Below are positions 1 to 64,000 of a stretch of DNA of 64,000 bases, one piece after another (the stretch's first letter is position 1; each line of letters opens with the position of its first letter). The translations under genes were made by a program, and so were the position numbers. The stretch spans positions 10,027,501-10,091,500 of the forward strand of contig NZ_CP086136.1 of NCBI RefSeq assembly GCF_017565645.3, written 5' to 3'. A model generated the notes under the pieces. That model searched no databases, was not told the origin of the DNA, and saw only the letters and a list, made by a program, of their open reading frames with translations. This stretch comes from Bradyrhizobium barranii subsp. barranii. Its GTDB lineage: Bacteria; Pseudomonadota; Alphaproteobacteria; Rhizobiales; Xanthobacteraceae.

Positions 1-621
1 GCCGATCGGCATGACGGTCGCGGCAATCACACCCTTGACCAGATCCTGAATCGCGCCACCGCCCTGATAGGGCACGTGAAGAAAATCGAAGCCGGCGGTG
101 CGGCCCAGCGTCGTACCAAGAAAATGGAGCGAGGTTCCGGCGCCCGGCGAACCAAAGGTGGCGTGCTTCGGATTGGCGCGGCACCAGGCCACGAAGTCCG
201 CCAGCGTCTTGACGTCGGCCGGCACGCTGGGACCGACCGTCAGCAATGTCGGGGTCGAGGCGACAGTCGACACAGGTGTGAAATCCCGCGGATAGTATCT
301 CAGTGTCTTGTAGACGTGCGGAAAGAACATCATGAAGCCGAGCGGCGCGAACAGCATGACCGATCCGTCGGCGTCGGCGTTCTTCACCGCCTCCACCGCG
401 ATGCGACCGGCCGCGCCCGGACGGGTCTCGACCACAATGGTTTCCGCATAGCCGCTCATCTGGCCGGCCACGAGCCGCGCCAACCCATCCTGCAGTCCGG
501 GCGTGAAGCCCGTCAGGATATGCGCGGTTCTCGCGATCGGCTGTGCGAGCGCCCGCGGCGAAATATGCGCAGCGGCGAACGCGGCAGCGGCCGCCGACAA
601 CACATCACGACGCGTGATCAT
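1..621 (-). CDS. Bug/TctC-family periplasmic solute-binding protein (partial)
   Basis: Read on the minus strand from ATG at 621, the frame stays open to the left edge, so the C-terminus is missing. The protein starts MITRRDVLSAAAAAF, a twin-arginine-like signal peptide ending near AQP. It continues with features of the tripartite tricarboxylate transporter receptor family: an ILTGFTPG strand, a VETRPGAAG segment near residue 75 and HVPYQGGGA near residue 185. Members bind carboxylates in the periplasm and usually serve a TctAB membrane pair, but the family is hugely expanded as orphans in beta- and alphaproteobacteria. No partner is visible here. The family is clear; the substrate is unknown. 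Confidence 0.85.
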   Translation of the reverse strand, partial: MITRRDVLSAAAAAFAAAHISPRALAQPIARTAHILTGFTPGLQDGLARLVAGQMSGYAETIVVETRPGAAGRIAVEAVKNADADGSVMLFAPLGFMMFFPHVYKTLRYYPRDFTPVSTVASTPTLLTVGPSVPADVKTLADFVAWCRANPKHATFGSPGAGTSLHFLGTTLGRTAGFDFLHVPYQGGGAIQDLVKGVIAATVMPIG

Positions 622-667
622 CACCCGTTTCCCTGATCGAGCCCAGACCAAATGAGATCGCAGCATG

Positions 668-1585
668 CTACCTGGCCATCGCTGCGGTCTCTGGAGCCAT
701 GGATGAGCCGGGTCGCACGAACACAAAACGGGATATCGCAGATATCTGCGCGTCCTCACGGCCATCCTGGCCGATCAGGATGAGGCCTGCTCCGCCATTC
801 GCCACCGTCAGGACGACCGCTTCACCCGCCCACGTCCCGATAGGCTCCATCCCGATGGTGAGAAACTCACCGATCGGCTGGTCCAAATACTGGAGTCTCA
901 GCTGGGGCGCGATTTCGGCGGGCGCCAGAGCAAGACCGAGCTGTTGTGCACGCGCATAGATTTCCCGCAGCGAAGCCTCGCCTTGAAAGCCGAGCTCGGC
1001 AACCGACACGGCAACAAGCTCAACCTCCGCCTTCTTGCGACTTAGGGTAAAGGCCGGTCGAGCGAGTATCTCATCAGCCGAGTTGCCGACGCCGCAGCCC
1101 ATTGCGCTCATCGCGCTGCGAAGAGCGAACGTGTCCGTGAATGTTCCTATCCGGATCGTCTTCCACGCCAGGACATCTGCAGCCGAGCTGATCGGAATCT
1201 CCGATCTGGGAGCCGGCGGGTCGACCTTGACCGCCAGCTGCCTCCGCAAACCATCCTGCGCAGTGCATTGAGCCTCGGCGCGATCTACGGAAATCAAGCT
1301 GAACAGGTTGACGACCAATAGGATCGCAAGCGCACTGCCAATGCGCCAGGGTGCCGGACGATCGGGCCTTGCGCGGCCTTGCTGCAAGGCAATGTAGTCA
1401 ATCTCGGCGCGCGTCGCGCCGAGATCAATCAGCTCCCGATCGCTGAGGGCACAGAGAGCGGTTTGTACCTTCAGTCGTCTTCGGCGCTTCTGCCAAGCGC
1501 TCCAGACCCGCAAGAAAAGGCTGGTCACTTGCTGCACGGGTGTGGCAGTCCGTCGCACCTGCGCAACGCCGTTGATGGTACTCAT
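668..1585 (-). CDS. DUF1127 domain fused to a membrane-anchored hypothetical domain
   Basis: A 305-residue protein. Residues about 25-70 are a DUF1127 module (arginine-rich KRRRRLK, then LSDRELIDLGATRAEIDYIA), which normally forms a free-standing small protein of about 50 residues. A transmembrane segment follows (about 83-100, IGSALAILLVVNLFSLI), then about 200 residues I do not recognise, rich in alternating hydrophobic strands and presumably periplasmic. The arrangement suggests a cytoplasmic DUF1127 head on a bitopic protein. The gene is transcribed divergently from the CadC-like regulator starting at 1739, so it may be a target of that regulator. This is inference from position only. Confidence 0.7.
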   Translation of the reverse strand: MSTINGVAQVRRTATPVQQVTSLFLRVWSAWQKRRRRLKVQTALCALSDRELIDLGATRAEIDYIALQQGRARPDRPAPWRIGSALAILLVVNLFSLISVDRAEAQCTAQDGLRRQLAVKVDPPAPRSEIPISSAADVLAWKTIRIGTFTDTFALRSAMSAMGCGVGNSADEILARPAFTLSRKKAEVELVAVSVAELGFQGEASLREIYARAQQLGLALAPAEIAPQLRLQYLDQPIGEFLTIGMEPIGTWAGEAVVLTVANGGAGLILIGQDGREDAQISAISRFVFVRPGSSMAPETAAMAR

Positions 1586-1659
1586 CGGCGATATCCCTTG
1601 GCGATACCTTTACCGAGGGCAGGATGTCAGGACTCCGCCGGGCACGCTTGACGTGCAGC

Positions 1660-1688
1660 TTACATTTTCCTGACCGGCGCCTTACTTT
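1660..1688 (+). promoter_or_regulatory. Predicted sigma70 promoter of the first CadC-like regulator
   Basis: TTACAT at 1660-1665, a 17-bp spacer and TACTTT at 1683-1688. The same TTACAT plus the following TTTC, again with a 17-bp spacer and a TATTCT box, precedes the paralogous gene at 3437, which supports function. The 12-mer GCTTACATTTTC is identical in both. Confidence 0.5.
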
Positions 1689-1738
1689 ACGCCCCAGCAG
1701 GTGCAGAGGCGGCTTCATCCAACGACGGGAGTGGCAAC

Positions 1739-3325
1739 TTGCGCTATCTCTTCGATGAATACGTGCTCGACACGGATCGGCGCGAGCTGCATCGCGGGGC
1801 CGATGCTGTTTCCGTTGCGCCACAGGTCTTCGACATTCTCGACTACTTGATCGGCAACAGGGAGCGTGTCGTCAGCAAAGACGACCTCATGAACGCCATC
1901 TGGAAGGGGCGCATCGTATCGGAGGCCGCGCTTGCGACCCGCATCAATGGCGTCCGCACGGCAGTCGGCGATTGCGGGGAAGCGCAGCGCCTGATCAAGA
2001 CGATCCCGCGCAAGGGCTTCCGTTTCGTCGGAGCCGTTCGGGAAGTACGGGAGCCGGACCCTTCAGCCGTCCCTCACCGGTCAGAAGCGAGAACAGCGGC
2101 CCTCCCGCTACCGGATAAGCCCTCGATTGCCGTACTCCCTTTCGTCAGCCTCAGCTCCGATCCCGAACAGGAGTATTTCGCAGACGGCATCGTGGAGGAA
2201 ATCACGATGGCCCTCGCTCATTTTCGCTGGCTGTTCGTGATCGCACGCAATTCGAGCTTTGCGTATAAGGGCCGGGTCGTCGACGTAAAGCAGGTCGGCC
2301 GCGAGCTTGGTGTCCGCTATGTCCTCGAAGGCAGCGTGCGCAAAGCCGGAAATCGCATTCGAATCGCGGGACAGCTGATCGATGCCGAAACTGGAACGCA
2401 TCTCTGGGCAGACCGCTTTGAGGGCCCGATCGAGGACATGTTCGATCTGCAGGACAATCTGACGTCCAGTGTCATAGGCGCAATCGCCCCGAGGCTGCAG
2501 CGCGAGGAGATCAAGCGGGCAAGGCGGAAGCCGCCCGAAAATCTGGATGCGTATGATCATTATCTGCGCGGGCTGGCGAAATCCCGTTGGTCCAACAACG
2601 CAAACACCGAGGCGCTGCAGCTCTTTTGCAAGGCGACCGAACTCGACCCTCGACTGGCTTGTGGCTATGCGATGGCCGCCTGGTGCTATACCCGGCGCAA
2701 GGCGAACGGCTGGATCAGCGATCCCGCGAAGGAAATTGCGGAAGCCACCCGGCTGGCCCGGAAGGCGGTAGAACTGGGGGCAAATGATCCGGTTGCACTG
2801 TCCGTGGGTGGATATGCACTCGCCTTCATAGCCCATGAGTTCGACGACGCGGCTGCTTTCGTGGATCGAGCTTTGGCTGACAACCCGAACTTCGCGCAAG
2901 CCTGGGCCACCAGTGCCTGGTTGAGAGTTTGGAGGGGAGAGCCGGATCTCGCCCTCGAGCACTCCGCACATGCCGTGAGATTGAGCCCGCTCGATCCGCC
3001 CATGTACTACGACGCGCAGGGAGCCATGGCGTATGCGCATTTTCTGGCGGGCCGCTATGACGCGGCAGTATCATGCGCCGAGACCGCATTGCGTGGTCAG
3101 ACGAGTTTCCTGCTCGTGACCTGCATTGCCGCAGCCAGCAACGCGTTCGCCGGGCGGCATGAACGAGCGCAACGATCCCTCCTGCAAGCCCTTGAATGCA
3201 ATCCAGATCTTCGTGCCAATCTCGAGAATCTGGCACCGTTTCGCCGGGCAGCTGACTTCGCGATCTTCGAGAAGGGTCTCTGCGAAGCGGGCCTTCCGGA
3301 AAAGCACGACGTTGGCCCCCCCTGA
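1739..3325 (+). CDS. Winged-helix regulator with TolB-like and TPR domains (CadC/adenylate-cyclase-associated type)
   Basis: A 528-residue protein. Residues 1-100 form a Trans_reg_C winged helix (VSKDDLMNAIW recognition region, PRKGFRFVGAV wing). Residues about 122-250 resemble the TolB/FlgO N-terminal fold often found in this group (PSIAVLPF, FADGIVEEI, VLEGSVRK, LWADRFEG). The rest is a chain of TPR helices (DHYLRGLAK through about residue 510). There is no clear transmembrane helix, so this is a soluble regulator. I take the TTG at 1739 as start because it aligns with the ATG of the downstream paralogue. The ligand or partner sensed by the TPR region is unknown. Confidence 0.8.
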   Translation: MRYLFDEYVLDTDRRELHRGADAVSVAPQVFDILDYLIGNRERVVSKDDLMNAIWKGRIVSEAALATRINGVRTAVGDCGEAQRLIKTIPRKGFRFVGAVREVREPDPSAVPHRSEARTAALPLPDKPSIAVLPFVSLSSDPEQEYFADGIVEEITMALAHFRWLFVIARNSSFAYKGRVVDVKQVGRELGVRYVLEGSVRKAGNRIRIAGQLIDAETGTHLWADRFEGPIEDMFDLQDNLTSSVIGAIAPRLQREEIKRARRKPPENLDAYDHYLRGLAKSRWSNNANTEALQLFCKATELDPRLACGYAMAAWCYTRRKANGWISDPAKEIAEATRLARKAVELGANDPVALSVGGYALAFIAHEFDDAAAFVDRALADNPNFAQAWATSAWLRVWRGEPDLALEHSAHAVRLSPLDPPMYYDAQGAMAYAHFLAGRYDAAVSCAETALRGQTSFLLVTCIAAASNAFAGRHERAQRSLLQALECNPDLRANLENLAPFRRAADFAIFEKGLCEAGLPEKHDVGPP

Positions 3326-3348
3326 CGGGGTGGACCAATGTTCGCGGC

Positions 3349-3377
3349 TTACATTTTCGGGAGCGAAGGCCTATTCT
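3349..3377 (+). promoter_or_regulatory. Predicted sigma70 promoter of the second CadC-like gene
   Basis: TTACAT at 3349-3354, a 17-bp spacer and TATTCT at 3372-3377. It matches the arrangement in front of the paralogue at 1739, including the identical 12-mer GCTTACATTTTC at 3347-3358. A good ribosome-binding site, GGAG at 3424-3427, precedes the ATG at 3437. Confidence 0.5.
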
Positions 3378-3436
3378 CCACGGATTATTGCTCCCGCGCC
3401 CTCGGAGAATAGAGGGCAGGCTTGGAGAATGGTGCC

Positions 3437-4550
3437 ATGCGCTATTTCTTCGAGGACTGTGCGTTGGACACCGAGCGGCGCGAATTGCGGCGCGGGCTCG
3501 ATGTGGTGCCCACGACACCCCAGGTTCTCGATCTGCTCGAACATCTGATCCGCAGCAGGGATCGCGTCGTCAGCAAGGACGATCTCGTCAACGCGATTTG
3601 GAATGGCCGGATCGTATCCGATGCGGCGCTCACAACCCGGCTGAACGCCGTCCGGCGCGCGATCGGTGACTCCGGTCAGCAACAACGTCTTATAAAGACA
3701 TTTCCACGCAAGGGCTTTCGTTTCGTGGGCGCCGTGCACGATGAGGATCGGCAACCAGGAACCACGGCGGCAGTTACGGTCCCGGTTACCTCTGCAAACG
3801 CTATTGGCGAACGGCGATCCGCAGGCTGGCTGGAGGACCTCAGAGGCCGTCTGAAGCTCGTCAGCAGCGTGCTGGCGTCGGTCGCCGCCATCGGCGCAAT
3901 TGCCGGTGGCGTTGCCGGATACTGGAATGCCTGGAAGACGGTCCGTACCGACGCACAACGGGAAGCTCAAAACATCCCAGCACAGCCGACAGTCAGGCCC
4001 GAGATCGCGCCTCGCCTCTCTCGTCGTGTTGCCCTTCGCCAGCCTCAACGACGGTCCGGCGCAAGACTCCTTTGCCGACTTGATCTCGACAGGCTTGACC
4101 ACCGATCTCGCGCGAACGCCCGCCACTCTCGTTGTTGGACGCGACACCGCCTTGACCTACAAGAAGAAGGTGATCAATTTGCAGCAGCTCGGGACGGATC
4201 TCCGCGTCCGCTGGGCCGTGCGGGGCGCGGTGAGACGCAACGGAGACCAGGTGCGGGTCAACGTATCTCTGACCGACCTTCAGACCGCCCGTGACATCTG
4301 GTCGGATCGGTTCGACGGCGACCTCGCAAACCTGGCCGTCTTGCAGGATACCATCGCAGCGCGGCTTCTCTGCGTCGCACACTTGCACCTCCGTCAATAT
4401 GAAGAAGCCCTCCAACAGTGCAGCCGCTCCCTCAATATGACCGGCACGGAATTTGAGGCCTATATGAGCCTGATCTCGGCGTACGGGTGGCCGGGGCAAA
4501 TGCAACAGGCACGCGGGGGCAGCGAAACTGCTGCACAAAACACCTCCTAA
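3437..4550 (+). pseudogene. CadC-like regulator, frameshifted and shortened
   Basis: Paralogue of the gene at 1739. The winged helix is intact (residues 1-102, roughly two-thirds identical by eye) and is followed by a transmembrane segment (VLASVAAIGAIAGGVAGYW) that the upstream copy lacks. Near 4000-4020 the reading frame shifts: the TolB-like part (VVLPFASLNDGP, TDLARTPATLVVGRD, WAVRGAVRRNGDQVRVNV) is in another frame. From start to stop the length is 3n+1. Beyond about 4365 the sequence jumps from the TolB-like end directly into one or two TPR helices, so most of the TPR array is missing. The winged helix plus membrane helix could still be made as a truncated protein. Confidence 0.75.
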
Positions 4551-4710
4551 ATCGACGTTGCGGCGGCCCATGGCGCGTGCCGATGCTCAAGGCAGCTGCA
4601 AGGTAACGAGCTCTGTACCCGCGCATTGCGCGTAACCTTGCCCTCCGCCGACAGATGGGCCACCATCCCCGCGCGCACCATCAACAAGAGCAAAAGCGCC
4701 GAGGAAACGC

Positions 4711-5931
4711 ATGAGCAAGCCGTCAGGGTTCGACTATGGCTGGGTCGTTGTCGCCGCGGGAGCGCTGATGACCTGTGTCGGCTTCGGCACGATGCTGTCG
4801 CTTGCGGTCTTCCTGCAGCCGATCTCCGAAGCGATGGGCTGGTCACGCGCGGGCGTGTCGGCGGCGGCGACGCTGGATTTCCTCTGCATGGGCGTTGCCG
4901 CGTTCTTCTGGGGCACGCTGTCGGACCGGTTTGGCACGCGCATCGTGGTGCTCGCCGGAAGCCTGCTGCTGGGCCTCGGTCTCGTGACTGCGAGCCAGGC
5001 AACCAGCCTGTGGCAATTCCAGCTGTTCTTCGGCGTGCTGATCGGCGTCGCTGCCGGCAGCTTCTACGCGCCGATGATGGCGCTCGCGAGCGCCTGGATC
5101 GAGAAGAACCGCAGCCTCGCGGTGGCGCTGGTCTCCGCCGGCATGGGCGTGTCGCCGGTGACGATTGCGCCGACCGCAAGCTGGCTGATCTCGGCCTATG
5201 ACTGGCGCACCGCGATGCTGGTGATTGGCATCGCCGCGTGGGTGCTGCTGATCCCGGCCTGCTTCCTGGTGCGGCCGGCGCCGCAAGCGACTGGCCCGGC
5301 AAGCACCGACGCTGCACCGGAGATCGAGCTGACCGCGGCGCAGGCGCTGCGCACGCCGCAATTCATCGCACTCGCGGCGGCGCATTTCGCCTGCTGCGCG
5401 GCGCATTCCGGTCCGATCTTTCACATGGTGTCCTATGCGATGGTGTGCGGCATCGCCCCGCTCACCGCGGTGACGGTCTACGGCGTCGCCGGCGTCTCCG
5501 GGCTCGGCGGGCGCCTGCTGCTGGGTGCGGCTGCCGATCGCATCGGCGCAAAGCCAGTGCTGGTCGGCGGCCTGTTCGTGCAGGCGATGTGCATCGCGAC
5601 CTATCTCGCGGTGGCGCAGCTCGGCGAATTCTACGCGCTCTCAGTCGTGTTCGGCCTCGCCTATGGCGGCGTGATGCCGCTCTATGCGGTGCTGGTCCGC
5701 GAGTACTTCGGCGCGCGCATCATGGGCACCGTGTTCGGCGCGGTATCGGCCTTTGCAAGCCTCGGCATGGCGCTCGGGCCCTGGGCTGGCGGACTCGTGT
5801 TCGACAATTTCCAGCGCTACACATGGCTGCACGCCGGCTCCTTCGCGATCGGGCTTGCCGCCGTCGCGGTGGCGCTGAGTTTTCCGACAAGACGCAAGCA
5901 ATCGCTCGACCTTGGCCGCGCTGCGGCCTGA
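4711..5931 (+). CDS. MFS transporter
   Basis: A 406-residue, 12-helix major facilitator. The loop 2-3 signature is visible (FWGTLSDRFGTRIVVLAG), as is the symmetric motif after helix 8 (LLLGAAADRIGAKPVLVGG). It resembles monocarboxylate/oxalate-type MFS permeases (family inference). The ATG at 4711 follows GAGGAAA. Its stop is 11 bp before the next gene, the acyl-CoA-dehydrogenase-like gene at 5943, and the two probably form an operon in which the transporter imports the substrate of that enzyme. The substrate cannot be read from the sequence. Confidence 0.85.
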   Translation: MSKPSGFDYGWVVVAAGALMTCVGFGTMLSLAVFLQPISEAMGWSRAGVSAAATLDFLCMGVAAFFWGTLSDRFGTRIVVLAGSLLLGLGLVTASQATSLWQFQLFFGVLIGVAAGSFYAPMMALASAWIEKNRSLAVALVSAGMGVSPVTIAPTASWLISAYDWRTAMLVIGIAAWVLLIPACFLVRPAPQATGPASTDAAPEIELTAAQALRTPQFIALAAAHFACCAAHSGPIFHMVSYAMVCGIAPLTAVTVYGVAGVSGLGGRLLLGAAADRIGAKPVLVGGLFVQAMCIATYLAVAQLGEFYALSVVFGLAYGGVMPLYAVLVREYFGARIMGTVFGAVSAFASLGMALGPWAGGLVFDNFQRYTWLHAGSFAIGLAAVAVALSFPTRRKQSLDLGRAAA

Positions 5932-5942
5932 CGAGGTGGCGC

Positions 5943-7092
5943 ATGAACAGGCCGCAAGGCTTCGATCTCGTTGAACGTGCCCGCGCCATCGCACCGCTGA
6001 TTGCGCACGAAGCGGACGAGATCGAACGGACGCGGCGGCTGACGCCCACGGTCGTCTCCGCGCTGATCGAGAACGGGTTCTATCGCGCGCTGCTACCACA
6101 AAGTCTCGGCGGTGCGGAAGCCCCCATCGAAACCTTCATGCAGATGCAGGAGGAGATCGCGAAGGCTGATGCCTCGACGGCCTGGTGCCTCGGCCAATGC
6201 AGCGTCTGCGCGATGATCGCAGCTTCGCTCGATCCCGGCACCGCGCACGAGATCTTCGACACACCGCCCGGCATCCTTGCCTGGGGCGCGATCGCGCATG
6301 AGGCGCGTGCGGTCGAGGGTGGCTATCGCGTCACGGCGCGCTGGGATTTTGCCTCGGGCTCGCGGCAGGCGAGCTGGCTGGGGGCGCATGTCCGCATCGT
6401 CGGAGCCGACGGGACGCCGCGCAAAAATTCCGACGGCTCGCCGGAGGTTCGCACCATCCTGTTTCCGGTTTCGAGCGCGGTGCTGCATGACGTCTGGCAG
6501 GCGATCGGGCTCGCCGGCACGGGCACGGATTCCTATGAGGTGAGCGACCTCTTCATCCCCGAGCGCTTCACCGCGTTCCGCGACGTGCCGTCCGCGCTGC
6601 GCGAGACGGGTCCGCTCTACAGGATCGGCACCGGATCGACCTTCAGCCTCGGGTTTGCCGCGGTCTCGCTGGGCGTCGCGCGCGCGACGCTGGATGCCGC
6701 CATCGCTTTGTCGCGGGCAAAGCACCTCGCTGGCAGCGAGCGCCATGCGCGACAACCAGGCGGTCCAGGGCCTGATCGGCCGCACCGAGGGCGACTTACG
6801 CGCTGCGCGCGCCTATCTCTATGCGACGGCGAATGCGATGTGGCGCGACCTCTGCGCGACCGGCCAATTCAGCCCGGCGCATCGCAGCGCCGTTCGCCTC
6901 GCCGCGACCTGGACCATCCATCAATCGGCCAAGGTGGTCGACGCCGCCTATCACATGGCCGGCGCGACTGCGGTGTTCCGCAGCAATCCGTTCGAACGGC
7001 GCTTTCGCGACATGCACGCGATCGCGCAGCAGATCCAGGCGCGGGATACGCATTATGAGGATGTGGGGAAGGCGATTTTGGCGGAGGGGTGA
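5943..7092 (+). pseudogene. Acyl-CoA dehydrogenase-fold flavoprotein (flavin-dependent monooxygenase type), frameshifted
   Basis: From ATG 5943 the protein reads as an acyl-CoA dehydrogenase-like enzyme of the HsaA/DszC/HpaB-related two-component monooxygenase type: N-terminal helices (ALIENGFYRALLPQSLGG), middle beta domain (GYRVTARWDFASGSRQASW) and C-terminal helices. At about 6725-6745 the frame changes; the C-terminus (MRDNQAVQGLIGR to the stop at 7092) is one frame over. Total length is 3n+1, so one base is extra, plausibly in the AAA run at 6719-6721. With the shift repaired it would be about 382 residues, full length for the family. It could be a sequencing error or a recent lesion. 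Confidence 0.75.
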
Positions 7093-7117
7093 TGGGCAGC
7101 AGCCGCGATGAGGCTGC

Positions 7118-7285
7118 ACTCCCTCGCCCCGTTCTTACGGGGCCGCGACGAGCTTCGCTCGCGCTGAGAGGGTTGGGATGAGGGGCATCTCTCCACACGG
7201 GCGGTCGTTGAAGGACCTGTCCCCCCTCACCCGGAATCCGCGCTACGCGCGCATTCCGACCTCTCCCCGCAAACGGGGCGAGGTA
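7118..7285. repeat. Composite intergenic inverted repeat
   Basis: Between the stop at 7092 and the convergent gene ending at 7300. Contains nested palindromes: CGCCCCGTTCTTACGGGGC, GACGAGCTTCGCTCG, CGCGCTACGCGCGCATTCC and CCCCGCAAACGGGGCGAGG. This is the pattern of mosaic intergenic repeats common in Bradyrhizobium. It may also serve as a bidirectional terminator. No coding sequence is seen. Confidence 0.55.
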
Positions 7286-7299
7286 AGGGGCAGCGCGCC

Positions 7300-9465
7300 T
7301 TACGCCACCATCGCAGCCTTCTCGCCACCATCGATGCCGCGCTGGGCGGCGAGCAGGCTGATGATCTCGGCGTTGGGCCGGGCCTTGCTGAACAGAAAGC
7401 CCTGGCCCTCGTCGCAGCCCTCGGCCCGCAGGCAGCTCAGCTCGGCTTCGGTCTCGACGCCCTCGGCGGTGATGGTGACGCCAAGGCCTTTGCCGAGGCT
7501 GACGATGGAGCGGATGATCGCCTGGGCCTCGCGGTTGGCGCCGAGATCGCGCACGAAGGACTGGTCGATCTTGATCTTGTCGAAGGGGAAGCTGCGCAGA
7601 TAGCTGAGGCTGGAATAGCCGGTGCCAAAATCGTCCATCGAGATGCGGACGCCGAGCGCGCGCAGCGCATGCAGCGTCGCCAGCACCTGCGCGCTCTTTT
7701 CGAGCAGCAGCGTCTCGGTAATCTCGAGCTCCAGCCGCCGCGCCGGCAGGCCGGAATGTTTCAGCGCGTCCGTCACCACCGAGAGCAGATTGCCGCTGCG
7801 AAACTGGAGCGGCGACAGGTTGACGGCGACGCGGACATCGTCCGGCCAGGTCGCGGCATCCAGGCACGCCCGGCGCAGCATCAGGCCGCCGAGCGGATTG
7901 ATCAGCCCGGTTTCCTCGGCGACCGGAATGAACTCGGCCGGCGAGACCATGCCGCGCTCGGCATGCGGCCAGCGCACCAGCGCCTCGAAGCCGGTGATGC
8001 GGCCGCTCGAGAGGTCGATCAGCGGCTGGTAATAAGGGCGCAGCACGTCGTTCTGGATCGCGTCGCGCAGCTCAACCTCGATCTTGCGGCGGCTCTTCGC
8101 CTTGGCGTCGAGCGCGGCCTCGAAGAACGCAAAGGTGCCGCGGGCATCGGCTTTGGCGCGCGACAGTGCCATGTCGGCGCTCTTGAGCAGTTTTTCGGAA
8201 TCATCGCCGTCGCCGGGCGCCATCGCGATGCCGATGGAGGCGCCGATCACCACGGAATGGCCATCGAGCAGATAGGGATCGGCGATGGCTTCCAGTAAGC
8301 GCTTGGCCAGCATCACCGCATCCTCGGGACGCGTCAGCCCGCTCTGCACGATCGCGAACTCGTCGGAGTTCAGCCGCGCCAGCGCGTCCTCCTCGCGCAA
8401 GGTCGAGCGCAGCCGCTTGGCGACGCCGCGCAGCAGCTTGTCACCGACCGCGTGTCCCAGCGTGTCGTTGACCGCCTTGAAATTGTCCAGCCCCAGCATC
8501 AGCAGCGCGACCTTGTCGGAGCTGCGCCGCATATGCAGCAGCATCTCGTCCACCTGCTGGCGCAGCAGGTTGCGGTTCGGCAAGCCGGTCAGCCCGTCAT
8601 GCTGGGCCATGAAGGCGAGCCGCGCCTCGGCGCGCTTGCGCTCGGTGATGTCCATCAGCGCCAGCAGCACCGCGGGCCGATCGGCATAGGTCAATTCGCG
8701 GGAATAGATCGCAAGGTCGATCAGCGCGCCGTTGGCCTTGACGTGCTTCCAGGTGCGTGCGGCCTGCTCCTCGCTGGAGCGATCGGTGGTCCAGGGCGGC
8801 TCGCTGTCGAAAGCTTGCAACGAGCGGATCTTCAGCTTCTCGAACTCGGCACGGCTATAGCCGTAATGGGAAATCGCCGCATCGTTGACGCCGAGGATGC
8901 GCTCGTCGTCGAGCGCACAGACGATCATGGGGACAGGATTGCCGTCGAACAGCAGGCGGAACGAGGCCTCGCGCTGCTTCAGCTCGGTGATGTCGACGCG
9001 CAGGCCGACCACGCCGCCGTCGTCGGTCAGCCGCTCGTCGATCAGGATGACGCGGCCGTCCGCGAGCATCTGCTCGTGGCGCGCGCCGGGTTGATAAAGC
9101 TTTTGCAGCCGCTCGGCGATCCACTCGTCCTCGTGGCCGGCAGCCTCGGGATAGTCGCCACGCGCGACGCCGATGCGCAGCGTGTCCTCGAGGCGCGCGC
9201 CTTCCTCGAACAGATCGGCGGTCTTGCTGTAGATCTCGGCGTATTTCCTGTTCCAGAGCACGTAACGGCCTTCGGCATCGAGAAACACGATGCCTTGCGG
9301 CAGGATGTCGATGGCCTGGCGCAGGCGCTCATGGGATTTGCGGGCCTCGGCAATCGCCGCCTCCGCCTCGGCGCGGCGGCGCAGGAGTTCGTCGCGTTCG
9401 GAAACGGATTGAGGCGCGCGCGCGAAGCGCGGCTTGCGCGGCTGTCGGCGAGCCCGGGCGAGCAC
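7300..9465 (-). CDS. PAS-PAS-GGDEF-EAL protein, probably a c-di-GMP phosphodiesterase with a degenerate cyclase domain
   Basis: Domain order from the N-terminus: basic and coiled-coil segment, PAS (IDILPQGIVFLDAEGRYVLWN), second PAS (FRLLFDGNPVPMIVC), GGDEF, EAL. In the GGDEF domain the signature is NSDEF, and the metal-binding aspartate of the usual DLD motif is glycine (LMLGLDNFKAVND), so cyclase activity is unlikely. The EAL domain keeps its markers: FEALVRW, the glutamate in VNLSPLQF and ITETLL, the DDFGTGYSSLSYL loop and AEGVET. I place the start at GTG 9465. The frame is open to 9600, but that stretch lacks GC-ending codons and looks like leader DNA. No signal peptide or membrane helix is seen, so it should be cytosolic. 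Confidence 0.85.
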   Translation of the reverse strand: MLARARRQPRKPRFARAPQSVSERDELLRRRAEAEAAIAEARKSHERLRQAIDILPQGIVFLDAEGRYVLWNRKYAEIYSKTADLFEEGARLEDTLRIGVARGDYPEAAGHEDEWIAERLQKLYQPGARHEQMLADGRVILIDERLTDDGGVVGLRVDITELKQREASFRLLFDGNPVPMIVCALDDERILGVNDAAISHYGYSRAEFEKLKIRSLQAFDSEPPWTTDRSSEEQAARTWKHVKANGALIDLAIYSRELTYADRPAVLLALMDITERKRAEARLAFMAQHDGLTGLPNRNLLRQQVDEMLLHMRRSSDKVALLMLGLDNFKAVNDTLGHAVGDKLLRGVAKRLRSTLREEDALARLNSDEFAIVQSGLTRPEDAVMLAKRLLEAIADPYLLDGHSVVIGASIGIAMAPGDGDDSEKLLKSADMALSRAKADARGTFAFFEAALDAKAKSRRKIEVELRDAIQNDVLRPYYQPLIDLSSGRITGFEALVRWPHAERGMVSPAEFIPVAEETGLINPLGGLMLRRACLDAATWPDDVRVAVNLSPLQFRSGNLLSVVTDALKHSGLPARRLELEITETLLLEKSAQVLATLHALRALGVRISMDDFGTGYSSLSYLRSFPFDKIKIDQSFVRDLGANREAQAIIRSIVSLGKGLGVTITAEGVETEAELSCLRAEGCDEGQGFLFSKARPNAEIISLLAAQRGIDGGEKAAMVA

Positions 9466-9933
9466 GCCTCCCTTTCGCTTTGTTGTTTTTCGAAACCCCA
9501 AACTCAACTTGATACGTCCCAGTCGCGCCCAGTGGCCGCAAGTTTTGGGGCAAGTGTCTGAAAAAAAAGTAATCTTGGGTGGCTTGTCGGTCGGTCGCAC
9601 AGTCTGGTGGCCGCAGGAAAGCAGCCCTTATTGCTGCTTTGCGCGGCGCGGCAGCGCCGCCGGGCGCGCCAAGCCCATCACATCGTCGTCATCGGAGAAC
9701 GCGATGGCGCAAAATTGCGCGCTGCCTTGAATCATTTCCGAGATCGCGCGCGAATGCATACAGAGGGCTGGGAGCACGCCTCCCACGCACGAATTTTGGT
9801 CAATGCACGAGAGGGTTATCGCGTCGTTAAGAATCGGCCGGCCGCGCGTAGGGAACTGCGACTTTCGGACAATATTTCGGCCGAAGGACTGTTTCTTAAC
9901 CCTGACGCCGCGTTGCGTTATAAGGATGACAGC

Positions 9934-10878
9934 ATGAGTCCCCGCCGCCTCGCCCCTCTCCTCCTTGTCATGACGTTCCTGACCGCCGGCGCCGCGCTGG
10001 CCCAGGACAAGGGCAGCGTCAACTCAAAACCGCTACCGCCGCTCGCCAACCCAAACGATCCCAGCATCGGCGCCAAGGAGCTGTTCGCGCGAAAGCTGCT
10101 GCCGTCGAAGGGAACGGCTCATGTCATCGGCTCCTACACCAAGGGCTGTATCGGCGGCGCCATGCAGATGCCGCTCAACGGCGACAATTGGCAGGTGATG
10201 CGGCTGTCGCGTAACCGCAATTACGGTCATCCCGACATGATCGCGCTGATCAAACGGCTCGCGGCCAGAGCGCACAAGGACGCGGGATGGCCGGGCATTC
10301 TGGTCGGCGACATCGCCCAGCCGCGCGGCGGGCCGGCACTGTCGGGCCATGCCAGCCATCAAATTGGCCTGGATGCCGACATCTGGCTGACACCGATGCC
10401 GGACCGTCGTTTGTCACGCGAGGAGCGCGAGGACATGTCGGCGGTCATGATGGTGCGCCAGGACCGGCTCGACATCGACCCCAAGGTGTTCACGCCTGCC
10501 CACGTGCTGGTGCTGCGCGACGCGGCGCAGGAGCCGGCGGTGCAGCGCATCTTCGTCAATCCCGCGATCAAGAAGGCGCTGTGCCGCGAGGCCAAGGGCG
10601 ACCGCTCATGGCTGTCGAAAATCCGGCCGTGGTGGGGCCACGACTATCACTTCCACATCCGCATGCGCTGCCCAGCGGGCTCGAGCGAATGCGAAGGCCA
10701 GTCGTCGCAATCCGAGGACGAAGGCTGCAAGCCGTCCGACCTCGCCTACTGGTTCAGCGACGCCGTGCTGCATCCGAAGCCTCCGCCGGAGCCGCCGAAG
10801 CCAAAGCCGCCGATGACGCTGGCGCAGATGCCGGCGGCCTGCAAAGCGGTGCTGCACGCGGTGGATGCGAAGCAATAG
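9934..10878 (+). CDS. mepA: Penicillin-insensitive murein endopeptidase (peptidase M74)
   Basis: A 314-residue secreted LAS-type metallopeptidase that cuts D-Ala-meso-DAP crosslinks in peptidoglycan. The signal peptide ends near GAALAQ. Zinc ligands are visible as the family pattern: His and Asp in GHASHQIGLDADIW and the HFHIRM histidine pair near the C-terminus. Conserved cysteines (KGCIGGA, KALCREA, MRCPAG, EGCKPS) fit the disulfides of MepA. A proline-rich tail (PPPEPPKPKPP) follows the catalytic domain. The ATG at 9934 follows AAGGA. The 470 bp upstream (9466-9933) is intergenic with no other gene recognised. Confidence 0.92.
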   Translation: MSPRRLAPLLLVMTFLTAGAALAQDKGSVNSKPLPPLANPNDPSIGAKELFARKLLPSKGTAHVIGSYTKGCIGGAMQMPLNGDNWQVMRLSRNRNYGHPDMIALIKRLAARAHKDAGWPGILVGDIAQPRGGPALSGHASHQIGLDADIWLTPMPDRRLSREEREDMSAVMMVRQDRLDIDPKVFTPAHVLVLRDAAQEPAVQRIFVNPAIKKALCREAKGDRSWLSKIRPWWGHDYHFHIRMRCPAGSSECEGQSSQSEDEGCKPSDLAYWFSDAVLHPKPPPEPPKPKPPMTLAQMPAACKAVLHAVDAKQ

Positions 10879-10916
10879 GCGGCTGGCTGGGCAAGCTGCC
10901 GCCTCACCCACCGCTG

Positions 10917-11055
10917 TCGTCCCGGGGCGCGCGAAGCGCGAGCCCGGGATCCATAACCACAGGGAGCGGTGATTGAGCGAAGCGGTAACTCCGAGTCTTC
11001 GTCAAATTCCTCCCTGGGGCTATGGATCCCCTTCGCTGCGCTTGTCCGGGATGAC
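10917..11055. repeat. Intergenic inverted repeat, 'ATCCATAACCACAGGGAG' family
   Basis: The left arm has CCCGGGATCCATAACCACAG and the right arm CTATGGATCC followed by GTCCGGGATGAC. Related elements with the same ATAACCACAG-type core lie at 50674-50840 and 62082-62181. It sits between mepA and the small frameshifted gene. No coding signal is seen. Confidence 0.6.
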
Positions 11056-11206
11056 AGAGTCATTACTGGCTCCCATCCTCTGAAATGCGCTAGGATCGCC
11101 TTGCCGCTCTGCCGTAAGCCGAGCGGCCCTGTCGGGACGCGCATCCCGCCTTTCAGCAATGACCGCAAGCCCCGCATATTCCGCGTGGCCAACGATGAGA
11201 TTTGAC

Positions 11207-11709
11207 ATGCGCGTCCTCACCTTCCTCGCTGCGCTTTCGCTCGGTGCGACCACCGCTCTGGCTGCCGAAGAGCCCAGCGGATGCGACAAGTTCAAATGGC
11301 CGATCGAGCGTGAGCGCGCCGCGCTCACCGCGCCGGACCGCGCCAAGCTCGTCTCGGGGAGCGAGCAGGCGGCGTTGCCGTCGTCGGCCATCACGCTGGG
11401 GCTGGTGGCCCCCGCGGACGCGAAGCTGCCGACGCCGCCGGAAAGGGCGCCGAAGGACGGCACCTTCGCGGGCTTCACCAGCATCAAGGCGCCGAAGGCC
11501 GGCTCTACACCGTCAGCCTGTCCAGCGGGGCCTGGGTGGACGTGGTCCAGGACGGGCACTTCCTCAAGCCCGTGGCCTTCAGCGGCGCGACCGATTGCGA
11601 CGGCATCCGCAAGACCATGAAATACGAGCTGTCGGCGCAGCCTTTCGTGCTTCAGGTCAGCGGCGCCAAGGACAATTCGCTGTCGATCGCGATCCTGGCG
11701 GCACAATAA
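11207..11709 (+). pseudogene. Small secreted hypothetical protein, single-base frameshift
   Basis: ATG 11207 begins a signal peptide (MRVLTFLAALSLGATTALAA) followed by a conserved-looking periplasmic domain (GCDKFKWPIERERAAL, ITLGLVAPADAKLP). After SIKAPKAG near 11500 the continuation is in another frame: LYTVSLSSGAWVDVVQDG, then KYELSAQPFVLQVSGAK, ending at TAA 11709. The length is 3n+2, so one base is missing, most simply in the GGCTC at 11501-11505. Repaired it would be about 167 residues. Function not recognised. Confidence 0.65.
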
Positions 11710-11902
11710 GCCGCTTTGTTGGACAAACGGCCGCCTTTGACCTGAAGGCTTAGCCTGCTATCTTCGCACCTGCGATATCCCCGCCGGCCGTAAGCCGTTG
11801 CGGGGACACGTGGAACAGCGCTTCCGCCCGTCGCACGCCAACCCACCCAACGCCAGATTTGCGCGTGCATTCGCGCGCGCGAACTCGCACGGAGCGCACT
11901 CC

Positions 11903-12688
11903 ATGATTCGTATTGCCGGACTTTTCACCGCTTTCGTCCTCCTCGCGAGCGCGAGCCTTTCGCCTGCCGCCGCCGAGGACAAGACCATCACCGTGTTCGC
12001 CGCCGCCTCGATGAAGAACGCGCTCGACGAGATCGACGCCGCCTACACCGCCAAGAGCGGCGTCAAGTTCAGCGTCAGCTATGCCGCAAGCTCGGTGCTC
12101 GCCAAGCAGATCGAGCAGGGCGCACCGGCCGACGTGTTCGTCTCCGCCGACACCGACTGGATGGACTACGCCATCTCGAAGAAGACCATCAACGAGCCGA
12201 CCCGCGTCAACCTGCTCGGCAACAGCATCGTGCTGATCGCGCCGAAGGACTCCAAGATCGACAACGTCACGATCGCGCAAGGCTTTGACCTCGCCAAGCT
12301 CGCGGGCGACGGCAAGATCGCGACCGGCGACGTCAAGTCCGTGCCGGTCGGCAAATATGCCAAGGCGGCGCTGGAGAAGCTGGGCGCCTGGCAGGCCGCC
12401 GAGCCGAAATTCGCCATGGCCGAGAGCGTGCGCGCCGCGCTGACGCTGGTCGCCCGCGGCGAGGCCAATCTCGGCATCGTCTATTCGACCGACGCCAAGG
12501 TCGAGCCCGGCGTGAAGGTCGTCGGCACCTTCCCGGCGGACTCGCATCCGGCGATCATCTATCCCGTCGCCGCGACCACCACCGCGAAGGCCAAGACCAA
12601 CGACTATCTCGCCTTCCTGCGCTCGACCGCTGCCAAGACCATCTTGGAAAAATACGGCTTCAAGTTCCTGGTCAGTCCCACGACTTAA
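11903..12688 (+). CDS. modA: Molybdate ABC transporter, periplasmic binding protein
   Basis: A 261-residue ModA. Signal peptide MIRIAGLFTAFVLLASA with a cut near AAAED. Family markers: VFAAASMKNALDEI, SYAASSVLAKQIEQGAPADVFVSAD, GNSIVLIAP, TGDVKSVPVGKYAKAAL, RGEANLGIVYSTDA. It captures molybdate or tungstate for ModBC. First gene of a modABC operon: 19 bp to modB, which overlaps no other gene. A ModE box upstream was looked for but not convincingly found. Confidence 0.95.
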   Translation: MIRIAGLFTAFVLLASASLSPAAAEDKTITVFAAASMKNALDEIDAAYTAKSGVKFSVSYAASSVLAKQIEQGAPADVFVSADTDWMDYAISKKTINEPTRVNLLGNSIVLIAPKDSKIDNVTIAQGFDLAKLAGDGKIATGDVKSVPVGKYAKAALEKLGAWQAAEPKFAMAESVRAALTLVARGEANLGIVYSTDAKVEPGVKVVGTFPADSHPAIIYPVAATTTAKAKTNDYLAFLRSTAAKTILEKYGFKFLVSPTT

Positions 12689-12707
12689 TTTTGCAACCTG
12701 ATTTTTC

Positions 12708-13403
12708 GTGCTCGAGATCTCTCCCGCCGAATGGACGGCGATCCTGCTCTCGCTCAGGGTCGCCGTCATCGCCACGCTGGTCGCAACGCCGTTCGGCATT
12801 GCGCTGGCATGGCTGCTTGCCCGCCATGATTTCTGGGGCAAATCGGTGCTCGATGCGCTCGTCCATCTGCCGCTGGTGCTGCCGCCTGTCGTTACGGGCT
12901 ATCTCCTGCTCCTCACCTTTGGTCGCAAGGGACTCGTCGGCGGATTTCTGGCCGACTATCTCGGTATCGTCTTCGCGTTTCGCTGGACCGGGGCGGCGCT
13001 CGCCTGCGGCCTGATGTCGTTTCCGCTGCTGGTGCGCCCGATGCGGCTGTCGATCGAGGCGATCGATCGCCGGCTCGAGCAGGCGGCTGAGACGCTGGGA
13101 GCGGCGCCCTGGAAAGTGTTCTTCACGGTGACGCTACCCCTGGCGCTGCCCGGCGTGCTCGCCGGCATGGTGCTGGGCTTTGCCAAGGCGATCGGCGAGT
13201 TCGGCGCGACCATCACCTTCGTCTCCAACATTCCCGGCGAAACCCAGACGATTTCGTCGGCGATCTACTCGCTGATCCAGACGCCCGATGGCGACGCGGC
13301 CGCGGGACGACTCGTGATCATCTCGATCGTGCTCGCGCTCGGCGCGCTGATCGCCGCCGAATGGTTCGCCCGCCGCGCCACGCAACGCCTGCACGGGAAC
13401 TGA
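12708..13403 (+). CDS. modB: Molybdate ABC transporter, permease
   Basis: A 231-residue inner-membrane permease with about five transmembrane helices. The EAA loop that docks to the ATPase is clear (EQAAETLGAAPWKVFFTVTLPLALPG). The LPLVLPPVVTGYLLL segment is typical of ModB/CysT permeases. Starts at GTG 12708 just after modA. Ends 2 bp before the ATG of modC, so translation is probably coupled. Confidence 0.94.
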   Translation: MLEISPAEWTAILLSLRVAVIATLVATPFGIALAWLLARHDFWGKSVLDALVHLPLVLPPVVTGYLLLLTFGRKGLVGGFLADYLGIVFAFRWTGAALACGLMSFPLLVRPMRLSIEAIDRRLEQAAETLGAAPWKVFFTVTLPLALPGVLAGMVLGFAKAIGEFGATITFVSNIPGETQTISSAIYSLIQTPDGDAAAGRLVIISIVLALGALIAAEWFARRATQRLHGN

Positions 13404-13405
13404 CC

Positions 13406-14068
13406 ATGCTGCGCGTCGACATCGAAAAACAGCTCGGCGAATTCTCGCTCTCCGCAACCTTCACCAGCGAAGGCCGCGTCATCGGCCTGTTCGGCGCGAA
13501 CGGTGCCGGCAAGAGCTCGCTGGTCAACATGATCGCGGGCCTGCTGCGGCCCGACCGCGGCACCATCGTGATCGACGGCGAGACCGTCGACGACACTGCC
13601 GCCGGCATCCATGTCCCGACCTGGCGCCGCCGCATCGGCTACGTATTCCAGGACGCGCGGCTGTTTCCGCATCTCAACGTCGCGCAAAATCTCGACTACG
13701 GCCGGCGGATGAACAGCCTCGCGCCCGATCCTGCCCAGCACAGGCGCATCATCGAGCTGCTCGACATCGGCGCGCTCCTTGATCGCCGTCCAGGAAAGCT
13801 CTCCGGCGGCGAACGCCAGCGCGTCGCGCTCGGGCGCGCGCTGCTGTCGAGGCCGCGCCTGCTGCTGCTCGACGAACCGCTCGGCGCGCTCGACGAGGGC
13901 CGCAAGCTGGAGATCTTGCCCTATCTGGTGCGGCTGCGCGACGAGGCCAATGTCCCCATGGTCTATGTCAGCCACGACGTCGCCGAGCTGCGCCAGCTCG
14001 CGACGCAGATCGTGATGCTGAAGCAGGGCCGCGTGACGTCGTTCGGCGGGGTGAAGGTGTTGACGTGA
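13406..14068 (+). CDS. modC: Molybdate ABC transporter, ATP-binding protein (short form)
   Basis: A 220-residue ATPase. Walker A GANGAGKSS near residue 33, Q-loop VFQDARLFPHL, signature LSGGERQR near 132, Walker B LLLLDEPLGALD, switch histidine in VSHDVAEL. E. coli ModC is about 350 residues with a C-terminal molybdate-binding TOBE/Mop region. Here the protein ends right after the ATPase core (GRVTSFGGVKVLT), so feedback binding of molybdate by this subunit is not expected. Third gene of modABC. Confidence 0.92.
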   Translation: MLRVDIEKQLGEFSLSATFTSEGRVIGLFGANGAGKSSLVNMIAGLLRPDRGTIVIDGETVDDTAAGIHVPTWRRRIGYVFQDARLFPHLNVAQNLDYGRRMNSLAPDPAQHRRIIELLDIGALLDRRPGKLSGGERQRVALGRALLSRPRLLLLDEPLGALDEGRKLEILPYLVRLRDEANVPMVYVSHDVAELRQLATQIVMLKQGRVTSFGGVKVLT

Positions 14069-14087
14069 GGGGTTGAGGCCCCTCCCC

Positions 14088-14165
14088 GTCATTGCGAGCG
14101 TAGCGAAGCAATCCAGAGTCTTTTCGCGGAGGCAGACTGGATTGCTTCGCTGCGCTCGCAATGAC
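14088..14165. repeat. Intergenic inverted repeat between convergent genes
   Basis: Perfect 13-bp terminal arms (GTCATTGCGAGCG at 14088-14100, its complement at 14153-14165) and inner arms around GAAGCAATCCAG / CTGGATTGCTTC. This is a common rhizobial intergenic repeat type. Its position between the stops of modC and the antiporter suggests it may also act in termination. Confidence 0.7.
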
Positions 14166-14214
14166 GAGCTTGCGGCCGCTCCGTCCCGCCAAACTGAAAA
14201 CGGAGAGCGCGGTG

Positions 14215-16008
14215 CTAACCCCCCGCCACCGACGTCCACAAATCCGCGAGCTTGCGCCGCAGCGCTTGCCGGCGCGTCAGCGGCGCGGGCGTTTCCTCGT
14301 CCTCCGGCAAACGCAGGCCGACGACGTTGACGCGGCCGCCGGAGATCGAGCGCGCGACCAGCACGATCTCGTCCAGCGGCAGCTCGGCGCCCTCCTTCGG
14401 CGCCCGGTCGAGATGGACGTCGAAATAGTCGGCGAGGGTCAGCTTACCGTCATCCTCGCCGACCTTGACGCCGTAGATCTCGGCAAGCTCGGCCAGCGTG
14501 TGCTCGCCGGAGACCATGAAGTCGCCGAGCAAATGCGGATCCGGCGCCGAGCTGGGCTGCATGTCGACGAAGAAGCGGTCGAGCGACTCGGCCTTTTCCG
14601 GCGGGGCCAGCAGATAGATGTAGTCGCCGGGCGCGATCGGATCGGCTTCCGTCGGGGTCAAGATGTTCTCGTTGCGGATGACCAGCGTCGGCTTGGACCA
14701 GGACGGGATCAGACCGCGGCGGAAGTACAGGCTCTTGGGCCGCACCGGATAGCCGACGAGCTGCTGTTCGAGCTGGCCAGGCAGATCCAGCTCGACACGG
14801 CGCGGACCACGCTCGGCGCGCGGCAGCGCAACGTGCAGCTTGCGCGCGGCGGGCGCGAGCGTCCAGCCTTGCAGCAGGAGCGAGATGATGACGACGACGA
14901 AGGCGACGTCGAAATAGAGATAGGCCTTCGACAGGCCGACCAGCATCGGGATCGACGCCAGGAAGATCGCGACGGCACCGCGCAGGCCGGTCCAGGCGAT
15001 GAAGATCTTTTCGCGCCAGTTGAAGCGGAACGGCGCCAGGCACACGAACACCGCGATCGGCCGCGCGACCAGCATCAGGACGAACGCAACCCCGACCGCC
15101 GGCAGCACGCTCGTGCCGAGCCGGCTCGGCGAAACCAGCAGGCCGAGCAGCACGAACATCACGATCTGCGCCAGCCACGTCGCGGCATCCAGGAATGCCA
15201 CCACGGAATTATGCGCGCGGGTCGGGCGGTTGCCGATGATGATGCCGGCGAGATAGACCGCGAGGAATCCGGAGGCGTGCATGATCTGCGAGCCGCCGAA
15301 GATCACGAGCGCCGCGGTCGTGACAAACGGCGCATGCAGGCCCTGCGGCAGCGCAACCCGGTTGAGCGCGACGACGACGAGACGACCCCCGAGGAAGCCG
15401 ACGACGGCGCCCAGCACCGCCTCCTGGATGAACTCCATCGCCACATGGCCCGCCGAGCTCGATCCCAGCGAGATGTATTCGACCAGCATCAGGGTGAGGA
15501 AGATCGCGAAGGGATCGTTGGTGCCGGATTCGGCCTCCAGCGTCGCACCGACGCGCGGGCGCAGGCGCAGGCCCTGGGTGTGCACCAGCAGGAACACCGC
15601 GGCCGCGTCGGTCGAGGCCACGACGGCACCGACCAGCAGCGATTCCGTCCAGTTGAGGTCGAGCGCGTATTTGGCGAACGGCGCCGTGATCAGCGCGGTC
15701 AGAAGCACCCCGACGGTCGCGAGCACAACGGACGGCGCGAGCACGGTGCGGATGCTGGCAAAGCGCGTCTTCAGGCCGCCGTCGAACAGGATCAGGGCCA
15801 GCGCCACCGAGCCGACCAGATAGGTGGTGCGGACGTCGTCGAACTGAAGCTGCCCGGGGCCAGAATCGCCCGCGAGCATGCCGATGGCAAGGAAGACGAG
15901 CAGCAAGGGCGCGCCGAAGCGCAGAGCAAGCAGGCTCGACAGGATACCGGCCATGACGAGGACGGCGCCGAGCAATATGGCGAGGCTGACAGAGTCGAGG
16001 GAAGCCAT
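14215..16008 (-). CDS. cvrA: Potassium/proton antiporter (CPA1, CvrA/NhaP2 type)
   Basis: A 597-residue protein. The N-terminal two-thirds (residues 1 to about 385) are a 12-13 helix cation/proton antiporter with the family motif VASTDAAAVFLL, the acidic pair in LEAESGTNDPFAIFLT, and GLRGAVAIFLA. A RCK_C-like domain follows (about 400-480, LVIRNENILTPTEADPIAPGDYIYLL). The C-terminus is a CorC_HlyC-like module (about 500-590, LAELAEIYGVKVGEDDGKLTLADYF), the architecture of CvrA (YcgO). Likely role: K+ export and volume or pH homeostasis. The next gene downstream in sequence, on the other strand, is an MscS-type channel, which fits an osmotic theme. Confidence 0.9.
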   Translation of the reverse strand: MASLDSVSLAILLGAVLVMAGILSSLLALRFGAPLLLVFLAIGMLAGDSGPGQLQFDDVRTTYLVGSVALALILFDGGLKTRFASIRTVLAPSVVLATVGVLLTALITAPFAKYALDLNWTESLLVGAVVASTDAAAVFLLVHTQGLRLRPRVGATLEAESGTNDPFAIFLTLMLVEYISLGSSSAGHVAMEFIQEAVLGAVVGFLGGRLVVVALNRVALPQGLHAPFVTTAALVIFGGSQIMHASGFLAVYLAGIIIGNRPTRAHNSVVAFLDAATWLAQIVMFVLLGLLVSPSRLGTSVLPAVGVAFVLMLVARPIAVFVCLAPFRFNWREKIFIAWTGLRGAVAIFLASIPMLVGLSKAYLYFDVAFVVVIISLLLQGWTLAPAARKLHVALPRAERGPRRVELDLPGQLEQQLVGYPVRPKSLYFRRGLIPSWSKPTLVIRNENILTPTEADPIAPGDYIYLLAPPEKAESLDRFFVDMQPSSAPDPHLLGDFMVSGEHTLAELAEIYGVKVGEDDGKLTLADYFDVHLDRAPKEGAELPLDEIVLVARSISGGRVNVVGLRLPEDEETPAPLTRRQALRRKLADLWTSVAGG

Positions 16009-16218
16009 CCACCTTCCGGGTACAAATCACTGGAATTGCATCCTTATCGTCGGCAGACTCCCGCGCCAACCCATTTTCTCCCGCTCGCGGCAATCTGCCC
16101 GTATTTTGCGGCCTTAACGCACTTCACTTAGCGGTGTATCGATGGCCGGGCCGCTCCCTTTGTGGGAATCTGCGGCGCCCTCGAATCAATCCCTGCCGCC
16201 CGCTTCCCGACGAGACTG

Positions 16219-17535
16219 ATGGACATGGACCTCAAAGACTTCATGGAGTTCGTGCAGACCACCGCGCGCAGCGTCGGGGCGGAAATCTCCTCGCCCTGGT
16301 TCTACCTGCAATTCGGCCTGATCCTGGCCGCGGCCGGCATCGCCTATGCCGCGGAAGCCGGGGTTCGCAACCGCATCGACATGACATCGCTGGCGATACA
16401 CTGGCCGCTGCCGCTCCGGCACTTCGCCCGGGTGATGGTCTCGAGCGCCTCGACGGCGGTGTTCACCCTGATGGTGATCCTCTCCCGCGTAGTGATGTAT
16501 CACGCGACCTGGCCGAGCCGCAGCTATCTCCTGATGGTCGCCGCCAAGCTGGGACTGGCCTGGCTTGCGATCCGGCTCGTGACCTCGGTGCTGCGCAACG
16601 CCTTCATCGTCAAGCTGGTGTCGATCTCGGCGTGGTTCGTCGCGGCGCTGTCCATCATCGGACAGCTCGACACGACGGTCGACCTGCTCGATTCCTTTGC
16701 GATCGTGCTCGGCGGCCTGCGGCTGACGCCGCTGCTGGTGATCAAGGCCGGCGCGCTCCTGCTTATCGCGCTCTGGGCCACCAAGATCGCCAGCAATTTC
16801 GCCGAGAGCCGGATCAACTCGACCACCGATCTGACCCCGTCGGTGCAGGTGCTGCTGGTCAAGATCATCCGGATCGGGCTGCTGGCCATCGCAATCGTCA
16901 TCGCGCTTGGCGCGGTCGGTATCGATCTCTCGGCGCTCGCGGTGTTCTCCGGCGCGGTCGGCGTCGGCATCGGTATCGGCCTACAGAAGATCGTCGCCAA
17001 CTTCATCTCGGGCATCATCCTGCTTGCGGACAAGTCGGTGAAGCCGGGCGACCTCGTCACCATCGGCGACAATACCGGGCGCATCAGCGCGATGAAGACG
17101 CGCTATATTTCCGTCGCCGCCGGCGATGGCCGCGAATTCCTGGTGCCGAACGAGGACCTGGTGACGCAGAAGGTCGTCAACTGGACCTATACCGACAAGA
17201 ACACGCTGGTGAAGATCGCCTTCGGCACCAATTACGACGCCGACCCGCGGCTGGTTTGCAAGCTCGCCGCGGAGACCGCGGCCGCCCATCCCCGCGCGCA
17301 GAAGGGCAAGCCGCCGAACAGCATCCTGACCGAGTTCGCGGAAGCCGGGATGAAGTTCTCGCTGACCTTCTGGATCGCGGACCCCGACGGCATGGATGGC
17401 GTCAAGAGCGACGTGATGCTGGCGCTGTGGGAGGCCTTCAAGCGCGAGGGCATCCGGGTTCCCTATCCCGTCCGCGAGATTCGCGTCCGGGGCGGCGCCC
17501 TGCCGGTGGAAACCACCGTAGAAGTCCCGAATTAG
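16219..17535 (+). CDS. MscS-family mechanosensitive channel
   Basis: A 438-residue protein from ATG 16219. About four N-terminal helices precede the conserved pore helix and beta domain: GAVGVGIGIGLQKIVANFISGI near residues 255-275, then LADKSVKPGDLVTIGDNTG and the CRYISV-like KTRYISVAAGDG strand. The C-terminal alpha/beta cage ends VPYPVREIRVRGGALPVE. It gates under membrane tension to release osmolytes. The frame is open 57 bp further upstream (GTG 16162), but the ATG pair at 16219/16225 is the better start. Confidence 0.9.
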   Translation: MDMDLKDFMEFVQTTARSVGAEISSPWFYLQFGLILAAAGIAYAAEAGVRNRIDMTSLAIHWPLPLRHFARVMVSSASTAVFTLMVILSRVVMYHATWPSRSYLLMVAAKLGLAWLAIRLVTSVLRNAFIVKLVSISAWFVAALSIIGQLDTTVDLLDSFAIVLGGLRLTPLLVIKAGALLLIALWATKIASNFAESRINSTTDLTPSVQVLLVKIIRIGLLAIAIVIALGAVGIDLSALAVFSGAVGVGIGIGLQKIVANFISGIILLADKSVKPGDLVTIGDNTGRISAMKTRYISVAAGDGREFLVPNEDLVTQKVVNWTYTDKNTLVKIAFGTNYDADPRLVCKLAAETAAAHPRAQKGKPPNSILTEFAEAGMKFSLTFWIADPDGMDGVKSDVMLALWEAFKREGIRVPYPVREIRVRGGALPVETTVEVPN

Positions 17536-17642
17536 GCCCTGTTTCGGGCGCAAGAGCCACGCGTGACTTGCATGAGGGCCCGTGATCATTAGATTATGGC
17601 CCTGAAATCAAGCCCTTCCGCCGACATCGAGACCAGCCCCGC

Positions 17643-18461
17643 ATGAGCTACGTCGAAGCCTCCGATACCTCCCTGCGCAAGACCGGACAGATCAAGCTGC
17701 ACGGGCCGAGCGCCTTTGCCGGCATGCACAAGGCGGGCGCGCTGGTGGCGAAGTGCCTCGACGAGCTCACCGATATCGTCGGGCCCGGCGTGCCGACCGA
17801 GCGCATCGACCAGTTCGTCCGCGACTTCGCCTTCAGCCACGGCGCCTATCCGGCGACGCTGATGTATCGCGGCTACCGCTACTCGACCTGCACCTCGCTC
17901 AACCACGTGGTCTGCCACGGCATGCCCGGTGACCGTCCGTTGAAGGAAGGCGACATCGTCAACATCGACGTCACCTTCATCGTCGACGGCTGGTACGGCG
18001 ATTCCAGCCGGATGTATGCGGTCGGCCCGATCGCCCGCAAGGCCGAGCGGCTGATCGAGGTGACGTATGAGGCGATGATGCGCGGCATCGCGGCGGTCAA
18101 GCCGGGCGCCACCACCGGCGACATCGGTCACGCCATCCAGAGCTTCGTCGAGCCTCAGGGCATGAGCGTGGTGCGCGATTTCTGCGGCCATGGCCTGGGG
18201 CGCATGTTCCACGACGAGCCGAACATCATCCATATCGGCCGGCCCGGCGAAGGCGTTCAGCTCAAGCCCGGCATGTTCTTCACCATCGAGCCGATGATCA
18301 ATCTCGGCAAGCCGCACGTGAAGATCCTCTCCGACGGCTGGACCGCGGTGACCCGCGACCGCTCGCTGTCGGCGCAGTTCGAGCACTCCGTCGGGGTGAC
18401 CGCGACGGGCGTCGAGATCTTCACGCTGTCGAAACGGCACGGCGAGACGCAGATCGGGTGA
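17643..18461 (+). CDS. map: Methionine aminopeptidase type I
   Basis: A 272-residue cytosolic metalloprotease that removes the initiator methionine. The five metal ligands are in place: Asp109 (NIDVTF), Asp120 (WYGDSSRMY), His183 (CGHGLGRMFH), Glu216 (TIEPM), Glu247 (QFEHSV), plus substrate His92 in VVCHGMPG. Length is standard for type Ia. The last four codons and the stop lie in a 16-bp segment that is repeated exactly at 19942-19957, beyond the next two genes (see findings). Confidence 0.96.
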   Translation: MSYVEASDTSLRKTGQIKLHGPSAFAGMHKAGALVAKCLDELTDIVGPGVPTERIDQFVRDFAFSHGAYPATLMYRGYRYSTCTSLNHVVCHGMPGDRPLKEGDIVNIDVTFIVDGWYGDSSRMYAVGPIARKAERLIEVTYEAMMRGIAAVKPGATTGDIGHAIQSFVEPQGMSVVRDFCGHGLGRMFHDEPNIIHIGRPGEGVQLKPGMFFTIEPMINLGKPHVKILSDGWTAVTRDRSLSAQFEHSVGVTATGVEIFTLSKRHGETQIG

Positions 18462-18463
18462 TG
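18448..18463. repeat. Direct repeat copy 1 at the map 3' end (att-like)
   Basis: CGCAGATCGGGTGATG, covering the last codons and TGA of map. Identical to 19942-19957. The two copies bracket the SDR gene and its TetR regulator. Confidence 0.55.
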
Positions 18464-18467
18464 GCCC

Positions 18468-18492
18468 GGCAGGACCGCGATGCGATCCTGCC
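18468..18492 (+). terminator. Possible terminator hairpin between map and the convergent SDR gene
   Basis: A 7-bp stem, GGCAGGA at 18468-18474 and TCCTGCC at 18486-18492, with an 11-nt loop, just after the map stop. There is no long U-run, so this is only a candidate. Confidence 0.35.
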
Positions 18493-18534
18493 ATCCTGTT
18501 CGCCGGCGACGATCTGTCGTCAGAGGCGGACCTC

Positions 18535-19257
18535 TTACAGCACGTAGCCACCATCGATGGTGAGGCTGGCGCCGGTCATATAGCCGGATTCCGGGCCCGC
18601 CACATATGACACCAGCGCGGCGATCTCGCCGGGCTCACCGACGCGCTTCAACGGAACGATCTCTTTCAGCCGCGACACCATCGTGGCCGTCATGTCGGTC
18701 TCGGTCGGGCCCGGCTGGACGTTGTTGACCGTGATCCGGCGAGGCGCCAGGTCGAGCGCAACGCCGCGGACCAAGGAGGCAACGGCGGCCTTGGTCATGG
18801 CATAGACGCTGCCTCCCGGCGTCCCTGTCCGGATCGCCGTGTTGCTCCCGATCGTGATGATGCGGCCGCCGTCACGCATCTGCCCGGCTGCCGCCTGGAT
18901 GGCCAGAAAGACGCCGCGGATATTCACATCGAGAATGAGGTCGAGGTCTTCCAGGCTGAACTGCTCGACGGGACCGAGGCGGAGAATGCCCGCGTTGACG
19001 ACGACCGCATCAAGCACCCCAAGCCGGCTCACGGTCTCGGCGACGGCCGCGCGGATCGCGGCGGGATCGGCGCTATCGGCCTTGATCGCGACGGCCTTGC
19101 GGCCAGCGTTCTCGATCGCGGCCACGATTTCGGCGGCACTGTCCGGTCGCGACACGTAGGTCAGCGCGATATCGAACCCGTCCCGTGCGAGACGGACCGC
19201 GATCGCGGCGCCAATGCCGCGCGCTCCACCAAACACCAACGCGACTTTGCTGCTCAT
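18535..19257 (-). CDS. SDR-family NAD(P)-dependent oxidoreductase
   Basis: A 240-residue classical short-chain dehydrogenase of the FabG-like type. Cofactor loop FGGARGIGAA near residue 10, NAG (VVVNAGILRLG), catalytic Ser in ITIGS, YAMTK (Tyr-x-x-x-Lys), and the PGPTETDM loop. The ATG at 19257 is preceded by AAGGAGAGAG, a strong ribosome-binding site; longer readings run into the regulator gene. It lies directly downstream of a TetR gene on the same strand, with a palindromic candidate operator in between. It is probably a TetR-controlled detoxifying or metabolic reductase. Substrate unknown. Confidence 0.87.
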   Translation of the reverse strand: MSSKVALVFGGARGIGAAIAVRLARDGFDIALTYVSRPDSAAEIVAAIENAGRKAVAIKADSADPAAIRAAVAETVSRLGVLDAVVVNAGILRLGPVEQFSLEDLDLILDVNIRGVFLAIQAAAGQMRDGGRIITIGSNTAIRTGTPGGSVYAMTKAAVASLVRGVALDLAPRRITVNNVQPGPTETDMTATMVSRLKEIVPLKRVGEPGEIAALVSYVAGPESGYMTGASLTIDGGYVL

Positions 19258-19275
19258 TTTCTCTCTCCTTATTTT

Positions 19276-19292
19276 GAACAATCGTTCCAGAT
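19276..19292 (-). promoter_or_regulatory. Candidate TetR operator in front of the SDR gene
   Basis: GAACAATCGTTC palindromic element in the 49-bp gap between the tetR stop and the SDR start. It contains CTGGAACGA (read on the minus strand), a 9-mer that also occurs in the spacer of the predicted tetR promoter at 19880-19908. Confidence 0.45.
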
Positions 19293-19306
19293 TTGACCAA
19301 AAAAAA

Positions 19307-19873
19307 TTACCCGACGGCGCGCAATGCGATGGCGCCGAGCGCCCGTAATTGGCGCGGCCTGGCGCCACCGCGCGCGGCGATTCGAATACCGGCAACATTC
19401 GCCAGCAGAAACTCGGCTGCGTCGTCGGCGTCGAGATCCCGCGCCACGTCGCCGTCGGCCTGCGCTTCGCGCAAGCGTTTCGAAACGGCGCCCTGGAGCG
19501 CGCGGCCTGACGCCGCATGGATGCTGGTGAGGTCATCCCGCGAGCGGCCGAACTCGCTGATCGAGCCGATGCCCAGGCAAGCCTCGTTCGCGTCGCGAAC
19601 GACGCGGTCGATCATCGCCCTGAGGCCGTCAATCGCGCGCGGCGGCGCCCGCAGCGCGGCAAGATGGGCTTCGACCTCGCTGGCCGCGTAGCGGCGCACC
19701 GCTGCGCAATAGAGTTGCCATTTGTCGCCAAACGTATCGTAGATGCTCTGGCGGCCGATCCCCATGGCGTCAACAAGCATCGGCGTCGAGGTTCCCTCGA
19801 AACCGTGCTCGCGAAACGCACCGATCGCGGCATCGAGCGCCTCGTCCTGATCGAATTCCTTGGTCCTTGCCAT
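19307..19873 (-). CDS. TetR/AcrR-family transcriptional regulator
   Basis: A 188-residue regulator. N-terminal helix-turn-helix in residues about 10-55 (ALDAAIGAFREHGFEGTS, then LVDAMGIGRQSIYDTFGDKWQLY), the form seen in SDR-linked TetR repressors. The C-terminus is all-helical, as expected for a ligand pocket. Start chosen at ATG 19873 (MARTKEFD); a longer reading to 19939 would cross the promoter. It lies immediately upstream of the SDR gene, which it probably represses together with its own gene. Confidence 0.86.
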   Translation of the reverse strand: MARTKEFDQDEALDAAIGAFREHGFEGTSTPMLVDAMGIGRQSIYDTFGDKWQLYCAAVRRYAASEVEAHLAALRAPPRAIDGLRAMIDRVVRDANEACLGIGSISEFGRSRDDLTSIHAASGRALQGAVSKRLREAQADGDVARDLDADDAAEFLLANVAGIRIAARGGARPRQLRALGAIALRAVG

Positions 19874-19879
19874 GACACG

Positions 19880-19908
19880 ACAATAGTCATTCTGGAACGA
19901 ATAGTCAA
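19880..19908 (-). promoter_or_regulatory. Predicted tetR promoter with operator in the spacer
   Basis: On the minus strand: TTGACT (19903-19908), exactly 17 bp, then TATTGT (19880-19885). The spacer carries the inverted repeat ATTC-N6-GAAT around the shared CTGGAACGA word. The start codon at 19873 lies only 6 nt beyond the -10 box, so transcription would begin at or very near the ATG and the mRNA would be leaderless. Confidence 0.5.
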
Positions 19909-19941
19909 TTATAAAATGCGGCGGCATTGCCCGCGACACTG

Positions 19942-19957
19942 CGCAGATCGGGTGATG
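19942..19957. repeat. Direct repeat copy 2 of the map 3' end (att-like)
   Basis: CGCAGATCGGGTGATG, identical to 18448-18463. Here it lies in intergenic DNA between tetR and the AdaA-like gene. Confidence 0.55.
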
Positions 19958-19971
19958 CCTGGCTGGACGTC

Positions 19972-20568
19972 CTAGTGGCGGCGCCGGAATGACGACGGCG
20001 GCCGCTTGTAGGTCGCGACAAATGCATCGTTGAATCTGCGAACGCTGCCGAAACCGGCGGCGAAGGCGATCTCCGCCAATGTCATGCTGGTCTGGTCGAT
20101 CAGACGCTTGGCTTCCTGCACACGGCGGGTCGCGGCGATCTCGCTCGGGCTCGCACCGGCGTGGCGCATGAACAGGCGGAGCAGATGGCGCGGCCCGACG
20201 CCCAGGGCTTCCGCAAGGTCCATCATCGACGCGCGATCCAGGAATCCGTCATTGATCAGGCGCATCCCGCGCGCGACGGTGGTGGCCGTTCCCATCCAGG
20301 CCGGCGATCCCGGCGCAGTCTCGGGCCGGCAGCGCAGGCACGGGCGAAAGCCGGCGCGCTCGGCGGCAGCGGCGGTCGCATAAAAGGTGACGTTCTCGGA
20401 GCGAGCGGGGCGAACCGGGCAGACCGGCCGGCAGTAGATCCTCGTCGAGCGAACGCCGGAGAAGAACAGCCCGTCGAACGCGCGTGCCCGCGCCAGCCGC
20501 GCCCGATCGCAGGTGTCCCAGTCGAGATGCGGCGGCAGCGTTTGCCGATGTGCCGAGCCTGTTGCCAT
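19972..20568 (-). CDS. Ada metal-binding domain fused to AraC-type HTH (AdaA-like)
   Basis: A 198-residue protein. The N-terminus is the Ada zinc domain: Cys46 and Cys50 in YCRPVC, Cys77 and Cys80 in CLRC. By analogy with E. coli Ada (Cys38, 42, 69, 72), Cys46 would accept methyl groups from DNA phosphotriesters. An AraC-type double helix-turn-helix follows (MDLAEALGVGPRHLLRLF; LAEIAFAAGFGSVRRFNDAF). The C-terminal methyltransferase or AlkA domain found in longer family members is absent, so this is the regulator-only form known as AdaA in Bacillus. It is divergent from a DMT exporter at 20702. No alkylation-repair gene is adjacent. Confidence 0.85.
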   Translation of the reverse strand: MATGSAHRQTLPPHLDWDTCDRARLARARAFDGLFFSGVRSTRIYCRPVCPVRPARSENVTFYATAAAAERAGFRPCLRCRPETAPGSPAWMGTATTVARGMRLINDGFLDRASMMDLAEALGVGPRHLLRLFMRHAGASPSEIAATRRVQEAKRLIDQTSMTLAEIAFAAGFGSVRRFNDAFVATYKRPPSSFRRRH

Positions 20569-20701
20569 GGCGGAAGAATAGTTTCATCGCAGCCCGCCGA
20601 GTAGCTGGAATCGGACTCGATCGGGCGATGAGGTCCGAATCCAGCCAGCCTGCGCCACCGCGCCGGATCATGGTCCCGGTCCATCCCGGAGCAGATTCGC
20701 A

Positions 20702-21640
20702 ATGCACACGCAGGCGCAACAAACGACGTCAGGACAAACCACGCTCACATTCGAGATCGGGCTCCTGCTCCTCCTCTCACTGATCTGGGGCAGCTCGTTC
20801 ACGCTGATCAAGGTCGCAATCCCGACGATCCCGCCATTCACGATGGTCGCCGCGCGCGTGACGATCGCGGCGATTCTCCTGATCGCGATCGCGCGCGCTC
20901 AGGGGCACGCTCTTCCCGGTCGAGGACCGATCTGGGCGGCATTCTTCGTGCAAGGGCTGCTGCAAAGCGCGCTGCCGTTTACCTTGATCAGTTGGGGCGA
21001 GCTGCATATCGCAAGCGGTCTCGCCGGCGTGCTCAATGCGACCCCGCGGATGTTCGTGCTCGCGATCGCGATGATGACCGGACGTGGGCGGCAGGCGATC
21101 AGCAGCCGGAAGATCATCGGCGTCGCGCTCGGTCTTGCGGGCGTCGCGGTGACGATCGGCATCGATGCGCTGTCCGCCTTGGGCACGACGGCCCCGCTGG
21201 CGCAGGCCGCTGTGCTCGGCGCAAGCCTCTGCTACGCGCTCGCACCGATATGGGGGCAGCGGTTCTCCGGCTTTCCCGCCACCGTCACGGCGGCCGGCGC
21301 CATGAGCTGTGCGGCGATCCTCGTGGTCCCTGCCGCGCTCGTCCTCGAGCGACCCTGGACACTGGCACCGACTCCGCACGCGGTCGCGGCCGTCGTCAGC
21401 CTCGCGGTGATCTGCACGGCGCTCGCGATGGTGATCTATTTCCGCTTGATCCGCACGCTCGGCCCACTCGGCACGACCAGCGGCAGCTATCTGCGCGCCG
21501 GCTTCGCGGTGGCGCTCGGCACGGCATGGCTTGGCGAACGCTTCACCTGGTCGGCCCTTGCAGGCATGACGCTCATTCTCGCCGGGGTCATCGCCATCAC
21601 GATGCCCCTGCCGGCGCGGCAGCGTGGTCTCGAACCGTAA
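20702..21640 (+). CDS. EamA/DMT-superfamily transporter
   Basis: A 312-residue inner-membrane protein with ten hydrophobic helices in two EamA repeats (first: LIWGSSFTLIKVAIPTIPPF; second begins near LGASLCYALAPIW). Such proteins export amino acids, metabolites or drugs; the substrate cannot be told. Divergent from the AdaA-like gene with 133 bp between starts. A perfect 9-bp hairpin follows the stop. Confidence 0.85.
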   Translation: MHTQAQQTTSGQTTLTFEIGLLLLLSLIWGSSFTLIKVAIPTIPPFTMVAARVTIAAILLIAIARAQGHALPGRGPIWAAFFVQGLLQSALPFTLISWGELHIASGLAGVLNATPRMFVLAIAMMTGRGRQAISSRKIIGVALGLAGVAVTIGIDALSALGTTAPLAQAAVLGASLCYALAPIWGQRFSGFPATVTAAGAMSCAAILVVPAALVLERPWTLAPTPHAVAAVVSLAVICTALAMVIYFRLIRTLGPLGTTSGSYLRAGFAVALGTAWLGERFTWSALAGMTLILAGVIAITMPLPARQRGLEP

Positions 21641-21650
21641 GAGCGTCCGC

Positions 21651-21673
21651 GGGGCGGTCTCTTGGACCGCCCC
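21651..21673. terminator. Hairpin between convergent genes
   Basis: GGGGCGGTC (21651-21659), 5-nt loop, GACCGCCCC (21665-21673): a perfect 9-bp GC-rich stem between the stops of the EamA gene and the ABM-domain gene. No U-run on either side, so it could be a weak or bidirectional terminator. Confidence 0.45.
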
Positions 21674-21690
21674 CGAGTCGCCGTTGCAGA

Positions 21691-22131
21691 TCAGGCGTGA
21701 TTGACCTCGACGACCTCGCACAGGATCGTCTCGGCCTTCGACAGCGCCGCAAGGCTCCGGATGTACGGCGCAAATCGCGGATCCCGGCGAAAATTCTCGA
21801 TGTCCCCCGCGCTTGCCCATTGCGAGTAATTGATCGCACGCCGGCCCTCCTTGCTGGCATGGACGCTGGACGAAATGAACCCGGGTTGCTTGCTGAAGAA
21901 GGTCTCGGTGCCCTCCTTCAGCAGCTGAACCAGCTTTTGCTGGTTGTCCGGCTCGACCGTGAAGACGTTGACGAGGGTCGTGACGTCGCTGCCGGTGCGA
22001 ATGGTCGCTTCCATTTTCGAGCTCCTGTTCTGGCCGCGGGACGGCGCCGATTGCGCGGCGAGCAAGACACCGGCTCCGATGCCGGTGGCAACGAAGGCAC
22101 GACGCGACGGCTCAGGTCTGGTCCGGGACAT
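21691..22131 (-). CDS. Exported antibiotic-biosynthesis-monooxygenase (ABM) domain protein
   Basis: 146 residues. A twin-arginine signal (PSRRAFVATGIGAG) is followed by an ABM/dimeric alpha-beta barrel domain (LVNVFTVEPDNQQKLVQLL, PGFISSSVHASKEGRRAINYSQWAS). Such domains act as small cofactor-free monooxygenases or heme/quinone-binding folds, usually in the cytosol. Export by Tat would be unusual and suggests a folded periplasmic protein. Substrate unknown. The 417 bp downstream in sequence (22132-22548) hold no gene I can support. Confidence 0.75.
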   Translation of the reverse strand: MSRTRPEPSRRAFVATGIGAGVLLAAQSAPSRGQNRSSKMEATIRTGSDVTTLVNVFTVEPDNQQKLVQLLKEGTETFFSKQPGFISSSVHASKEGRRAINYSQWASAGDIENFRRDPRFAPYIRSLAALSKAETILCEVVEVNHA

Positions 22132-22548
22132 TGATATTCTCCTGTTGCGGAAGATCGGCCGGCCACTCGACCGGCCAACAGCGCTGAGACGAACGAGGCA
22201 GGAGAACGAAGACAGCTGGTGTGAAATTTTTTTCCGACGGCTCAGTCGCGCCGAGCGTAGACGGCGCCGGGAATCCGGGCCGGCAACATCCTGACCGGCT
22301 CCCGGCGTTGCCGATGTGCGCGAACTCTGCTACCCGGAGCGCGCCGAAAAAGGCATGGCCGGATTGGTAAGCCCGGCCTGTTCCTGACTTGCCAGGAATT
22401 CTGCCACCGTCTCCACGGTAGGACCCACGGCCGGACAGAGTGACGCGATCGTCACGCTGCTCGGCGGGTCATGTCGTCGTGTCAACTCGGCCGCCGCTCA
22501 GTGTGGAATCTCGTTCCGTCCGTTCCTTCACCTGAACGGAGAGCACCT

Positions 22549-22935
22549 ATGCGACTGCAACATCTCAACCTCGTGACCTCGGACGTCACCGCGCTTGCCG
22601 CCTTCTTCGAGCGCTTCTTCGGCTTTGCACCCTATGCCTCGCGCGGCGAGGCCCTCGTCGTCCTGCGCAACAAGGAGGATTTCATCCTGACCGTGATGCG
22701 CGGCAAGACAGGCGAGCCGGCCGACTATCCCGCCAATTTCCATATCGGCTTCTACTACGACGAGGCAGCCGAGGTGGAAGCCAAGCACGCCGCGCTAAAG
22801 GCCGCGGGCCTCAACCCGAGCAGGATCGCCTCCATGGATCGTGGCGGCGGCGTCCGCGTCCCGCACTTCTATGTCACCGCGCCGGGCAATGTCCTGGTCG
22901 AGGTCTGCACCCCGCCGGGAGGGCTTTCGCCGTAG
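22549..22935 (+). CDS. VOC-family (glyoxalase/bleomycin-resistance fold) protein
   Basis: A 128-residue single VOC domain: beta-alpha-beta-beta-beta repeats with LQHLNLVTSDVTALAAFFER at the start, HIGFYYD in the middle and NVLVEVCTPPGG at the end. Candidate metal ligands are His5, the His of FHIGF and the Glu of VEVC. ATG 22549 follows CGGAGAG. Could be a glyoxalase-like lyase or a resistance protein; no substrate clue. It lies 30 bp before radC on the same strand. Confidence 0.8.
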   Translation: MRLQHLNLVTSDVTALAAFFERFFGFAPYASRGEALVVLRNKEDFILTVMRGKTGEPADYPANFHIGFYYDEAAEVEAKHAALKAAGLNPSRIASMDRGGGVRVPHFYVTAPGNVLVEVCTPPGGLSP

Positions 22936-22965
22936 GCAGACGACGAGGCCCCGGCCGCCGCGCCA

Positions 22966-23748
22966 ATGAGCGAGCCGCCGGGGCCGGACACCTCCCGGTT
23001 GCAAAACGCGCGCCGTACGGCATGGTTAGGCCTGATGCCCGCCAAGACCGACCACGACAAGAGCAAGCCCGAAGACGCGCCGCACTATCACGGCCATCGC
23101 GAACGGCTGCGCGAGCGTTTCTACAGCGCGGGCGCGGATGCGCTCAGCGACTACGAGCTGTTGGAGATGGCGCTGTTTCCGGCGCTGCCGCGACGCGACA
23201 CCAAGCCGCTGGCGAAAACGCTGATCAAGATTTTCGGCTCGTTCGCCGAAGCCGTCCACGCACCGGTGGCACGCCTGCGCGAGGTCGACGGCATCGGCGA
23301 AGCCGCGATCCACCAGCTCAAGCTGATCGCCGCGGCAACGCACCGCGTCGCCAAGGGCGAGGTCAACAGCCGCAACGCGCTGTCGTCCTGGAACGAAGTG
23401 ATCGACTATTGCCGATCCAGCATGGCGTTTTCAGACAAGGAGCAATTCCGCCTGCTCTTCCTCGACAAGCGCAACCAGCTGATCGCCGACGAGGTGCAGC
23501 AGACCGGCACCGTCGACCACACCCCGGTCTATCCACGCGAGGTGATCAAGCGCGCGCTGGAGCTGTCGGCGACCGCGTTGATCCTGGTGCACAACCACCC
23601 CTCAGGCGATCCCTCGCCCTCGCAGGCCGACATCCAGATGACCAAGGCCATCATCGACATCGCAAAACCGCTCGGTATCGCCGTGCACGACCACATCATC
23701 GTCGGCAAACAAGGTCACGCCAGTCTGAAGGGACTGAAGCTGATCTAA
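22966..23748 (+). CDS. radC: RadC-family JAB1/MPN-domain protein
   Basis: A 260-residue protein with the RadC layout: helix-hairpin-helix region ([35 protein letters not shown]), then the MPN domain with the JAMM-like motif [14 protein letters not shown] near residue 209. The original link to recombination repair is doubtful in the literature and the true function is unsettled. The last 159 bp (from HNHPSG to the stop) occur a second time at 28401-28559, with downstream codons that are more GC-rich there than here. The present C-terminus may therefore be of foreign origin (see findings). Confidence 0.9.
23590..23748 (+). repeat. Repeat copy 1: radC 3' end
   Basis: A 159-bp segment aligned without gaps to 28401-28559. 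By eye 138 of 159 positions match. The first 73 bp differ at only one base; differences concentrate in the last 86 bp. The two copies bracket 4.65 kb holding the autotransporter locus. Confidence 0.8.
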
Positions 23749-24008
23749 ACGACGTCGCCTCTTGGGGGCTAAAGCGGACCTTACCGCGAACCTCGCAAAA
23801 CGACGCGATTGCCCCAGAGCAGTCATCAGTCCCGCTGGCAACTCGAGGTTGTCCAGAGAGCACGGCGTGGATCCGTTGGATCAGCATTGTTGTCCCATGC
23901 GTGACTCGTAAGCGACAGTGGTCGGGATAATGGATTGCTGCCGCGATCGCCACAGATGCGGCGTCTTCGCACAACAATTCTGGTGCTCGTTGCCTTTCGC
24001 GATCGCGT

Positions 24009-25853
24009 GTGATCGGGCGCAACAAAATGGAACTGCGCAAGCCTTTGCGATTACTTGCCGGTCAGGCGCCGCGTCGGCACCCTCTGCGAGCACGGGTGCT
24101 TTCCGTTGTTCTGCCTTGCGTGATTATCATCGCCGCACCGCAAGCGGCCCGCGCTCAATGTACAACTGATCCTGTCAACGGCGGCATCCTTCAGAACGGC
24201 GGAACCTGCGCAGCCAATAATCCGGTGAGCACCGGTTTCAACATCGCGGTCAGCGCGTTGAACGGCGCAAACGTGACGACCAATGGCACGGTGACGGCCA
24301 ATGGTGGTGGAACAGGAATACAGGCCACCACCAACGCCACGGTCACCGCAAACGCAAATGTAACCGCCGCCAGCACTGGCCTGATTGCGAACACCGGCGG
24401 CACGATCATCATTAATGCGATCACCCTGGCGAATTCTGGCGGCGGCGGCGCGGCCATGATCGCCACCACCGGCACGATCATCGCGAATAGCACGACTGTG
24501 AATTGGAACGGCGGCGCCGCGGTCGGGGTGGGCGGGGTAGTGCAGGCCACGGCGGGAGGTCTGATTCAATTCACACCTGGCTCGTCGATCAATCTCAGCG
24601 GTGGCTTCGGCAAGTTGATGACCGCCGACGGTGCGACAAGCCAAATCATCGCCAATGGTCTTTCCGTGAACATGGGGGCTTCGGGCGGCATGACCGCGGC
24701 TACGGCGCAGAACGGGGGGAGTATCCAGCTTGCGAGCGGCAGCAGCATCACGTTCGCCGGAGGCGGCGGGAATACCGGCTTATCGGCAACAGGGACCAAC
24801 AGTTCGATCACGGCGACCGATCTGAGCTTGTCGGTAGGTAATGGCGGTGGTGATGTCGGTGTGAACGCCGCGTCCGGGGGCCAGGTGACGTTGACGCGCG
24901 GCTCCGTTACCGTTCCGGGCATTGGCGGCGGGGAGATAGGACTTCGGGCGACGGGGGCGAACAGCCTGATTACCGCAAACGATGTGGTCGTCAGCGTGAC
25001 GGGAGGCGGTGGAAACGCTGGAGTGAATGCGACGACTGGCGGCACCGTTACGACGAGTGGTGGCTCGGTGTCCGTCGTCAACGGCGCGGGCGGGCTGCTG
25101 CAGAACGGCGGCAACGTAACCATGACCGGAACCGACGTGACCGCGTCAGGAAATGGCGGCTTCGGCTTTCTGTTCAACGGTAGCGGAAACACGTTGCAGT
25201 ACAGCAACGCCACCATCGTGGCCAGCGCCGCCTCCTTCTCGGTGCAGGGCGGCGCGGCCAACATCAGTCTTAGTAATGCCGTCGCAGTAACAAATAACAA
25301 CACCCTGCTCGAAACGGTGTCTGGAGCCAGCACGACGTTCAACGCACAGGCATCGACCTTGCGAGGGGTGATCACGACGGCGGCCGGCGGCATCAGCACA
25401 GTCACCCTTGCGCAGAATACCGTCTGGACGATGACGGGCAATTCGAACGCAACCAACCTGACCAACAACAGCAGTGAGATCATCTTCACCCCGCCGACCA
25501 CGGACCCCACACAACTGTCGAGCTACAAGACGCTGATTGCGAATAACTATGGGGGCGCAGGCGGCTCGATCACGCTCAATACTTTTCTCGGCAACGACAC
25601 TTCGCCATCCGACAGGCTGGTCATTAACGGCGGCGCAGCGACGGGCTCGACAACGCTAAGAGTATTGAACACGACCGGTCCCGGCGATCAGACCGTTGCG
25701 AACGGCATCCTTTTGGTGCAGACCGTCAACAACGCCACCACGGCGCCCGGCGCTTTCTCGCTCGCCGGCGAGGTGCGCGGCGGCGCTTATGATTACTTCC
25801 TGTTTCGCGGCGGCATTAACGGCAATGCGCCCCAGGATTGGTTCCTGCGCTAG
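24009..25853 (+). CDS. Autotransporter passenger domain, ended by an in-frame TAG
   Basis: 614 residues to the TAG at 25851. A long signal peptide (hydrophobic LSVVLPCVIIIAAPQAARA, cut before QCTTDP) leads into a Gly/Thr/Asn/Ser-rich passenger of repeated beta-helix rungs (for example VTTSGGSVSV, and GGGNTGLSATGTNSSITATD), ending in the usual junction (FRGGINGNAPQDWFLR). The same frame continues past the TAG through a proline-rich linker into the beta-barrel, so this is the front half of a roughly 980-residue type Va autotransporter. GTG 24009 or ATG 24027 could be the start; neither has a good ribosome-binding site. Without readthrough the passenger would have no translocator. Confidence 0.75.
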   Translation: MIGRNKMELRKPLRLLAGQAPRRHPLRARVLSVVLPCVIIIAAPQAARAQCTTDPVNGGILQNGGTCAANNPVSTGFNIAVSALNGANVTTNGTVTANGGGTGIQATTNATVTANANVTAASTGLIANTGGTIIINAITLANSGGGGAAMIATTGTIIANSTTVNWNGGAAVGVGGVVQATAGGLIQFTPGSSINLSGGFGKLMTADGATSQIIANGLSVNMGASGGMTAATAQNGGSIQLASGSSITFAGGGGNTGLSATGTNSSITATDLSLSVGNGGGDVGVNAASGGQVTLTRGSVTVPGIGGGEIGLRATGANSLITANDVVVSVTGGGGNAGVNATTGGTVTTSGGSVSVVNGAGGLLQNGGNVTMTGTDVTASGNGGFGFLFNGSGNTLQYSNATIVASAASFSVQGGAANISLSNAVAVTNNNTLLETVSGASTTFNAQASTLRGVITTAAGGISTVTLAQNTVWTMTGNSNATNLTNNSSEIIFTPPTTDPTQLSSYKTLIANNYGGAGGSITLNTFLGNDTSPSDRLVINGGAATGSTTLRVLNTTGPGDQTVANGILLVQTVNNATTAPGAFSLAGEVRGGAYDYFLFRGGINGNAPQDWFLR

Positions 25854-25997
25854 ACTTTCGATTCGGGGCCGACACCCCCGGACCCGCCGATTATCCCGCC
25901 GCCGATCCTGCCGCCCGATCCGCCGCCGGACGGCCTGCCGCCCGGCTCCTACCCAATCATCGGGCCTGGACTTGCAACCTACGGGTCCGTTCAACCT

Positions 25998-26951
25998 ATG
26001 GCCCGGCAAATCGGCCTCGCCACGCTTGGTACGCTCAACCAGCGAGTCGGCGACACGATGACATTGTTGAATGCGGGTGCCGCCCCCAATGGCTGGGGCC
26101 GGTCAGACTGGGCGCGCGTTTTCGGTCAGCAGATCAACGGCGACTACCAGGCCTTCGCCGACCCGCGCACCGATGGCTGGCTGGCGGGCTTCCAAGGCGG
26201 AATCGATCTCTGGCGCGGCAGCACCATCCCCGGTCACCGCGACTCTGCTGGACTTTACTTCGCCTATACCCAGGCGCGGGCCGACGTGACCGGGCTGGTC
26301 ACAAACCCGGCGGCCACTGGCTACATGCTCACCCGCACCGGGACCAACGACATCCAGGCTTACTCGGCCGGCGGCTACTGGACGCATTACGGTCCGACCG
26401 GCTGGTACCTCGACGCGATCCTGCAGGGGACGCTCTATCGCGGCAACGCGACGACGCAATTCACGCAATTGCCGCTCACGGGCGCCGGCTTCGTTGCTTC
26501 GCTGGAGACGGGCTATCCAATCCCGATGCCGCTTGGCCCAGGCTTCGTGCTCGAGCCACAGGCCCAGATCATCTGGCAACGGGTCTCGTTCGACGAAGCC
26601 AATGACGGTCTGGGCCCGGTCGGGCTGGGCACGACGTCGGGTCCGATCGGACGGCTCGGCCTGCGCGGGCAGTGGAATACCACGAGCAGCAACGGGATGC
26701 TCTGGCAGCCTTATGCAGGCGTCAATTACTGGCGCAGCTGGGGCGCGGGAGCGGACACCACTTTTGGCATCGATCAAGTGCTGCTGCTGCAGAAGATGCA
26801 GACGGTCGAAACCTTCGTCGGCTTCACCGGCAAGCTCGACAAGAGCTATAGCGTCTATGCTCAATTCGGTTATCAATTCGACGTCGGCAGCACGGTCAAC
26901 GCGGGCTCGCAAGGCGCCAAAGGCACCGCGGGCATACGCTACAGCTGGTGA
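25998..26951 (+). CDS. Autotransporter beta-barrel domain, separated from its passenger by one stop codon
   Basis: The frame is open from 25854 and in phase with the passenger. It opens with a proline-rich linker (DPPIIPPPILPPDPPP), then SYPIIGPGLATYG, and from Met 25998 runs through a complete autotransporter domain (WARVFGQQINGDYQAF, AGLYFAYTQARADV, SAGGYWTHYGPTGWYLD, QIIWQRVSFDEA), ending in the aromatic C-terminus GIRYSW recognised by the outer-membrane assembly machinery. No ribosome-binding site precedes Met 25998, so independent translation is doubtful. With TAG read as a serine codon (TCG) the whole locus 24009-26951 would be one gene. Confidence 0.75.
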   Translation: MARQIGLATLGTLNQRVGDTMTLLNAGAAPNGWGRSDWARVFGQQINGDYQAFADPRTDGWLAGFQGGIDLWRGSTIPGHRDSAGLYFAYTQARADVTGLVTNPAATGYMLTRTGTNDIQAYSAGGYWTHYGPTGWYLDAILQGTLYRGNATTQFTQLPLTGAGFVASLETGYPIPMPLGPGFVLEPQAQIIWQRVSFDEANDGLGPVGLGTTSGPIGRLGLRGQWNTTSSNGMLWQPYAGVNYWRSWGAGADTTFGIDQVLLLQKMQTVETFVGFTGKLDKSYSVYAQFGYQFDVGSTVNAGSQGAKGTAGIRYSW

Positions 26952-27133
26952 ATAGGGTTTCATCAAGCTGCTTGCGATCTCTACGCGCAGCGAGGCCCGC
27001 ATTCCGCGGCCTGCCGTATACACTATGTGCATGTCCGGATGCGGCCCTGTTTGGCCGCTTCCATGCGGCCGTCTTCGCTTGGTCACCAATGCCCCGGATT
27101 GGCAGCCTACAACGCGCCGATCGCCTCGGCTAA

Positions 27134-27208
27134 AGCATGATCCGGAAAAGTGCGCAGCGGTTTTCCCTCGCGACAAACGCGGAGCGCGTTTGCGCGGAGA
27201 TCATGCTC
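27134..27208. repeat. 75-bp rhizobial inverted repeat, copy A
   Basis: Ends AGCATGATCC and GATCATGCTC are inverted; the core carries CTCGCGACAAACGCGGAGCG. Nearly identical, in opposite orientation, to 56465-56540. It is an intergenic mobile-looking repeat without coding capacity. Confidence 0.75.
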
Positions 27209-27217
27209 AAACAACAA

Positions 27218-27262
27218 CCTAAAGCGCGATGACGATTCATCCCAATCTCATCGCGCTTTAGG
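27218..27262. repeat. Perfect 15-bp inverted repeat
   Basis: CCTAAAGCGCGATGA at 27218-27232 and its complement at 27248-27262, with a 15-nt loop. Directly follows repeat copy A. This is a second rhizobial palindrome type. Confidence 0.75.
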
Positions 27263-27365
27263 CAAGATGACTGGCCAGCCGGAAGGTCTCTCAGCGAGCT
27301 CGGCAGGGCGGGCCGATGATCACTTCCTTACGGCAGCGACCCTCTAAGGTCCGCGACACCAAAAT

Positions 27366-27557
27366 CTACCGTGGCTCCGCCACCGTTCTCAGAAGTCGTC
27401 TGGGTGCGGCCTCGCTGTGCGCTGACACAGCGATGACCCGGTCGCCTTTCTTCTCCGCCAGTCCGACATTTCGAGCGAGGATCGCGCCAAGCAAAAGCAT
27501 CGTGACCATCAGCCCGCTCACGGACGCAGTCACATAAACATTGGACCAATTGCGCAT
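27366..27557 (-). CDS. Small predicted membrane protein
   Basis: A 63-residue frame from ATG 27557 (MRNWSNVYVTASVSGLMVTMLLLGAILARN cut here at its helix parts: NVYVTASVSG, LMVTMLLLGAIL). One transmembrane helix, then a basic tail ending RRLLRTVAEPR. GGTGTAGTG precedes the start, a moderate ribosome-binding site. No family recognised. It lies inside the segment bracketed by the radC duplicates. Confidence 0.35.
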   Translation of the reverse strand: MRNWSNVYVTASVSGLMVTMLLLGAILARNVGLAEKKGDRVIAVSAHSEAAPRRLLRTVAEPR

Positions 27558-27599
27558 CACTACACCACCCATGCGCACCGCCCCGGCCCGATGCAACAT

Positions 27600-28400
27600 G
27601 CGTCGTTGAGTCGTTAGGCGATTTGGTGGCGCGGCAGTGGCGTTCTGGAGTTCACCTCACTTGTTACGCGGTGGCGGCCACTCGTTGCAGGTTCGTGGCG
27701 AGCGGATTGCTTTGAGCAGCCTTTCCTGTGGACCGCCGCACTTCCATCACAGGAGGCAGCATGGACTCAGGCATACTCCGAAATTGCGCGGCTTGCTCTC
27801 CCGGCCGCGCGGATCTGGCCTGGAGCCCCGGCTGGTACGGTCGGGGCTCTCTTTGGAGCGGCTCTCTGAGACCGTTCAGCTTGGCCTCGGACGGCGGTCT
27901 TCGTGCTGCCAGTCGCCTAAGCGACTAACCCGATCACTAGCTCCGTCAGAACTGCTGACTTTGCTATCCGCTTCCGGGATTTCAGCGCCGTTCGTCTGGA
28001 TCAGAAATAGCTGTTTCTGCATCTCGACGAGGCGCGCGCGGCTATATTGCCACCGGATAAAGCCGCAGCCGCGCCGTGCTAATTGTTGCGCGCAGCTCAA
28101 ATGACGACAATTCCGGGCTGCATCGTGCGCGTCGGACTGAAGCATCACTTGCGCTGATCTGTTTACGGCGACTTCCGCTTCTGGCCCGTCTCGGACCTCA
28201 CGACGCCGAAGCAGAATGCCCGCCACTGAGGTGAGAGCTGAAGTCCGCTGATGGTCCCTGGTGAGTGAAATGGCTTATAAAGGCGCTTCCACGTGTTAAC
28301 GTGATCATCACGAACGATCACTGCTTACAGTCCCCTGCTACTACCCCACCTAAAAAATCTATTGTGTGTTCAACGCATTACGTGAAGCGATAGATTCATC
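27600..28400. other. Gene-poor stretch inside the radC-bracketed segment
   Basis: About 800 bp with no coding region I can defend. A 55-residue frame at 27761-27928 has a strong AGGAGG site 4 nt before its ATG, but the protein (MDSGILRNCAACSPGRADL and onward) is not recognisable. A GC stem, GAGCCCCG / CGGGGCTC, lies near 27820-27850. The last 140 bp before the radC fragment are AT-rich (CCTAAAAAATCTATTGTG near 28350). No integrase or transposase remnant was recognised. Confidence 0.4.
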
Positions 28401-28559
28401 CACAACCACCCCTCGGGCGATCCCTCGCCCTCGCAGGCCGACATCCAGATGACCAAGGCCATCATCGACATCGCCAAGCCGCTCGGCATCGCGGTGCACG
28501 ACCACGTCATCGTCGGCAGAAACGGCCATGCCAGCCTGCGCGGGATGCGGTTGATCTAG
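28401..28559 (+). pseudogene. radC': radC 3' fragment (displaced end)
   Basis: Encodes the last 53 codons of RadC without its front: [48 protein letters not shown], stop TAG. Starts abruptly at the JAMM motif. Codon third positions are strongly GC (GCC AAG, GGC, AGC, CGG), like the neighbouring core genes and unlike the current radC tail (GCA AAA, GGT, AGT, AAG). It is most simply the original chromosomal end of radC, cut off by insertion of 23749-28400. Confidence 0.8.
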
Positions 28560-28586
28560 AGCCTCAAATCAGATGACAAGGACACG

Positions 28587-29375
28587 ATGAGCGACTGGCT
28601 GCACAATCTGCCGGTGCCTGCAATGGCGCTGGTGATCTTTGGATTCACGTACCTGCTCGCCGCGGCCATCTTCGCAGGCATCGCGAGGGCTGCGACGGAG
28701 GAGCGCGCGAAGTCGCTGAAGGCGATCTCGCCGGGCATGCTGCCGGTGCTCGGCATCATCTTCGGCCTGTTCGTCGCCTTCATCGCCGCGCAGGTTTGGG
28801 GCGACAGCGACCGCGCCAGCGCCGCGGTGAGCCGCGAGGCCAGTGCGCTGCGCAGCGCCGTGCTGCTGGCCGCCGGCCTGCCGGCGGAGCAGGAGACGAA
28901 GCTGCGCGGCCTGGTGCGCGACTATGTCGGGCAGGCCGTCGCGGTGGAATGGCCGATGATGGCGCATCAGGAGGTGTCGCTGAAGGTCACGCCGCCGGCG
29001 CTCGCCGAAGCCCTGCAGTTCGTCGTTGCGATGACGCCGCAAGGCCCCGGGCAGGCGAATGTACAGCGCGAGCTCATCGCCGCGCTGGAGCAGGCCCTGG
29101 ATGCGCGGCGGCAGCGGATCATCGTCAGCCTCGCCGCGGTGAACCCGGTCAAATGGTGGTGCCTGTACCTCCAGGCGGCCTGCGCGCTGCTGGTGATCGG
29201 CCTCGTTCATTGCGACAACCGGCTGGGATCGGCGATCGCGATGGGCCTGTTCGCCACCGGCGTCGCCACCTCCGTCCTGCTCATCGCTGCGCACGACCGG
29301 CCGTTCGCCGGCCAGATCTCGATCCAGCCGGAGCCGCTGCTCCAGATCATGCCGGCAGACCCCGGCAAGAGTTGA
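28587..29375 (+). CDS. DUF4239/bestrophin-like membrane protein
   Basis: 262 residues. Two N-terminal helices (MALVIFGFTYLLAAAIFAGI, PVLGIIFGLFVAFIAAQVW), a helical soluble middle (SREASALRSAVLLAAGLP, LRGLVRDYVGQ) and two C-terminal helices (WWCLYLQAACALLVIGLV, IAMGLFATGVATSVLLI). This is the pattern of the DUF4239 family. Function unknown, perhaps channel-like. It follows the displaced radC end by 27 bp, which suggests it was the original neighbour of radC. Confidence 0.7.
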   Translation: MSDWLHNLPVPAMALVIFGFTYLLAAAIFAGIARAATEERAKSLKAISPGMLPVLGIIFGLFVAFIAAQVWGDSDRASAAVSREASALRSAVLLAAGLPAEQETKLRGLVRDYVGQAVAVEWPMMAHQEVSLKVTPPALAEALQFVVAMTPQGPGQANVQRELIAALEQALDARRQRIIVSLAAVNPVKWWCLYLQAACALLVIGLVHCDNRLGSAIAMGLFATGVATSVLLIAAHDRPFAGQISIQPEPLLQIMPADPGKS

Positions 29376-29405
29376 GCAGAGCGGCCGGCCCCGCGAGAGA
29401 GCATC

Positions 29406-30278
29406 TCACCGAACGGACTGCCAGCCCTTCGGCGTCCAGCGCAGCAGCGTGCCGGACAGCGGCTTCGGCGCGCGCGCCATCATGTTCCTGGCCAGCGTCC
29501 GCAGCGCGTCGATCGCGGCACCGCTGTCTTCGCTTGCATAGAGCACGAGATCGGCCGACGGCGCCGCGACGATCAGGACACCGCCCTGGGCCTGCGCGAG
29601 CGGCGCCCAGCTGTCGATCAGCGCGAGCCGGCTGGTCTGATATTAGTCCCCCGTCAGCGTGCCGAACTGTCCTGACGGGACCGCTTTTGCGACCGTCGTG
29701 AGCGGCTTCACGCTGTTGCGCAGATTGGCGATGGCGATGTCGAAGACCTGGTCCTGCGTCAAGCCGAGCGCGGCACGATCCTTGTCGTTGAACACCCTGA
29801 CCGCCCGCGGCGAATCCAGCACCGGGACGATCACCAGCCCCTCTACCAGGGGCCGCGTCAGCGCCGGGCCGCGCGCGTCGACCTCCCGAAGCGCCCGCTG
29901 CATGTAATCGGCCGAGCGCACGACCACGCGAAGGGCTGCTCGGGTCGGCTGATCGTTCCGGCTGCTCGCCGTTGCCTTGACGCCGCTGACATAGGCGCCG
30001 ATCTCCCTGGCGCAGCCGCCCGTATTGGCCTTGCAGAAGGCGTAGATGCGGTCGAGGTTGGTTTGCAGAGGGCCGACCGACAGCGTCAGCGGTCCCTTGA
30101 TCACGACCGGGGCGTCACGAATCTCGGCGCGGATACGCTCGGCCACGAAAGCCGTAAACGCGGGTTCGTCGGCTGGAATCTGTTGCGCCCGGGCAGCCCC
30201 GGCTCCGACGAGATCGCCGGCCACGATCGCGGCGATCAGCCACCGGCATATGCGAGATCGGATGCTCATGCGAACCAC
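29406..30278 (-). pseudogene. DUF1444 (YtpQ-like) exported protein interrupted by an in-frame TAA
   Basis: From ATG 30278 a signal peptide (WLIAAIVAGDLVGAGAARA) leads into a DUF1444 domain (VVIKGPLTLSVGPLQTNLDRIYAFC, IVPVLDSPRAVRVFNDKDRAALG). At 29643-29645 a TAA follows FGTLTGD, but the same frame continues with an obviously homologous C-terminus (YQTSRLALIDSWAPLAQ, GGVLIVAAPSADLVLYAS, ending near GWQSVR) to TGA at 29406. The expected residue is Tyr, so TAC or TAT became TAA. The made product would be 211 instead of about 290 residues. Function of the family is unknown. Confidence 0.75.
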
Positions 30279-30374
30279 CAGCTCGGGAGAGCGGCTCGCC
30301 GGCCGATACTCACCCCTCCGCGTCCAATCTACTGCCGGGCGCCGTCAATCCTGTGGGCGCCGGCGGTTGATCGA

Positions 30375-30695
30375 TCAATAGCAATAGCGTTGGCTGACCC
30401 GGACGTAATAGCCGTCGGGACGCTGCACATAACAGCCGCGCTGATAGGCGTAGTAACCGGAGCGGCGGCGCTCGCCCTCGGAAGCGATCGCAGCGCCCGT
30501 GCCGGCACCGACGACGGCGCCGATTGCGGCGCCGCGGCCTCCGCCGAGCGCACCACCGAGGATCGCCCCGCCGACACCGCCGATGATCGCACCGCCGATG
30601 GCATCCTGGGCTGCAGCCTCATGCGCCGGCATCGCCATCGCGACCGTCAGACATGCCGCGATTCCAAAACTTCCAATGCGAAGACCTCGAAGCAT
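30375..30695 (-). CDS. Small glycine-zipper envelope protein
   Basis: 106 residues. Signal peptide (LRIGSFGIAACLTVAMAMPA, cut near AAAQ), then a glycine-zipper membrane segment (GGAIIGGVGGAILGGALGGG) and a short C-terminal part with cysteines (QRGCYVQRPDGYYVRVSQRYCY). Typical of outer-membrane or periplasmic rhizobial small proteins. Function unknown. Confidence 0.75.
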   Translation of the reverse strand: MLRGLRIGSFGIAACLTVAMAMPAHEAAAQDAIGGAIIGGVGGAILGGALGGGRGAAIGAVVGAGTGAAIASEGERRRSGYYAYQRGCYVQRPDGYYVRVSQRYCY

Positions 30696-30859
30696 GCTCG
30701 CCCTCCCTGTGATGAGCCAGTCATAGCGCCGGAAGTGGATTCGGACCAGACAAATAGCCGGCGGCGCGGCTCACGACGCCTACGCGATGGCGTCGGAGGC
30801 ACAGCGCGAAGACGGCTCGAACCATGCCGCGAGCGATGCACAGGCCGGCCGATCGGACG

Positions 30860-31234
30860 TCAGGGATCGATCCAGCGCTGCACGGCCTCGGCGGTGTCGG
30901 CCGGCGTGGAGTTGAAGCAGATCGCGGCGTCAGGCGCCAGTTGATGGACGAGGTTGAGCACCTTCTCGAACAGCAGCAGGCGCTCTTTCGGCTCGCGCAG
31001 CCCCGCGCCGATCACGATGCAGTCGAAGCGCTCGTCGCGCAGTGCGGCCGTGACGCCGGCTTCGGCGGTCGCGTCGAGATCGATCAGGCAGCTCGTGACC
31101 TCGTAGCCGAGATCACGCAGGCGCAGCAATTGCGCTTCGATATGATGGCGCACGAGCTCCGGCGTGAGCTGCGGAAATGCGCTGTAATCCGCATTGCCGG
31201 GTTCGATGCCGATCGCGAGGACGCGCTTGGCCAT
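30860..31234 (-). CDS. Conserved hypothetical protein (receiver-like alpha/beta fold)
   Basis: 124 residues. Alternating strands and helices (RVLAIGIEPG, LRDLGYEVTSCLIDLDATA, FDCIVIGAGLREPKERLLLFEKVLNLVHQ) suggest a small alpha/beta protein resembling a receiver or Rossmann-like fold without a clear phosphorylation triad. No function can be assigned. Monocistronic as far as visible. The 267 bp beyond its start (31235-31501) hold no other gene. Confidence 0.7.
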   Translation of the reverse strand: MAKRVLAIGIEPGNADYSAFPQLTPELVRHHIEAQLLRLRDLGYEVTSCLIDLDATAEAGVTAALRDERFDCIVIGAGLREPKERLLLFEKVLNLVHQLAPDAAICFNSTPADTAEAVQRWIDP

Positions 31235-31501
31235 GCAGGGCTCCCTACCGCATCGTCTGAAATGCTAACGGACGAACGACCATGCCGGTTCCCCCGCTGG
31301 CGGGTCGCGCTGCCGGCGAAGGCGCGGGTCCCGTCCTGCGGCGCATTTTCGCGCCCAGGCTGTAAGCCATTTCACATGCGCCGGGCCGGCAACCTGCCAC
31401 ATTTGCCGGTGATCACGTTGGAGTCACACCCGATCACGGCACCTGGTCCATATCTGACTTGCACGAAATTTCGATAATTCATCAATTTTCGGGAGCGGAA
31501 G

Positions 31502-32140
31502 ATGGTCTCATTCGAGAGTCTGAAAAGCGAGTACGAGCGGAATTGGGCCGATCTCGAGATCCGGCCTTCCCGCCTCGGCGACGCGAATGGCGTCGCGCGC
31601 AAGGCGATCAACGGCAAGGCGACCTATCAGCAGATCGAGCGGTTGACCGGAGTCCCCTGGTATTTTGCCGCGCTCTGCCACTACCGCGAATCCAACTTCG
31701 ATTTCGACACCTATCTCGGCAACGGCGAAACGCTTCATCGCGTGACGACCATCGTTCCGAAGGGGCGCGGCCCCTTTACCACGTTCGTGGACGGCGCCGT
31801 GGACGCGTTCAGAATCGAGAATTTCATCGGCGCCCACGACTGGGGCATCGCGCGGATGCTGTTCCGGCTCGAGGCGTTCAACGGCTTCGGCTATCACTCG
31901 AAGGGCTGCAATTCGCCTTACCTCTATGGCGGTTCGACACTGTACGGCCCGCCCGAGGCGAGGGCCGGAAAATTCGTCCGCGACCATGTGTTCGACTCGA
32001 ACCACGTCGATTCCCAGCTCGGCACGGCGGTGATTCTGCATGCGATGATGTCGCTCGATTCCTCGATCACCCTCGACGGCAGCCCGCAATTCGCGGCCGC
32101 ACTGAGCCCGAGGACGATGCGGCGTCGACGATTGTTCTGA
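31502..32140 (+). CDS. Lysozyme-like domain protein
   Basis: 212 residues. MVSFESLKSEYERNW, then a lysozyme-like fold (ATYQQIERLTGVPWYFAALCH followed by YRESNFDFDTYLGNGE; the glutamate of YRES is the likely catalytic acid), then VHDWGIARML-type helices (GAHDWGIARMLFRLEAFNGFGY). It ends in an out-of-family tail (RTMRRRRLF) whose TGA at 32138-32140 overlaps an ATG in the next frame, where a peptidoglycan-binding domain continues. Length over both frames is 3n+2, so a one-base loss in a CCC run near 32107 would explain the split. Alternatively the TGATG couples two genes. Probable cell-wall lytic activity; no signal peptide. Confidence 0.7.
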   Translation: MVSFESLKSEYERNWADLEIRPSRLGDANGVARKAINGKATYQQIERLTGVPWYFAALCHYRESNFDFDTYLGNGETLHRVTTIVPKGRGPFTTFVDGAVDAFRIENFIGAHDWGIARMLFRLEAFNGFGYHSKGCNSPYLYGGSTLYGPPEARAGKFVRDHVFDSNHVDSQLGTAVILHAMMSLDSSITLDGSPQFAAALSPRTMRRRRLF

Positions 32141-32889
32141 TGCAACAGGCGCTCAACAAGCTCGGCGCCAATCCGCCGCTCGTCGAGGACGGCATCAGCG
32201 GACCGAAGACCGGGGCCGCGGTCTCGCAGTTTCAGCAGCAGAACGGCCTGAGGGACACCGGGCTTCTCGACGGGGCCACGGTCGCGGCACTCACGCGTGC
32301 AACGCAGGCGGGAGGTTCCGTGCAGAGCGGCGATCTGTCCAAGATCCTGAAGCGGCTGGAGGACCTCGCACACTTGCTGCGACCGTCAGCCGGCGGCGTA
32401 ACACCGGGAACGACGACACCGGGCAACACGCTGCCCGCCACCAACGATCCGATCAACCTGTTCGAACGGCTCTTCTCCCTCATCAACAAGACGGCGCCCG
32501 TGCCAGGACCGGTCAGCCCGACCAATCCAGCCCCCGTCGATCAGTTGAAGCAGGTCGTCGACCTGCTCAGCACGCTGCTCAACAAGGACGGCAAGCCGGT
32601 GCTCGGCCAGGTCAACGGCGCGCTCGGCGAGACCATCGGCAAGCTGCTCGACGGCAAGAAGACGGCACTCGGCATCGGCGGCTCGGTGCTCACTGCGCTG
32701 CTCTCTTCGGTGACCGCGAGCCCGAATGCGGGCGGTATTGCCGGACTGCTCGGAACGATCGTATCGGCGGTGCCGGGCCTCGGCCAGTTCGCGATGCCGA
32801 TCTCGCTGGCGCTCACGGCCTGGGGCGTGCTCGGCAAGTTCGAGAAGTGGGCGCAAGGCACCGCGCCGCCGCCGAAGCCGACGACGTAA
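32140..32889 (+). CDS. Peptidoglycan-binding domain protein (C-terminal half of the upstream lysozyme-like gene)
   Basis: 249 residues from ATG 32140. A PG_binding_1 domain comes first (MQQALNKLGANPPLVEDGI, then SGPKTGAAVSQFQQQNGL, LLDGATVAAL), then a Pro/Thr linker (PGTTTPGNTLPATNDP) and a hydrophobic Gly/Ala-rich C-terminus (GGIAGLLGTIVSAVPGLGQF). The same frame is open upstream of the ATG and reads EDDAASTIVL, which joins naturally to the lysozyme-like domain, so the two were probably one protein of about 462 residues. Late hydrophobic segments recall membrane-active parts of endolysins, but no phage genes are nearby. Confidence 0.68.
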   Translation: MQQALNKLGANPPLVEDGISGPKTGAAVSQFQQQNGLRDTGLLDGATVAALTRATQAGGSVQSGDLSKILKRLEDLAHLLRPSAGGVTPGTTTPGNTLPATNDPINLFERLFSLINKTAPVPGPVSPTNPAPVDQLKQVVDLLSTLLNKDGKPVLGQVNGALGETIGKLLDGKKTALGIGGSVLTALLSSVTASPNAGGIAGLLGTIVSAVPGLGQFAMPISLALTAWGVLGKFEKWAQGTAPPPKPTT

Positions 32890-32903
32890 AGCCGTTTGCG
32901 TCT

Positions 32904-34184
32904 TCAGCCGTCGGCATCGGCAATGGCTGCCGCTCGCCGCTCCATCAACACGCGCTCGCGCGCATTGTTCGTGAGACGCGCTGCGGTCTCGAACGATCGT
33001 CGCGCCTCGGCGAAGCGACCGAGCTTCTCCAGGAGGTCGCCGCGGACAGAATGGAGATGGTGGTAAGTCCCGAGCGCCGGTTCGTCCGCGATCATGTCCA
33101 CGAGATCGAGACCGGCCTGCGGCCCTTCGGCCATGCCAAGCGCGACCGCCCGGTTGAGCTCGATCACCGGCGAGCGCACCAGCGCCGCGAGCTGGCCATA
33201 GAGCTCCGCGATGCGGCGCCAGTCGGTGGCAACGGCCGTCTCCGCCGTCGCGTGGCACGCGACGATCGCGGCCTGCAGCGTGTAGAACCGTCCGGCACCG
33301 CCGAGCTCGCGCGCGCGATCGAGCGCGCGAAGGCCGCTGCCAATCTGGCGCCGGTCCCAGAGCCTGCGGTCCTGGTCCATGAGCAGGATGGGCTCGCCAT
33401 CGATGCCCGTGCGCGCCTGCTTCCGCGCGGCATTCAGCTCCATCAGTGCCATGAGACCGTGGACCTCGGGCTCGAGAGGCGCGAGCCCGACCAGCACCCG
33501 CCCCATGCGCAGAGCCTCGTCGCAGAGCTGCGGCCGCAGCCACTCCTCGCCGCCTGAGGCCGAATAGCCCTCGTTGATTATGAGATAGACGACCTCGAGC
33601 ACCGAGGCGAGACGCTCCGAAAGCGCCTCGCCGCTCGGGATCTCGTAGCTCAGGCCCGACCGCGACAGCGTGCGCTTGGCGCGGACGATGCGCTGGGCGA
33701 TGGTTGCCTCCGTGACCAGGAAGGCGCGCGCGATCTCGTCGGTGGTCAGGCCGCAGATCATACGCAATGCCAGCGCCGCGCGCGCCTGCCGCGGCAGCAG
33801 CGGGTGACAGGCCGTGAAGATCAGCCGCAACCATTCGTCACCGATATCGTCGTCGAGGGCGGCGTCGAAATCCGGCATCGCGTCCTGCTCCTGCATCAGC
33901 TCGTGCGTCAGCAGGTCCTGCTTGCGGGTGAGCATCTTTGCCCGGCGCAGATGATCGAGCCCGCGGCGCTTGGCCGTCGCAACCAGCCAGGCGCCGGGAT
34001 TGTCCGGCACCCCGCTGTGCGGCCACGCTTCCAGCGCTGCGACCAGAGCGTCCTGGGTCAATTCCTCCGCCAGCGGCACGTCGCGCAGCATGCGCGACAG
34101 CGTGGCGATCAGCCGTGGCTGCGCGACGCGCCAGGTTGCGTGAATCGCGGCGCGGATCTCGCGATCGATGTCGGCGGTCGTCAT
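32904..34184 (-). CDS. ECF sigma factor with C-terminal TPR-like extension (ECF42 type)
   Basis: 426 residues. Sigma region 2 (LIATLSRMLRDVPLAEELTQDALVAALE, cut: AEELTQDALVAALEAW; NPGAWLVATAKRRGLDHLRR) and region 4 (QARAALALRMICGLTTDEIA, RAFLVTEATIAQRIVRAKRT) come first. A DUF6596-like extension of about 230 residues follows (EVVYLIINEGYSAS, then LLMDQDRRLWDR and TPR-like helices to residue 420). This is the ECF42 architecture, which usually lacks an anti-sigma factor and travels with a DGPF/YciI protein, exactly the next gene upstream. The extension probably replaces anti-sigma control. Confidence 0.88.
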   Translation of the reverse strand: MTTADIDREIRAAIHATWRVAQPRLIATLSRMLRDVPLAEELTQDALVAALEAWPHSGVPDNPGAWLVATAKRRGLDHLRRAKMLTRKQDLLTHELMQEQDAMPDFDAALDDDIGDEWLRLIFTACHPLLPRQARAALALRMICGLTTDEIARAFLVTEATIAQRIVRAKRTLSRSGLSYEIPSGEALSERLASVLEVVYLIINEGYSASGGEEWLRPQLCDEALRMGRVLVGLAPLEPEVHGLMALMELNAARKQARTGIDGEPILLMDQDRRLWDRRQIGSGLRALDRARELGGAGRFYTLQAAIVACHATAETAVATDWRRIAELYGQLAALVRSPVIELNRAVALGMAEGPQAGLDLVDMIADEPALGTYHHLHSVRGDLLEKLGRFAEARRSFETAARLTNNARERVLMERRAAAIADADG

Positions 34185-34205
34185 CGCCGCCGACCAGAGC
34201 CCTTT

Positions 34206-34295
34206 CCGTTCCGATGGAATCGGAACGGGGCTCTAGATTCTTGTTTTGACGCGTTTTCTTGACGCGAACCGGTATCCACTTCGCTCGAAAACGCT
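34206..34295. repeat. Rhizobial intergenic repeat between the DGPF and sigma genes
   Basis: Begins with a perfect 10-bp stem (CCGTTCCGAT-GGA-ATCGGAACGG, 34206-34228), followed by GCTCTAGATTCTTGTTTTGA and GCGAACCGGTATCCACTTCG, ending CTCGAAAACGCT. This is a repeat type I associate with Bradyrhizobium genomes. It sits in the leader of the sigma gene and may affect its expression. Confidence 0.65.
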
Positions 34296-34317
34296 CCAGG
34301 ACGAGCGGTGGTGTCCA

Positions 34318-34725
34318 TCAGGCGTGGGCAGCCACCCTGGACTGCGCGTCGACCTGGCAGGCGATCTCCACGCCCGGCGTGGCGAATGCCCGCAATTCGC
34401 AGGTCCCCTCCCAGCCCGGCATGTGATCGAGGTGCAGCTGCATGAATTCCTTCGCCATGGCCACGGCTTCCGCCTTGTCGCGCAGCTCGAAAATGGCATA
34501 GCCGCCGATCACTTCCTTGGCCTCGACGAAGGGGCCGTCGATGACGCTGAGCTCACCGTCGACGATTCGCACCCGTGCGCCGGTCGCAAGCGGCATCAGG
34601 CCGCCATTGTCGATCATTCGACCGGCCTTGATCTCCCGCTCGGATATGTCCTGCATGGCCTCCATCAGCGCCGGGCTCGGGGCAGCCATCGGCTGGCTGG
34701 AGGTGACGATGTACATGAAGCGCAT
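34318..34725 (-). CDS. YciI/DGPF-domain protein, partner of the ECF42 sigma factor
   Basis: 135 residues of the YCII-related fold: MRFMYIVTSSQP start, VRIVDGELSVIDGPFVEAKE containing the DGPF motif, GGYAIFELRDKAEAVAMAKEF, then HMPGWEGTCELRAFA. DGPF proteins are encoded beside ECF41/42 sigma factors and are commonly in the regulon. The enzymatic activity is unknown. Transcribed in the same direction as the sigma gene, 133 bp upstream of it. Confidence 0.88.
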   Translation of the reverse strand: MRFMYIVTSSQPMAAPSPALMEAMQDISEREIKAGRMIDNGGLMPLATGARVRIVDGELSVIDGPFVEAKEVIGGYAIFELRDKAEAVAMAKEFMQLHLDHMPGWEGTCELRAFATPGVEIACQVDAQSRVAAHA

Positions 34726-34824
34726 GAAAAACTCCCTTGGCGAGCAGCAGCCGCTCCGGCTGCAAACCGGCTCGCTATGGATGTGACGATTGAGCCTTGG
34801 CTAAATCGACATCGACCGGAAGAT

Positions 34825-35517
34825 TTATTGCCGCAGCATGATCAGGGGATCGGCGGTATCGGGGACGCGCCGCCATTGCGCGTTGTCATCGGCCTCGAAC
34901 TGCCAGGCCTCGCCTGATTTCGACATCAGGACGATCTGGCCGCGCTCGAGCCGCCATTGCGCCGGATTGAACTGAGCGATCGCCGGATCGCATTTCGGCT
35001 TGACGAAGACCTGGAAATTGTCCGGGCCGGCTTCCGTGTTGGTCAGCGTCAGCCCGCACACCGGCTGGCCGTTGCCGCGCACCATCGACCAGTCGCCGAT
35101 CATCTGGTCCATCGACTTGGCCATCGAGCGGGCGGCGGCGAGATCCTGGAGGATGTAGACGCCCTCGCCCTGCCGCAGGCCTTCGAAGATGCCGGCCTCG
35201 ACCTCGGTGAAGTCGATCACGGCTTCACCGGTCGCGTCCTGCAAACGAACGATGTCGAGGCCCCTGACGCTCCAGGCAACGATATCCTTCGTAAAGGGCA
35301 GCGTGGTCTTGCAGGCCGGCTCCAGCTCCAGCTTGAAACCCTGCGCCGCGGCATCGCCCTTCATCGTGACGACGCAGGTCTTGCTGCGCTCGGTGGTCGA
35401 GAGCTCCCACTGCCCGGGCATCGTCTTCTTCAGGGTCGTCGCATCCTGCGCATGCGCGATGCCGATCGCGGCCACGCAGGCCGCGACGGCGAATGCAACG
35501 ACCCGAAGACCTCTCAT
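34825..35517 (-). CDS. Exported protein with two AprI/Inh (metalloprotease inhibitor) domains
   Basis: 230 residues. Signal peptide (VVAFAVAACVAAIGIAHAQ), then two similar beta-barrel halves: the first opens MPGQWELSTTERSKTCVVTM, the second IGDWSMVRGNGQPVCGLTL. Each has the W..C pattern of AprI/Inh inhibitors, which protect the secreting cell from its own serralysin-type proteases in the periplasm. Its ATG overlaps the stop of the dehydrogenase gene (TGATG at 35515-35519), so it is the last gene of the ABC operon although its function seems unrelated. No serralysin gene is visible in the window. Confidence 0.72.
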   Translation of the reverse strand: MRGLRVVAFAVAACVAAIGIAHAQDATTLKKTMPGQWELSTTERSKTCVVTMKGDAAAQGFKLELEPACKTTLPFTKDIVAWSVRGLDIVRLQDATGEAVIDFTEVEAGIFEGLRQGEGVYILQDLAAARSMAKSMDQMIGDWSMVRGNGQPVCGLTLTNTEAGPDNFQVFVKPKCDPAIAQFNPAQWRLERGQIVLMSKSGEAWQFEADDNAQWRRVPDTADPLIMLRQ

Positions 35518-36506
35518 CAGCGCCCCTTGAACGGCGTTTCCGCAACCGGCGTCAACGGCGCCTTGCCGGCGAACCAGGACTTGAGGTTGTCGACCACGAG
35601 CTGATCCATCGCGTTGCGCGTCACCACCGACGCCGAGCCGATATGCGGCAGCAGCACGACGTTCTGCATGGTCTTGAGCTCGTCCGGTACGCTCGGCTCG
35701 GCCGCGAACACGTCGAGACCGGCGGCGAGGATGGTGCCTGATTTCAGCGCCTGGACCAGCGCCGCCTCGTCGACCACCGAGCCGCGCGCCACGTTGACCA
35801 GCACGCCGCGCGGACCGAGCGCCTTCAGCACCTCGGCATTGATCATCTTGTTGGTCGAGGCGCCGCCGGGCACGATCACCATCAGCGTGTCCACCGCCTT
35901 CGCCATCTCGATCAGATCAGGATAGTGCTTGTAGGAGACGTCCTTCGACGGATTGCGGGAGTGGTAGACCACCGGCACCAGCGAGGCATCGAGCCGGCGC
36001 GCAATGGCCTGGCCGATCCGGCCCATGCCGACGATGCCGACCTTGCGGTCGCGCAGCGAGCCGACGCTGAGCGGATAGTTCTGCGTCTGCCAGAGGCCGG
36101 AGCGGACGTAGCGGTCGGCCTTGATGAACTCACGCACGGTGGAGATCAGAAGACCCATCGCGACGTCGGCGACCTCCTCGGTCAGCACGTCGGGCGTGTT
36201 GGTGACGATGATGTTGTGCTCGGCCGCGTATTTGGCGTCGATATGGTCGTAGCCGACGCCGAAGCTCGCCACCATCTCGATCTTGGGCAATTGCGACAGC
36301 GAGTCCCTGTCGGCGCGCACCGTGTGATAGGTCACCGCCACGCCACGGATTTTTTCGCGGATCGCCGGTGTCAGCCGCTCGAGATCGCCCCGGGTCTCCG
36401 CCTTGTGCACGACGAAATGATCGGAGAAACCGTTGTCGAGAATTGGCCGCACCGGCCCATAGATCAGAAGGTCGATCTTTTCGGACGAAATCGAACCGGT
36501 AGTCAT
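35517..36506 (-). CDS. 2-hydroxyacid dehydrogenase (D-isomer specific)
   Basis: 329 residues. Nucleotide-binding loop VGIVGMGRIGQAIARRL near residue 155, catalytic Arg in NVARGSVVDEAAL, Glu in AGLDVFAAEP, His in LLPHIGSAS. YHSRN after the second strand suggests NADPH preference, as in glyoxylate/hydroxypyruvate reductases. Its ATG overlaps the permease stop (TGATG at 36504-36508) and its stop overlaps the Inh gene, so it is translationally coupled with an ABC importer. It may reduce the imported 2-ketoacid or oxidise a hydroxyacid. The family is firm; the substrate is open. Confidence 0.88.
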   Translation of the reverse strand: MTTGSISSEKIDLLIYGPVRPILDNGFSDHFVVHKAETRGDLERLTPAIREKIRGVAVTYHTVRADRDSLSQLPKIEMVASFGVGYDHIDAKYAAEHNIIVTNTPDVLTEEVADVAMGLLISTVREFIKADRYVRSGLWQTQNYPLSVGSLRDRKVGIVGMGRIGQAIARRLDASLVPVVYHSRNPSKDVSYKHYPDLIEMAKAVDTLMVIVPGGASTNKMINAEVLKALGPRGVLVNVARGSVVDEAALVQALKSGTILAAGLDVFAAEPSVPDELKTMQNVVLLPHIGSASVVTRNAMDQLVVDNLKSWFAGKAPLTPVAETPFKGR

Positions 36507-37324
36507 CAGTTTTCCTTTCCAAGCGCGCTCTCGTGCCAGCGCCGTAAAACGAGGTGGGAAACTAGCGCCAGCACCCCATAGATGACAATCCCGGCCAGCG
36601 ACAACAGCAGCAGCGCTGCGAACATGCGGGGTATGTTCAATCGATAGCCGGATTCGGCGATCCTGTAGGCGAGCCCGGAGCCCGCGCCGGCGGTGCCGGC
36701 CGCGATTTCGGCCACAACCGCGCCGATCAGCGACAGGCCGCCGGCAATGCGCAGGCCCCCGAGGATATAGGGCAGCGCCGCTGGCAGCTTCAGGAAGCGC
36801 AGGGTTTGCGGCGGCGAGGCGCCATAGAGCTGGAACAGGCCGGCAAGGTTGCGATCGACCGAATTCAGCCCGAGCGTGGTGTTGGACAGCACCGGGAAAA
36901 AGGCAACGATGAAGGCGCAGACGACGACCGCGGTCTGCTGCTCCAGATAGATCAGGAGCAGCGGTGCAATCGCGATGACAGGAGTCACCTGGAGGACGAT
37001 TGCATAGGGGAATAGCGAATATTCCACCCATTTCGACTGGTTGAACAGCAGCGCCAGCGCGATGCCGCCGATGCTGGCGGCGACAAAGCCTTCGAGCGTG
37101 GTCAGCAGCGTGGTCGCGAGCGATTGTGACAGCACCGCCCAGTCCTTGATCAAGGTCAGGAAGATGACGGAGGGTGCTGGCAGAACGTAAGGCGGGATGT
37201 CCTTGATGCGGACGACCAGTTCCCAGGCCGCGAGTCCGGCTGCGAACACGATGACGGGAAGCACGAAGCGCATCGCGCGTTGCGCGCCGGATGGTTTTGC
37301 GGTGACGGCAGCTTGCGCGTTCAT
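36506..37324 (-). CDS. ABC transporter permease (NitT/TauT family)
   Basis: 272 residues, about six transmembrane helices. The EAA-like loop reads LFQLYGASPPQTLRFLKLPAALPYILGG in part (FLKLPAALPYILGGLRIAGG). Start at ATG 37324 (MNAQAAVTAK); this overlaps the ATPase stop by 4 bp (ATGA). Part of the five-gene minus-strand operon 34825-39169: binding protein, ATPase, permease, dehydrogenase, Inh protein. Confidence 0.88.
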   Translation of the reverse strand: MNAQAAVTAKPSGAQRAMRFVLPVIVFAAGLAAWELVVRIKDIPPYVLPAPSVIFLTLIKDWAVLSQSLATTLLTTLEGFVAASIGGIALALLFNQSKWVEYSLFPYAIVLQVTPVIAIAPLLLIYLEQQTAVVVCAFIVAFFPVLSNTTLGLNSVDRNLAGLFQLYGASPPQTLRFLKLPAALPYILGGLRIAGGLSLIGAVVAEIAAGTAGAGSGLAYRIAESGYRLNIPRMFAALLLLSLAGIVIYGVLALVSHLVLRRWHESALGKEN

Positions 37325-38136
37325 AGCATCGATTGCCCCGAATAGGACGGCGCCAGCGCGGCCGACACTTTCCGGCAATAATTGGAATAGGCGGCCGAGG
37401 TCCGAAACTCCTCACCGCGCGGCTCGACCGTCTCGATGCGGATATCGGCCTGGATGCGGCCGGGCCGCGCGGTCATGACGACGACCCGCTGCGACAGATA
37501 GACGGATTCGAACACCGAATGGGTGACGAAGATGACGGTCTTGCCCAGGGCTCGCCACAGCGCAAGCAGGTCGTTGTTGAGGCGAAAGCGCGTGATCTCG
37601 TCGAGCGCGGCGAACGGCTCATCCATCAGGAGGATATCAGGGTCGGTGACGAGCGCACGCGCCAGCGACACCCGCATCTTCATGCCGCCGGAGAGTTCGC
37701 GCGGGAAAGCATCGGCGAAATCGGCAAGACCCACGCTGGCCAACGCCTCATCGGCCCGCGCGCGCGCCTCCGCCTTCGGAACGCCTGCGAGCCTCAAGGG
37801 CAGCCGCACATTCTCGCGCACGCTGGTCCAGGGCATCAGCGTCGGCTCCTGGAACACGAAGCCGATGCCATGACCCGGCAGCACATCGCCCTCGTGGCGC
37901 GCCACCCGCACGATGCCGGACGATGGCGCGCTGAGCTCTGCGATCAGGCGCAGCGCAGTGGACTTGCCGCAACCGGACGGGCCCAACAGCGAGATGAACT
38001 CGCCCTTGCGAACGGCAAGGTCGAACGGGCCGAGCGCCATGACGCCATTGTCATACGCCTTCGTCACGCCGCGCAGGCTGACGGCGAGAGCCGTCAGGCC
38101 GGCCTCGACCCCGGACGAGCTTTTGACGGATGACAT
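37321..38136 (-). CDS. ABC transporter ATP-binding protein (SsuB/TauB type)
   Basis: 271 residues. Walker A GPSGCGKSTA near residue 55, Q-loop VFQEPTLMPWTSV, signature LSGGMKMR near 150, Walker B ILLMDEPFAALD, switch VTHSVFESVYLS. The EPTLMPW Q-loop and KMR signature are typical of nitrate/sulfonate/pyrimidine importers. It energises the adjacent permease. Ten bp separate it from the binding-protein stop. Confidence 0.92.
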   Translation of the reverse strand: MSSVKSSSGVEAGLTALAVSLRGVTKAYDNGVMALGPFDLAVRKGEFISLLGPSGCGKSTALRLIAELSAPSSGIVRVARHEGDVLPGHGIGFVFQEPTLMPWTSVRENVRLPLRLAGVPKAEARARADEALASVGLADFADAFPRELSGGMKMRVSLARALVTDPDILLMDEPFAALDEITRFRLNNDLLALWRALGKTVIFVTHSVFESVYLSQRVVVMTARPGRIQADIRIETVEPRGEEFRTSAAYSNYCRKVSAALAPSYSGQSML

Positions 38137-38146
38137 GGACCTTGCG

Positions 38147-39169
38147 CTACGGCTTGCTCGGGCGCAGCTCGACGCCGACGCCCTTGTTGACGAAGCGCAG
38201 CGTATAGGACTTGCGGAAGTCGAGATCCGCCTTCACGACGCCGGCCTTCACCATCTTGTTGAAGAAGGACGTGTAGCGCTCGTCGCTCATCGCGCCGATG
38301 CCGTTCTTCAAGGACTCGCCGGAATCGACGATGCCGTATTCCTTCATCTTGGCGACGGAATAGGCGAGCAGCTCGTCGGTCATCTCCGGGTTGAGCTTCT
38401 TAATCATGGCATTGCCCGCGGAATTGTCGCGGTAGATGTAATTGTACCAGCCGACCATGGAGGCATCGACGAAGCGCTGCACCAGGTCCGGCTTCTTCTC
38501 GACCATGTCGCGGCGCGTCTCGATCAGGGTCGAATAGGTGTTGAAGCCATAGTCGGCAAGCAGCAGCACATTCGGCTTGAAGCCGGCGGCCTTCTCGACC
38601 GCGAAGGGCTCGGAGGTGACGTAGCCCTGCATCGCGCTCTTGGGGTTGGCGATGAAGGGCTGCGGATTGAAATTGTAGGGACGGACGTTCTTCTCGTTGA
38701 AGCCGTATTCGGACTTCAGCCACTGGAAGTAGCTGGTCATGCCCTCCTTGGAGACGAACAAGGTCAGCGGCTTGAGATCCTCGATCTTGGCGACCTTGGC
38801 GTCCGGCTGCGTCAGCATCACCTGCGGATCCTTCTGGAAGACCGCTGCGATGGTGACGACGGGGACGTTATTCGCCACCGCGTCGAACGACATCAGCGTG
38901 TTCGCGGCCATGAAGAAATCGATCTTGCCGGCGATCAGCAGCATCCGGTTGTTCTCGTTCGGACCGCCGGGAACGATGGTGACGTCGAGCCCGTATTTCT
39001 TGTAGGTGCCGTCGGCGACCGCCTGGAAGAAACCGCCATGCTCGGCCTCGGCGACCCAATTGGTGCCGAAGGTGACCTTGTCCAGCGTCTCGGCGCTCGC
39101 CGGAGCCAAAGAGACGAAGGCGGCCATCAAGCCCGCCGTTAACGCTCGCCGCAGATGAGAGGGGGTCAT
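38147..39169 (-). CDS. ABC transporter substrate-binding protein (NMT1/THI5-like)
   Basis: 340 residues. Signal peptide (LRRALTAGLMAAFVSLAPASA), then the NMT1 fold: KVTFGTNWVAEAEHGGFFQA near residue 30, KKYGLDVTIVPGG, AGKIDFFMAANTL, EGMTSYFQWLKSEYGF, YVTSEPFAVEKAAGFKPNVL. The NWxAEAEHGGF opening is shared with pyrimidine or riboflavin-precursor binding proteins (ThiY/RibY-like), so a heterocyclic substrate is plausible. ATG 39169 follows GGAG. It is divergent from the creatininase-family gene at 39309. Confidence 0.87.
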   Translation of the reverse strand: MTPSHLRRALTAGLMAAFVSLAPASAETLDKVTFGTNWVAEAEHGGFFQAVADGTYKKYGLDVTIVPGGPNENNRMLLIAGKIDFFMAANTLMSFDAVANNVPVVTIAAVFQKDPQVMLTQPDAKVAKIEDLKPLTLFVSKEGMTSYFQWLKSEYGFNEKNVRPYNFNPQPFIANPKSAMQGYVTSEPFAVEKAAGFKPNVLLLADYGFNTYSTLIETRRDMVEKKPDLVQRFVDASMVGWYNYIYRDNSAGNAMIKKLNPEMTDELLAYSVAKMKEYGIVDSGESLKNGIGAMSDERYTSFFNKMVKAGVVKADLDFRKSYTLRFVNKGVGVELRPSKP

Positions 39170-39308
39170 GATGGCACTCCGTCGATCGTGGCTGGCCGAT
39201 GTGAAGGCAACGCGATAGAACCGCATGAAGTTCGGGGACGCGAGCCGGCCAGGCCCGCGTCCCCTGATAACCCCAAAATACGCGACAAATTCGGGCAAAG
39301 AAACCACG

Positions 39309-40115
39309 ATGACGCCGTCTCGCGACTGGATCGACATCAACTGGGCCAATGCGGCCCCTGCGGATTTGTCGCGCTGGATCGCGGTGCTGCCGCTGGCGGC
39401 GACCGAGCAGCACGGCCCGCATCTGCCGCTCGAGACCGACGTGCTGATCGCGGACGCGTATCTCGCGCGCGTGCGCGAGCTGCTGCCCGCAAATGTTCCG
39501 GCGACGTTCCTGCCCGTTGAACCGGTCGGGGTTTCCACCGAGCATATCGACTATCCGGGCACACAGACGCTGCCGACCGAGGTGGCGCTGAAGAGATGGA
39601 CCGCAATCGGCGAGGACGTCGCGCGGCGCGGCGTGAAGAAGCTCGTCATCATCACCAGCCATGGCGGCAACAGCGCGGCAATGATGCTGGTCGCGCAGGA
39701 TCTTCGCGCGCATCACAAGCTCTTTGTGGTGACGACGTCGTGGTCGCGGCTGTCGGGCGCGGAGAAACTGTTCCCGGCGGATGAAGTGCGCCACGGCATC
39801 CATGGCGGCGCGATCGAGACGTCGATCATGCTGGCACGCTATCCCGATCAGGTGCGCAAGGATGCGATCGCGGATTTTCCCGCAAGCAGCATCGCCATGG
39901 AAAAGCAGTATCGCTGGCTGTCGACACAGCGGCCCGCGCCGTTCGCCTGGCAGGCGCAGGATCTCCACACGAGCGGCGCGATCGGCAACGCGACGCTGGC
40001 CGTCCCCGAGAAGGGCGCGCAGCTGCTCGATCAGGGCGCGGCGGCTTTCTGCGAGCTGCTGGCCGAGGTCGATAACTTCGACGTGAACAGGCTCGCCAAA
40101 GGGCCTCTCGACTAG
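39309..40115 (+). CDS. Creatininase-family amidohydrolase
   Basis: 268 residues. Metal-binding motifs of the family are visible: the Glu/His/Asp cluster TEQHGPHLPLETD near residue 35, SHGGNSAAMML, and HGGAIETS near 160. Members open cyclic amides (creatinine, FAPy in flavin synthesis, mycofactocin). The gene faces the ABC importer across a 139-bp divergent promoter region. This suggests that the importer brings in the cyclic amide this enzyme hydrolyses, which is inference. Confidence 0.85.
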   Translation: MTPSRDWIDINWANAAPADLSRWIAVLPLAATEQHGPHLPLETDVLIADAYLARVRELLPANVPATFLPVEPVGVSTEHIDYPGTQTLPTEVALKRWTAIGEDVARRGVKKLVIITSHGGNSAAMMLVAQDLRAHHKLFVVTTSWSRLSGAEKLFPADEVRHGIHGGAIETSIMLARYPDQVRKDAIADFPASSIAMEKQYRWLSTQRPAPFAWQAQDLHTSGAIGNATLAVPEKGAQLLDQGAAAFCELLAEVDNFDVNRLAKGPLD

Positions 40116-40254
40116 CTCGCATCCGACTGGAATCATTCAGGAAACACTCTGGCTGCACACCCGCTTTTGCGGGATTCGAACCGGACGCGACAAGCCTCCG
40201 TCCAACTGGGCACGCGGACCACAACGGACCGCCTCAACCCGGATGGAGTTTCAC

Positions 40255-40518
40255 ATGTCGATCAAGACCAGGATTGCCGCCGTCGCGCTCGCTGCCCTCG
40301 CCGTCACCGGCAGCATCGTGTCCACCACCTCCTCGGCCGAAGCCAAGCAGCCCGGCTGGGTCTGGGGTGTGGGTGCCGGCATCGCCACCGCCGCCGTCGT
40401 CGGCTCCGCGATCGCCGCCAGCAACGACCCCTATTACAACGGCTATCACCGCTGCGGCTGGGTCGCCCAGTACAACGCCTTCGGCCAGTACGTCGGCCGC
40501 GTTCGTACTTGCTACTGA
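40255..40518 (+). CDS. Small secreted protein with aromatic/Gly tail
   Basis: 87 residues. Signal peptide (IKTRIAAVALAALAVTGSI, cut near AEAK), a Gly/Ala hydrophobic stretch (WGVGAGIATAAVVGSAIAAS) and a Tyr-rich C-terminus (NDPYYNGYHRCGWVAQYNAF). ATG 40255 follows GGATGGAG. This is a common rhizobial small-envelope protein type of unknown function. It ends before a strong terminator at 40595. Confidence 0.75.
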   Translation: MSIKTRIAAVALAALAVTGSIVSTTSSAEAKQPGWVWGVGAGIATAAVVGSAIAASNDPYYNGYHRCGWVAQYNAFGQYVGRVRTCY

Positions 40519-40594
40519 TTTGAGTACCTGAGGCCGATCTCACGTGGATCCCGCGTTCGACACGGGCGCCTCATCCACCCCGTGTCGTGCCCCC

Positions 40595-40633
40595 GACCCG
40601 CCCGGCTGTCCCCCCGGGCGGGTCATTCATTTT
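40595..40633 (+). terminator. Rho-independent terminator
   Basis: An 11-bp stem (GACCCGCCCGG at 40595-40605, CCGGGCGGGTC at 40614-40624), an 8-nt loop and the tail ATTCATTTT. It lies 77 bp after the small-protein stop. Confidence 0.75.
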
Positions 40634-40706
40634 GGACCTGAGAATTTGTTGCAGCTCCGTCACACAAGAGTGCGAACCATCCGCTGCGGCAATCCGTGCC
40701 AGTTGC

Positions 40707-40727
40707 TATTGCGAATTAATCGCAATA
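40707..40727. promoter_or_regulatory. Palindromic regulator box upstream of the porin operon (Fur-family-like)
   Basis: TATTGCGA-N5-TCGCAATA: perfect 8-bp arms around ATTAA, in an AT-rich pocket 67 bp before the GTG of the porin gene. The look (TTGCGAAT..TCGCAA) recalls Fur-family boxes, which would fit a metal-uptake operon. The assignment is tentative. Confidence 0.5.
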
Positions 40728-40794
40728 AGGTTCGCAACAAGCACAGGGGCTTGGGAAGAAATCGCGTCGAATCGGGATCGTCTGGTCCGATCGC

Positions 40795-42882
40795 GTGAAC
40801 AACCAAGACTTCGTGACAGGGTCGCCGCGAATCTGCAGGGATATCGCGGCGAATGGGACACATTCGCGTTTGGGGGCGTGCGTTTTGAAGTTGAGAGGTC
40901 ACCGACACCGGTATTTGCGAACGGCCGCGGCGATTGCCTCGGGCGTGCTGGCTTTTCCCGCGGCCGTACACGCGGCCGATCTGCCGCTGAAGGCGCCGGC
41001 GCTGAAAGCGGTCTATGACTGGACCGGCCTCTATATCGGCGCGCATGCCGGCTACAGCCGTGGCTCGTCCAGCTTCGCGCTGAACGACGGCACCGCGATC
41101 AACGGCAGCGGCGTCTTCAGCGGCATGATCGGCGGCGTGCAGGCCGGCTACAACTACCGGCTCAACTCCGGCTGGCTCGTCGGCGTCGAAGGCGATTTTT
41201 CGTTTCCCAATTACATCACCTCCAACTCGATCGTTTCCTTCCTCGCGACACCTGCCAACACGGTCATCCAGCAGTGGGACTACACCGCCAGCCTGCGCGG
41301 CCGCGTCGGCTACACCAGCGGTCCATGGCTCGTCTATGCCACCGGCGGCTTTGCGTGGATGGGCGAGCGCTATTTCGACACGCCGGCCGCGGGCGACGTC
41401 CCGAAAATCCTGAACACGCGGCCCGGCTGGATCGCGGGTGCCGGCATCGAATACGGCTTCGCGCCGCATTGGAGCGCACGGCTCGAATATCTCTATAGCC
41501 GCTTCGACGGCGCCAACGTCGCCTTCTCCACGGGGGCCCAATACACCTCCTCGTCGCTCGACTTCCAGTCGATCAGGCTCGGGCTCAACCGCAAGGTCGA
41601 TTGGCCGGGCATGCCGAGCTACAATCCGAAGAGCTCCCTGATCGACACGGAATCGGATCGCTGGGAGATTCACGGTCAGAGCACTTATCTGCCGCAAGGC
41701 TATCCGTCGTTCCCCGCTCTCTACAGCGGAACAAACTCGCTCTCGCCTTCAACCCAGGCCAAGGCGACCTGGAGCAACAGCCTGTTCCTGAACGCGCGGC
41801 TGTGGGACGGCGGCGAGGTCTATTACAATCCCGAACTGCTCCAGGGATTTGGACTGAACGACACGGTGGGCGCGGCAGGCTTTCCCAACGGCGAAGCGCA
41901 GAAGTCGAACTTCCCCTATCCGCATTACAACACCTCGCGGCTGTTCGTGCGCCAGACGTTCGGCTTTGGCGGCGAGCAGGAAGAGCTCGCGAGCGGCCAA
42001 TTGCAGCTTGCGCAGAAGGTCGACATTTCCCGGCTCACAGTGCAGGCCGGCAAGTTCGCGGTGATCGACGTGTTCGACGGCAATGCCTTTGCCAAGGACA
42101 CCCGCAAGGATTTCATGAACTGGTCGCTGTGGGCGCCGGGCGCCTTCGACTATTCCGCCGACAAGGTCGGTCTCACCTATGGCGTCACCGCCGAGCTCAA
42201 CCAGAAGCAATGGGCGCTGCGCGGCGGCTATTTCCTGATGGTCGCGGAGTCCAATTCGAATCATTTCGACACCAGGGTCGGGGAACGCGGTCAGTACGCG
42301 ATCGAGCTGGAGACGCGGTTCTCGCTGCTCGGCCAACCTGGCAAGCTCAGGACCATGGGCTGGGTCGACAGCGCCAACATGGGCAGCTTCCGCGAGACGC
42401 TGGACAATCCTGCGCTCAATCTCGACATCGCGCAGACCCGCCGCGGCCGCCTCAAGGTCGGCTACGTCGTCAACCTCGAGCAGGCGATCACAGAGGATAT
42501 CGGGCTGTTCGGCCGCTGGAGCTGGAACGACGGCAAGACCGAAACACTCGCCTTCACCGACATCAACAGCAGCCTAGCCGGCGGACTGTCGATCAAGGGC
42601 ACGAAATGGGGCCGGCCTGACGACGTCGTCGGCATCGGCGGCGCGGTCAATGCCATCTCGCAGGATTATCGCGACTTCCTGGCCGCCGGCGGCCTCGGTG
42701 TTCTCATCGGCGACGGCGCTCTCAACTACCGCAAGGAGCGCATCCTTGAGGCCTACTATGCCTATTCGGTGAACAAGAACGTCACGCTGACCGCGGACTA
42801 TCAATTGATCACAAACCCGGCCTATAACGCCGACCGCGGGCCGGTCTCGATCTTCTCGGGCCGCCTGCACGCAGAGTTCTAG
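40795..42882 (+). CDS. Double beta-barrel outer-membrane porin (Omp25/31-like domain fused to OprB-like porin)
   Basis: 695 residues. Signal peptide (LRTAAAIASGVLAFPAAVHA, about residues 41-60). Residues about 70-265 match the small Omp25/Omp31 barrel (WTGLYIGAHAGYSRG; GGVQAGYNYRLNSGWLVGVE; SLRGRVGYTSGPWLVYATGG; YLYSRFDGANV). Residues about 285-695 match a carbohydrate-selective OprB-type porin (WEIHGQSTYLPQGYPSF, NARLWDGGEVYYNPELLQG, RLFVRQTFGFGGEQEEL, FMNWSLWAPGAFDYSAD) with terminal phenylalanine in GRLHAEF. The true start may lie later than GTG 40795. First gene of an apparent operon with an ABC permease and ATPase. Confidence 0.8.
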   Translation: MNNQDFVTGSPRICRDIAANGTHSRLGACVLKLRGHRHRYLRTAAAIASGVLAFPAAVHAADLPLKAPALKAVYDWTGLYIGAHAGYSRGSSSFALNDGTAINGSGVFSGMIGGVQAGYNYRLNSGWLVGVEGDFSFPNYITSNSIVSFLATPANTVIQQWDYTASLRGRVGYTSGPWLVYATGGFAWMGERYFDTPAAGDVPKILNTRPGWIAGAGIEYGFAPHWSARLEYLYSRFDGANVAFSTGAQYTSSSLDFQSIRLGLNRKVDWPGMPSYNPKSSLIDTESDRWEIHGQSTYLPQGYPSFPALYSGTNSLSPSTQAKATWSNSLFLNARLWDGGEVYYNPELLQGFGLNDTVGAAGFPNGEAQKSNFPYPHYNTSRLFVRQTFGFGGEQEELASGQLQLAQKVDISRLTVQAGKFAVIDVFDGNAFAKDTRKDFMNWSLWAPGAFDYSADKVGLTYGVTAELNQKQWALRGGYFLMVAESNSNHFDTRVGERGQYAIELETRFSLLGQPGKLRTMGWVDSANMGSFRETLDNPALNLDIAQTRRGRLKVGYVVNLEQAITEDIGLFGRWSWNDGKTETLAFTDINSSLAGGLSIKGTKWGRPDDVVGIGGAVNAISQDYRDFLAAGGLGVLIGDGALNYRKERILEAYYAYSVNKNVTLTADYQLITNPAYNADRGPVSIFSGRLHAEF

Positions 42883-42910
42883 CCCAAAATTCCAGCCCAA
42901 GGGCGGGCCT

Positions 42911-44644
42911 ATGAAGCCGAGAGATATCCGCACGGCCGCGATCGGCCGGGCGCTACTCCCCAATGTCTGGGACGCAGCGGCGCTGATCCTCGTGATCGGC
43001 GCCATGGTCCTGATCGTCTATGGCGGCGAGCAGACCACGGTGCCGCTGTCCGAGCTCGAGCGCGCACCGGTCACGCTCGATCCGGCAAACCTTCCGCTTT
43101 ACGCCTTGCGTACCGTCTTACGGATGCTGCTCGCCATCGTCTGTTCGACAGTCTTCACCTTCATCTACGCGGCGATCGCAGCCAAGAGCCGGCGAGCCGA
43201 ATTGGTGATGATCCCGCTGCTGGATATTTTGCAATCCGTCCCGATCCTGGGCTTCCTCACCTTCACCGTCGTGTTCTTCATGAATTTGTTTCCGGGGCAG
43301 GTGCTCGGCGCCGAGCTCGCCTCGGTGTTCGCGATCTTCACCAGCCAGGCCTGGAACATGACGTTCAGCCTGTACCAGTCGATCCGCAACGTTCCGAAGG
43401 ATCTGGAAGAGGCCACGCAAAGCTTCCATTTGTCCGGCTGGCAGCGCTTCTGGCGCCTCGACGTCCCCTTCGCGATGCCCGGCCTGATCTGGAACGCGAT
43501 GATGTCGATGTCGGGCGGCTGGTTCTTCGTGGTGGCCTCGGAGGCGATCACGGTTGGCAACACCACGGTGACGCTGCCGGGCATCGGCTCCTATGTCGCG
43601 ATGGCAATTCAGCAGCAGGATTTGCCGGCGATCCTCTACGCCATGCTGGCGATGCTGCTCGTGATCATCGCCTATGATCAGCTGCTGTTCCGCCCCATCG
43701 TCGCCTGGGCCGACAAATTCCGCTTCGAGCAGACCGCCTCAGGCGAGGCGCCGGCCTCCTGGACGCTCGACCTGTTCCGCCGGACTAGGGCGCTGCGTGC
43801 GCTGACCCTTCCTTTCGCGGCGCTGAACCGCGCGATCTCGAACTTGCGCATTCCGCTGCCGAAGCTGCCGCCCGCGGCACCAGGTAAAGACCAGACGTCA
43901 CGCCTCGTCGATACGGTCTGGATCGCATTGATCCTCGCCGGCACGGCCTATGCCGCCTGGCTGACCTATCGCTATCTCTCGGCCAGTCTCGGAATGTCCG
44001 ACGTTCTTGTCGTCATCAGGGACGGGCTCATCACGTTGTTGCGCGTCGCCATCCTGATCACCCTCGCCACGCTGATCTGGGTGCCGGTTGGCGTGTGGAT
44101 CGGGCTACGCCCGAAGCTCGCCGAACGAATCCAGCCGCTGGCCCAGTTTCTCGCGGCCTTCCCGGCCAATCTCGCCTTCCCCGTCTTTGTCGTCGCCATT
44201 GTCAGCTTCAAGCTCAATCCAGACATCTGGCTGAGCCCGCTGATGATCCTGGGCACGCAGTGGTACATCCTGTTCAACGTGATCGCTGGCGCGAGCGCCT
44301 TTCCGACCGATCTGCGCGAAGCCGCCGGCAGCTTCCATCTCCGGGGATGGCGATGGTGGTTCAAGGTGATACTGCCCGGCGTCTTTCCTTATTACATCAC
44401 CGGCGCGATCACGGCGTCCGGCGGCTCCTGGAATGCGTCGATCGTCGCGGAGGTCGCAAGCTGGGGCGACACGCATCTGAAGGCCACCGGACTCGGCGCC
44501 TATATTGCTTCCGCCACGGAAGCCGGCGACTTCCCGCGCGTCGTGCTCGGAATTGCCACGATGTGCATCCTGGTGACGTTGTTCAATCGTCTGGTCTGGC
44601 GGCCGCTCTATGCCTTCGGCGAGCGTCGCCTGCGGCTCGGCTGA
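42911..44644 (+). CDS. ABC transporter permease, two fused permease domains
   Basis: 577 residues built of two NitT/TauT-type permease domains in tandem. The first (about 60-275) has the EAA loop ATQSFHLSGWQRFWRLDVPF; the second (about 350-575) has AAGSFHLRGWRWWFKVILPG. One chain thus provides both halves of the membrane channel. 28 bp after the porin stop and 13 bp before the ATPase. No binding protein is encoded next to it, so the substrate may be delivered by a protein encoded elsewhere, or directly. Confidence 0.85.
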   Translation: MKPRDIRTAAIGRALLPNVWDAAALILVIGAMVLIVYGGEQTTVPLSELERAPVTLDPANLPLYALRTVLRMLLAIVCSTVFTFIYAAIAAKSRRAELVMIPLLDILQSVPILGFLTFTVVFFMNLFPGQVLGAELASVFAIFTSQAWNMTFSLYQSIRNVPKDLEEATQSFHLSGWQRFWRLDVPFAMPGLIWNAMMSMSGGWFFVVASEAITVGNTTVTLPGIGSYVAMAIQQQDLPAILYAMLAMLLVIIAYDQLLFRPIVAWADKFRFEQTASGEAPASWTLDLFRRTRALRALTLPFAALNRAISNLRIPLPKLPPAAPGKDQTSRLVDTVWIALILAGTAYAAWLTYRYLSASLGMSDVLVVIRDGLITLLRVAILITLATLIWVPVGVWIGLRPKLAERIQPLAQFLAAFPANLAFPVFVVAIVSFKLNPDIWLSPLMILGTQWYILFNVIAGASAFPTDLREAAGSFHLRGWRWWFKVILPGVFPYYITGAITASGGSWNASIVAEVASWGDTHLKATGLGAYIASATEAGDFPRVVLGIATMCILVTLFNRLVWRPLYAFGERRLRLG

Positions 44645-44657
44645 CGAGGAGACCATC

Positions 44658-45971
44658 ATGCTCGATCAACCCTCTGCGCTCATCGACATCCGCGGTGTCT
44701 GCCGATCCTTCCCGAAAGGCAGCGGCGAACAGCTCCTGGTGCTGGATAAGGTCGACCTGACGATTCGCTCGGGCGAGATCGTCGGCCTGCTCGGCCGATC
44801 CGGCTCCGGCAAGTCCACCTTGCTGCGGATCATCGCCGGCCTGGTCAGCCCGTCTGCGGGACAGGCGACCTGTCGCGGCGAGATCATCGTCGGGCCACCG
44901 AACGGCGTCGCCATGGTGTTCCAGTCATTCGCGTTGTTTCCCTGGTTGACCGTGCTCCAGAACGTCGAGCTCGGGCTCGAAGCGCTGGGCGTCGATGCCA
45001 CCGAGCGCCACAAGCGCGCTCTTGCTGCGATCGACCTGATCGGCCTTGACGGGTTTGAGTCCGCCTTCCCGAAGGAACTGTCGGGTGGCATGCGGCAGCG
45101 CGTCGGCTTCGCCCGCGCGCTGGTGGTGCATCCGGACCTCCTGCTGATGGACGAGCCGTTCTCGGCACTCGACGTCCTCACGGCCGAGACGCTGCGCACG
45201 GACCTGATCGACCTCTGGATCGAGGGCCGGCTGCCGATCAAATCGATCCTGATGGTGACGCACAATATCGAGGAGGCGGTCCTGATGTGCGATCGCATCC
45301 TGGTGTTCTCATCCAATCCAGGGCGCGTCGCCGCCGAGATCAAGGTCGACATGCCGCATCCGCGCAACCGGCTCGACCCCCATTTCCGGCAGCTCGTCGA
45401 CAGCATCTACGCGCGCATGACCCAACGCGCCGAACCGAAGGCGCCCCCCGTCGAAGGCATCCTCGGCTCCGGTGTCGGCATGACCCTGCACCACGTATCG
45501 TCCAACGTGCTGTCGGGCCTGATCGAGACGCTGGCGGGGCCGCCCTATCACGGACACGCCGACCTGCCCGTGCTCGCAAGCCAGCTCCAGCTCGAGGCCG
45601 ACGAGATCCTCCACCTCGGTGAGTCCCTGCAACTGCTGCGCTTCGCCCAGCTGAGCGAAGGCGACCTGATGCTCACCGACACGGGCAAGCGTTTTGCCCA
45701 TCTCGAAACCGACGCGCGCAAGAAGCTATTTGCCGAACATCTCGTCACATACGTGCCGGTGATGGGATTGATTCGCCGCGTGCTCGACGAACGTCCCTCC
45801 CATACCGCCCCCGCGGCACGGTTCCGCAATGAGCTCGAGGACTACATGTCCGAGGACTATGCGGACGAGACGCTCAGGACCGTCGTGTCCTGGGGACGTT
45901 ATGGCGAGCTGTTCGCATATGACGAGCAGTCGGAGACGTTCAGCCTCGAAAACCCGGGCGAGAGCGCTTGA
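44658..45971 (+). CDS. ABC transporter ATP-binding protein with AAA-associated C-terminal domain
   Basis: 437 residues. The ATPase core occupies residues 1-250: Walker A GRSGSGKSTLL near 48, Q-loop VFQSFALFPWLTV, signature LSGGMRQR, Walker B LLLMDEPFSALD, VTHNIEEAV. Residues about 290-430 are an AAA-associated domain (LASQLQLEADEILHLGESLQ, FAHLETDARKKLFAEHLVTY) fused to some NitT-type ATPases; its role is unknown, perhaps regulatory. Partner of the fused permease immediately upstream. Confidence 0.88.
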   Translation: MLDQPSALIDIRGVCRSFPKGSGEQLLVLDKVDLTIRSGEIVGLLGRSGSGKSTLLRIIAGLVSPSAGQATCRGEIIVGPPNGVAMVFQSFALFPWLTVLQNVELGLEALGVDATERHKRALAAIDLIGLDGFESAFPKELSGGMRQRVGFARALVVHPDLLLMDEPFSALDVLTAETLRTDLIDLWIEGRLPIKSILMVTHNIEEAVLMCDRILVFSSNPGRVAAEIKVDMPHPRNRLDPHFRQLVDSIYARMTQRAEPKAPPVEGILGSGVGMTLHHVSSNVLSGLIETLAGPPYHGHADLPVLASQLQLEADEILHLGESLQLLRFAQLSEGDLMLTDTGKRFAHLETDARKKLFAEHLVTYVPVMGLIRRVLDERPSHTAPAARFRNELEDYMSEDYADETLRTVVSWGRYGELFAYDEQSETFSLENPGESA

Positions 45972-46081
45972 TCCCGCCTGCGGCAATTTGGTCGGGAACC
46001 GGACAAATTGTGCATCGAGTTCATATATAAGGGGCTTGGTCCGGCGTTCGCCGGGTCAAGTATCCCTTTTCCTTGCGCGCA

Positions 46082-47377
46082 ATGTTGTCCGTCGAAATCA
46101 TCATCGTCGTCGTCCTGATCGTCATTAACGGCCTGTTGTCCATGTCCGAGCTGGCCGTGGTCTCGTCCCGCCCGGCCCGGCTGTCGCTGCTCGCGGCCAA
46201 GGGGGTGCGCGGCGCCGAGCGGGCGCTGACGCTGGCGGCCGATCCCGGAAAGTTCCTCTCGACGGTGCAGATCGGCATCACGCTGGTCGGCGTGCTCTCC
46301 GGCGCGTTCTCCGGCGCGACGCTCGGACAGCGGCTGACGCAATGGCTGGTCGAGCTCGGCCTGTCCTCGGAGATTGCCGACATCGTCGGCGTCGGCATCG
46401 TCGTCACGCTCATCACCTACGCCACCCTGATCGTCGGCGAGCTGGTGCCGAAGCAGGTGGCGTTGCGCGACCCCGAGAGCATTGCTGTCAAGGTCGCGCC
46501 CGCGATGCACGTTCTGGCGCGGATCTCGCTGCCGCTCGTCTTCCTGCTCGATCTCTCCGGCAAGCTGATCCTCACGCTGCTCGGCCGCGGCGGCAAGGCC
46601 GAGGAGAAGGTCTCGGAGGACGAGATCCATCATCTCGTCAGCGAAGCCGAGAACGCGGGCGTGCTGGAGTCGGGCGAAAAGGAGATGATCGCGGGCGTCA
46701 TGCGGCTCGGCGACCGGCCGGTCGGCGCGATCATGACGCCGCGCACGGAGGTCAACGAGATCGATCTGAACGATGCGCCGGAGGCCATTCAAGCGATCAT
46801 CGCGAAGAGCCCGCATTCGCGCTTTCCCGTCTCGGACGGCGATCGCGACAAGCCGATCGGCGTGCTCCAGGCCAAGGACCTGCTGGTCGCCTACATGAAC
46901 GAGCGCACGCCGGATCTGCGAGCGCTGGTGCGCGAGGCGCCCGGCATTCCGGCATCAGCCGACGCCCGCGACGTGCTGGCGATCCTGAAAGCCGCTCCGG
47001 TTCATGTCGGCCTGGTCTACGACGAATACGGCGCCTTCGAGGGTATCGTGACGACGGCTGACATTCTGGAATCGATCGTCGGCGCCTTCCATTCCGAGGA
47101 GGGACCGCCGGAGCCGGCCTATGTCAGGCGCGATGACGGCTCGCTGCTGGTCTCCGGCTGGATGCCGGTCGACGAGTTCGGCGAGTTGCTCGGCGTCGAG
47201 CTGCCGCCGCACCGCTACAACACGGTGGCGGGCCTAGTGCTGCAACAGTTCAACGTGCTGCCTAATGTCGGCGATGCCTTCGACTTCGCCGGCTGGCATA
47301 TCGAGGTGGTCGATCTCGACGGTCGGAGGATCGACAAGATTCTGGCGGGCCGGTTGAGTGAGGTCGAGACGGGGTGA
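46082..47377 (+). CDS. CorC/HlyC-family membrane protein (DUF21, CBS pair, CorC domain)
   Basis: 431 residues. DUF21/CNNM membrane domain with four helices (EIIIVVVLIVINGLLSMSEL; VQIGITLVGVLSGAFSGATL; ADIVGVGIVVTLITYATLIV), then two CBS motifs (IMTPRTEVNEIDLND; VGLVYDEYGAFEGIVTTADI) and a C-terminal CorC_HlyC domain (LLVSGWMPVDEFGELLGVEL). Often annotated as hemolysin; better regarded as a CNNM-type divalent-cation transporter or regulator. ATG 46082 is preferred over an in-frame TTG three codons upstream. Confidence 0.9.
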   Translation: MLSVEIIIVVVLIVINGLLSMSELAVVSSRPARLSLLAAKGVRGAERALTLAADPGKFLSTVQIGITLVGVLSGAFSGATLGQRLTQWLVELGLSSEIADIVGVGIVVTLITYATLIVGELVPKQVALRDPESIAVKVAPAMHVLARISLPLVFLLDLSGKLILTLLGRGGKAEEKVSEDEIHHLVSEAENAGVLESGEKEMIAGVMRLGDRPVGAIMTPRTEVNEIDLNDAPEAIQAIIAKSPHSRFPVSDGDRDKPIGVLQAKDLLVAYMNERTPDLRALVREAPGIPASADARDVLAILKAAPVHVGLVYDEYGAFEGIVTTADILESIVGAFHSEEGPPEPAYVRRDDGSLLVSGWMPVDEFGELLGVELPPHRYNTVAGLVLQQFNVLPNVGDAFDFAGWHIEVVDLDGRRIDKILAGRLSEVETG

Positions 47378-47450
47378 TTGCGCACCCAACCCTCCACCCG
47401 TCGTCCCGGACAAGCGCGCCCTAAGCGCGCGCCGATCCAACGCAGACCGC

Positions 47451-47690
47451 TCACCCGAACCGCACCCCGATCCGCTTCTCCTTGCGCCAGACGACCGTGC
47501 AGGCGAGATGCGTTCCGTCGGCCTGGATGACCAGGGTGAAGCGCTCGGGGATACCGACCGGACTGGTGACATCGAGCGCGGCGCCGGTGTCGGAGAAATT
47601 GCGGACGGTGCAGTCGATCGCGCCGCCGCCGAACTCGATGGTTCCGGCTTTCAGCACGCGGTGCCTGGCTTTGTCGCGTCGCTCGTCCAT
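47451..47690 (-). CDS. PilZ-domain protein
   Basis: 79 residues, a single PilZ domain. The N-terminal arginine motif is present (MDERRDKARHRVLKAG), as are the NFSDTGAAL turn (D/N-x-S-x-x-G) and the final VVWRKEKRIGVRFG strand. Binds c-di-GMP in the motif-complete members, so this could be a cytosolic effector for the signal handled by the EAL protein at 7300-9465. Monocistronic. Confidence 0.85.
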   Translation of the reverse strand: MDERRDKARHRVLKAGTIEFGGGAIDCTVRNFSDTGAALDVTSPVGIPERFTLVIQADGTHLACTVVWRKEKRIGVRFG

Positions 47691-47791
47691 GGGGCCAATT
47701 TACACCCTAAGCTGACACAGACGTTAAAACGCAACCACAAGCCCCGATGAATTTTTACCGCCGCAGAATGCGGCGGATCATGCGGTGGCCC

Positions 47792-49492
47792 CTACGGCGC
47801 CGGCTGGAACGTCTCCGCCCGCGCCATCTGCCAGGCATCACGGAAGCGCGGATCTTCGGTGCCTTCGAGCAGCTCGCCCGGACGCAGCGACGGATAGAGC
47901 TGCGCAAAGGATCGCACCTGGGTGGTCGATGTCCGCTGGCTGAAGTGGATCGGGCGCAGCTGCTGCGGATGTTCGAGACCGGCCGCGGCGATCAGCTCGG
48001 TGAGCGAGTGCAGCGTGGCGTGGTGATAATTATGCACGCGGTCGATCTTGAGCGGCACGTAGAGCGCACGCGCACGCGTCGGGTCCTGGGTCGCAACCCC
48101 GGTCGGGCAGCGGTCGGTGTGGCAGCTCAGCGACTGGATGCAGCCGAGCGAGAACATGAAGCCGCGCGCCGAATTGCAATAGTCGGCGCCAATCGCCATC
48201 GCCCGCGCCATGTCGAAGGCGGTCGCGATCTTGCCGGATGCGCCGATCCTGATGCGGTCGCGCGCATTGATGCCGACCAGTGCGTTGTGGACGAAATTGA
48301 CGCCCTCGCGCATCGGCATGCCCAGATGGTCCATGAACTCCAGCGGCGCGGCGCCGGTGCCGCCTTCATTGCCATCGACGACGATGAAATCCGGATAGAT
48401 GCCGGTCTCCAGCATCGCCTTGCAGATCGCCAGGAATTCCCAGGGATGACCGATGCACAGCTTGAAGCCGGCCGGCTTGCCGCCGGACAAGCGCCGCATC
48501 TCGGCGATGAACTGCATCATGCCTGTTGGCGTGGAGAAGGCGCGGTGCGAGGCCGGCGAAATGCAGTCCTCGCCCATCGTGACGCCGCGGATTTTTGAGA
48601 TCTCCTCCGACACCTTTGCAGCCGGCAGCACGCCGCCATGGCCGGGCTTGGCGCCCTGGCTGATCTTGAGCTCGACCATCTTGATCTGGTCCTGGCTCGC
48701 GACGCGCGCGAACGCCTCCGGATCGAACGTGCCGTCGAGATGACGGCAACCGAAATAGCCGGAGCCGATCTCCCAGATGATGTCGCCGCCCATCTCGCGA
48801 TGGTAGGGGCTGAAGCCGCCCTCGCCCGTGTCATGCGCGAAGCCGCCCTTCCTGGCGCCGGCATTGAGCGCGCGCACGGCGTTCGGGCTGAGCGCGCCGA
48901 AGCTCATCGCGGAGATGTTGAACACCGATGCCGAATATGGCTTTGCGCAATCGGGGCCGCCGATGGTGACGCGAAACTTCTCCTCGGCGTGCGTCTTCGG
49001 CGAGACCGAGTGATGCATCCACTCGTAACCCTCGCGATAGACGTCCTCCTGGGTGCCGAACGGGCGCTTGTCGAGCTCCATCTTGGCGCGCTGATAGACC
49101 AGCGAGCGGGTATCGCGCGAGAACGGCATGCCGTCCTTCTCGCTCTCGAAGAAATACTGCCGCATCTCGGGGCGTATCTCTTCGAGCAGAAAACGGATAT
49201 GCGCCGAGATCGGATAGTTGCGCAGCACCGCGTGACTCTTCTGCATGAGATCGCGGACGCCGAGCAGCGTCAGCGCGCCGAAGATCAGGATCGGGATCAG
49301 CAGGATGTCGAAGATCTTGCCGTCGGCGAGGCCGATGCCTATCAGCAGCGCAGTGACGACCGCGCAGATGGTCAGCACGATGAAACGCGGCGAGAACGGC
49401 AGCAGCAGGGTTTCCATCAGCCCTTCGGGCGAAGCTTGCGTCTTGTTATCGTTGGCCACGACCACATCCCTCTCGTCAGTCTGACAGGGCAT
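47792..49492 (-). CDS. FMN-binding glutamate synthase family protein
   Basis: 566 residues. Two N-terminal transmembrane helices (IVLTICAVVTALLIGIGLA; IFDILLIPILIFGALTLLG) precede a glutamate-synthase-like FMN barrel (ASVFNISAMSFGALSPNAVR, PGHGGVLPAAKV, VVDGNEGGTGAAP). A Cx5Cx4C cluster motif (CIQSLSCHTDRC) is kept, as for the 3Fe-4S centre. The glutaminase half and GltD partner are absent, so ordinary glutamate synthesis is not expected. Membrane-anchored oxidoreductase of unknown reaction; the family is widespread in Proteobacteria. Confidence 0.87.
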   Translation of the reverse strand: MPCQTDERDVVVANDNKTQASPEGLMETLLLPFSPRFIVLTICAVVTALLIGIGLADGKIFDILLIPILIFGALTLLGVRDLMQKSHAVLRNYPISAHIRFLLEEIRPEMRQYFFESEKDGMPFSRDTRSLVYQRAKMELDKRPFGTQEDVYREGYEWMHHSVSPKTHAEEKFRVTIGGPDCAKPYSASVFNISAMSFGALSPNAVRALNAGARKGGFAHDTGEGGFSPYHREMGGDIIWEIGSGYFGCRHLDGTFDPEAFARVASQDQIKMVELKISQGAKPGHGGVLPAAKVSEEISKIRGVTMGEDCISPASHRAFSTPTGMMQFIAEMRRLSGGKPAGFKLCIGHPWEFLAICKAMLETGIYPDFIVVDGNEGGTGAAPLEFMDHLGMPMREGVNFVHNALVGINARDRIRIGASGKIATAFDMARAMAIGADYCNSARGFMFSLGCIQSLSCHTDRCPTGVATQDPTRARALYVPLKIDRVHNYHHATLHSLTELIAAAGLEHPQQLRPIHFSQRTSTTQVRSFAQLYPSLRPGELLEGTEDPRFRDAWQMARAETFQPAP

Positions 49493-49619
49493 GATACGCC
49501 CGCGCCACGTCCATGGTTATGACGCGGACCCCGCCTTGAGGCTACCGAATCCGGATGCCGCAAATCAATCCATCCCGCGGCGTGCTTCGCAGTGCAATAG
49601 ATTCAAATGAAATGACAAA

Positions 49620-50531
49620 TCAGTGACCATGAGGCTGCGCCTCGTGCGGAATGACGCCGTGCTGCTCGAGGCCGCCTCGCGCCAGCCAGGCATCGGTGCT
49701 CGCGACCGCACGCTCGATATGGTCGTCGGTCCGCGAAAAATCGTAGGGCGATCCCACCAGCGGACAGAGCGGCGGCACCACGACATATTCGATGTCGGAC
49801 GCCACCCCCTCGAGCTCCGCCACCAATTGCCGGGCGATCAGCAGCGTCAGCGCATGCAGGGCATTGGCAACCGCGCCCACCGGCGGATCCTTCACCGCGC
49901 AGGCGTGCCCGGTCGGCAGCACGACCAGCCGTTTTGCGCCTTTCTTGATCGCGACCCGGACCGGGGTGTTCGAGGAGATCGCACCGTCGGCGAGGAACCG
50001 ATTGCGGTAGTAGACCGGCGAGAACGCGCCGGGGATCGCAGTGGACGCCAGGATCGCGTCCACCGTCGCCCCCTCCGACAACACCACGCTCTCTCCGGAG
50101 ACGAAATCGGTGGTGACGATGTGCACCGGAAGCGCGGCATCCTCGAGGTTGCGATAGGGGATGTGGTCCTCGACCAGCTTGCGGATGCCGTCATGGGGAA
50201 TCAGGAAATCGCGCCGCCACATGAATCCGGCGAGGCTCTTCCAGGTGACCGGGAAGACATCATGACGCTTCAGGCCGCGCCAGACCGCCTCCAGCCCCAG
50301 CACGCCCTTGAGCGAGGGATTGCCAGCATAATAGGCTCCGTTGATCGCGCCGACGCTGGAGCCGACGACGAGATCGGCGACGACCCCGTGCCGCGCTAGC
50401 GAATGCATCATGCCGACCTGGATCGCTCCAAAACTGCCGCCGCCCGCCAGCACGAAGGCGGTCGGTTTCGGCGGACCATGGTCGATCACGGACAAGATTT
50501 GCGCAGCTCCCCAGCTCTCGCATTGCAACAT
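49620..50531 (-). CDS. Patatin-like phospholipase
   Basis: 303 residues. Oxyanion loop GGGSFGAIQ, nucleophile elbow GSSVG (VVGSSVGAINGAYYAG) and the catalytic Asp of the DGAISSNTP segment form the Ser-Asp dyad. ATG 50531 (MLQCESWG) is chosen: a longer reading to 50732 would include intergenic repeat sequence. No signal peptide, so a cytosolic or secreted-by-other-means lipid acyl hydrolase. It is followed on its 5' side by a repeat-rich gap up to 50878. Confidence 0.85.
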   Translation of the reverse strand: MLQCESWGAAQILSVIDHGPPKPTAFVLAGGGSFGAIQVGMMHSLARHGVVADLVVGSSVGAINGAYYAGNPSLKGVLGLEAVWRGLKRHDVFPVTWKSLAGFMWRRDFLIPHDGIRKLVEDHIPYRNLEDAALPVHIVTTDFVSGESVVLSEGATVDAILASTAIPGAFSPVYYRNRFLADGAISSNTPVRVAIKKGAKRLVVLPTGHACAVKDPPVGAVANALHALTLLIARQLVAELEGVASDIEYVVVPPLCPLVGSPYDFSRTDDHIERAVASTDAWLARGGLEQHGVIPHEAQPHGH

Positions 50532-50673
50532 CGCGGCGAGATTTTGGCGCGAGCTTATAACAAGGGGCGCGCGAGACGCGCCAATAACAAAGTCGGGGGA
50601 GGATGGTGAGGGACGTGGATGGCCTAGCGAGTGTGTGAGAGGCGAAATGGCAGCCTCACACTCAACTGACGTC

Positions 50674-50840
50674 CCCGCGAATGCGGGGACCCATAACCAC
50701 AGGGAGAGGGTATGGCGCGAGCTGATAACCACTAGCCGTCGCCAAACCGCTTCCTGTGGTTATGGGTCCCGGGCTCGCGCTTCCGCCTTCGCTCTTCGAG
50801 CTACGGCGGACAAATCGCGCGCCCCGGGACGACACCGATG
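50674..50840. repeat. Intergenic inverted repeat with perfect 18-bp arms
   Basis: GGGACCCATAACCACAGG at 50686-50703 and its complement at 50753-50770, with outer GC-rich arms (CCCGGGCTCGCGC, CGCGCGCCCCGGGAC). Same family as 10917-11055 and 62082-62181. No coding sequence supported here. Confidence 0.75.
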
Positions 50841-50878
50841 TTTTGGCTACGGAGCGTCAACCAAAAGCCGAACGGCGC

Positions 50879-51652
50879 TTACCGCTCGACGAACGCCTTC
50901 TCGATCACGAAATGGCCGGGCTTGTTGCCGGAGCCCTCGATGAAATCGCGGCCTTCGAACATCACCTTCAGCTCTTCCAGCATCGCCGGGCTGCCGCACA
51001 TCATGATGCGGTCGGTTTCGATGTCGAGCGGGCCCTGTCCGATATCGTTGAAGATCTGCTCGGAGTTGATGAGGTCGGTGATGCGGCCACGGTTCTTGAA
51101 CGGCTCGCGGGTTACGGTCGGATAGTAGATCAGCTTGTCCGCCAGCAGCTCCCCGAACAGCTCGTCCTCGCGCAAGGAAGCAACCAGCTTCTCGCCATAG
51201 GCAAGCTCGGAGACCTGGCGGCAGCCATGCACCAGCACGATGCTGTCGAACTGATCGTAGACCTCGGGGTCCTTGATCAGGCTGGCGAAGGGCGCGAGAC
51301 CGGTGCCGGTCGAGAGCAGCATCAGCCGCTTGCCGGGAATGAGGTTGTCGGTGATCAGCGTGCCGGTCGCCTTGCGGCCGACCAGGATGGTGTCGCCTTC
51401 CTTGATCTTCTGCAGGCGCGAGGTCAGCGGACCGTCCTGAACCTTGATCGAGAAGAACTCGAGCTCTTCCTCGTGGTTGGCGCTCGCCATGCTGTAGGCG
51501 CGCAGCAGCGGACGGCCGTCGACCTCGAGGCCGATCATGGCGAACTGGCCGTTCTGGAAGCGGAAGCCGGTGTCGCGCGTGGCGCGGAAGCTGAACAGCG
51601 TGTCGGTCCAGTGCTGGACGGAAAGAACCTTCTCTCGGTAAAACGCGCTCAT
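50879..51652 (-). CDS. fpr: Ferredoxin-NADP+ reductase
   Basis: 257 residues of the bacterial FNR type. FAD-binding RAYSMAS near residue 50, pyrophosphate loop STGTGLAPFASL near 110, NADP segment VLVHGCRQVSELAY, MMCGSPAML, and a C-terminal end after KPGHFVIEKAFVER. Reduces ferredoxin or flavodoxin or recovers NADPH; in many Proteobacteria induced by oxidative stress. ATG 51652 fits the family start (MSAFYREKVLSVQHW). The 374-bp gap upstream (51653-52026) shows only a small GCCCC/GGGGC stem. Confidence 0.92.
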   Translation of the reverse strand: MSAFYREKVLSVQHWTDTLFSFRATRDTGFRFQNGQFAMIGLEVDGRPLLRAYSMASANHEEELEFFSIKVQDGPLTSRLQKIKEGDTILVGRKATGTLITDNLIPGKRLMLLSTGTGLAPFASLIKDPEVYDQFDSIVLVHGCRQVSELAYGEKLVASLREDELFGELLADKLIYYPTVTREPFKNRGRITDLINSEQIFNDIGQGPLDIETDRIMMCGSPAMLEELKVMFEGRDFIEGSGNKPGHFVIEKAFVER

Positions 51653-52026
51653 GATTTTCGATATTCCGAATAATTGCGGTTTTAGGGCAAAAGCGTTGCC
51701 CGGCCCCTGAAAACGGGGCGGACACCATTGCCATGGCGGAGGATTTCGCGTGTGTGATCTACGCCATTGAGGCCAATAATCAACCTCGTTCCGGATGCAA
51801 TTGATGCCGCTCAAACCGGCATTTGCGGCGGAAATGGCCACATCATTAATGAATCTGCTGCCGGGCACGCGCGGCGGGCAATTTCTTTTCCCTTCAGGGC
51901 CTGATTGCAGCACTTAATTTCCGTCGCGCTCGCGAGAATTTCATTAAGAATAGCTCTGACTTTCACCCCGGCTTGGCGCCGTTTCCCGCATTTTTGCGGC
52001 TTTTGGCGACAGGAACGACTGAACAC

Positions 52027-52824
52027 ATGGCGAGCGGCGAGCGGATCTTCGTCCAGGCGATCAGGCGCTATTGCGCGACCCACGGCATCGCGCTCGATGT
52101 CCGCGCCGGCGGCTGGCTGCTCGCGATGCGCAGCCGCGCGAAGCGCCACTTCGCGTTCGGCTACGACATCGGCCTCAACAGCGCCATCGCGCACCGCCTT
52201 GCCAACGACAAATCGGCCACTGCCGAGGTGCTGGCGCTTGAGGGCGTACCATGCGTTCCGCATCACCTCTTCCTCAATCCGGAGCTGGGCAAGAACGTTG
52301 TTGGCCCCAATTGGCGAGACGCAATGCTCGAGCTGCTTCACGACCATCCGCAAGGCGTGGTGGTGAAGCCGAACGAGGGGACATCGGGGCGCTCGGTGTT
52401 CAAGGTGACGACGGAGGCGGAACTCGACCACGCGGCTGCCGAGGTCTTTTCGATGAGCGCCGGACTCGTGATCTCGCCCTATGTCGCGATCGAGCAAGAG
52501 GTGCGCGTGATCCTGCTCGATGATGTGCCACTCGTCGTCTACAGCAAGCAGCGTGGGTCGGATTGGCGACACAATCTCGATGCCGGCTCAAAGCCGGTGC
52601 TGCTGGAGGACGACAAGCATCGTACGGCCTGTGTCAAGCTCGCGACCGATGCCGCCAACGCCATCGGCATCGCTTTTGCGTCAATTGACGTGGTGCGCGT
52701 CGACCGTGATTGGCGCGTGCTCGAGATCAATTCCGGCGTGATGATGGAAGCGCTGGCGAAGCTGCATCCGGAGCTGGTGCAGGCGACGTACGACGCGGCG
52801 CTGGATCGGGTGTTTGGGGCATAA
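52027..52824 (+). CDS. ATP-grasp family protein
   Basis: 265 residues. ATP-grasp markers: KSATAEVLALEGVPCVPH preceding the first lobe, GVVVKPNEGTSGRSVFKV (phosphate loop), the adenine-binding strand around LVISPYVAIEQEVRVILLDD, and the Mg-binding end DWRVLEINSGVMMEAL. Similar to RimK/cyanophycin-synthetase-like ligases that join a carboxylate to an amine. Substrates unknown; no adjacent biosynthetic partner. Confidence 0.82.
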   Translation: MASGERIFVQAIRRYCATHGIALDVRAGGWLLAMRSRAKRHFAFGYDIGLNSAIAHRLANDKSATAEVLALEGVPCVPHHLFLNPELGKNVVGPNWRDAMLELLHDHPQGVVVKPNEGTSGRSVFKVTTEAELDHAAAEVFSMSAGLVISPYVAIEQEVRVILLDDVPLVVYSKQRGSDWRHNLDAGSKPVLLEDDKHRTACVKLATDAANAIGIAFASIDVVRVDRDWRVLEINSGVMMEALAKLHPELVQATYDAALDRVFGA

Positions 52825-52860
52825 CGTTGATTGAACTCTCGCGACAAAATGCACTGCGCC

Positions 52861-53002
52861 CCCTCTCCCCTTGTGGGAGAGGGTGGCTCGCCGCGTAGCG
52901 GCGAGACGGGTGAGAGGTCTCTCTCCTCAACGTAGATTTAACGTGCGGATAGAGACCCCTCATCCGGCGCTTCGCGCCACCTTCTCCCACAAGGGGAGAA
53001 GG
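52861..53002. repeat. Intergenic inverted repeat with CTCCCCTTGTGGGAGAGGG ends
   Basis: CTCTCCCCTTGTGGGAGA at the left and TTCTCCCACAAGGGGAGAA at the right are inverted. Inner GTAGCGGCGAG / GGCGCTTCGCGCC stems. Between convergent genes, so it may help terminate both. Confidence 0.7.
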
Positions 53003-53011
53003 AAGTAAGCG

Positions 53012-53932
53012 CTAATTGTTCGCGCTCGCGGAGTCGTCCATCGCCTTGAACGCCTCCTCCAGCTGCAGGGAGATCGGCACGTTCAGGCGTTCGCCGGTGG
53101 GCAGCCGCGCGGTGAACCATTTGTTGTAGAGCGGAACCAGATCGCGATTGGAGCCGAGCTTGCGGAAGGTGCGGTCGACCACCGCCGTCAGCTGAGGCTC
53201 ACCCTTCCTGAACATGATGCCGTAGGGGTCATAGGACAGGTAATCGCCGGTGACGCGGAACTTGTCCTGCGCCTTGTGGCGCGCGATCAGGCCGGAGAGC
53301 AGGATGTCGTCCGTCGCGAACGCATCGGCCTTGCCGTCGACGAGCATCTGGTAGGACTGCTCGTGGTCGGGCGAGGTGACGATGTTGAGGCCGAGCGAGG
53401 ACTTCTTGTCGGCGGCCTGGATCGCCTGCTCGTTGGTGGTGCCCTTCGTCACCACCACGGTCTTGCCCTTCAGATCGATCAACGACTGGACCTTTGACGC
53501 CTTCGGCACCATCAGCTTGGTGCCGGCGACGAACATCAAAGGCGAGAACGCGACGCGCTTGCCCCGCTCGGCATTGGCGGTGGTCGAACCGCATTCCAGG
53601 TCGATCTTGTTCTGGAGCACGGCGTCGATGCGGTCGTCCGAGGTGACCTTGACGTAGTCGATCTTCAGATCGGGATCGTCGACCTCGACGCCGATCTCCT
53701 CGACGATGGCCTCGCAGAGTTCGAGGCTGTAGCCGATCGGGCGGCCTGACTGGTCGAGGAAGGAGAACGGCGGCGAGCTCTCGCGATAGCCGAGCCGCAC
53801 GGCGTGCCTGTTCTTGATGGCCGACAGCGTCGGGCTAAGCCCTTCACTGCCGCCGGTCTGGGCGGAGGCGCCGGTTGCCAGCAGGCACGCCGCCAGCAAC
53901 AGGCCACCCGATATCGCCGTTGAAAGGCGCAT
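53012..53932 (-). CDS. Amino-acid ABC-type binding protein (GltI-like)
   Basis: 306 residues. Signal peptide (ISGGLLLAACLLATGASAQ), then a type-3 solute-binding fold: LGYRESSPPFSFLDQSGRPI near residue 47, GYSLELCEAIVEEI, DLECGSTTANAERGKRVAFS, KGKTVVVTKGTTNEQAI, YDPYGIMFRKGEPQL. Closest in style to glutamate/aspartate binding proteins. Its only neighbour is a DctA-type symporter 12 bp upstream in the same operon; no ABC permease or ATPase is present. It may act with that symporter or with an ABC system encoded elsewhere. Confidence 0.85.
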   Translation of the reverse strand: MRLSTAISGGLLLAACLLATGASAQTGGSEGLSPTLSAIKNRHAVRLGYRESSPPFSFLDQSGRPIGYSLELCEAIVEEIGVEVDDPDLKIDYVKVTSDDRIDAVLQNKIDLECGSTTANAERGKRVAFSPLMFVAGTKLMVPKASKVQSLIDLKGKTVVVTKGTTNEQAIQAADKKSSLGLNIVTSPDHEQSYQMLVDGKADAFATDDILLSGLIARHKAQDKFRVTGDYLSYDPYGIMFRKGEPQLTAVVDRTFRKLGSNRDLVPLYNKWFTARLPTGERLNVPISLQLEEAFKAMDDSASANN

Positions 53933-53944
53933 GATGCACTCCCG

Positions 53945-55240
53945 TCAATGGCCGGCCATCGCGGGCAGTTCGCCCGGAACCATGTCCGGCGTCGTCGCTT
54001 CGCCGGGTCCGAGCTCGTGCTCGGGCCCGAGCTCACCTTCCCACTTCGCGACCACGGCGGTCGCGAGCGAATTGCCGATGACATTGGTGGCGCTGCGTCC
54101 CATGTCGAGGAACGTGTCAATGCCCATGATCATCAGCAGGCCTGCCTCGGGGATGCCGAACTGCGACAGCGTCGAGGCGATCACCACGAGGGATGCGCGC
54201 GGCACGCCGGCAACGCCCTTGGAGGTGATCATCAACGTCGCGAGCATCGCCAGCTGCGTCGCGAGCGACATCTCGATGTGGTAGGTCTGCGCGATGAAGA
54301 TGCTCGCGAAGGTGCAGTACATCATCGTGCCGTCGAGATTGAAGGAGTAACCGAGCGGCAGCACGAAGCTCGAGATCCGCGACGACGCGCCGAACTTGGT
54401 CAGCCCCTCCAGCGTCTTCGGATAGGCCGCTTCCGAGCTCGCGGTGGAGAACGCGATCATCAGGGGTTCGCGGATCAGCTTCAGCAGATGGCTATATCGC
54501 GGCCCGATCACCACAAAGCCGACGATCATCAGGATGACCCACAGGATCCCAAGCGCGAGATAGAAGCCACCCATGAAGACGATGAGCTTCCACAGCACGC
54601 CGAGGCCGTTCTTGGCGACAGTGGCCGTGATGGCGGCCCATACCGCGAGCGGGGCGAACAGCATCACATAGCTCGTCACCTTGAGCATGATGTGAGCGAC
54701 GTCGTCGATCATTGCCAGGATCGGCTTCGACCGTTCGGGCATCGAGCCCATCGCCACCGAGAAGAACACGGCGAAGATCACGATCTGCAGGATCTCGTTC
54801 TGCGCCATGGCGTCGGCGATCGAGGTCGGGATCAGATGGGTCAGGAATTTTTCGATCGAGAAGGCCGAGACCGGCAAGCCGGTCGATTGCCCCGCCTGCG
54901 GCAGCGTGCCGGGGAAGTTCGCGCCGGGCTGGAGCAGATTGACCATGACGAGGCCGAGCAGCAGCGACACGAAGGACGCGCTGACGAACCAGCCCATGGT
55001 CTTGGCGAAGATGCGCCCGAGCCGCGAGCCGCTGCCCATATGCGCGATGCCACCGACCAGCGTCGCAAACACCAGCGGCGCGATGATCATCTTGATCAAG
55101 CGCAGGAACATCATGGCGATCAGGTTGATGGAGGAAGCCCATTCGGCTCTGGTGTCAGGCAGGAAGTTGAAGATCGCCGCCCCCATGACGATGCCCAGCA
55201 CCATCGCGGCCAGAATGTATTGCGTAAACTTGTTCGACAT
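53945..55240 (-). CDS. Dicarboxylate/amino acid:cation symporter (DctA/GltP type)
   Basis: 431 residues, SLC1 fold. Motifs: AFSTASSEAAYPKTL (serine-rich HP1 loop), PLGYSFNLDGTMMY, TSKGVAGVPRASLVVIAS (HP2) and DTFLDMGRSATNVIGNSLAT with the substrate-binding D and N. Transports C4-dicarboxylates or acidic amino acids with H+ or Na+. First gene of a two-gene operon with the GltI-like protein. DctA proper is essential for symbiotic dicarboxylate uptake in rhizobia, but with this partner a glutamate/aspartate role is equally likely. Confidence 0.88.
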   Translation of the reverse strand: MSNKFTQYILAAMVLGIVMGAAIFNFLPDTRAEWASSINLIAMMFLRLIKMIIAPLVFATLVGGIAHMGSGSRLGRIFAKTMGWFVSASFVSLLLGLVMVNLLQPGANFPGTLPQAGQSTGLPVSAFSIEKFLTHLIPTSIADAMAQNEILQIVIFAVFFSVAMGSMPERSKPILAMIDDVAHIMLKVTSYVMLFAPLAVWAAITATVAKNGLGVLWKLIVFMGGFYLALGILWVILMIVGFVVIGPRYSHLLKLIREPLMIAFSTASSEAAYPKTLEGLTKFGASSRISSFVLPLGYSFNLDGTMMYCTFASIFIAQTYHIEMSLATQLAMLATLMITSKGVAGVPRASLVVIASTLSQFGIPEAGLLMIMGIDTFLDMGRSATNVIGNSLATAVVAKWEGELGPEHELGPGEATTPDMVPGELPAMAGH

Positions 55241-55449
55241 CGCTTACCCCCACCTACACCGGCGCTTCATGATGTCGCAGATATGACGACGACGCAACAC
55301 GCTTGGCGTGCTCGCGCGATGGCCTGATGTTCCCGTTGCGAAACGGGTCGGCGCGATCTAGCCTTCATGCAGCGCACAACGAATGCGGCTTGCACGTTTT
55401 CTTTGCGCGGCTGCATCAATAATCGTCAAGCAAACGAAGAGGAAACGCC

Positions 55450-56451
55450 ATGAGCAGCAGCATCAATCGCCAGATTCTTCTGGTCGAAAAGCCCAGCGGC
55501 AAGCTCGGTGCCGAGCACTTCAAGATGGTCGAGGGCGCGATGCCGGAGCCGAAGGACGGCGAGGCCTTGCTGCAGGTGCGTTACATCTCGCTCGACGCCG
55601 CTAACCGCGCCTGGATGCATGGCGCGACCTACCGCTCCGCGGTCGAGGCCAACAGCGTGATGGCCGGCGGCGGCATCGCTGAGGTCGTCAGCTCGAAGGC
55701 GCCGGGGCTGGCTGCCAGCGACATCGTGTTCGGCGACACCGGCTGGCAGGAGTTTGCCGCGGTGCCGGCAAAGCATCTCACGAAAATGCCGAAGCTCGAA
55801 CCGATGACGCATCTGCTCAGCGTGTTCGGCATCGCCGGCCTCACCGCCTATTTCGGCCTGCTGGAGATCGGCAAGCCCAAAGAGGGCGAGACCGTCGTGG
55901 TGTCCGCGGCGGCCGGCTCGGTCGGCTCGATCGTCGGTCAGATCGCCAAGATCAGGGGATGTCGCGTGGTCGGCATCGCCGGCGGCGCAGACAAGTGCAA
56001 CTGGCTGACCTCCGAGCTCGGCTTCGATGCCGCCGTCGACTACAAGGACGGCGCGGTGTTCAAGGCCCTGCGCGCGGCGGCGCCAAAAGGCATCGACGTC
56101 TATTTCGACAATGTCGGCGGCGACATTCTGGAAGCCTGCCTGCCGCAGATGAACAATTACGGCCGCATCGCCTGCTGCGGTGCGATCTCGCAATATGACG
56201 GCGCACCTGCCGCGCACGGCCCGCGCGGCGTGCCCGGCCTGATCGTGGTGAAGCGGCTCGTCATGCAGGGCTTCATCGTGATGGACTACATGAAGGAGAG
56301 CCAGCGCGCGCTCGCCGACCTCCAGGGCTGGGTCGCATCCGGCAAGCTGAAGGTGCAGGAGGACATCATCGACGGATTGGAGAATACGCCGAAGGCGCTG
56401 ATCGGATTGCTGGCGGGAGAGAACCGCGGCAAGCGCATGGTCAAGCTCTGA
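55450..56451 (+). CDS. NADP-dependent MDR-family oxidoreductase (zinc-free, CurA-like)
   Basis: 333 residues. Medium-chain dehydrogenase/reductase with the cofactor loop SAAAGSVGSIVGQIAKIRGC near residue 160 and the following VVGIAGGADKC, YFDNVGGDILEACL, and GCCGAISQYD elements of the leukotriene-B4-dehydrogenase / CurA subgroup. No structural zinc cysteines. Likely reduces alpha,beta-unsaturated ketones or aldehydes. ATG 55450 follows AGAGGAAACGCC. Confidence 0.88.
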   Translation: MSSSINRQILLVEKPSGKLGAEHFKMVEGAMPEPKDGEALLQVRYISLDAANRAWMHGATYRSAVEANSVMAGGGIAEVVSSKAPGLAASDIVFGDTGWQEFAAVPAKHLTKMPKLEPMTHLLSVFGIAGLTAYFGLLEIGKPKEGETVVVSAAAGSVGSIVGQIAKIRGCRVVGIAGGADKCNWLTSELGFDAAVDYKDGAVFKALRAAAPKGIDVYFDNVGGDILEACLPQMNNYGRIACCGAISQYDGAPAAHGPRGVPGLIVVKRLVMQGFIVMDYMKESQRALADLQGWVASGKLKVQEDIIDGLENTPKALIGLLAGENRGKRMVKL

Positions 56452-56464
56452 CGCCGTATTGTTC

Positions 56465-56540
56465 GAGCATGATCTCCGCGCAAACGCGTTCCGCGTTTGT
56501 CGCGAGGGAAAGCCGCGGCGCACTTTTCCGGATCATGCTC
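56465..56540. repeat. 76-bp rhizobial inverted repeat, copy B
   Basis: Nearly identical to 27134-27208 in reverse orientation; ends GAGCATGATC / GATCATGCTC are inverted. Follows the MDR gene stop by 13 bp. Confidence 0.75.
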
Positions 56541-56687
56541 TAGTTACGTCGCAATTGCGCCCGTATAATCTACTTGCGGTAGAGGCCGAGGCAGCCAATG
56601 ATGCTGCATGCGGCATCACCCGCAATGATTGCTTGCATTACATTTAAAAATTGTCGGCGTGACCGACAGGGCAGGGAATTTACCCAA

Positions 56688-57479
56688 ATGTTCAACACGT
56701 TGAAACATGCATCAACGCGTCGCGCGCTGCTGGCGGCAACGCTCTTCGCAACTGCAACAGGCGCATTCGCGCAAGCGCCGACCGACGCTCAGAAGAGCGC
56801 CATCCGCTCCGCATGCCGCTCGGACTTCATGGCGCACTGCGCGAGTGTCACGCCCGGCGGCGTGGAGGCGTATCAATGTCTCCAGAAGAACATGTCCAGC
56901 CTGTCATCGGGATGCCAGACCGCGGTTCGCGCGGTCGAGCCCGCTGCGGCGCCGAAGACTGAAGCTGCACCCGCCAAGTCCGAACCGGCAAAGACCGAAG
57001 CGGCCCCCGCCGCCGCAGCCGCTCCGAAAGCGGCGGCGTCAAAGCAGCCGAGCAGCACGCAGATTGCCGCGGTCAAGAGCGCGTGCCGCGCCGATTATCC
57101 CAAGGTGTGCGCCAGCGTGCCGCCGGGTGGCGCCCCCGCCCTCGAATGTCTCGAGAAGAACAAGGCCAAGGTTTCGCCGGCCTGTGAGAAGGCGGTGAGC
57201 GCCGCAACCGGTGGCGGCGGCGCTGCTGCGACAGCAGCACCTGCGGGCGCAGCTCCTGCGGCAGCAGCACCGGCGGCGGCGCCGGCCGTGATCGTTCTGC
57301 GCCCGCTACGGCCGCGCGAAGAACTGTTCATCGTGCGCTCGGCCTGCGGTGCCGACATCCGCACGCTCTGCGCCGGCGTCGCGCCGGGCGGGGGCCGCAT
57401 CGTGCAATGCATCTCCAGCAATGCCGCGTCGCTGTCACCCCCCTGCAAGGAAGTGCTGGCGCCATTCGCGGCGCGATAA
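56688..57479 (+). CDS. Exported protein with three Cys-rich (GLG1-like) repeats
   Basis: 263 residues. Signal peptide (ALLAATLFATATGAFAQ). Three copies of a four-cysteine helical repeat: IRSACRSDFMAHCASVTPGG, VKSACRADYPKVCASVPPGG, VRSACGADIRTLCAGVAPGG, each followed by a second C..C pair (for example ECLEKNKAKVSPAC). The copies are separated by Ala/Pro/Lys-rich linkers. The repeat resembles the eukaryotic cysteine-rich GLG1 repeat and is common in rhizobial periplasmic proteins. Function unknown; copper or calcium binding is speculation. Confidence 0.8.
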   Translation: MFNTLKHASTRRALLAATLFATATGAFAQAPTDAQKSAIRSACRSDFMAHCASVTPGGVEAYQCLQKNMSSLSSGCQTAVRAVEPAAAPKTEAAPAKSEPAKTEAAPAAAAAPKAAASKQPSSTQIAAVKSACRADYPKVCASVPPGGAPALECLEKNKAKVSPACEKAVSAATGGGGAAATAAPAGAAPAAAAPAAAPAVIVLRPLRPREELFIVRSACGADIRTLCAGVAPGGGRIVQCISSNAASLSPPCKEVLAPFAAR

Positions 57480-57605
57480 GCGGCGCGGGATTGCGCGCCA
57501 AGCGCGCGCCACCGACCGGCCGCGCGCGAATGAATTTTCGCGCGCCTGCCGCGACAGACCCTTTGCAAGTAACCGATTTCGATCACGACAAGACCGGAGA
57601 AAGAC

Positions 57606-57821
57606 ATGCGTTCATTTCTGCTTATTGCTGCCGCGCTCCTCGCCTTCGGCGCGAGCATGACCTTTGAGTCTACCGATGCCAACGCGGTGGTGTGCGCCCG
57701 GGGCGTCTACCGCGCCGGCTGTGCCGGGCCGAATGCGGCCGTCGTGGTGCGCAAGCCGGTTCCCGCGGTCCGCTGTACCAGGGTGCTGGTGAACGGCGTC
57801 TACGTGAAGCGCTGCGTCTGA
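57606..57821 (+). CDS. Small secreted Cys-containing protein
   Basis: 71 residues. Signal peptide (LLIAAALLAFGASMTFES) and a mature part with four cysteines (VVCARGVYRAGCAGPNAAVV, VRCTRVLVNGVYVKRCV). ATG 57606 follows CCGGAGAAAGAC. This is a small rhizobial envelope-protein type whose function I do not recognise. Confidence 0.75.
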   Translation: MRSFLLIAAALLAFGASMTFESTDANAVVCARGVYRAGCAGPNAAVVVRKPVPAVRCTRVLVNGVYVKRCV

Positions 57822-57872
57822 CCCCGGATGGCCAAGCTCGCGCGGTTTGGCTATGGTTCGCAACGTCACTGC

Positions 57873-57901
57873 CCCGGACACGCGCCTGGCGCGTGTCCGG
57901 G
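57873..57901. repeat. Perfect 13-bp stem-loop after the small-protein gene
   Basis: CCCGGACACGCGC, 3-nt loop CTG, GCGCGTGTCCGGG. No U-run. Either a weak terminator for the gene at 57606 or a short repeat element. Confidence 0.5.
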
Positions 57902-57971
57902 AGTAAGCTTCGACGCGCCCCGCCTTCGATAATTCCGCTGGCGCGGACGGCCGGAGCACATTAGTGTACCC

Positions 57972-57995
57972 CTAGATAGTAAGTATACTGTCAAT
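57972..57995. promoter_or_regulatory. Operator box and -10 region of the aromatic hydroxylase-ligase operon
   Basis: A 24-bp box from CTAGAT to TGTCAAT matches 62218-62241 at 21 of 24 positions. It contains TATACT (57984-57989), a good -10 element, with TTAGTG 17 bp upstream (57961-57966), and a palindromic AGTATACT. Likely bound by the MarR regulator of this cluster. Confidence 0.6.
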
Positions 57996-58009
57996 TAGGG
58001 AGGCAGACG

Positions 58010-59149
58010 TTGCGGATCGCCGTGATTGGCGGGGGGCCCGGTGGGCTCTATTTCGCCTATCTCTGGAAGAAGCGTCACCCCGAGGATCAAGTCGACCTGT
58101 TCGAACAGAACCCGGCCGACGCGACCTGGGGCTTTGGCGTCGTGTTCTCCGATCAGGCCCTGGAATTCCTGCGCGCCGACGACCCCGAAACGGTCGATGC
58201 GATCGCGCCGCATATGGAGAGCTGGGAGAACATCACGCTGAACCTTCACGGCGACAGCGTCGCCATCGACGGCGTCGGCTTCTCCTCGATCGGCAGGCTG
58301 GAGCTCTTGCAGTTCCTCCAGCAGCGCGCGCTCGACGCCGGCGTCACGCCGCGCTTCGACACGCAGATCCACGCCATCGACCAGCTCAACGGCCACGACC
58401 TGATCGTCGCGGCCGACGGGCTGAATTCGCTGGTGCGGCGCGCCTATGAGGGCGATTTCGGCACGTCGCTGTCCTACTCCTCCAACAAGTTCGTCTGGTA
58501 CGGGACCTCGAAACGCTTCGACACGCTGTCGCAGACCTTCGTGAAGACCGACCGCGGCGCCTTCAATGCCCATCACTATCGCTACTCCCCGACCATGAGC
58601 ACCTTCCTGGTCGAATGCGACCACGCGACATGGCAGGCCTATGGCTTCGCCTACAAGGATGCCGAGCAGTGCAAGGGCGTCTGCGAAGAGGTCTTTGCCG
58701 ACACGCTGGGCGGCCACTGCCTGGTCTCCAACAAGTCGGTCTGGCGCAACTTTCCCTGGGTCTGGAACGAGCACTGGTCGTTCAAGAACATGGTGCTGCT
58801 CGGCGACGCCCTGCACTCGGCGCATTTCTCCATCGGCTCGGGGACGCGGCTCGCGATCGAGGACGCCATTGCGCTGGTCAAGGCGCTGGAGTCGGATGCG
58901 CATCTGTCGACCGCGCTGCACCGTTATCAGGCCGCGCGAAAACCGGTGGTGCAGAAGCTCGTCAATGCCGCGCGCACCTCGGCCTTCTGGTACGAGCACT
59001 TCGCCCAGCACATGCAGCTCGGCCTGATGGACTTCGCCTACAGCTACATCACCCGCTCCGGCCGCATCGACGACCCCCGGCTGCGCACGATGTCGCCCGC
59101 CTTCATGACGCGCTACGAGGCCGAGAAGAACGGCGGAGATGCCGCATGA
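58010..59149 (+). CDS. FAD-dependent aryl-CoA hydroxylase (salicylyl-CoA 5-hydroxylase-like)
   Basis: 379 residues, TTG start at 58010 after AGGGAGG. N-terminal FAD loop AVIGGGPGGLYFAYLW, DGLNSLVR-type DG motif (VAADGLNSLVRRAYEG) and GD motif MVLLGDALHSAHFSIGSGT. It corresponds to the monooxygenase part of salicylyl-CoA 5-hydroxylase and to the N-terminal part of 2-aminobenzoyl-CoA monooxygenase. Expected reaction: NAD(P)H- and O2-dependent 5-hydroxylation of a 2-substituted benzoyl-CoA. Overlaps the ligase start by 4 bp (ATGA), so the pair is translationally coupled. Salicylyl-CoA is favoured because gentisate dioxygenase is nearby. Confidence 0.83.
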   Translation: MRIAVIGGGPGGLYFAYLWKKRHPEDQVDLFEQNPADATWGFGVVFSDQALEFLRADDPETVDAIAPHMESWENITLNLHGDSVAIDGVGFSSIGRLELLQFLQQRALDAGVTPRFDTQIHAIDQLNGHDLIVAADGLNSLVRRAYEGDFGTSLSYSSNKFVWYGTSKRFDTLSQTFVKTDRGAFNAHHYRYSPTMSTFLVECDHATWQAYGFAYKDAEQCKGVCEEVFADTLGGHCLVSNKSVWRNFPWVWNEHWSFKNMVLLGDALHSAHFSIGSGTRLAIEDAIALVKALESDAHLSTALHRYQAARKPVVQKLVNAARTSAFWYEHFAQHMQLGLMDFAYSYITRSGRIDDPRLRTMSPAFMTRYEAEKNGGDAA

Positions 59150-60759
59150 GCAGCGAGATCCGCGATCAGGTGCCCGCCGACAGCCCGGGCGCCCGCGAAA
59201 TCGGCTTTGCCATTCCGCAAACCTACAATGCCAGCCGCGTGCTGTTCGACCAGCTTGCCAAGGGCCGCGGCGCCAGGCCCGCGCTGATCGGGCCCGCGGG
59301 GACGCGCAGCTATGCCGAGCTTTGCGCGGAAGCTTGCCGCTGGGGCAACGGTTTCGCGTCGCTCGGCCTGAAGCGCGGCGACCGCGTGCTGCTGTTCCTC
59401 GACGATACCCCGGCCTATCCGGCCGCATTCTTCGGCGCAGTGCGTGCCGGCTTCGTACCGCTCCTGATCAACACGCTGACGCCGCCGGACCTGCTGCAAT
59501 TCTATCTCGCCGATTCCGGCGCGGCGGTCGCGGTGGCGGATGCCGAATTCGCGACGCGCTTCGATGCGGAGGCCTGCAAGGCGACCTGCCTGCGGACGCT
59601 GATCGTCGTCAACGGCGACGCGCGCGGCCACGCCGCGCCTGCGGCGATCGCGGCGCCAGGCTGGCTCGCGCGGTTCCCGGCCGAGCTCGCGGAAGCGGAC
59701 ACCGATCGCGACGAGATGGCGTTCTGGATGTACTCCTCCGGCTCGACCGGCCGGCCCAAGGGCATCGTGCATCTCCAGCACGACATGGCCTACAGCGATG
59801 CCGCCTTTGCGCAGAACGTGCTGAAGCTGACGCCCGGCGACATCTGCTTCTCGGTGCCGAAGATCTTCTTCGCCTACGGTTTCGGCAACTCCGTTACCTT
59901 CCCGTTCTCCGCGGGTGCCGCGACGCTGCTGCTGCCGGGCCAGCCGAAGCCTGCATCGATCTTTGCCGCGATCGAGCAACACAAGCCGACGGTCTTCTTC
60001 GGCCTGCCGACGCTGTACACCTCACTGACCAAGGCGGAGGGAGCAGACAAGACCAACTTCTCGTCGCTGCGTATGTCGCTTTCGGCGGCCGAGGTCCTGT
60101 CTGCGGACGTCTTCAACGGCTGGAAGACTCTCACCGGCCTCGAGATCGTCGAAGGGCTCGGCTCGACCGAGGTGCTGCACATCTATCTCTCCAACCGCCC
60201 CGAACAGAAGAAGCTCGGCGCCGCCGGCCTGCGCGTGCCAGGCTACGAGGTCGCACTGCGCGACAAGGACGGCCGCGAGGTCGGCGACGACGAGGAAGGC
60301 ATCCTGTGGGTGCGCGGCGATTCCAACACACCGCTGTACTGGAACCGGCCGGACAAATCCGCCGAGACCATCCGCGAGGGCGGCTGGATCTACACCGGCG
60401 ACCGTTTCGTGCGCGATGCCGAAGGCTTCCACTTCTTCCGCGGCCGTGCCGACGACCTCATCAAGATCTCAGGCCAATGGGTCTACCCGCTCGAGGTCGA
60501 GCTGTGCCTCGCCGACCACCCCGATATCCGCGAATGCGCCGTGTTCGCCGCCGAGCTGCCGGACCGGCGCATGACGCTCAAGGCGGTGGTGGTGATGAAC
60601 AACCGCGCGACCGATCAGAATGAGGCGACGCGGCGGCTACAGGATTACGTCAAGGGCAAGTTGCTTCCCTACAAATATCCGCGCGAGGTGATCTTCATCG
60701 ACGAGCTGCCGAAGACGGGAACGGGGAAGATTGATCGGCAGGCGTTGCTGCGGATGTAG
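59146..60759 (+). CDS. Benzoate/salicylate-CoA ligase family protein
   Basis: 537 residues of the ANL superfamily. P-loop YSSGSTGRPKGIVH near residue 200, VPKIFFAYGFGN and EGLGSTEVLHIYLSN (benzoate-CoA-ligase type), and the catalytic lysine in PKTGTGKIDRQAL at the end. Activates an aromatic acid to its CoA thioester with ATP, supplying the hydroxylase encoded just upstream. The family includes benzoate, 2-aminobenzoate and salicylate ligases. The substrate choice here is inferred from the cluster. Confidence 0.88.
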   Translation: MSSEIRDQVPADSPGAREIGFAIPQTYNASRVLFDQLAKGRGARPALIGPAGTRSYAELCAEACRWGNGFASLGLKRGDRVLLFLDDTPAYPAAFFGAVRAGFVPLLINTLTPPDLLQFYLADSGAAVAVADAEFATRFDAEACKATCLRTLIVVNGDARGHAAPAAIAAPGWLARFPAELAEADTDRDEMAFWMYSSGSTGRPKGIVHLQHDMAYSDAAFAQNVLKLTPGDICFSVPKIFFAYGFGNSVTFPFSAGAATLLLPGQPKPASIFAAIEQHKPTVFFGLPTLYTSLTKAEGADKTNFSSLRMSLSAAEVLSADVFNGWKTLTGLEIVEGLGSTEVLHIYLSNRPEQKKLGAAGLRVPGYEVALRDKDGREVGDDEEGILWVRGDSNTPLYWNRPDKSAETIREGGWIYTGDRFVRDAEGFHFFRGRADDLIKISGQWVYPLEVELCLADHPDIRECAVFAAELPDRRMTLKAVVVMNNRATDQNEATRRLQDYVKGKLLPYKYPREVIFIDELPKTGTGKIDRQALLRM

Positions 60760-60774
60760 CAGTCCCAAACTCGC

Positions 60775-60874
60775 TGTCATCGCCCGCGAAGGCGGGCGAT
60801 CCAGTATTCCGAGACGGCGAGAGATGCGGAGAAGCCGCGGCGTACTGGATTCCCCGCCTTCGCGGGGAATGACA
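60775..60874. repeat. Intergenic inverted repeat between ligase and marR
   Basis: TGTCATCGCCCGCGAAGGCG at the left, complement-like CCGCCTTCGCGGGGAATGACA at the right (outer TGTCAT/ATGACA), with GATCCAGTA / TACTGGATT inner arms. It lies between convergent genes. Confidence 0.7.
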
Positions 60875-60922
60875 GTTGAGACTGGGGCAACGGCGTCACT
60901 AAACACGAGAGACGCCCCGCCC

Positions 60923-61435
60923 TCACCCCGCCTTCCCCAGATGCTCCAGCGCGTCCTCCGCGCGCAGCGGCACGCGCGAGGCCTCGTTGTTGAGGTCGAC
61001 GAGCTGCACCAAAAGCCCCATCAACGCCTTGCGGTCGGCGGGTTTCAGCGGCTCCAGCATCCGCGCCTGGGCGCGCTCGTCGGCCGGGATGATCTCGCGC
61101 AGGATCGCGGCGCCTGATTTCGTCAGATAGAGCAGCTTGATCCGCTTGTCTTCGGGTGCCGGCTTGCGTTCGATAAAATCCTTGGCCTGCAGCCGCTCGA
61201 TCACGCTGCCGAGGGTGGAGCGGTCGAAGGCGATCACCGCCGACAGCCGTGTCGCGTCGATGCCGGGATGGGTGTGAATCGCGATCAGCACCGCATATTG
61301 CACCGGCGTAAGATCGAACGCCTTGCACTCCTCCATGAAGATCGAGACTGCGATCTGCTGCATGCGCCGGAACAGATAGCCCGGCGCGGCATAGACCGCG
61401 TCGATCGTGATCGGAAGGGCGGGCTTACTCGGCAT
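60923..61435 (-). CDS. MarR-family regulator of the aromatic cluster
   Basis: 170 residues. Winged helix in residues about 40-110: LTPVQYAVLIAIHTHPGI, ATRLSAVIAFDRSTLGSVIE (recognition helix), RLQAKDFIERKPAPEDKRIK (wing). MarR proteins bind short palindromes and are released by aromatic ligands or their CoA esters. Starts inside the maiA-like gene (11-bp overlap), so the two are co-transcribed. Best candidate for the factor binding the repeated box at 57972-57995 and 62218-62241. Confidence 0.88.
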   Translation of the reverse strand: MPSKPALPITIDAVYAAPGYLFRRMQQIAVSIFMEECKAFDLTPVQYAVLIAIHTHPGIDATRLSAVIAFDRSTLGSVIERLQAKDFIERKPAPEDKRIKLLYLTKSGAAILREIIPADERAQARMLEPLKPADRKALMGLLVQLVDLNNEASRVPLRAEDALEHLGKAG

Positions 61436-62057
61436 CGGGCTGCTTCTCCGGCGCGGCGCTTGCGAAGGCCGGCAGCGCCTTTGCCGCAGCCTCCGCCTTC
61501 AGCAGCCGCGGATAGGCCGACACATCGACGCCGAAGCGGCGGGCATTGGCGAGCTGCGGCACCAGGCAGAGATCGGCGAGCGTCGGCCCATCGCCGAAGC
61601 AGAACGGCCCCGCCTCGTCCCTGATCAGCGTCTCGCAGGCCGACAGCCCCTCGCGGTTGACCCACGCCGCCCAGTCCTGGACCTTCTCCTCGGCAAGGCC
61701 GAGCTCGCGCAGCCGCGCCAGCACCTTCAAATTCTGCACCGGGTGGGTGTCGCAGGCGATCGCCAGCGCGAACGCCCTCACCTTCGCGCGTGGCAGCGGA
61801 TCCTTCGGGAGCAGCGGCGGATTGGGATGCGTCTCGTCGAGCCATTCGATGATGGCGACCGATTGGGTCAGTACCGCTCCCGCATCGTTCTCCAGGGTCG
61901 GCACCAGCCCTTGCGGATTGATGGCGAGATAGGCGGGCGCACATTGCTCGCCCTTGCGAAGATGATGCGGCAGGTGCTCGGCGCCGAGACCCTTGAGGTT
62001 CAGCGCGATCCGCACCCGATAGGCGGCGCTGGAGCGGAAATAGCCGTGCAGCTTCAT
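61425..62057 (-). CDS. maiA: Maleylpyruvate/maleylacetoacetate isomerase (GST zeta)
   Basis: 210 residues. Thioredoxin-fold start MKLHGYFRSSAAYRVRIALN (the zeta-class SSxxxRVRIAL motif), NPQGLVPTLE, then QSVAIIEWLDE and the helical C-domain with GPTLADLCLVPQL. Isomerises maleylpyruvate to fumarylpyruvate with glutathione, the step after gentisate dioxygenase. The usual Cys of SSC is Ala here, as I recall for maleylpyruvate isomerases. ATG 62057 follows GGGAGGG; longer readings enter the repeat at 62082. Confidence 0.86.
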   Translation of the reverse strand: MKLHGYFRSSAAYRVRIALNLKGLGAEHLPHHLRKGEQCAPAYLAINPQGLVPTLENDAGAVLTQSVAIIEWLDETHPNPPLLPKDPLPRAKVRAFALAIACDTHPVQNLKVLARLRELGLAEEKVQDWAAWVNREGLSACETLIRDEAGPFCFGDGPTLADLCLVPQLANARRFGVDVSAYPRLLKAEAAAKALPAFASAAPEKQPDAE

Positions 62058-62081
62058 CGGAACCCTCCCTGTATTTTGTTC

Positions 62082-62181
62082 GTCATTCCGGGGCGACGCG
62101 TTAGCGTCGAGCCCGGAATCCATAACCACGATCGGGAGTATGGATTCCGGGCTCGCGCCTTTCGGCGCGCCCCGGAATGAC
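62082..62181. repeat. Intergenic inverted repeat with perfect 12-bp ends
   Basis: GTCATTCCGGGG at 62082-62093 and its complement at 62170-62181, with inner GGAATCCATAACCAC / TATGGATTCC. Same family as 10917-11055 and 50674-50840. Between the divergent maiA and gentisate dioxygenase genes. Confidence 0.75.
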
Positions 62182-62207
62182 AGCGGCTTTGTAGGCCGTT
62201 CGTCACG

Positions 62208-62241
62208 TTGACGCTACCTAGATCGTCAGCATACTGTCAAT
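62208..62241 (+). promoter_or_regulatory. Promoter and operator of the gentisate dioxygenase gene
   Basis: TTGACG (62208-62213), 16-bp spacer, CATACT (62230-62235). The 24-bp box at 62218-62241 matches the one upstream of the hydroxylase (57972-57995) at 21 of 24 positions and covers the spacer and -10, a repressor-type placement. Confidence 0.6.
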
Positions 62242-62266
62242 CAACAAAACGAACGGGAGCCGTACC

Positions 62267-63308
62267 ATGGAAGCCGTGACCAAGACGCCGGAACGCGAGG
62301 CGTTCTACCGGAAGATCGACGGCGAAAACCTCACCGCGCTGTGGACGGTGATGGGCGATTTGATCACGCCGGAGCCGAAGAGCGCCTGCCGCCCGCATCT
62401 GTGGAAATTCGACGTCATCCGCGACTACATGACGGAAGCGGGCCGACTGATCACGGCCAAGGAAGCCGAGCGGCGCGTGCTGGTGCTGGAGAACCCCGGC
62501 CTGCGCGGCCAGTCGAAAATCACGACCTCGCTCTATGCCGGCGTGCAGATGGTGGTGCCCGGCGACGTCGCGCCCGCACACCGGCACAGCCAGTCGGCGC
62601 TGCGCTTCGTGCTCGAAGGCAAGGGCGCTCACACCGCGGTCGACGGCGAGCGTACCGCGATGGAGCCCGGCGATTTCATCATCACGCCGTCGATGACCTG
62701 GCACGACCATTCCAACGAGACCGATGAGCCGATGTTCTGGCTCGACGGCCTCGACATCCCGCTGGTGCAGTTCTTCGACTGCTCTTTTGCGGAAGGCTCC
62801 AAGGAAGACCAGCAGAGGATCACAAGGCCTGCCGGCGACAGCTTTGCGCGCTACGGCCACAATCCGCTGCCGGTCGACGCGAAGCGATCGTCCAAGACCT
62901 CACCGATCTTCAGCTATCCCTATGCCTACACCCGCGAGGCGCTGGAGAAGGCCCGCGCGAGCCAGGAGTGGGACGCCTGCCACGGATTGAAGCTGAAATT
63001 CAGCAACCCCGAGACCGGCGATTTCGCAATGCCGACCATCGGCACCTTCATCCAGCTGCTGCCAAAGGGTTTCGAGACCGCACGCTACCGCGCGACCGAT
63101 GCGACGGTGTTCTGTCCGATCGAGGGCAAGGGACGCAGCCGGATCGGCGATGCCGTTTTTCGAATGGGGCCCGCGCGATCTGTTCGTGGTGCCGAGTTGG
63201 CAGTGGGTGACGCACGAGGCCGAAGACGACGCCGTGCTGTTCAGCTTCTCGGATCGCCCGGTGCAGCAGAAGCTGGATCTGTTTCGCGAGGATCGCGGGA
63301 ACGCGTGA
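62267..63308 (+). pseudogene. Gentisate 1,2-dioxygenase, frameshifted near the C-terminus
   Basis: Bicupin Fe(II) dioxygenase that opens gentisate to maleylpyruvate. The N-terminal cupin carries APAHRHSQSALRFVLEG (iron-binding His pair) and WHDHSNETDEPMFWLDG; the C-terminal cupin follows (IGTFIQLLPKGFETARYRAT). At 63158-63162 a run of five T breaks the frame: RIGDAVF is followed out of frame by EWGPRDLFVVPSWQWVTHEA. Total length 3n+1; with four T the protein would be a normal 346 residues ending DLFREDRGNA. This is probably a homopolymer error, or a very recent lesion. Read as is, the product has a scrambled 70-residue tail. Confidence 0.85.
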
Positions 63309-63319
63309 GCCGCCGGTCT

Positions 63320-63414
63320 CGTAGGGTGGGCAAAGGCGCCCTTGCGCCGTGCCCACCACAGTTCAGCGACTGATGAAGAGATGGTGGGCACGCTTAGGCT
63401 TTGCCCACCCTACG
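63320..63414. repeat. Intergenic inverted repeat with 16-bp ends
   Basis: CGTAGGGTGGGCAAAG at 63320-63335 and its complement at 63399-63414, with inner CGTGCCCACCA / TGGTGGGCACG. This is another repeat class frequent in Bradyrhizobium. Between convergent genes. Confidence 0.75.
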
Positions 63415-63430
63415 GTCGCACGGGTTGTGG

Positions 63431-64000
63431 CTACCGCCAGTGCAGCAACCGCGTCTCCAGCCAGCCAATCACCTTCCCCACCACAAGCCCGAACACCGAC
63501 AGGATCACCACGCCCGCGAGCAGCTGGTCCGTCTGCATCAGATTGCCGGCCTGAAGCACAAAGGCGCCGATGCCGTATTGGGCGCCGATCATCTCGGCAC
63601 TGACGACCAGCAGCAGTGCGACGGACGCGGTGATGCGGAAGCCGGCGAGGATGGCGGGCAGCGCGCCGGGCCAGATCACCTTGCGCACGATGGTGGCGAA
63701 GGGAACGTTGAAACTCTGCGCCATGCGGATGAGGTTGCGCGGCACCGCATCGACGCCGCTATAGACCGAGATCGCGGTCGAGAAGAACACGCCGAGCGCA
63801 ATGGTCGCGATCTTCGGCTCTTCGCCGATGCCGAGCCAGAGAATGAGCAATGGCAGCAGTGCGATCTTCGGGATCGGGAACAGCGCCGAGATGAAGGTGA
63901 TGCCGACGCTGCGCGCAAGCCGCGACAGGCCGATGGCGAAGCCGACCGCGACGCCGGCCGCCGTTCCCAGCACCCAGCCGACGCCGATGCGCAGGATAGA
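63431..64000 (-). CDS. ABC transporter permease, NitT/TauT family (partial)
   Basis: The frame is open to the right edge, so the N-terminus is missing; 190 residues are visible. Hydrophobic helices and the EAA loop (MAQSFNVPFATIVRKVIWPG) plus FPIPKIALLPLLILWLGIGE identify the nitrate/sulfonate/taurine-type permease. It ends GWLETRLLHWR. Convergent with the gentisate gene. Its binding protein and ATPase should lie beyond the window; an aromatic-acid importer is possible but unproven. Confidence 0.85.
   Translation of the reverse strand, partial: SILRIGVGWVLGTAAGVAVGFAIGLSRLARSVGITFISALFPIPKIALLPLLILWLGIGEEPKIATIALGVFFSTAISVYSGVDAVPRNLIRMAQSFNVPFATIVRKVIWPGALPAILAGFRITASVALLLVVSAEMIGAQYGIGAFVLQAGNLMQTDQLLAGVVILSVFGLVVGKVIGWLETRLLHWR

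What the first reader, a model, noticed from the sequence alone, without database searches (positions are those of the whole stretch)
23590..28559. The radC 3' end is duplicated around a 4.65-kb segment: likely site-specific insertion scar
Bases 23590-23748 (last 53 codons of radC) recur at 28401-28559 with no gaps, about 138 of 159 positions equal. The first 73 bp, at the JAMM motif, differ at one base; the rest diverges. The distal copy has the GC-rich codons of the core genes and leads straight into a core-like gene at 28587; the copy now ending radC has more AT-ending codons. That is what is expected if an element carrying a replacement 3' end recombined at the HNHPSGD-coding sequence. The segment holds an autotransporter, a small membrane protein and repeats, but no recognisable integrase, so the element is either decayed or was mobilised in trans. 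Use of the radC JAMM codons as an attachment core would be unusual.
Basis: partly seen in the sequence, partly recalled or inferred. Interest (0 to 1): 0.8.

Follow-up and report, generated by a model that had tools for sequence, protein, structure and literature searches.

The report
Leftover mobile-element segment inside radC
A 4.8-kb piece of DNA next to the radC gene of this Bradyrhizobium looks like the stranded remnant of mobile elements that insert at one exact spot inside radC, and related bacteria show intact elements and rows of similar remnants at the same spot.

Summary
In detail: 23590-23748 and 28401-28559 match at 138 of 159 positions. In the same-species strain B. barranii subsp. 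apii 1S5, radC is cut at exactly this point (CACAACCACCCC, the HNHP codons). A 413-aa tyrosine integrase starts 214 bp further on, at the edge of a 132.6-kb island. Beyond the island's other end lies the window's own autotransporter segment at 98-99% identity. The same integrase beside a cut radC occurs in 20 of 195 Bradyrhizobium genomes. Relatives without an insertion have radC running into the bestrophin-like gene, as predicted. The window segment keeps an island-type right end but no integrase. It fits a CIME-like remnant (cis-mobilizable element) that brought, or was repaired with, a replacement radC 3' end. Similar integrase-less segments, up to three in a row, sit at radC elsewhere. radC is already a reported target of ICEs/IMEs in Mesorhizobium and of Tn554-type transposons in Firmicutes; what looks new is the replacement-tail segments and their rows. 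How the first segment acquired its radC tail is not shown.

The parts
22966..23589 (+). radC 5' part (host side of the insertion point)
   Evidence: RadC family, PF04002 and TIGR00608 on the ORF 22966-23748
23590..23601 (+). left attachment core CACAACCACCCC (HNHP codons of the JAMM motif; motif name recalled)
   Evidence: same position where radC is cut before the integrase in relatives
23590..23748 (+). replacement radC 3' end (53 codons with stop) now completing radC
   Evidence: 138/159 to the distal copy; less like the six tested empty-site or near-empty loci than the distal copy, 6 of 6
23749..23811 (+). conserved left-end stretch just after the replacement tail
   Evidence: shared with other radC loci L039, L153, L157, L159, L145, L162; one match for 23749-23870 in the own genome
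24009..25853 (+). autotransporter passenger ORF, ends at in-frame TAG (cargo, broken gene)
   Evidence: PF18883 autochaperone; 98-99% identical segment in 1S5
25998..26951 (+). autotransporter beta-barrel ORF (cargo)
   Evidence: PF03797, TIGR01414
27366..27599 (-). small ORF, membrane protein by its look; no Pfam family (cargo)
   Evidence: 27327-27655 matches at 76-78% in at least 7 other genomes of a capped list
28228..28373 (+). right-end stretch shared with other radC segments (78-82%)
   Evidence: L039, L153, L157, L159
28297..28335 (+). island-type right-arm sequence, about 100 bp before the right core
   Evidence: best hit in 64 kb, E=3.7e-5, of a profile from 8 right ends of integrase-bearing islands (window not used); next hit elsewhere E=0.043
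28401..28412 (+). right attachment core CACAACCACCCC
   Evidence: homology to radC begins here
28401..28559 (+). displaced original radC 3' end
   Evidence: closer to the six tested loci than the present tail, 6 of 6
28587..29375 (+). bestrophin-like gene, ancestral right neighbour of radC
   Evidence: PF14023; directly after radC in empty-site relatives

Best explanation
The segment 23590-28400 is a CIME-like remnant (cis-mobilizable element without integrase) at the chromosomal attachment site of a family of radC-specific tyrosine-integrase ICEs. Shown by sequence: islands with this integrase sit at CACAACCACCCC inside radC and cut RadC at its HNHP codons; the window segment starts and ends at that core and keeps the island-type right end. 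Shown in the sister strain: a 132.6-kb ICE-like island sits between radC and the same segment. Inferred: the segment entered as part of such a composite or by an integrase acting in trans; when the ICE left or was absent, the segment's own radC tail restored a complete RadC and the old tail ended up 4.8 kb away. Also inferred: the tail came into the element when the left end of an earlier ICE was replaced by radC-bearing DNA. The segment is now probably immobile, since its genome has no close relative of the integrase.
For: Cut radC followed by integrase: 20 of the 25 genomes that hold the integrase among 195 (coordinates; 18 read directly; G021 and G071, and G021 also). Integrase domains Arm-DNA-bind_3 + Phage_integrase. 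Sister strain 1S5: island core to core 132593 bp, then the window's segment. VirB4-type match inside the island in 6 of 8 genomes tested, at 22-27 bits against a cut-off of 21. Right-arm profile hits the window and in all 18 of 31 segments: 14 of 17 with a complete right core against 3 of 13 without, one duplicate genome dropped, Fisher p=0.0024, or 0.0029 without the window (related segments treated as independent). The island lies on the radC side of a segment in 1S5, G123, G188 and G066 (G123 and G188 if their chromosomes are circular). A decayed C-terminal piece of this integrase lies 131 bp after a restored tail in L152. Empty sites and tail comparison. No relative of the integrase in G000 at E<=1e-60.
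Against: The left end has no ICE left arm (no GATCACG in 23590-24000; present in 13 of 14 cut radC genomes) and no integrase trace, so it is not a plain ICE deletion product. The tails follow the host about as well as the cargo: L039-L153 radC 5' 82%, tail 86%, cargo 94%, so co-transfer of tail and cargo is not proved; tails look mosaic. Only one of four segment families (GMC) shows clear discord between cargo and host, and all of it rests on one discordant host, L153/G020. 3 of 18 segments with a complete right core lack the right arm (L042, L146, L148). The profile score for the window is modest, and VirB4 matches are weak. G066 and G123 islands gave no VirB4 match. No excision or transfer was observed.
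Confidence: 0.8

Rival explanations
1. Replacement by recombination only: radC DNA from another strain, carrying its tail and neighbouring genes, recombined with radC on the left and joined by chance inside an integrated ICE on the right, repairing radC and leaving the ICE's right end as the scar. The segment itself then never moved as a unit.
For: Explains the radC tail, the missing left arm and the retained right arm in one event; L152 has a restored tail followed by a broken integrase C-terminus; mosaic tails.
Against: The same GMC segment (94-95%) sits in hosts whose radC 5' parts differ by 16-18% (L153 against L039, L157, L159), so at least one segment has moved between lineages; rows of up to three need repeated events.
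Confidence: 0.35
2. Autonomous small element that once had its own integrase and lost it; the ICEs merely share the site.
For: A replacement 3' end is typical of elements that insert in genes (established knowledge, recalled); the left ends of several segments share 23749-23811.
Against: None of 31 segments holds a relative of the radC integrases except the remnant in L152 (only this integrase family was searched there); right ends match island right ends.
Confidence: 0.12
3. Remnant of a tandem duplication of radC.
For: Two partial copies in the same orientation.
Against: In the 19 distal copies listed the homology stops at or within a few bases of the core on the upstream side; the window's copies differ by 21 of 159; empty-site relatives have one copy and the distal type of tail.
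Confidence: 0.02

Closest known systems
CIMEs and ICE-CIME accretion (definition in PMC5704250, passages read; the primary papers it cites were not seen)
   Same: Segment without integration and transfer genes, bounded by the attachment core, standing in tandem with a related ICE at one gene (1S5, G123, G188, G066).
   Different: Here the left boundary carries a radC 3' end instead of the ICE left end, the site lies 53 codons (with stop) before the gene's end at catalytic codons, and rows of segments occur. Mobilisation not shown.
Mesorhizobium ICEs and IMEs located at radC (PMC8627217, passages read)
   Same: ICEs lacking symbiosis genes and IMEs reported adjacent to radC.
   Different: The passages read give no core position, no effect on RadC and no integrase-less replacement-tail segments; its supplementary tables were not available.
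Tn554 and other radC-inserting transposons and islands of Firmicutes (PMC3261861, PMC11769447, PMC6008420, passages read)
   Same: Site-specific insertion inside radC; PMC11769447 calls radC a frequent integration site for transposons.
   Different: Transposon type and target sequence given there (hexanucleotides at the Tn554 ends) are not the core seen here; no replacement radC end is described in the passages read. Position within radC was not compared.
Bradyrhizobium symbiosis ICEs at tRNA genes and ybgC (PMC9239051, PMC9174649, passages read)
   Same: Large conjugative islands with border integrase; polypartite forms rearrange the chromosome.
   Different: Other attachment sites; neither paper is among the four that hold 'radC' in the term search.
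Integron cassette arrays (recalled, no call)
   Same: Rows of small gene units without their own recombinase, each ending in a shared site.
   Different: The shared site is a piece of radC, not attI/attC; the integrase has an arm-binding domain.

Membership tests
CIME (cis-mobilizable element) | No integration or transfer genes | tested here: met
   No relative of the radC integrase in the segment; Pfam on four segment ORFs gives autotransporter domains for two and nothing for two. Smaller ORFs were not scanned.
CIME (cis-mobilizable element) | Keeps the attR of an ICE family | tested here: met
   Core at 28401 and island-type right arm at 28297-28335.
CIME (cis-mobilizable element) | Keeps the attL of an ICE family | tested here: inconclusive
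   Core present at 23590, but the ICE left arm (GATCACG within 75 bases of the core in 13 of 14 cut radC genomes) is absent from 23590-24000; a radC tail stands in its place.
CIME (cis-mobilizable element) | Stands in tandem with a related ICE (accretion) | tested here: met
   Not in this genome, but in the same-species strain 1S5 with the same segment and in G123, G188, G066.
CIME (cis-mobilizable element) | Moves when the ICE moves | not testable with these tools
   Needs a mating or excision assay.
ICE (the window segment itself) | Own integrase and conjugation genes | tested here: not met
   No integrase relative and no such Pfam domain found.
ICE (radC islands in relatives) | Integrase at one end, core at both ends, type IV secretion gene | tested here: met
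   In 6 of 8 genomes tested (G178, G189, G005, G188, G106, G183) integrase, right-hand copy and a VirB4 match inside; not in G066 and G123, which gave no VirB4 match inside. G183's left core was seen only by protein match.
Integron cassette array | attC sites and IntI integrase | not tested
   No attC or IntI model was run.

The most novel reading that the evidence does not exclude
radC in Bradyrhizobium is the landing point of a cassette system: small gene units, each tagged with a radC 3' end that keeps RadC whole, are collected in rows and moved between species by the integrase of passing radC-specific ICEs. Full-size ICEs knock RadC out by cutting its catalytic motif, and a tail-bearing unit is what remains, with RadC restored, when the ICE leaves.
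Probability: 0.3. Interest if true: 0.75.

Novelty: new variant of a known kind. Interest (0 to 1): 0.5.

Why it matters
It pins a recurrent ICE attachment site to the catalytic codons of a conserved but poorly understood gene, with an integrase family next to cut radC in four other families of the order in our sample. It points to natural strains in which RadC has lost its catalytic end, useful for asking what RadC does. The rows of integrase-less segments offer a testable case of how ICE passage deposits small sets of accessory genes in soil bacteria.

Tried and rejected
Tandem radC duplication: rejected. tRNA or tmRNA target: none in the window. 73-bp attachment core: rejected, because the sister strain's tail differs in that stretch only and integrase-bearing loci share only about 12-24 bp. 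The idea that 23749-23811 is a dispersed repeat: rejected, single copy in the own genome. The stretch 27128-27262, by contrast, is a genus-wide repeat and says nothing about the insertion. The islands' HTH_17 gene: no significant match in the window. Tail comparison as proof of co-transfer: not conclusive. Movement from cargo/host comparison: clear only for the GMC family; the pairs of the other three families gave cargo and host identities within about 5 points. Two radC 5' values for L150 were wrong because the wrong stretch was taken; one search replaces them. The tail tally wrongly included L077, whose radC is cut; one search repeats it without. A BLAST of ORFs from 30 own-genome integrase loci plus the L077 integrase against the 80 named loci and the window found only L077 itself; that screen was narrow.

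Literature: six searches. Besides the papers cited above I looked at 'radC' passages in PMC3414803 (a RIT element inserted in a radC gene of a Tn4371-like ICE), PMC3864950, PMC2789088 and PMC3084294 (radC as a gene, not as a site), and PMC8407400 (no occurrence in the main text). Not opened from the listing: PMC6884506, PMC13182975, PMC12458937; PMC2864759, PMC6192313, PMC3696898.

Full report
Observation. The last 53 codons (with stop) of radC, 23590-23748, recur at 28401-28559 without gaps, 138 of 159 bases equal. The differences are at position 15 and from position 75 on. Two copies are found in the 11.4-Mb assembly. The segment between them has a GC of 0.615 against 0.655-0.693 on either side. 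It holds an autotransporter whose passenger and beta-barrel parts are separated by an in-frame stop, a small ORF that looks like a membrane protein, and a genus-wide repeat. The gene after the distal copy is bestrophin-like.

Empty sites. In 6 of 80 radC runs after about 30 bp into the bestrophin-like gene: L033, L037, L041, L060, L065 and L071 (L071's bestrophin match is in two pieces). I aligned the window's joined flanks with L033, L037, L041, L060, L065 and L036 (L071 left out; L036, which has only a fragment of the bestrophin gene, included). Five align with 599-623 of 685-686 equal and 1-3 gaps; L036 gives 530 of 671 with 31 gaps. At tail positions 74-159 all six are closer to the distal copy (73-77 of 86) than to the present radC end (63-68 of 86). 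Of the proximal tails in 79 named loci (L077, cut, left out), 59 are closer to the distal copy, 19 to the present one and 1 ties. The distal copy is therefore most simply the displaced original, and the present radC end the foreign one.

The integrase. In L077 (NZ_CP096255.1, B. barranii subsp. apii 1S5; the genome tool counts this genome as same species as the window) radC stops at the HNHP codons. After CACAACCACCCC comes non-radC DNA, and 214 bp after the last matched radC base begins a 413-aa integrase with an arm-binding domain and a Phage_integrase domain. The radC 3' end lies 132593 bp away, followed by the window's autotransporter segment at 98-99% identity, which is interrupted there by a transposase gene. 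The further distal copy in 1S5 is reduced to its last 53 positions.

How common. The integrase occurs at E<=1e-60 in 25 of 195 Bradyrhizobium genomes. In 20 of the 25 it starts about 170-215 bp after a cut radC: 18 read directly, G021 and G071 by coordinates and pattern (G021). In the other five (G103, G028, G080, G107, G004) no such neighbour was established; four of these matches are partial and G103's lies on another contig than radC. A pattern for the cut junction matches 17 of 195 genomes, with none for the reversed control; 16 of the 17 are among the 20, and G127's match lies at a contig end without an integrase match. In 397 genomes of the order, 10 hold the integrase; of the 11 fetched integrase loci 8 have a cut radC upstream, seven of them outside Bradyrhizobium, in four families; L189, L193 and L194 do not. 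VirB4-type matches lie inside the island in 6 of 8 genomes tested, weak but over the family's cut-off (22-27 bits against 21), so most of these islands are ICE-like. Core-to-core lengths range from 69 to 224 kb in those 8 genomes, two of them counted across the chromosome origin on the assumption of circularity.

The right end. I built a profile from 8 distinct right ends of integrase-bearing islands (10 collected, 2 near-identical dropped), without the window. In the 64-kb window it has one hit below 0.04, at 28297-28335, about 100 bp before the right core (E=3.7e-5; next 0.043). The window's right end therefore very probably belongs to the same family.

Other segments. Between radC tails in the named loci and in fetched stretches I found 31 segments of 0.6-8.2 kb, the window's included. 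Fourteen of the 80 named loci have one or more by this test; L023 and L031 keep shorter remnants. L071 and L161 rest on short distal matches of 65% and 73%, and L071 was also counted above as an empty site, so these two may not be real. The fetched stretches were chosen because they had several copies or an integrase, so they give no frequency. L057 and L158 are the same sequence, and L100 and L101 nearly so. G084 has three segments in a row, G162 and L092 two. None holds a relative of the radC integrase except a two-piece C-terminal fragment in L152, 131 bp after a restored tail. In 18 of 31 the right-arm profile hits, in 17 of these near the right end; L161's hit lies about 1 kb inside. With one duplicate (L158) dropped, 14 of 17 segments with a complete right core have the arm and 3 of 13 without do (p=0.0024; some segments are related, so the test overstates independence). 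The cargo that I scanned is ordinary accessory genes: a GMC oxidoreductase, a peptide ABC transporter, alpha/beta hydrolases, regulators, a guanylate-cyclase sensor, and several proteins without a Pfam family (20 ORFs of the segments scanned). The GMC segment is 94-95% identical between L153 and L039, L157, L159, while their radC 5' parts are 82-84% identical. This is the clearest sign of movement between lineages; the other families do not discriminate.

Mechanism. Shown: islands with a radC-linked integrase family at the HNHP codons, and such an island on the radC side of a segment in 1S5, G123, G188 and G066. Inferred: ICE and segment can move together, and when the ICE leaves, the segment remains with its own radC tail. 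How the first segment acquired a radC tail is unknown. Replacement of an ICE's left end by radC-bearing DNA would explain L152 and the missing left arms, and is kept as a rival. The window's genome has no relative of the integrase at E<=1e-60, so the segment is probably stranded.

What is known. Definitions of CIMEs and accretion are in PMC5704250 (passages). ICEs and IMEs at radC are reported for Mesorhizobium in PMC8627217 (passages). In Firmicutes Tn554 and other transposons and an island insert in radC (PMC3261861, PMC11769447, PMC6008420; passages). Bradyrhizobium symbiosis ICEs use tRNA genes and ybgC (PMC9239051, PMC9174649; passages). I found no report of this position at the HNHP codons, of replacement-tail segments or of their rows (searches; some listed papers not opened); most subscription papers are not in that library.

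Noticed in passing
window 27128-27262: A stretch of about 133 bp that recurs at 84-97% identity in very many Bradyrhizobium genomes (capped list): a dispersed genus-wide repeat.
   Followed up: no
window 25851-25853: In-frame stop between autotransporter passenger and barrel; the sister strain's copy is broken differently, by a transposase gene (DDE_Tnp_1_4, L143:2608-3951). The cargo is decaying in both.
   Followed up: partly
G172 (L174, L175) and G064 (L180, L181): The two halves of radC lie megabases apart on opposite strands of one contig, as expected of an inversion or a polypartite element using radC as one site.
   Followed up: no
G549 (L191, L194): Two radC-type integrase genes 36.7 kb apart on the same strand; only the first has radC upstream: possible tandem of two such elements.
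   Followed up: no
L189 (G324): Integrase preceded by the core but by no radC gene within the fetched stretch: maybe the inner border of a tandem.
   Followed up: no
L143:330-692; L165, L175, L150: A HTH_17 gene or its relative ends 110-150 bp before the right core in four islands (1S5, G106, G172, G066); in L167 a relative lies 3.4 kb away; L145 and L169 gave no significant match. The L024 segment keeps a weak match (E=1.8e-6) at its right end.
   Followed up: partly
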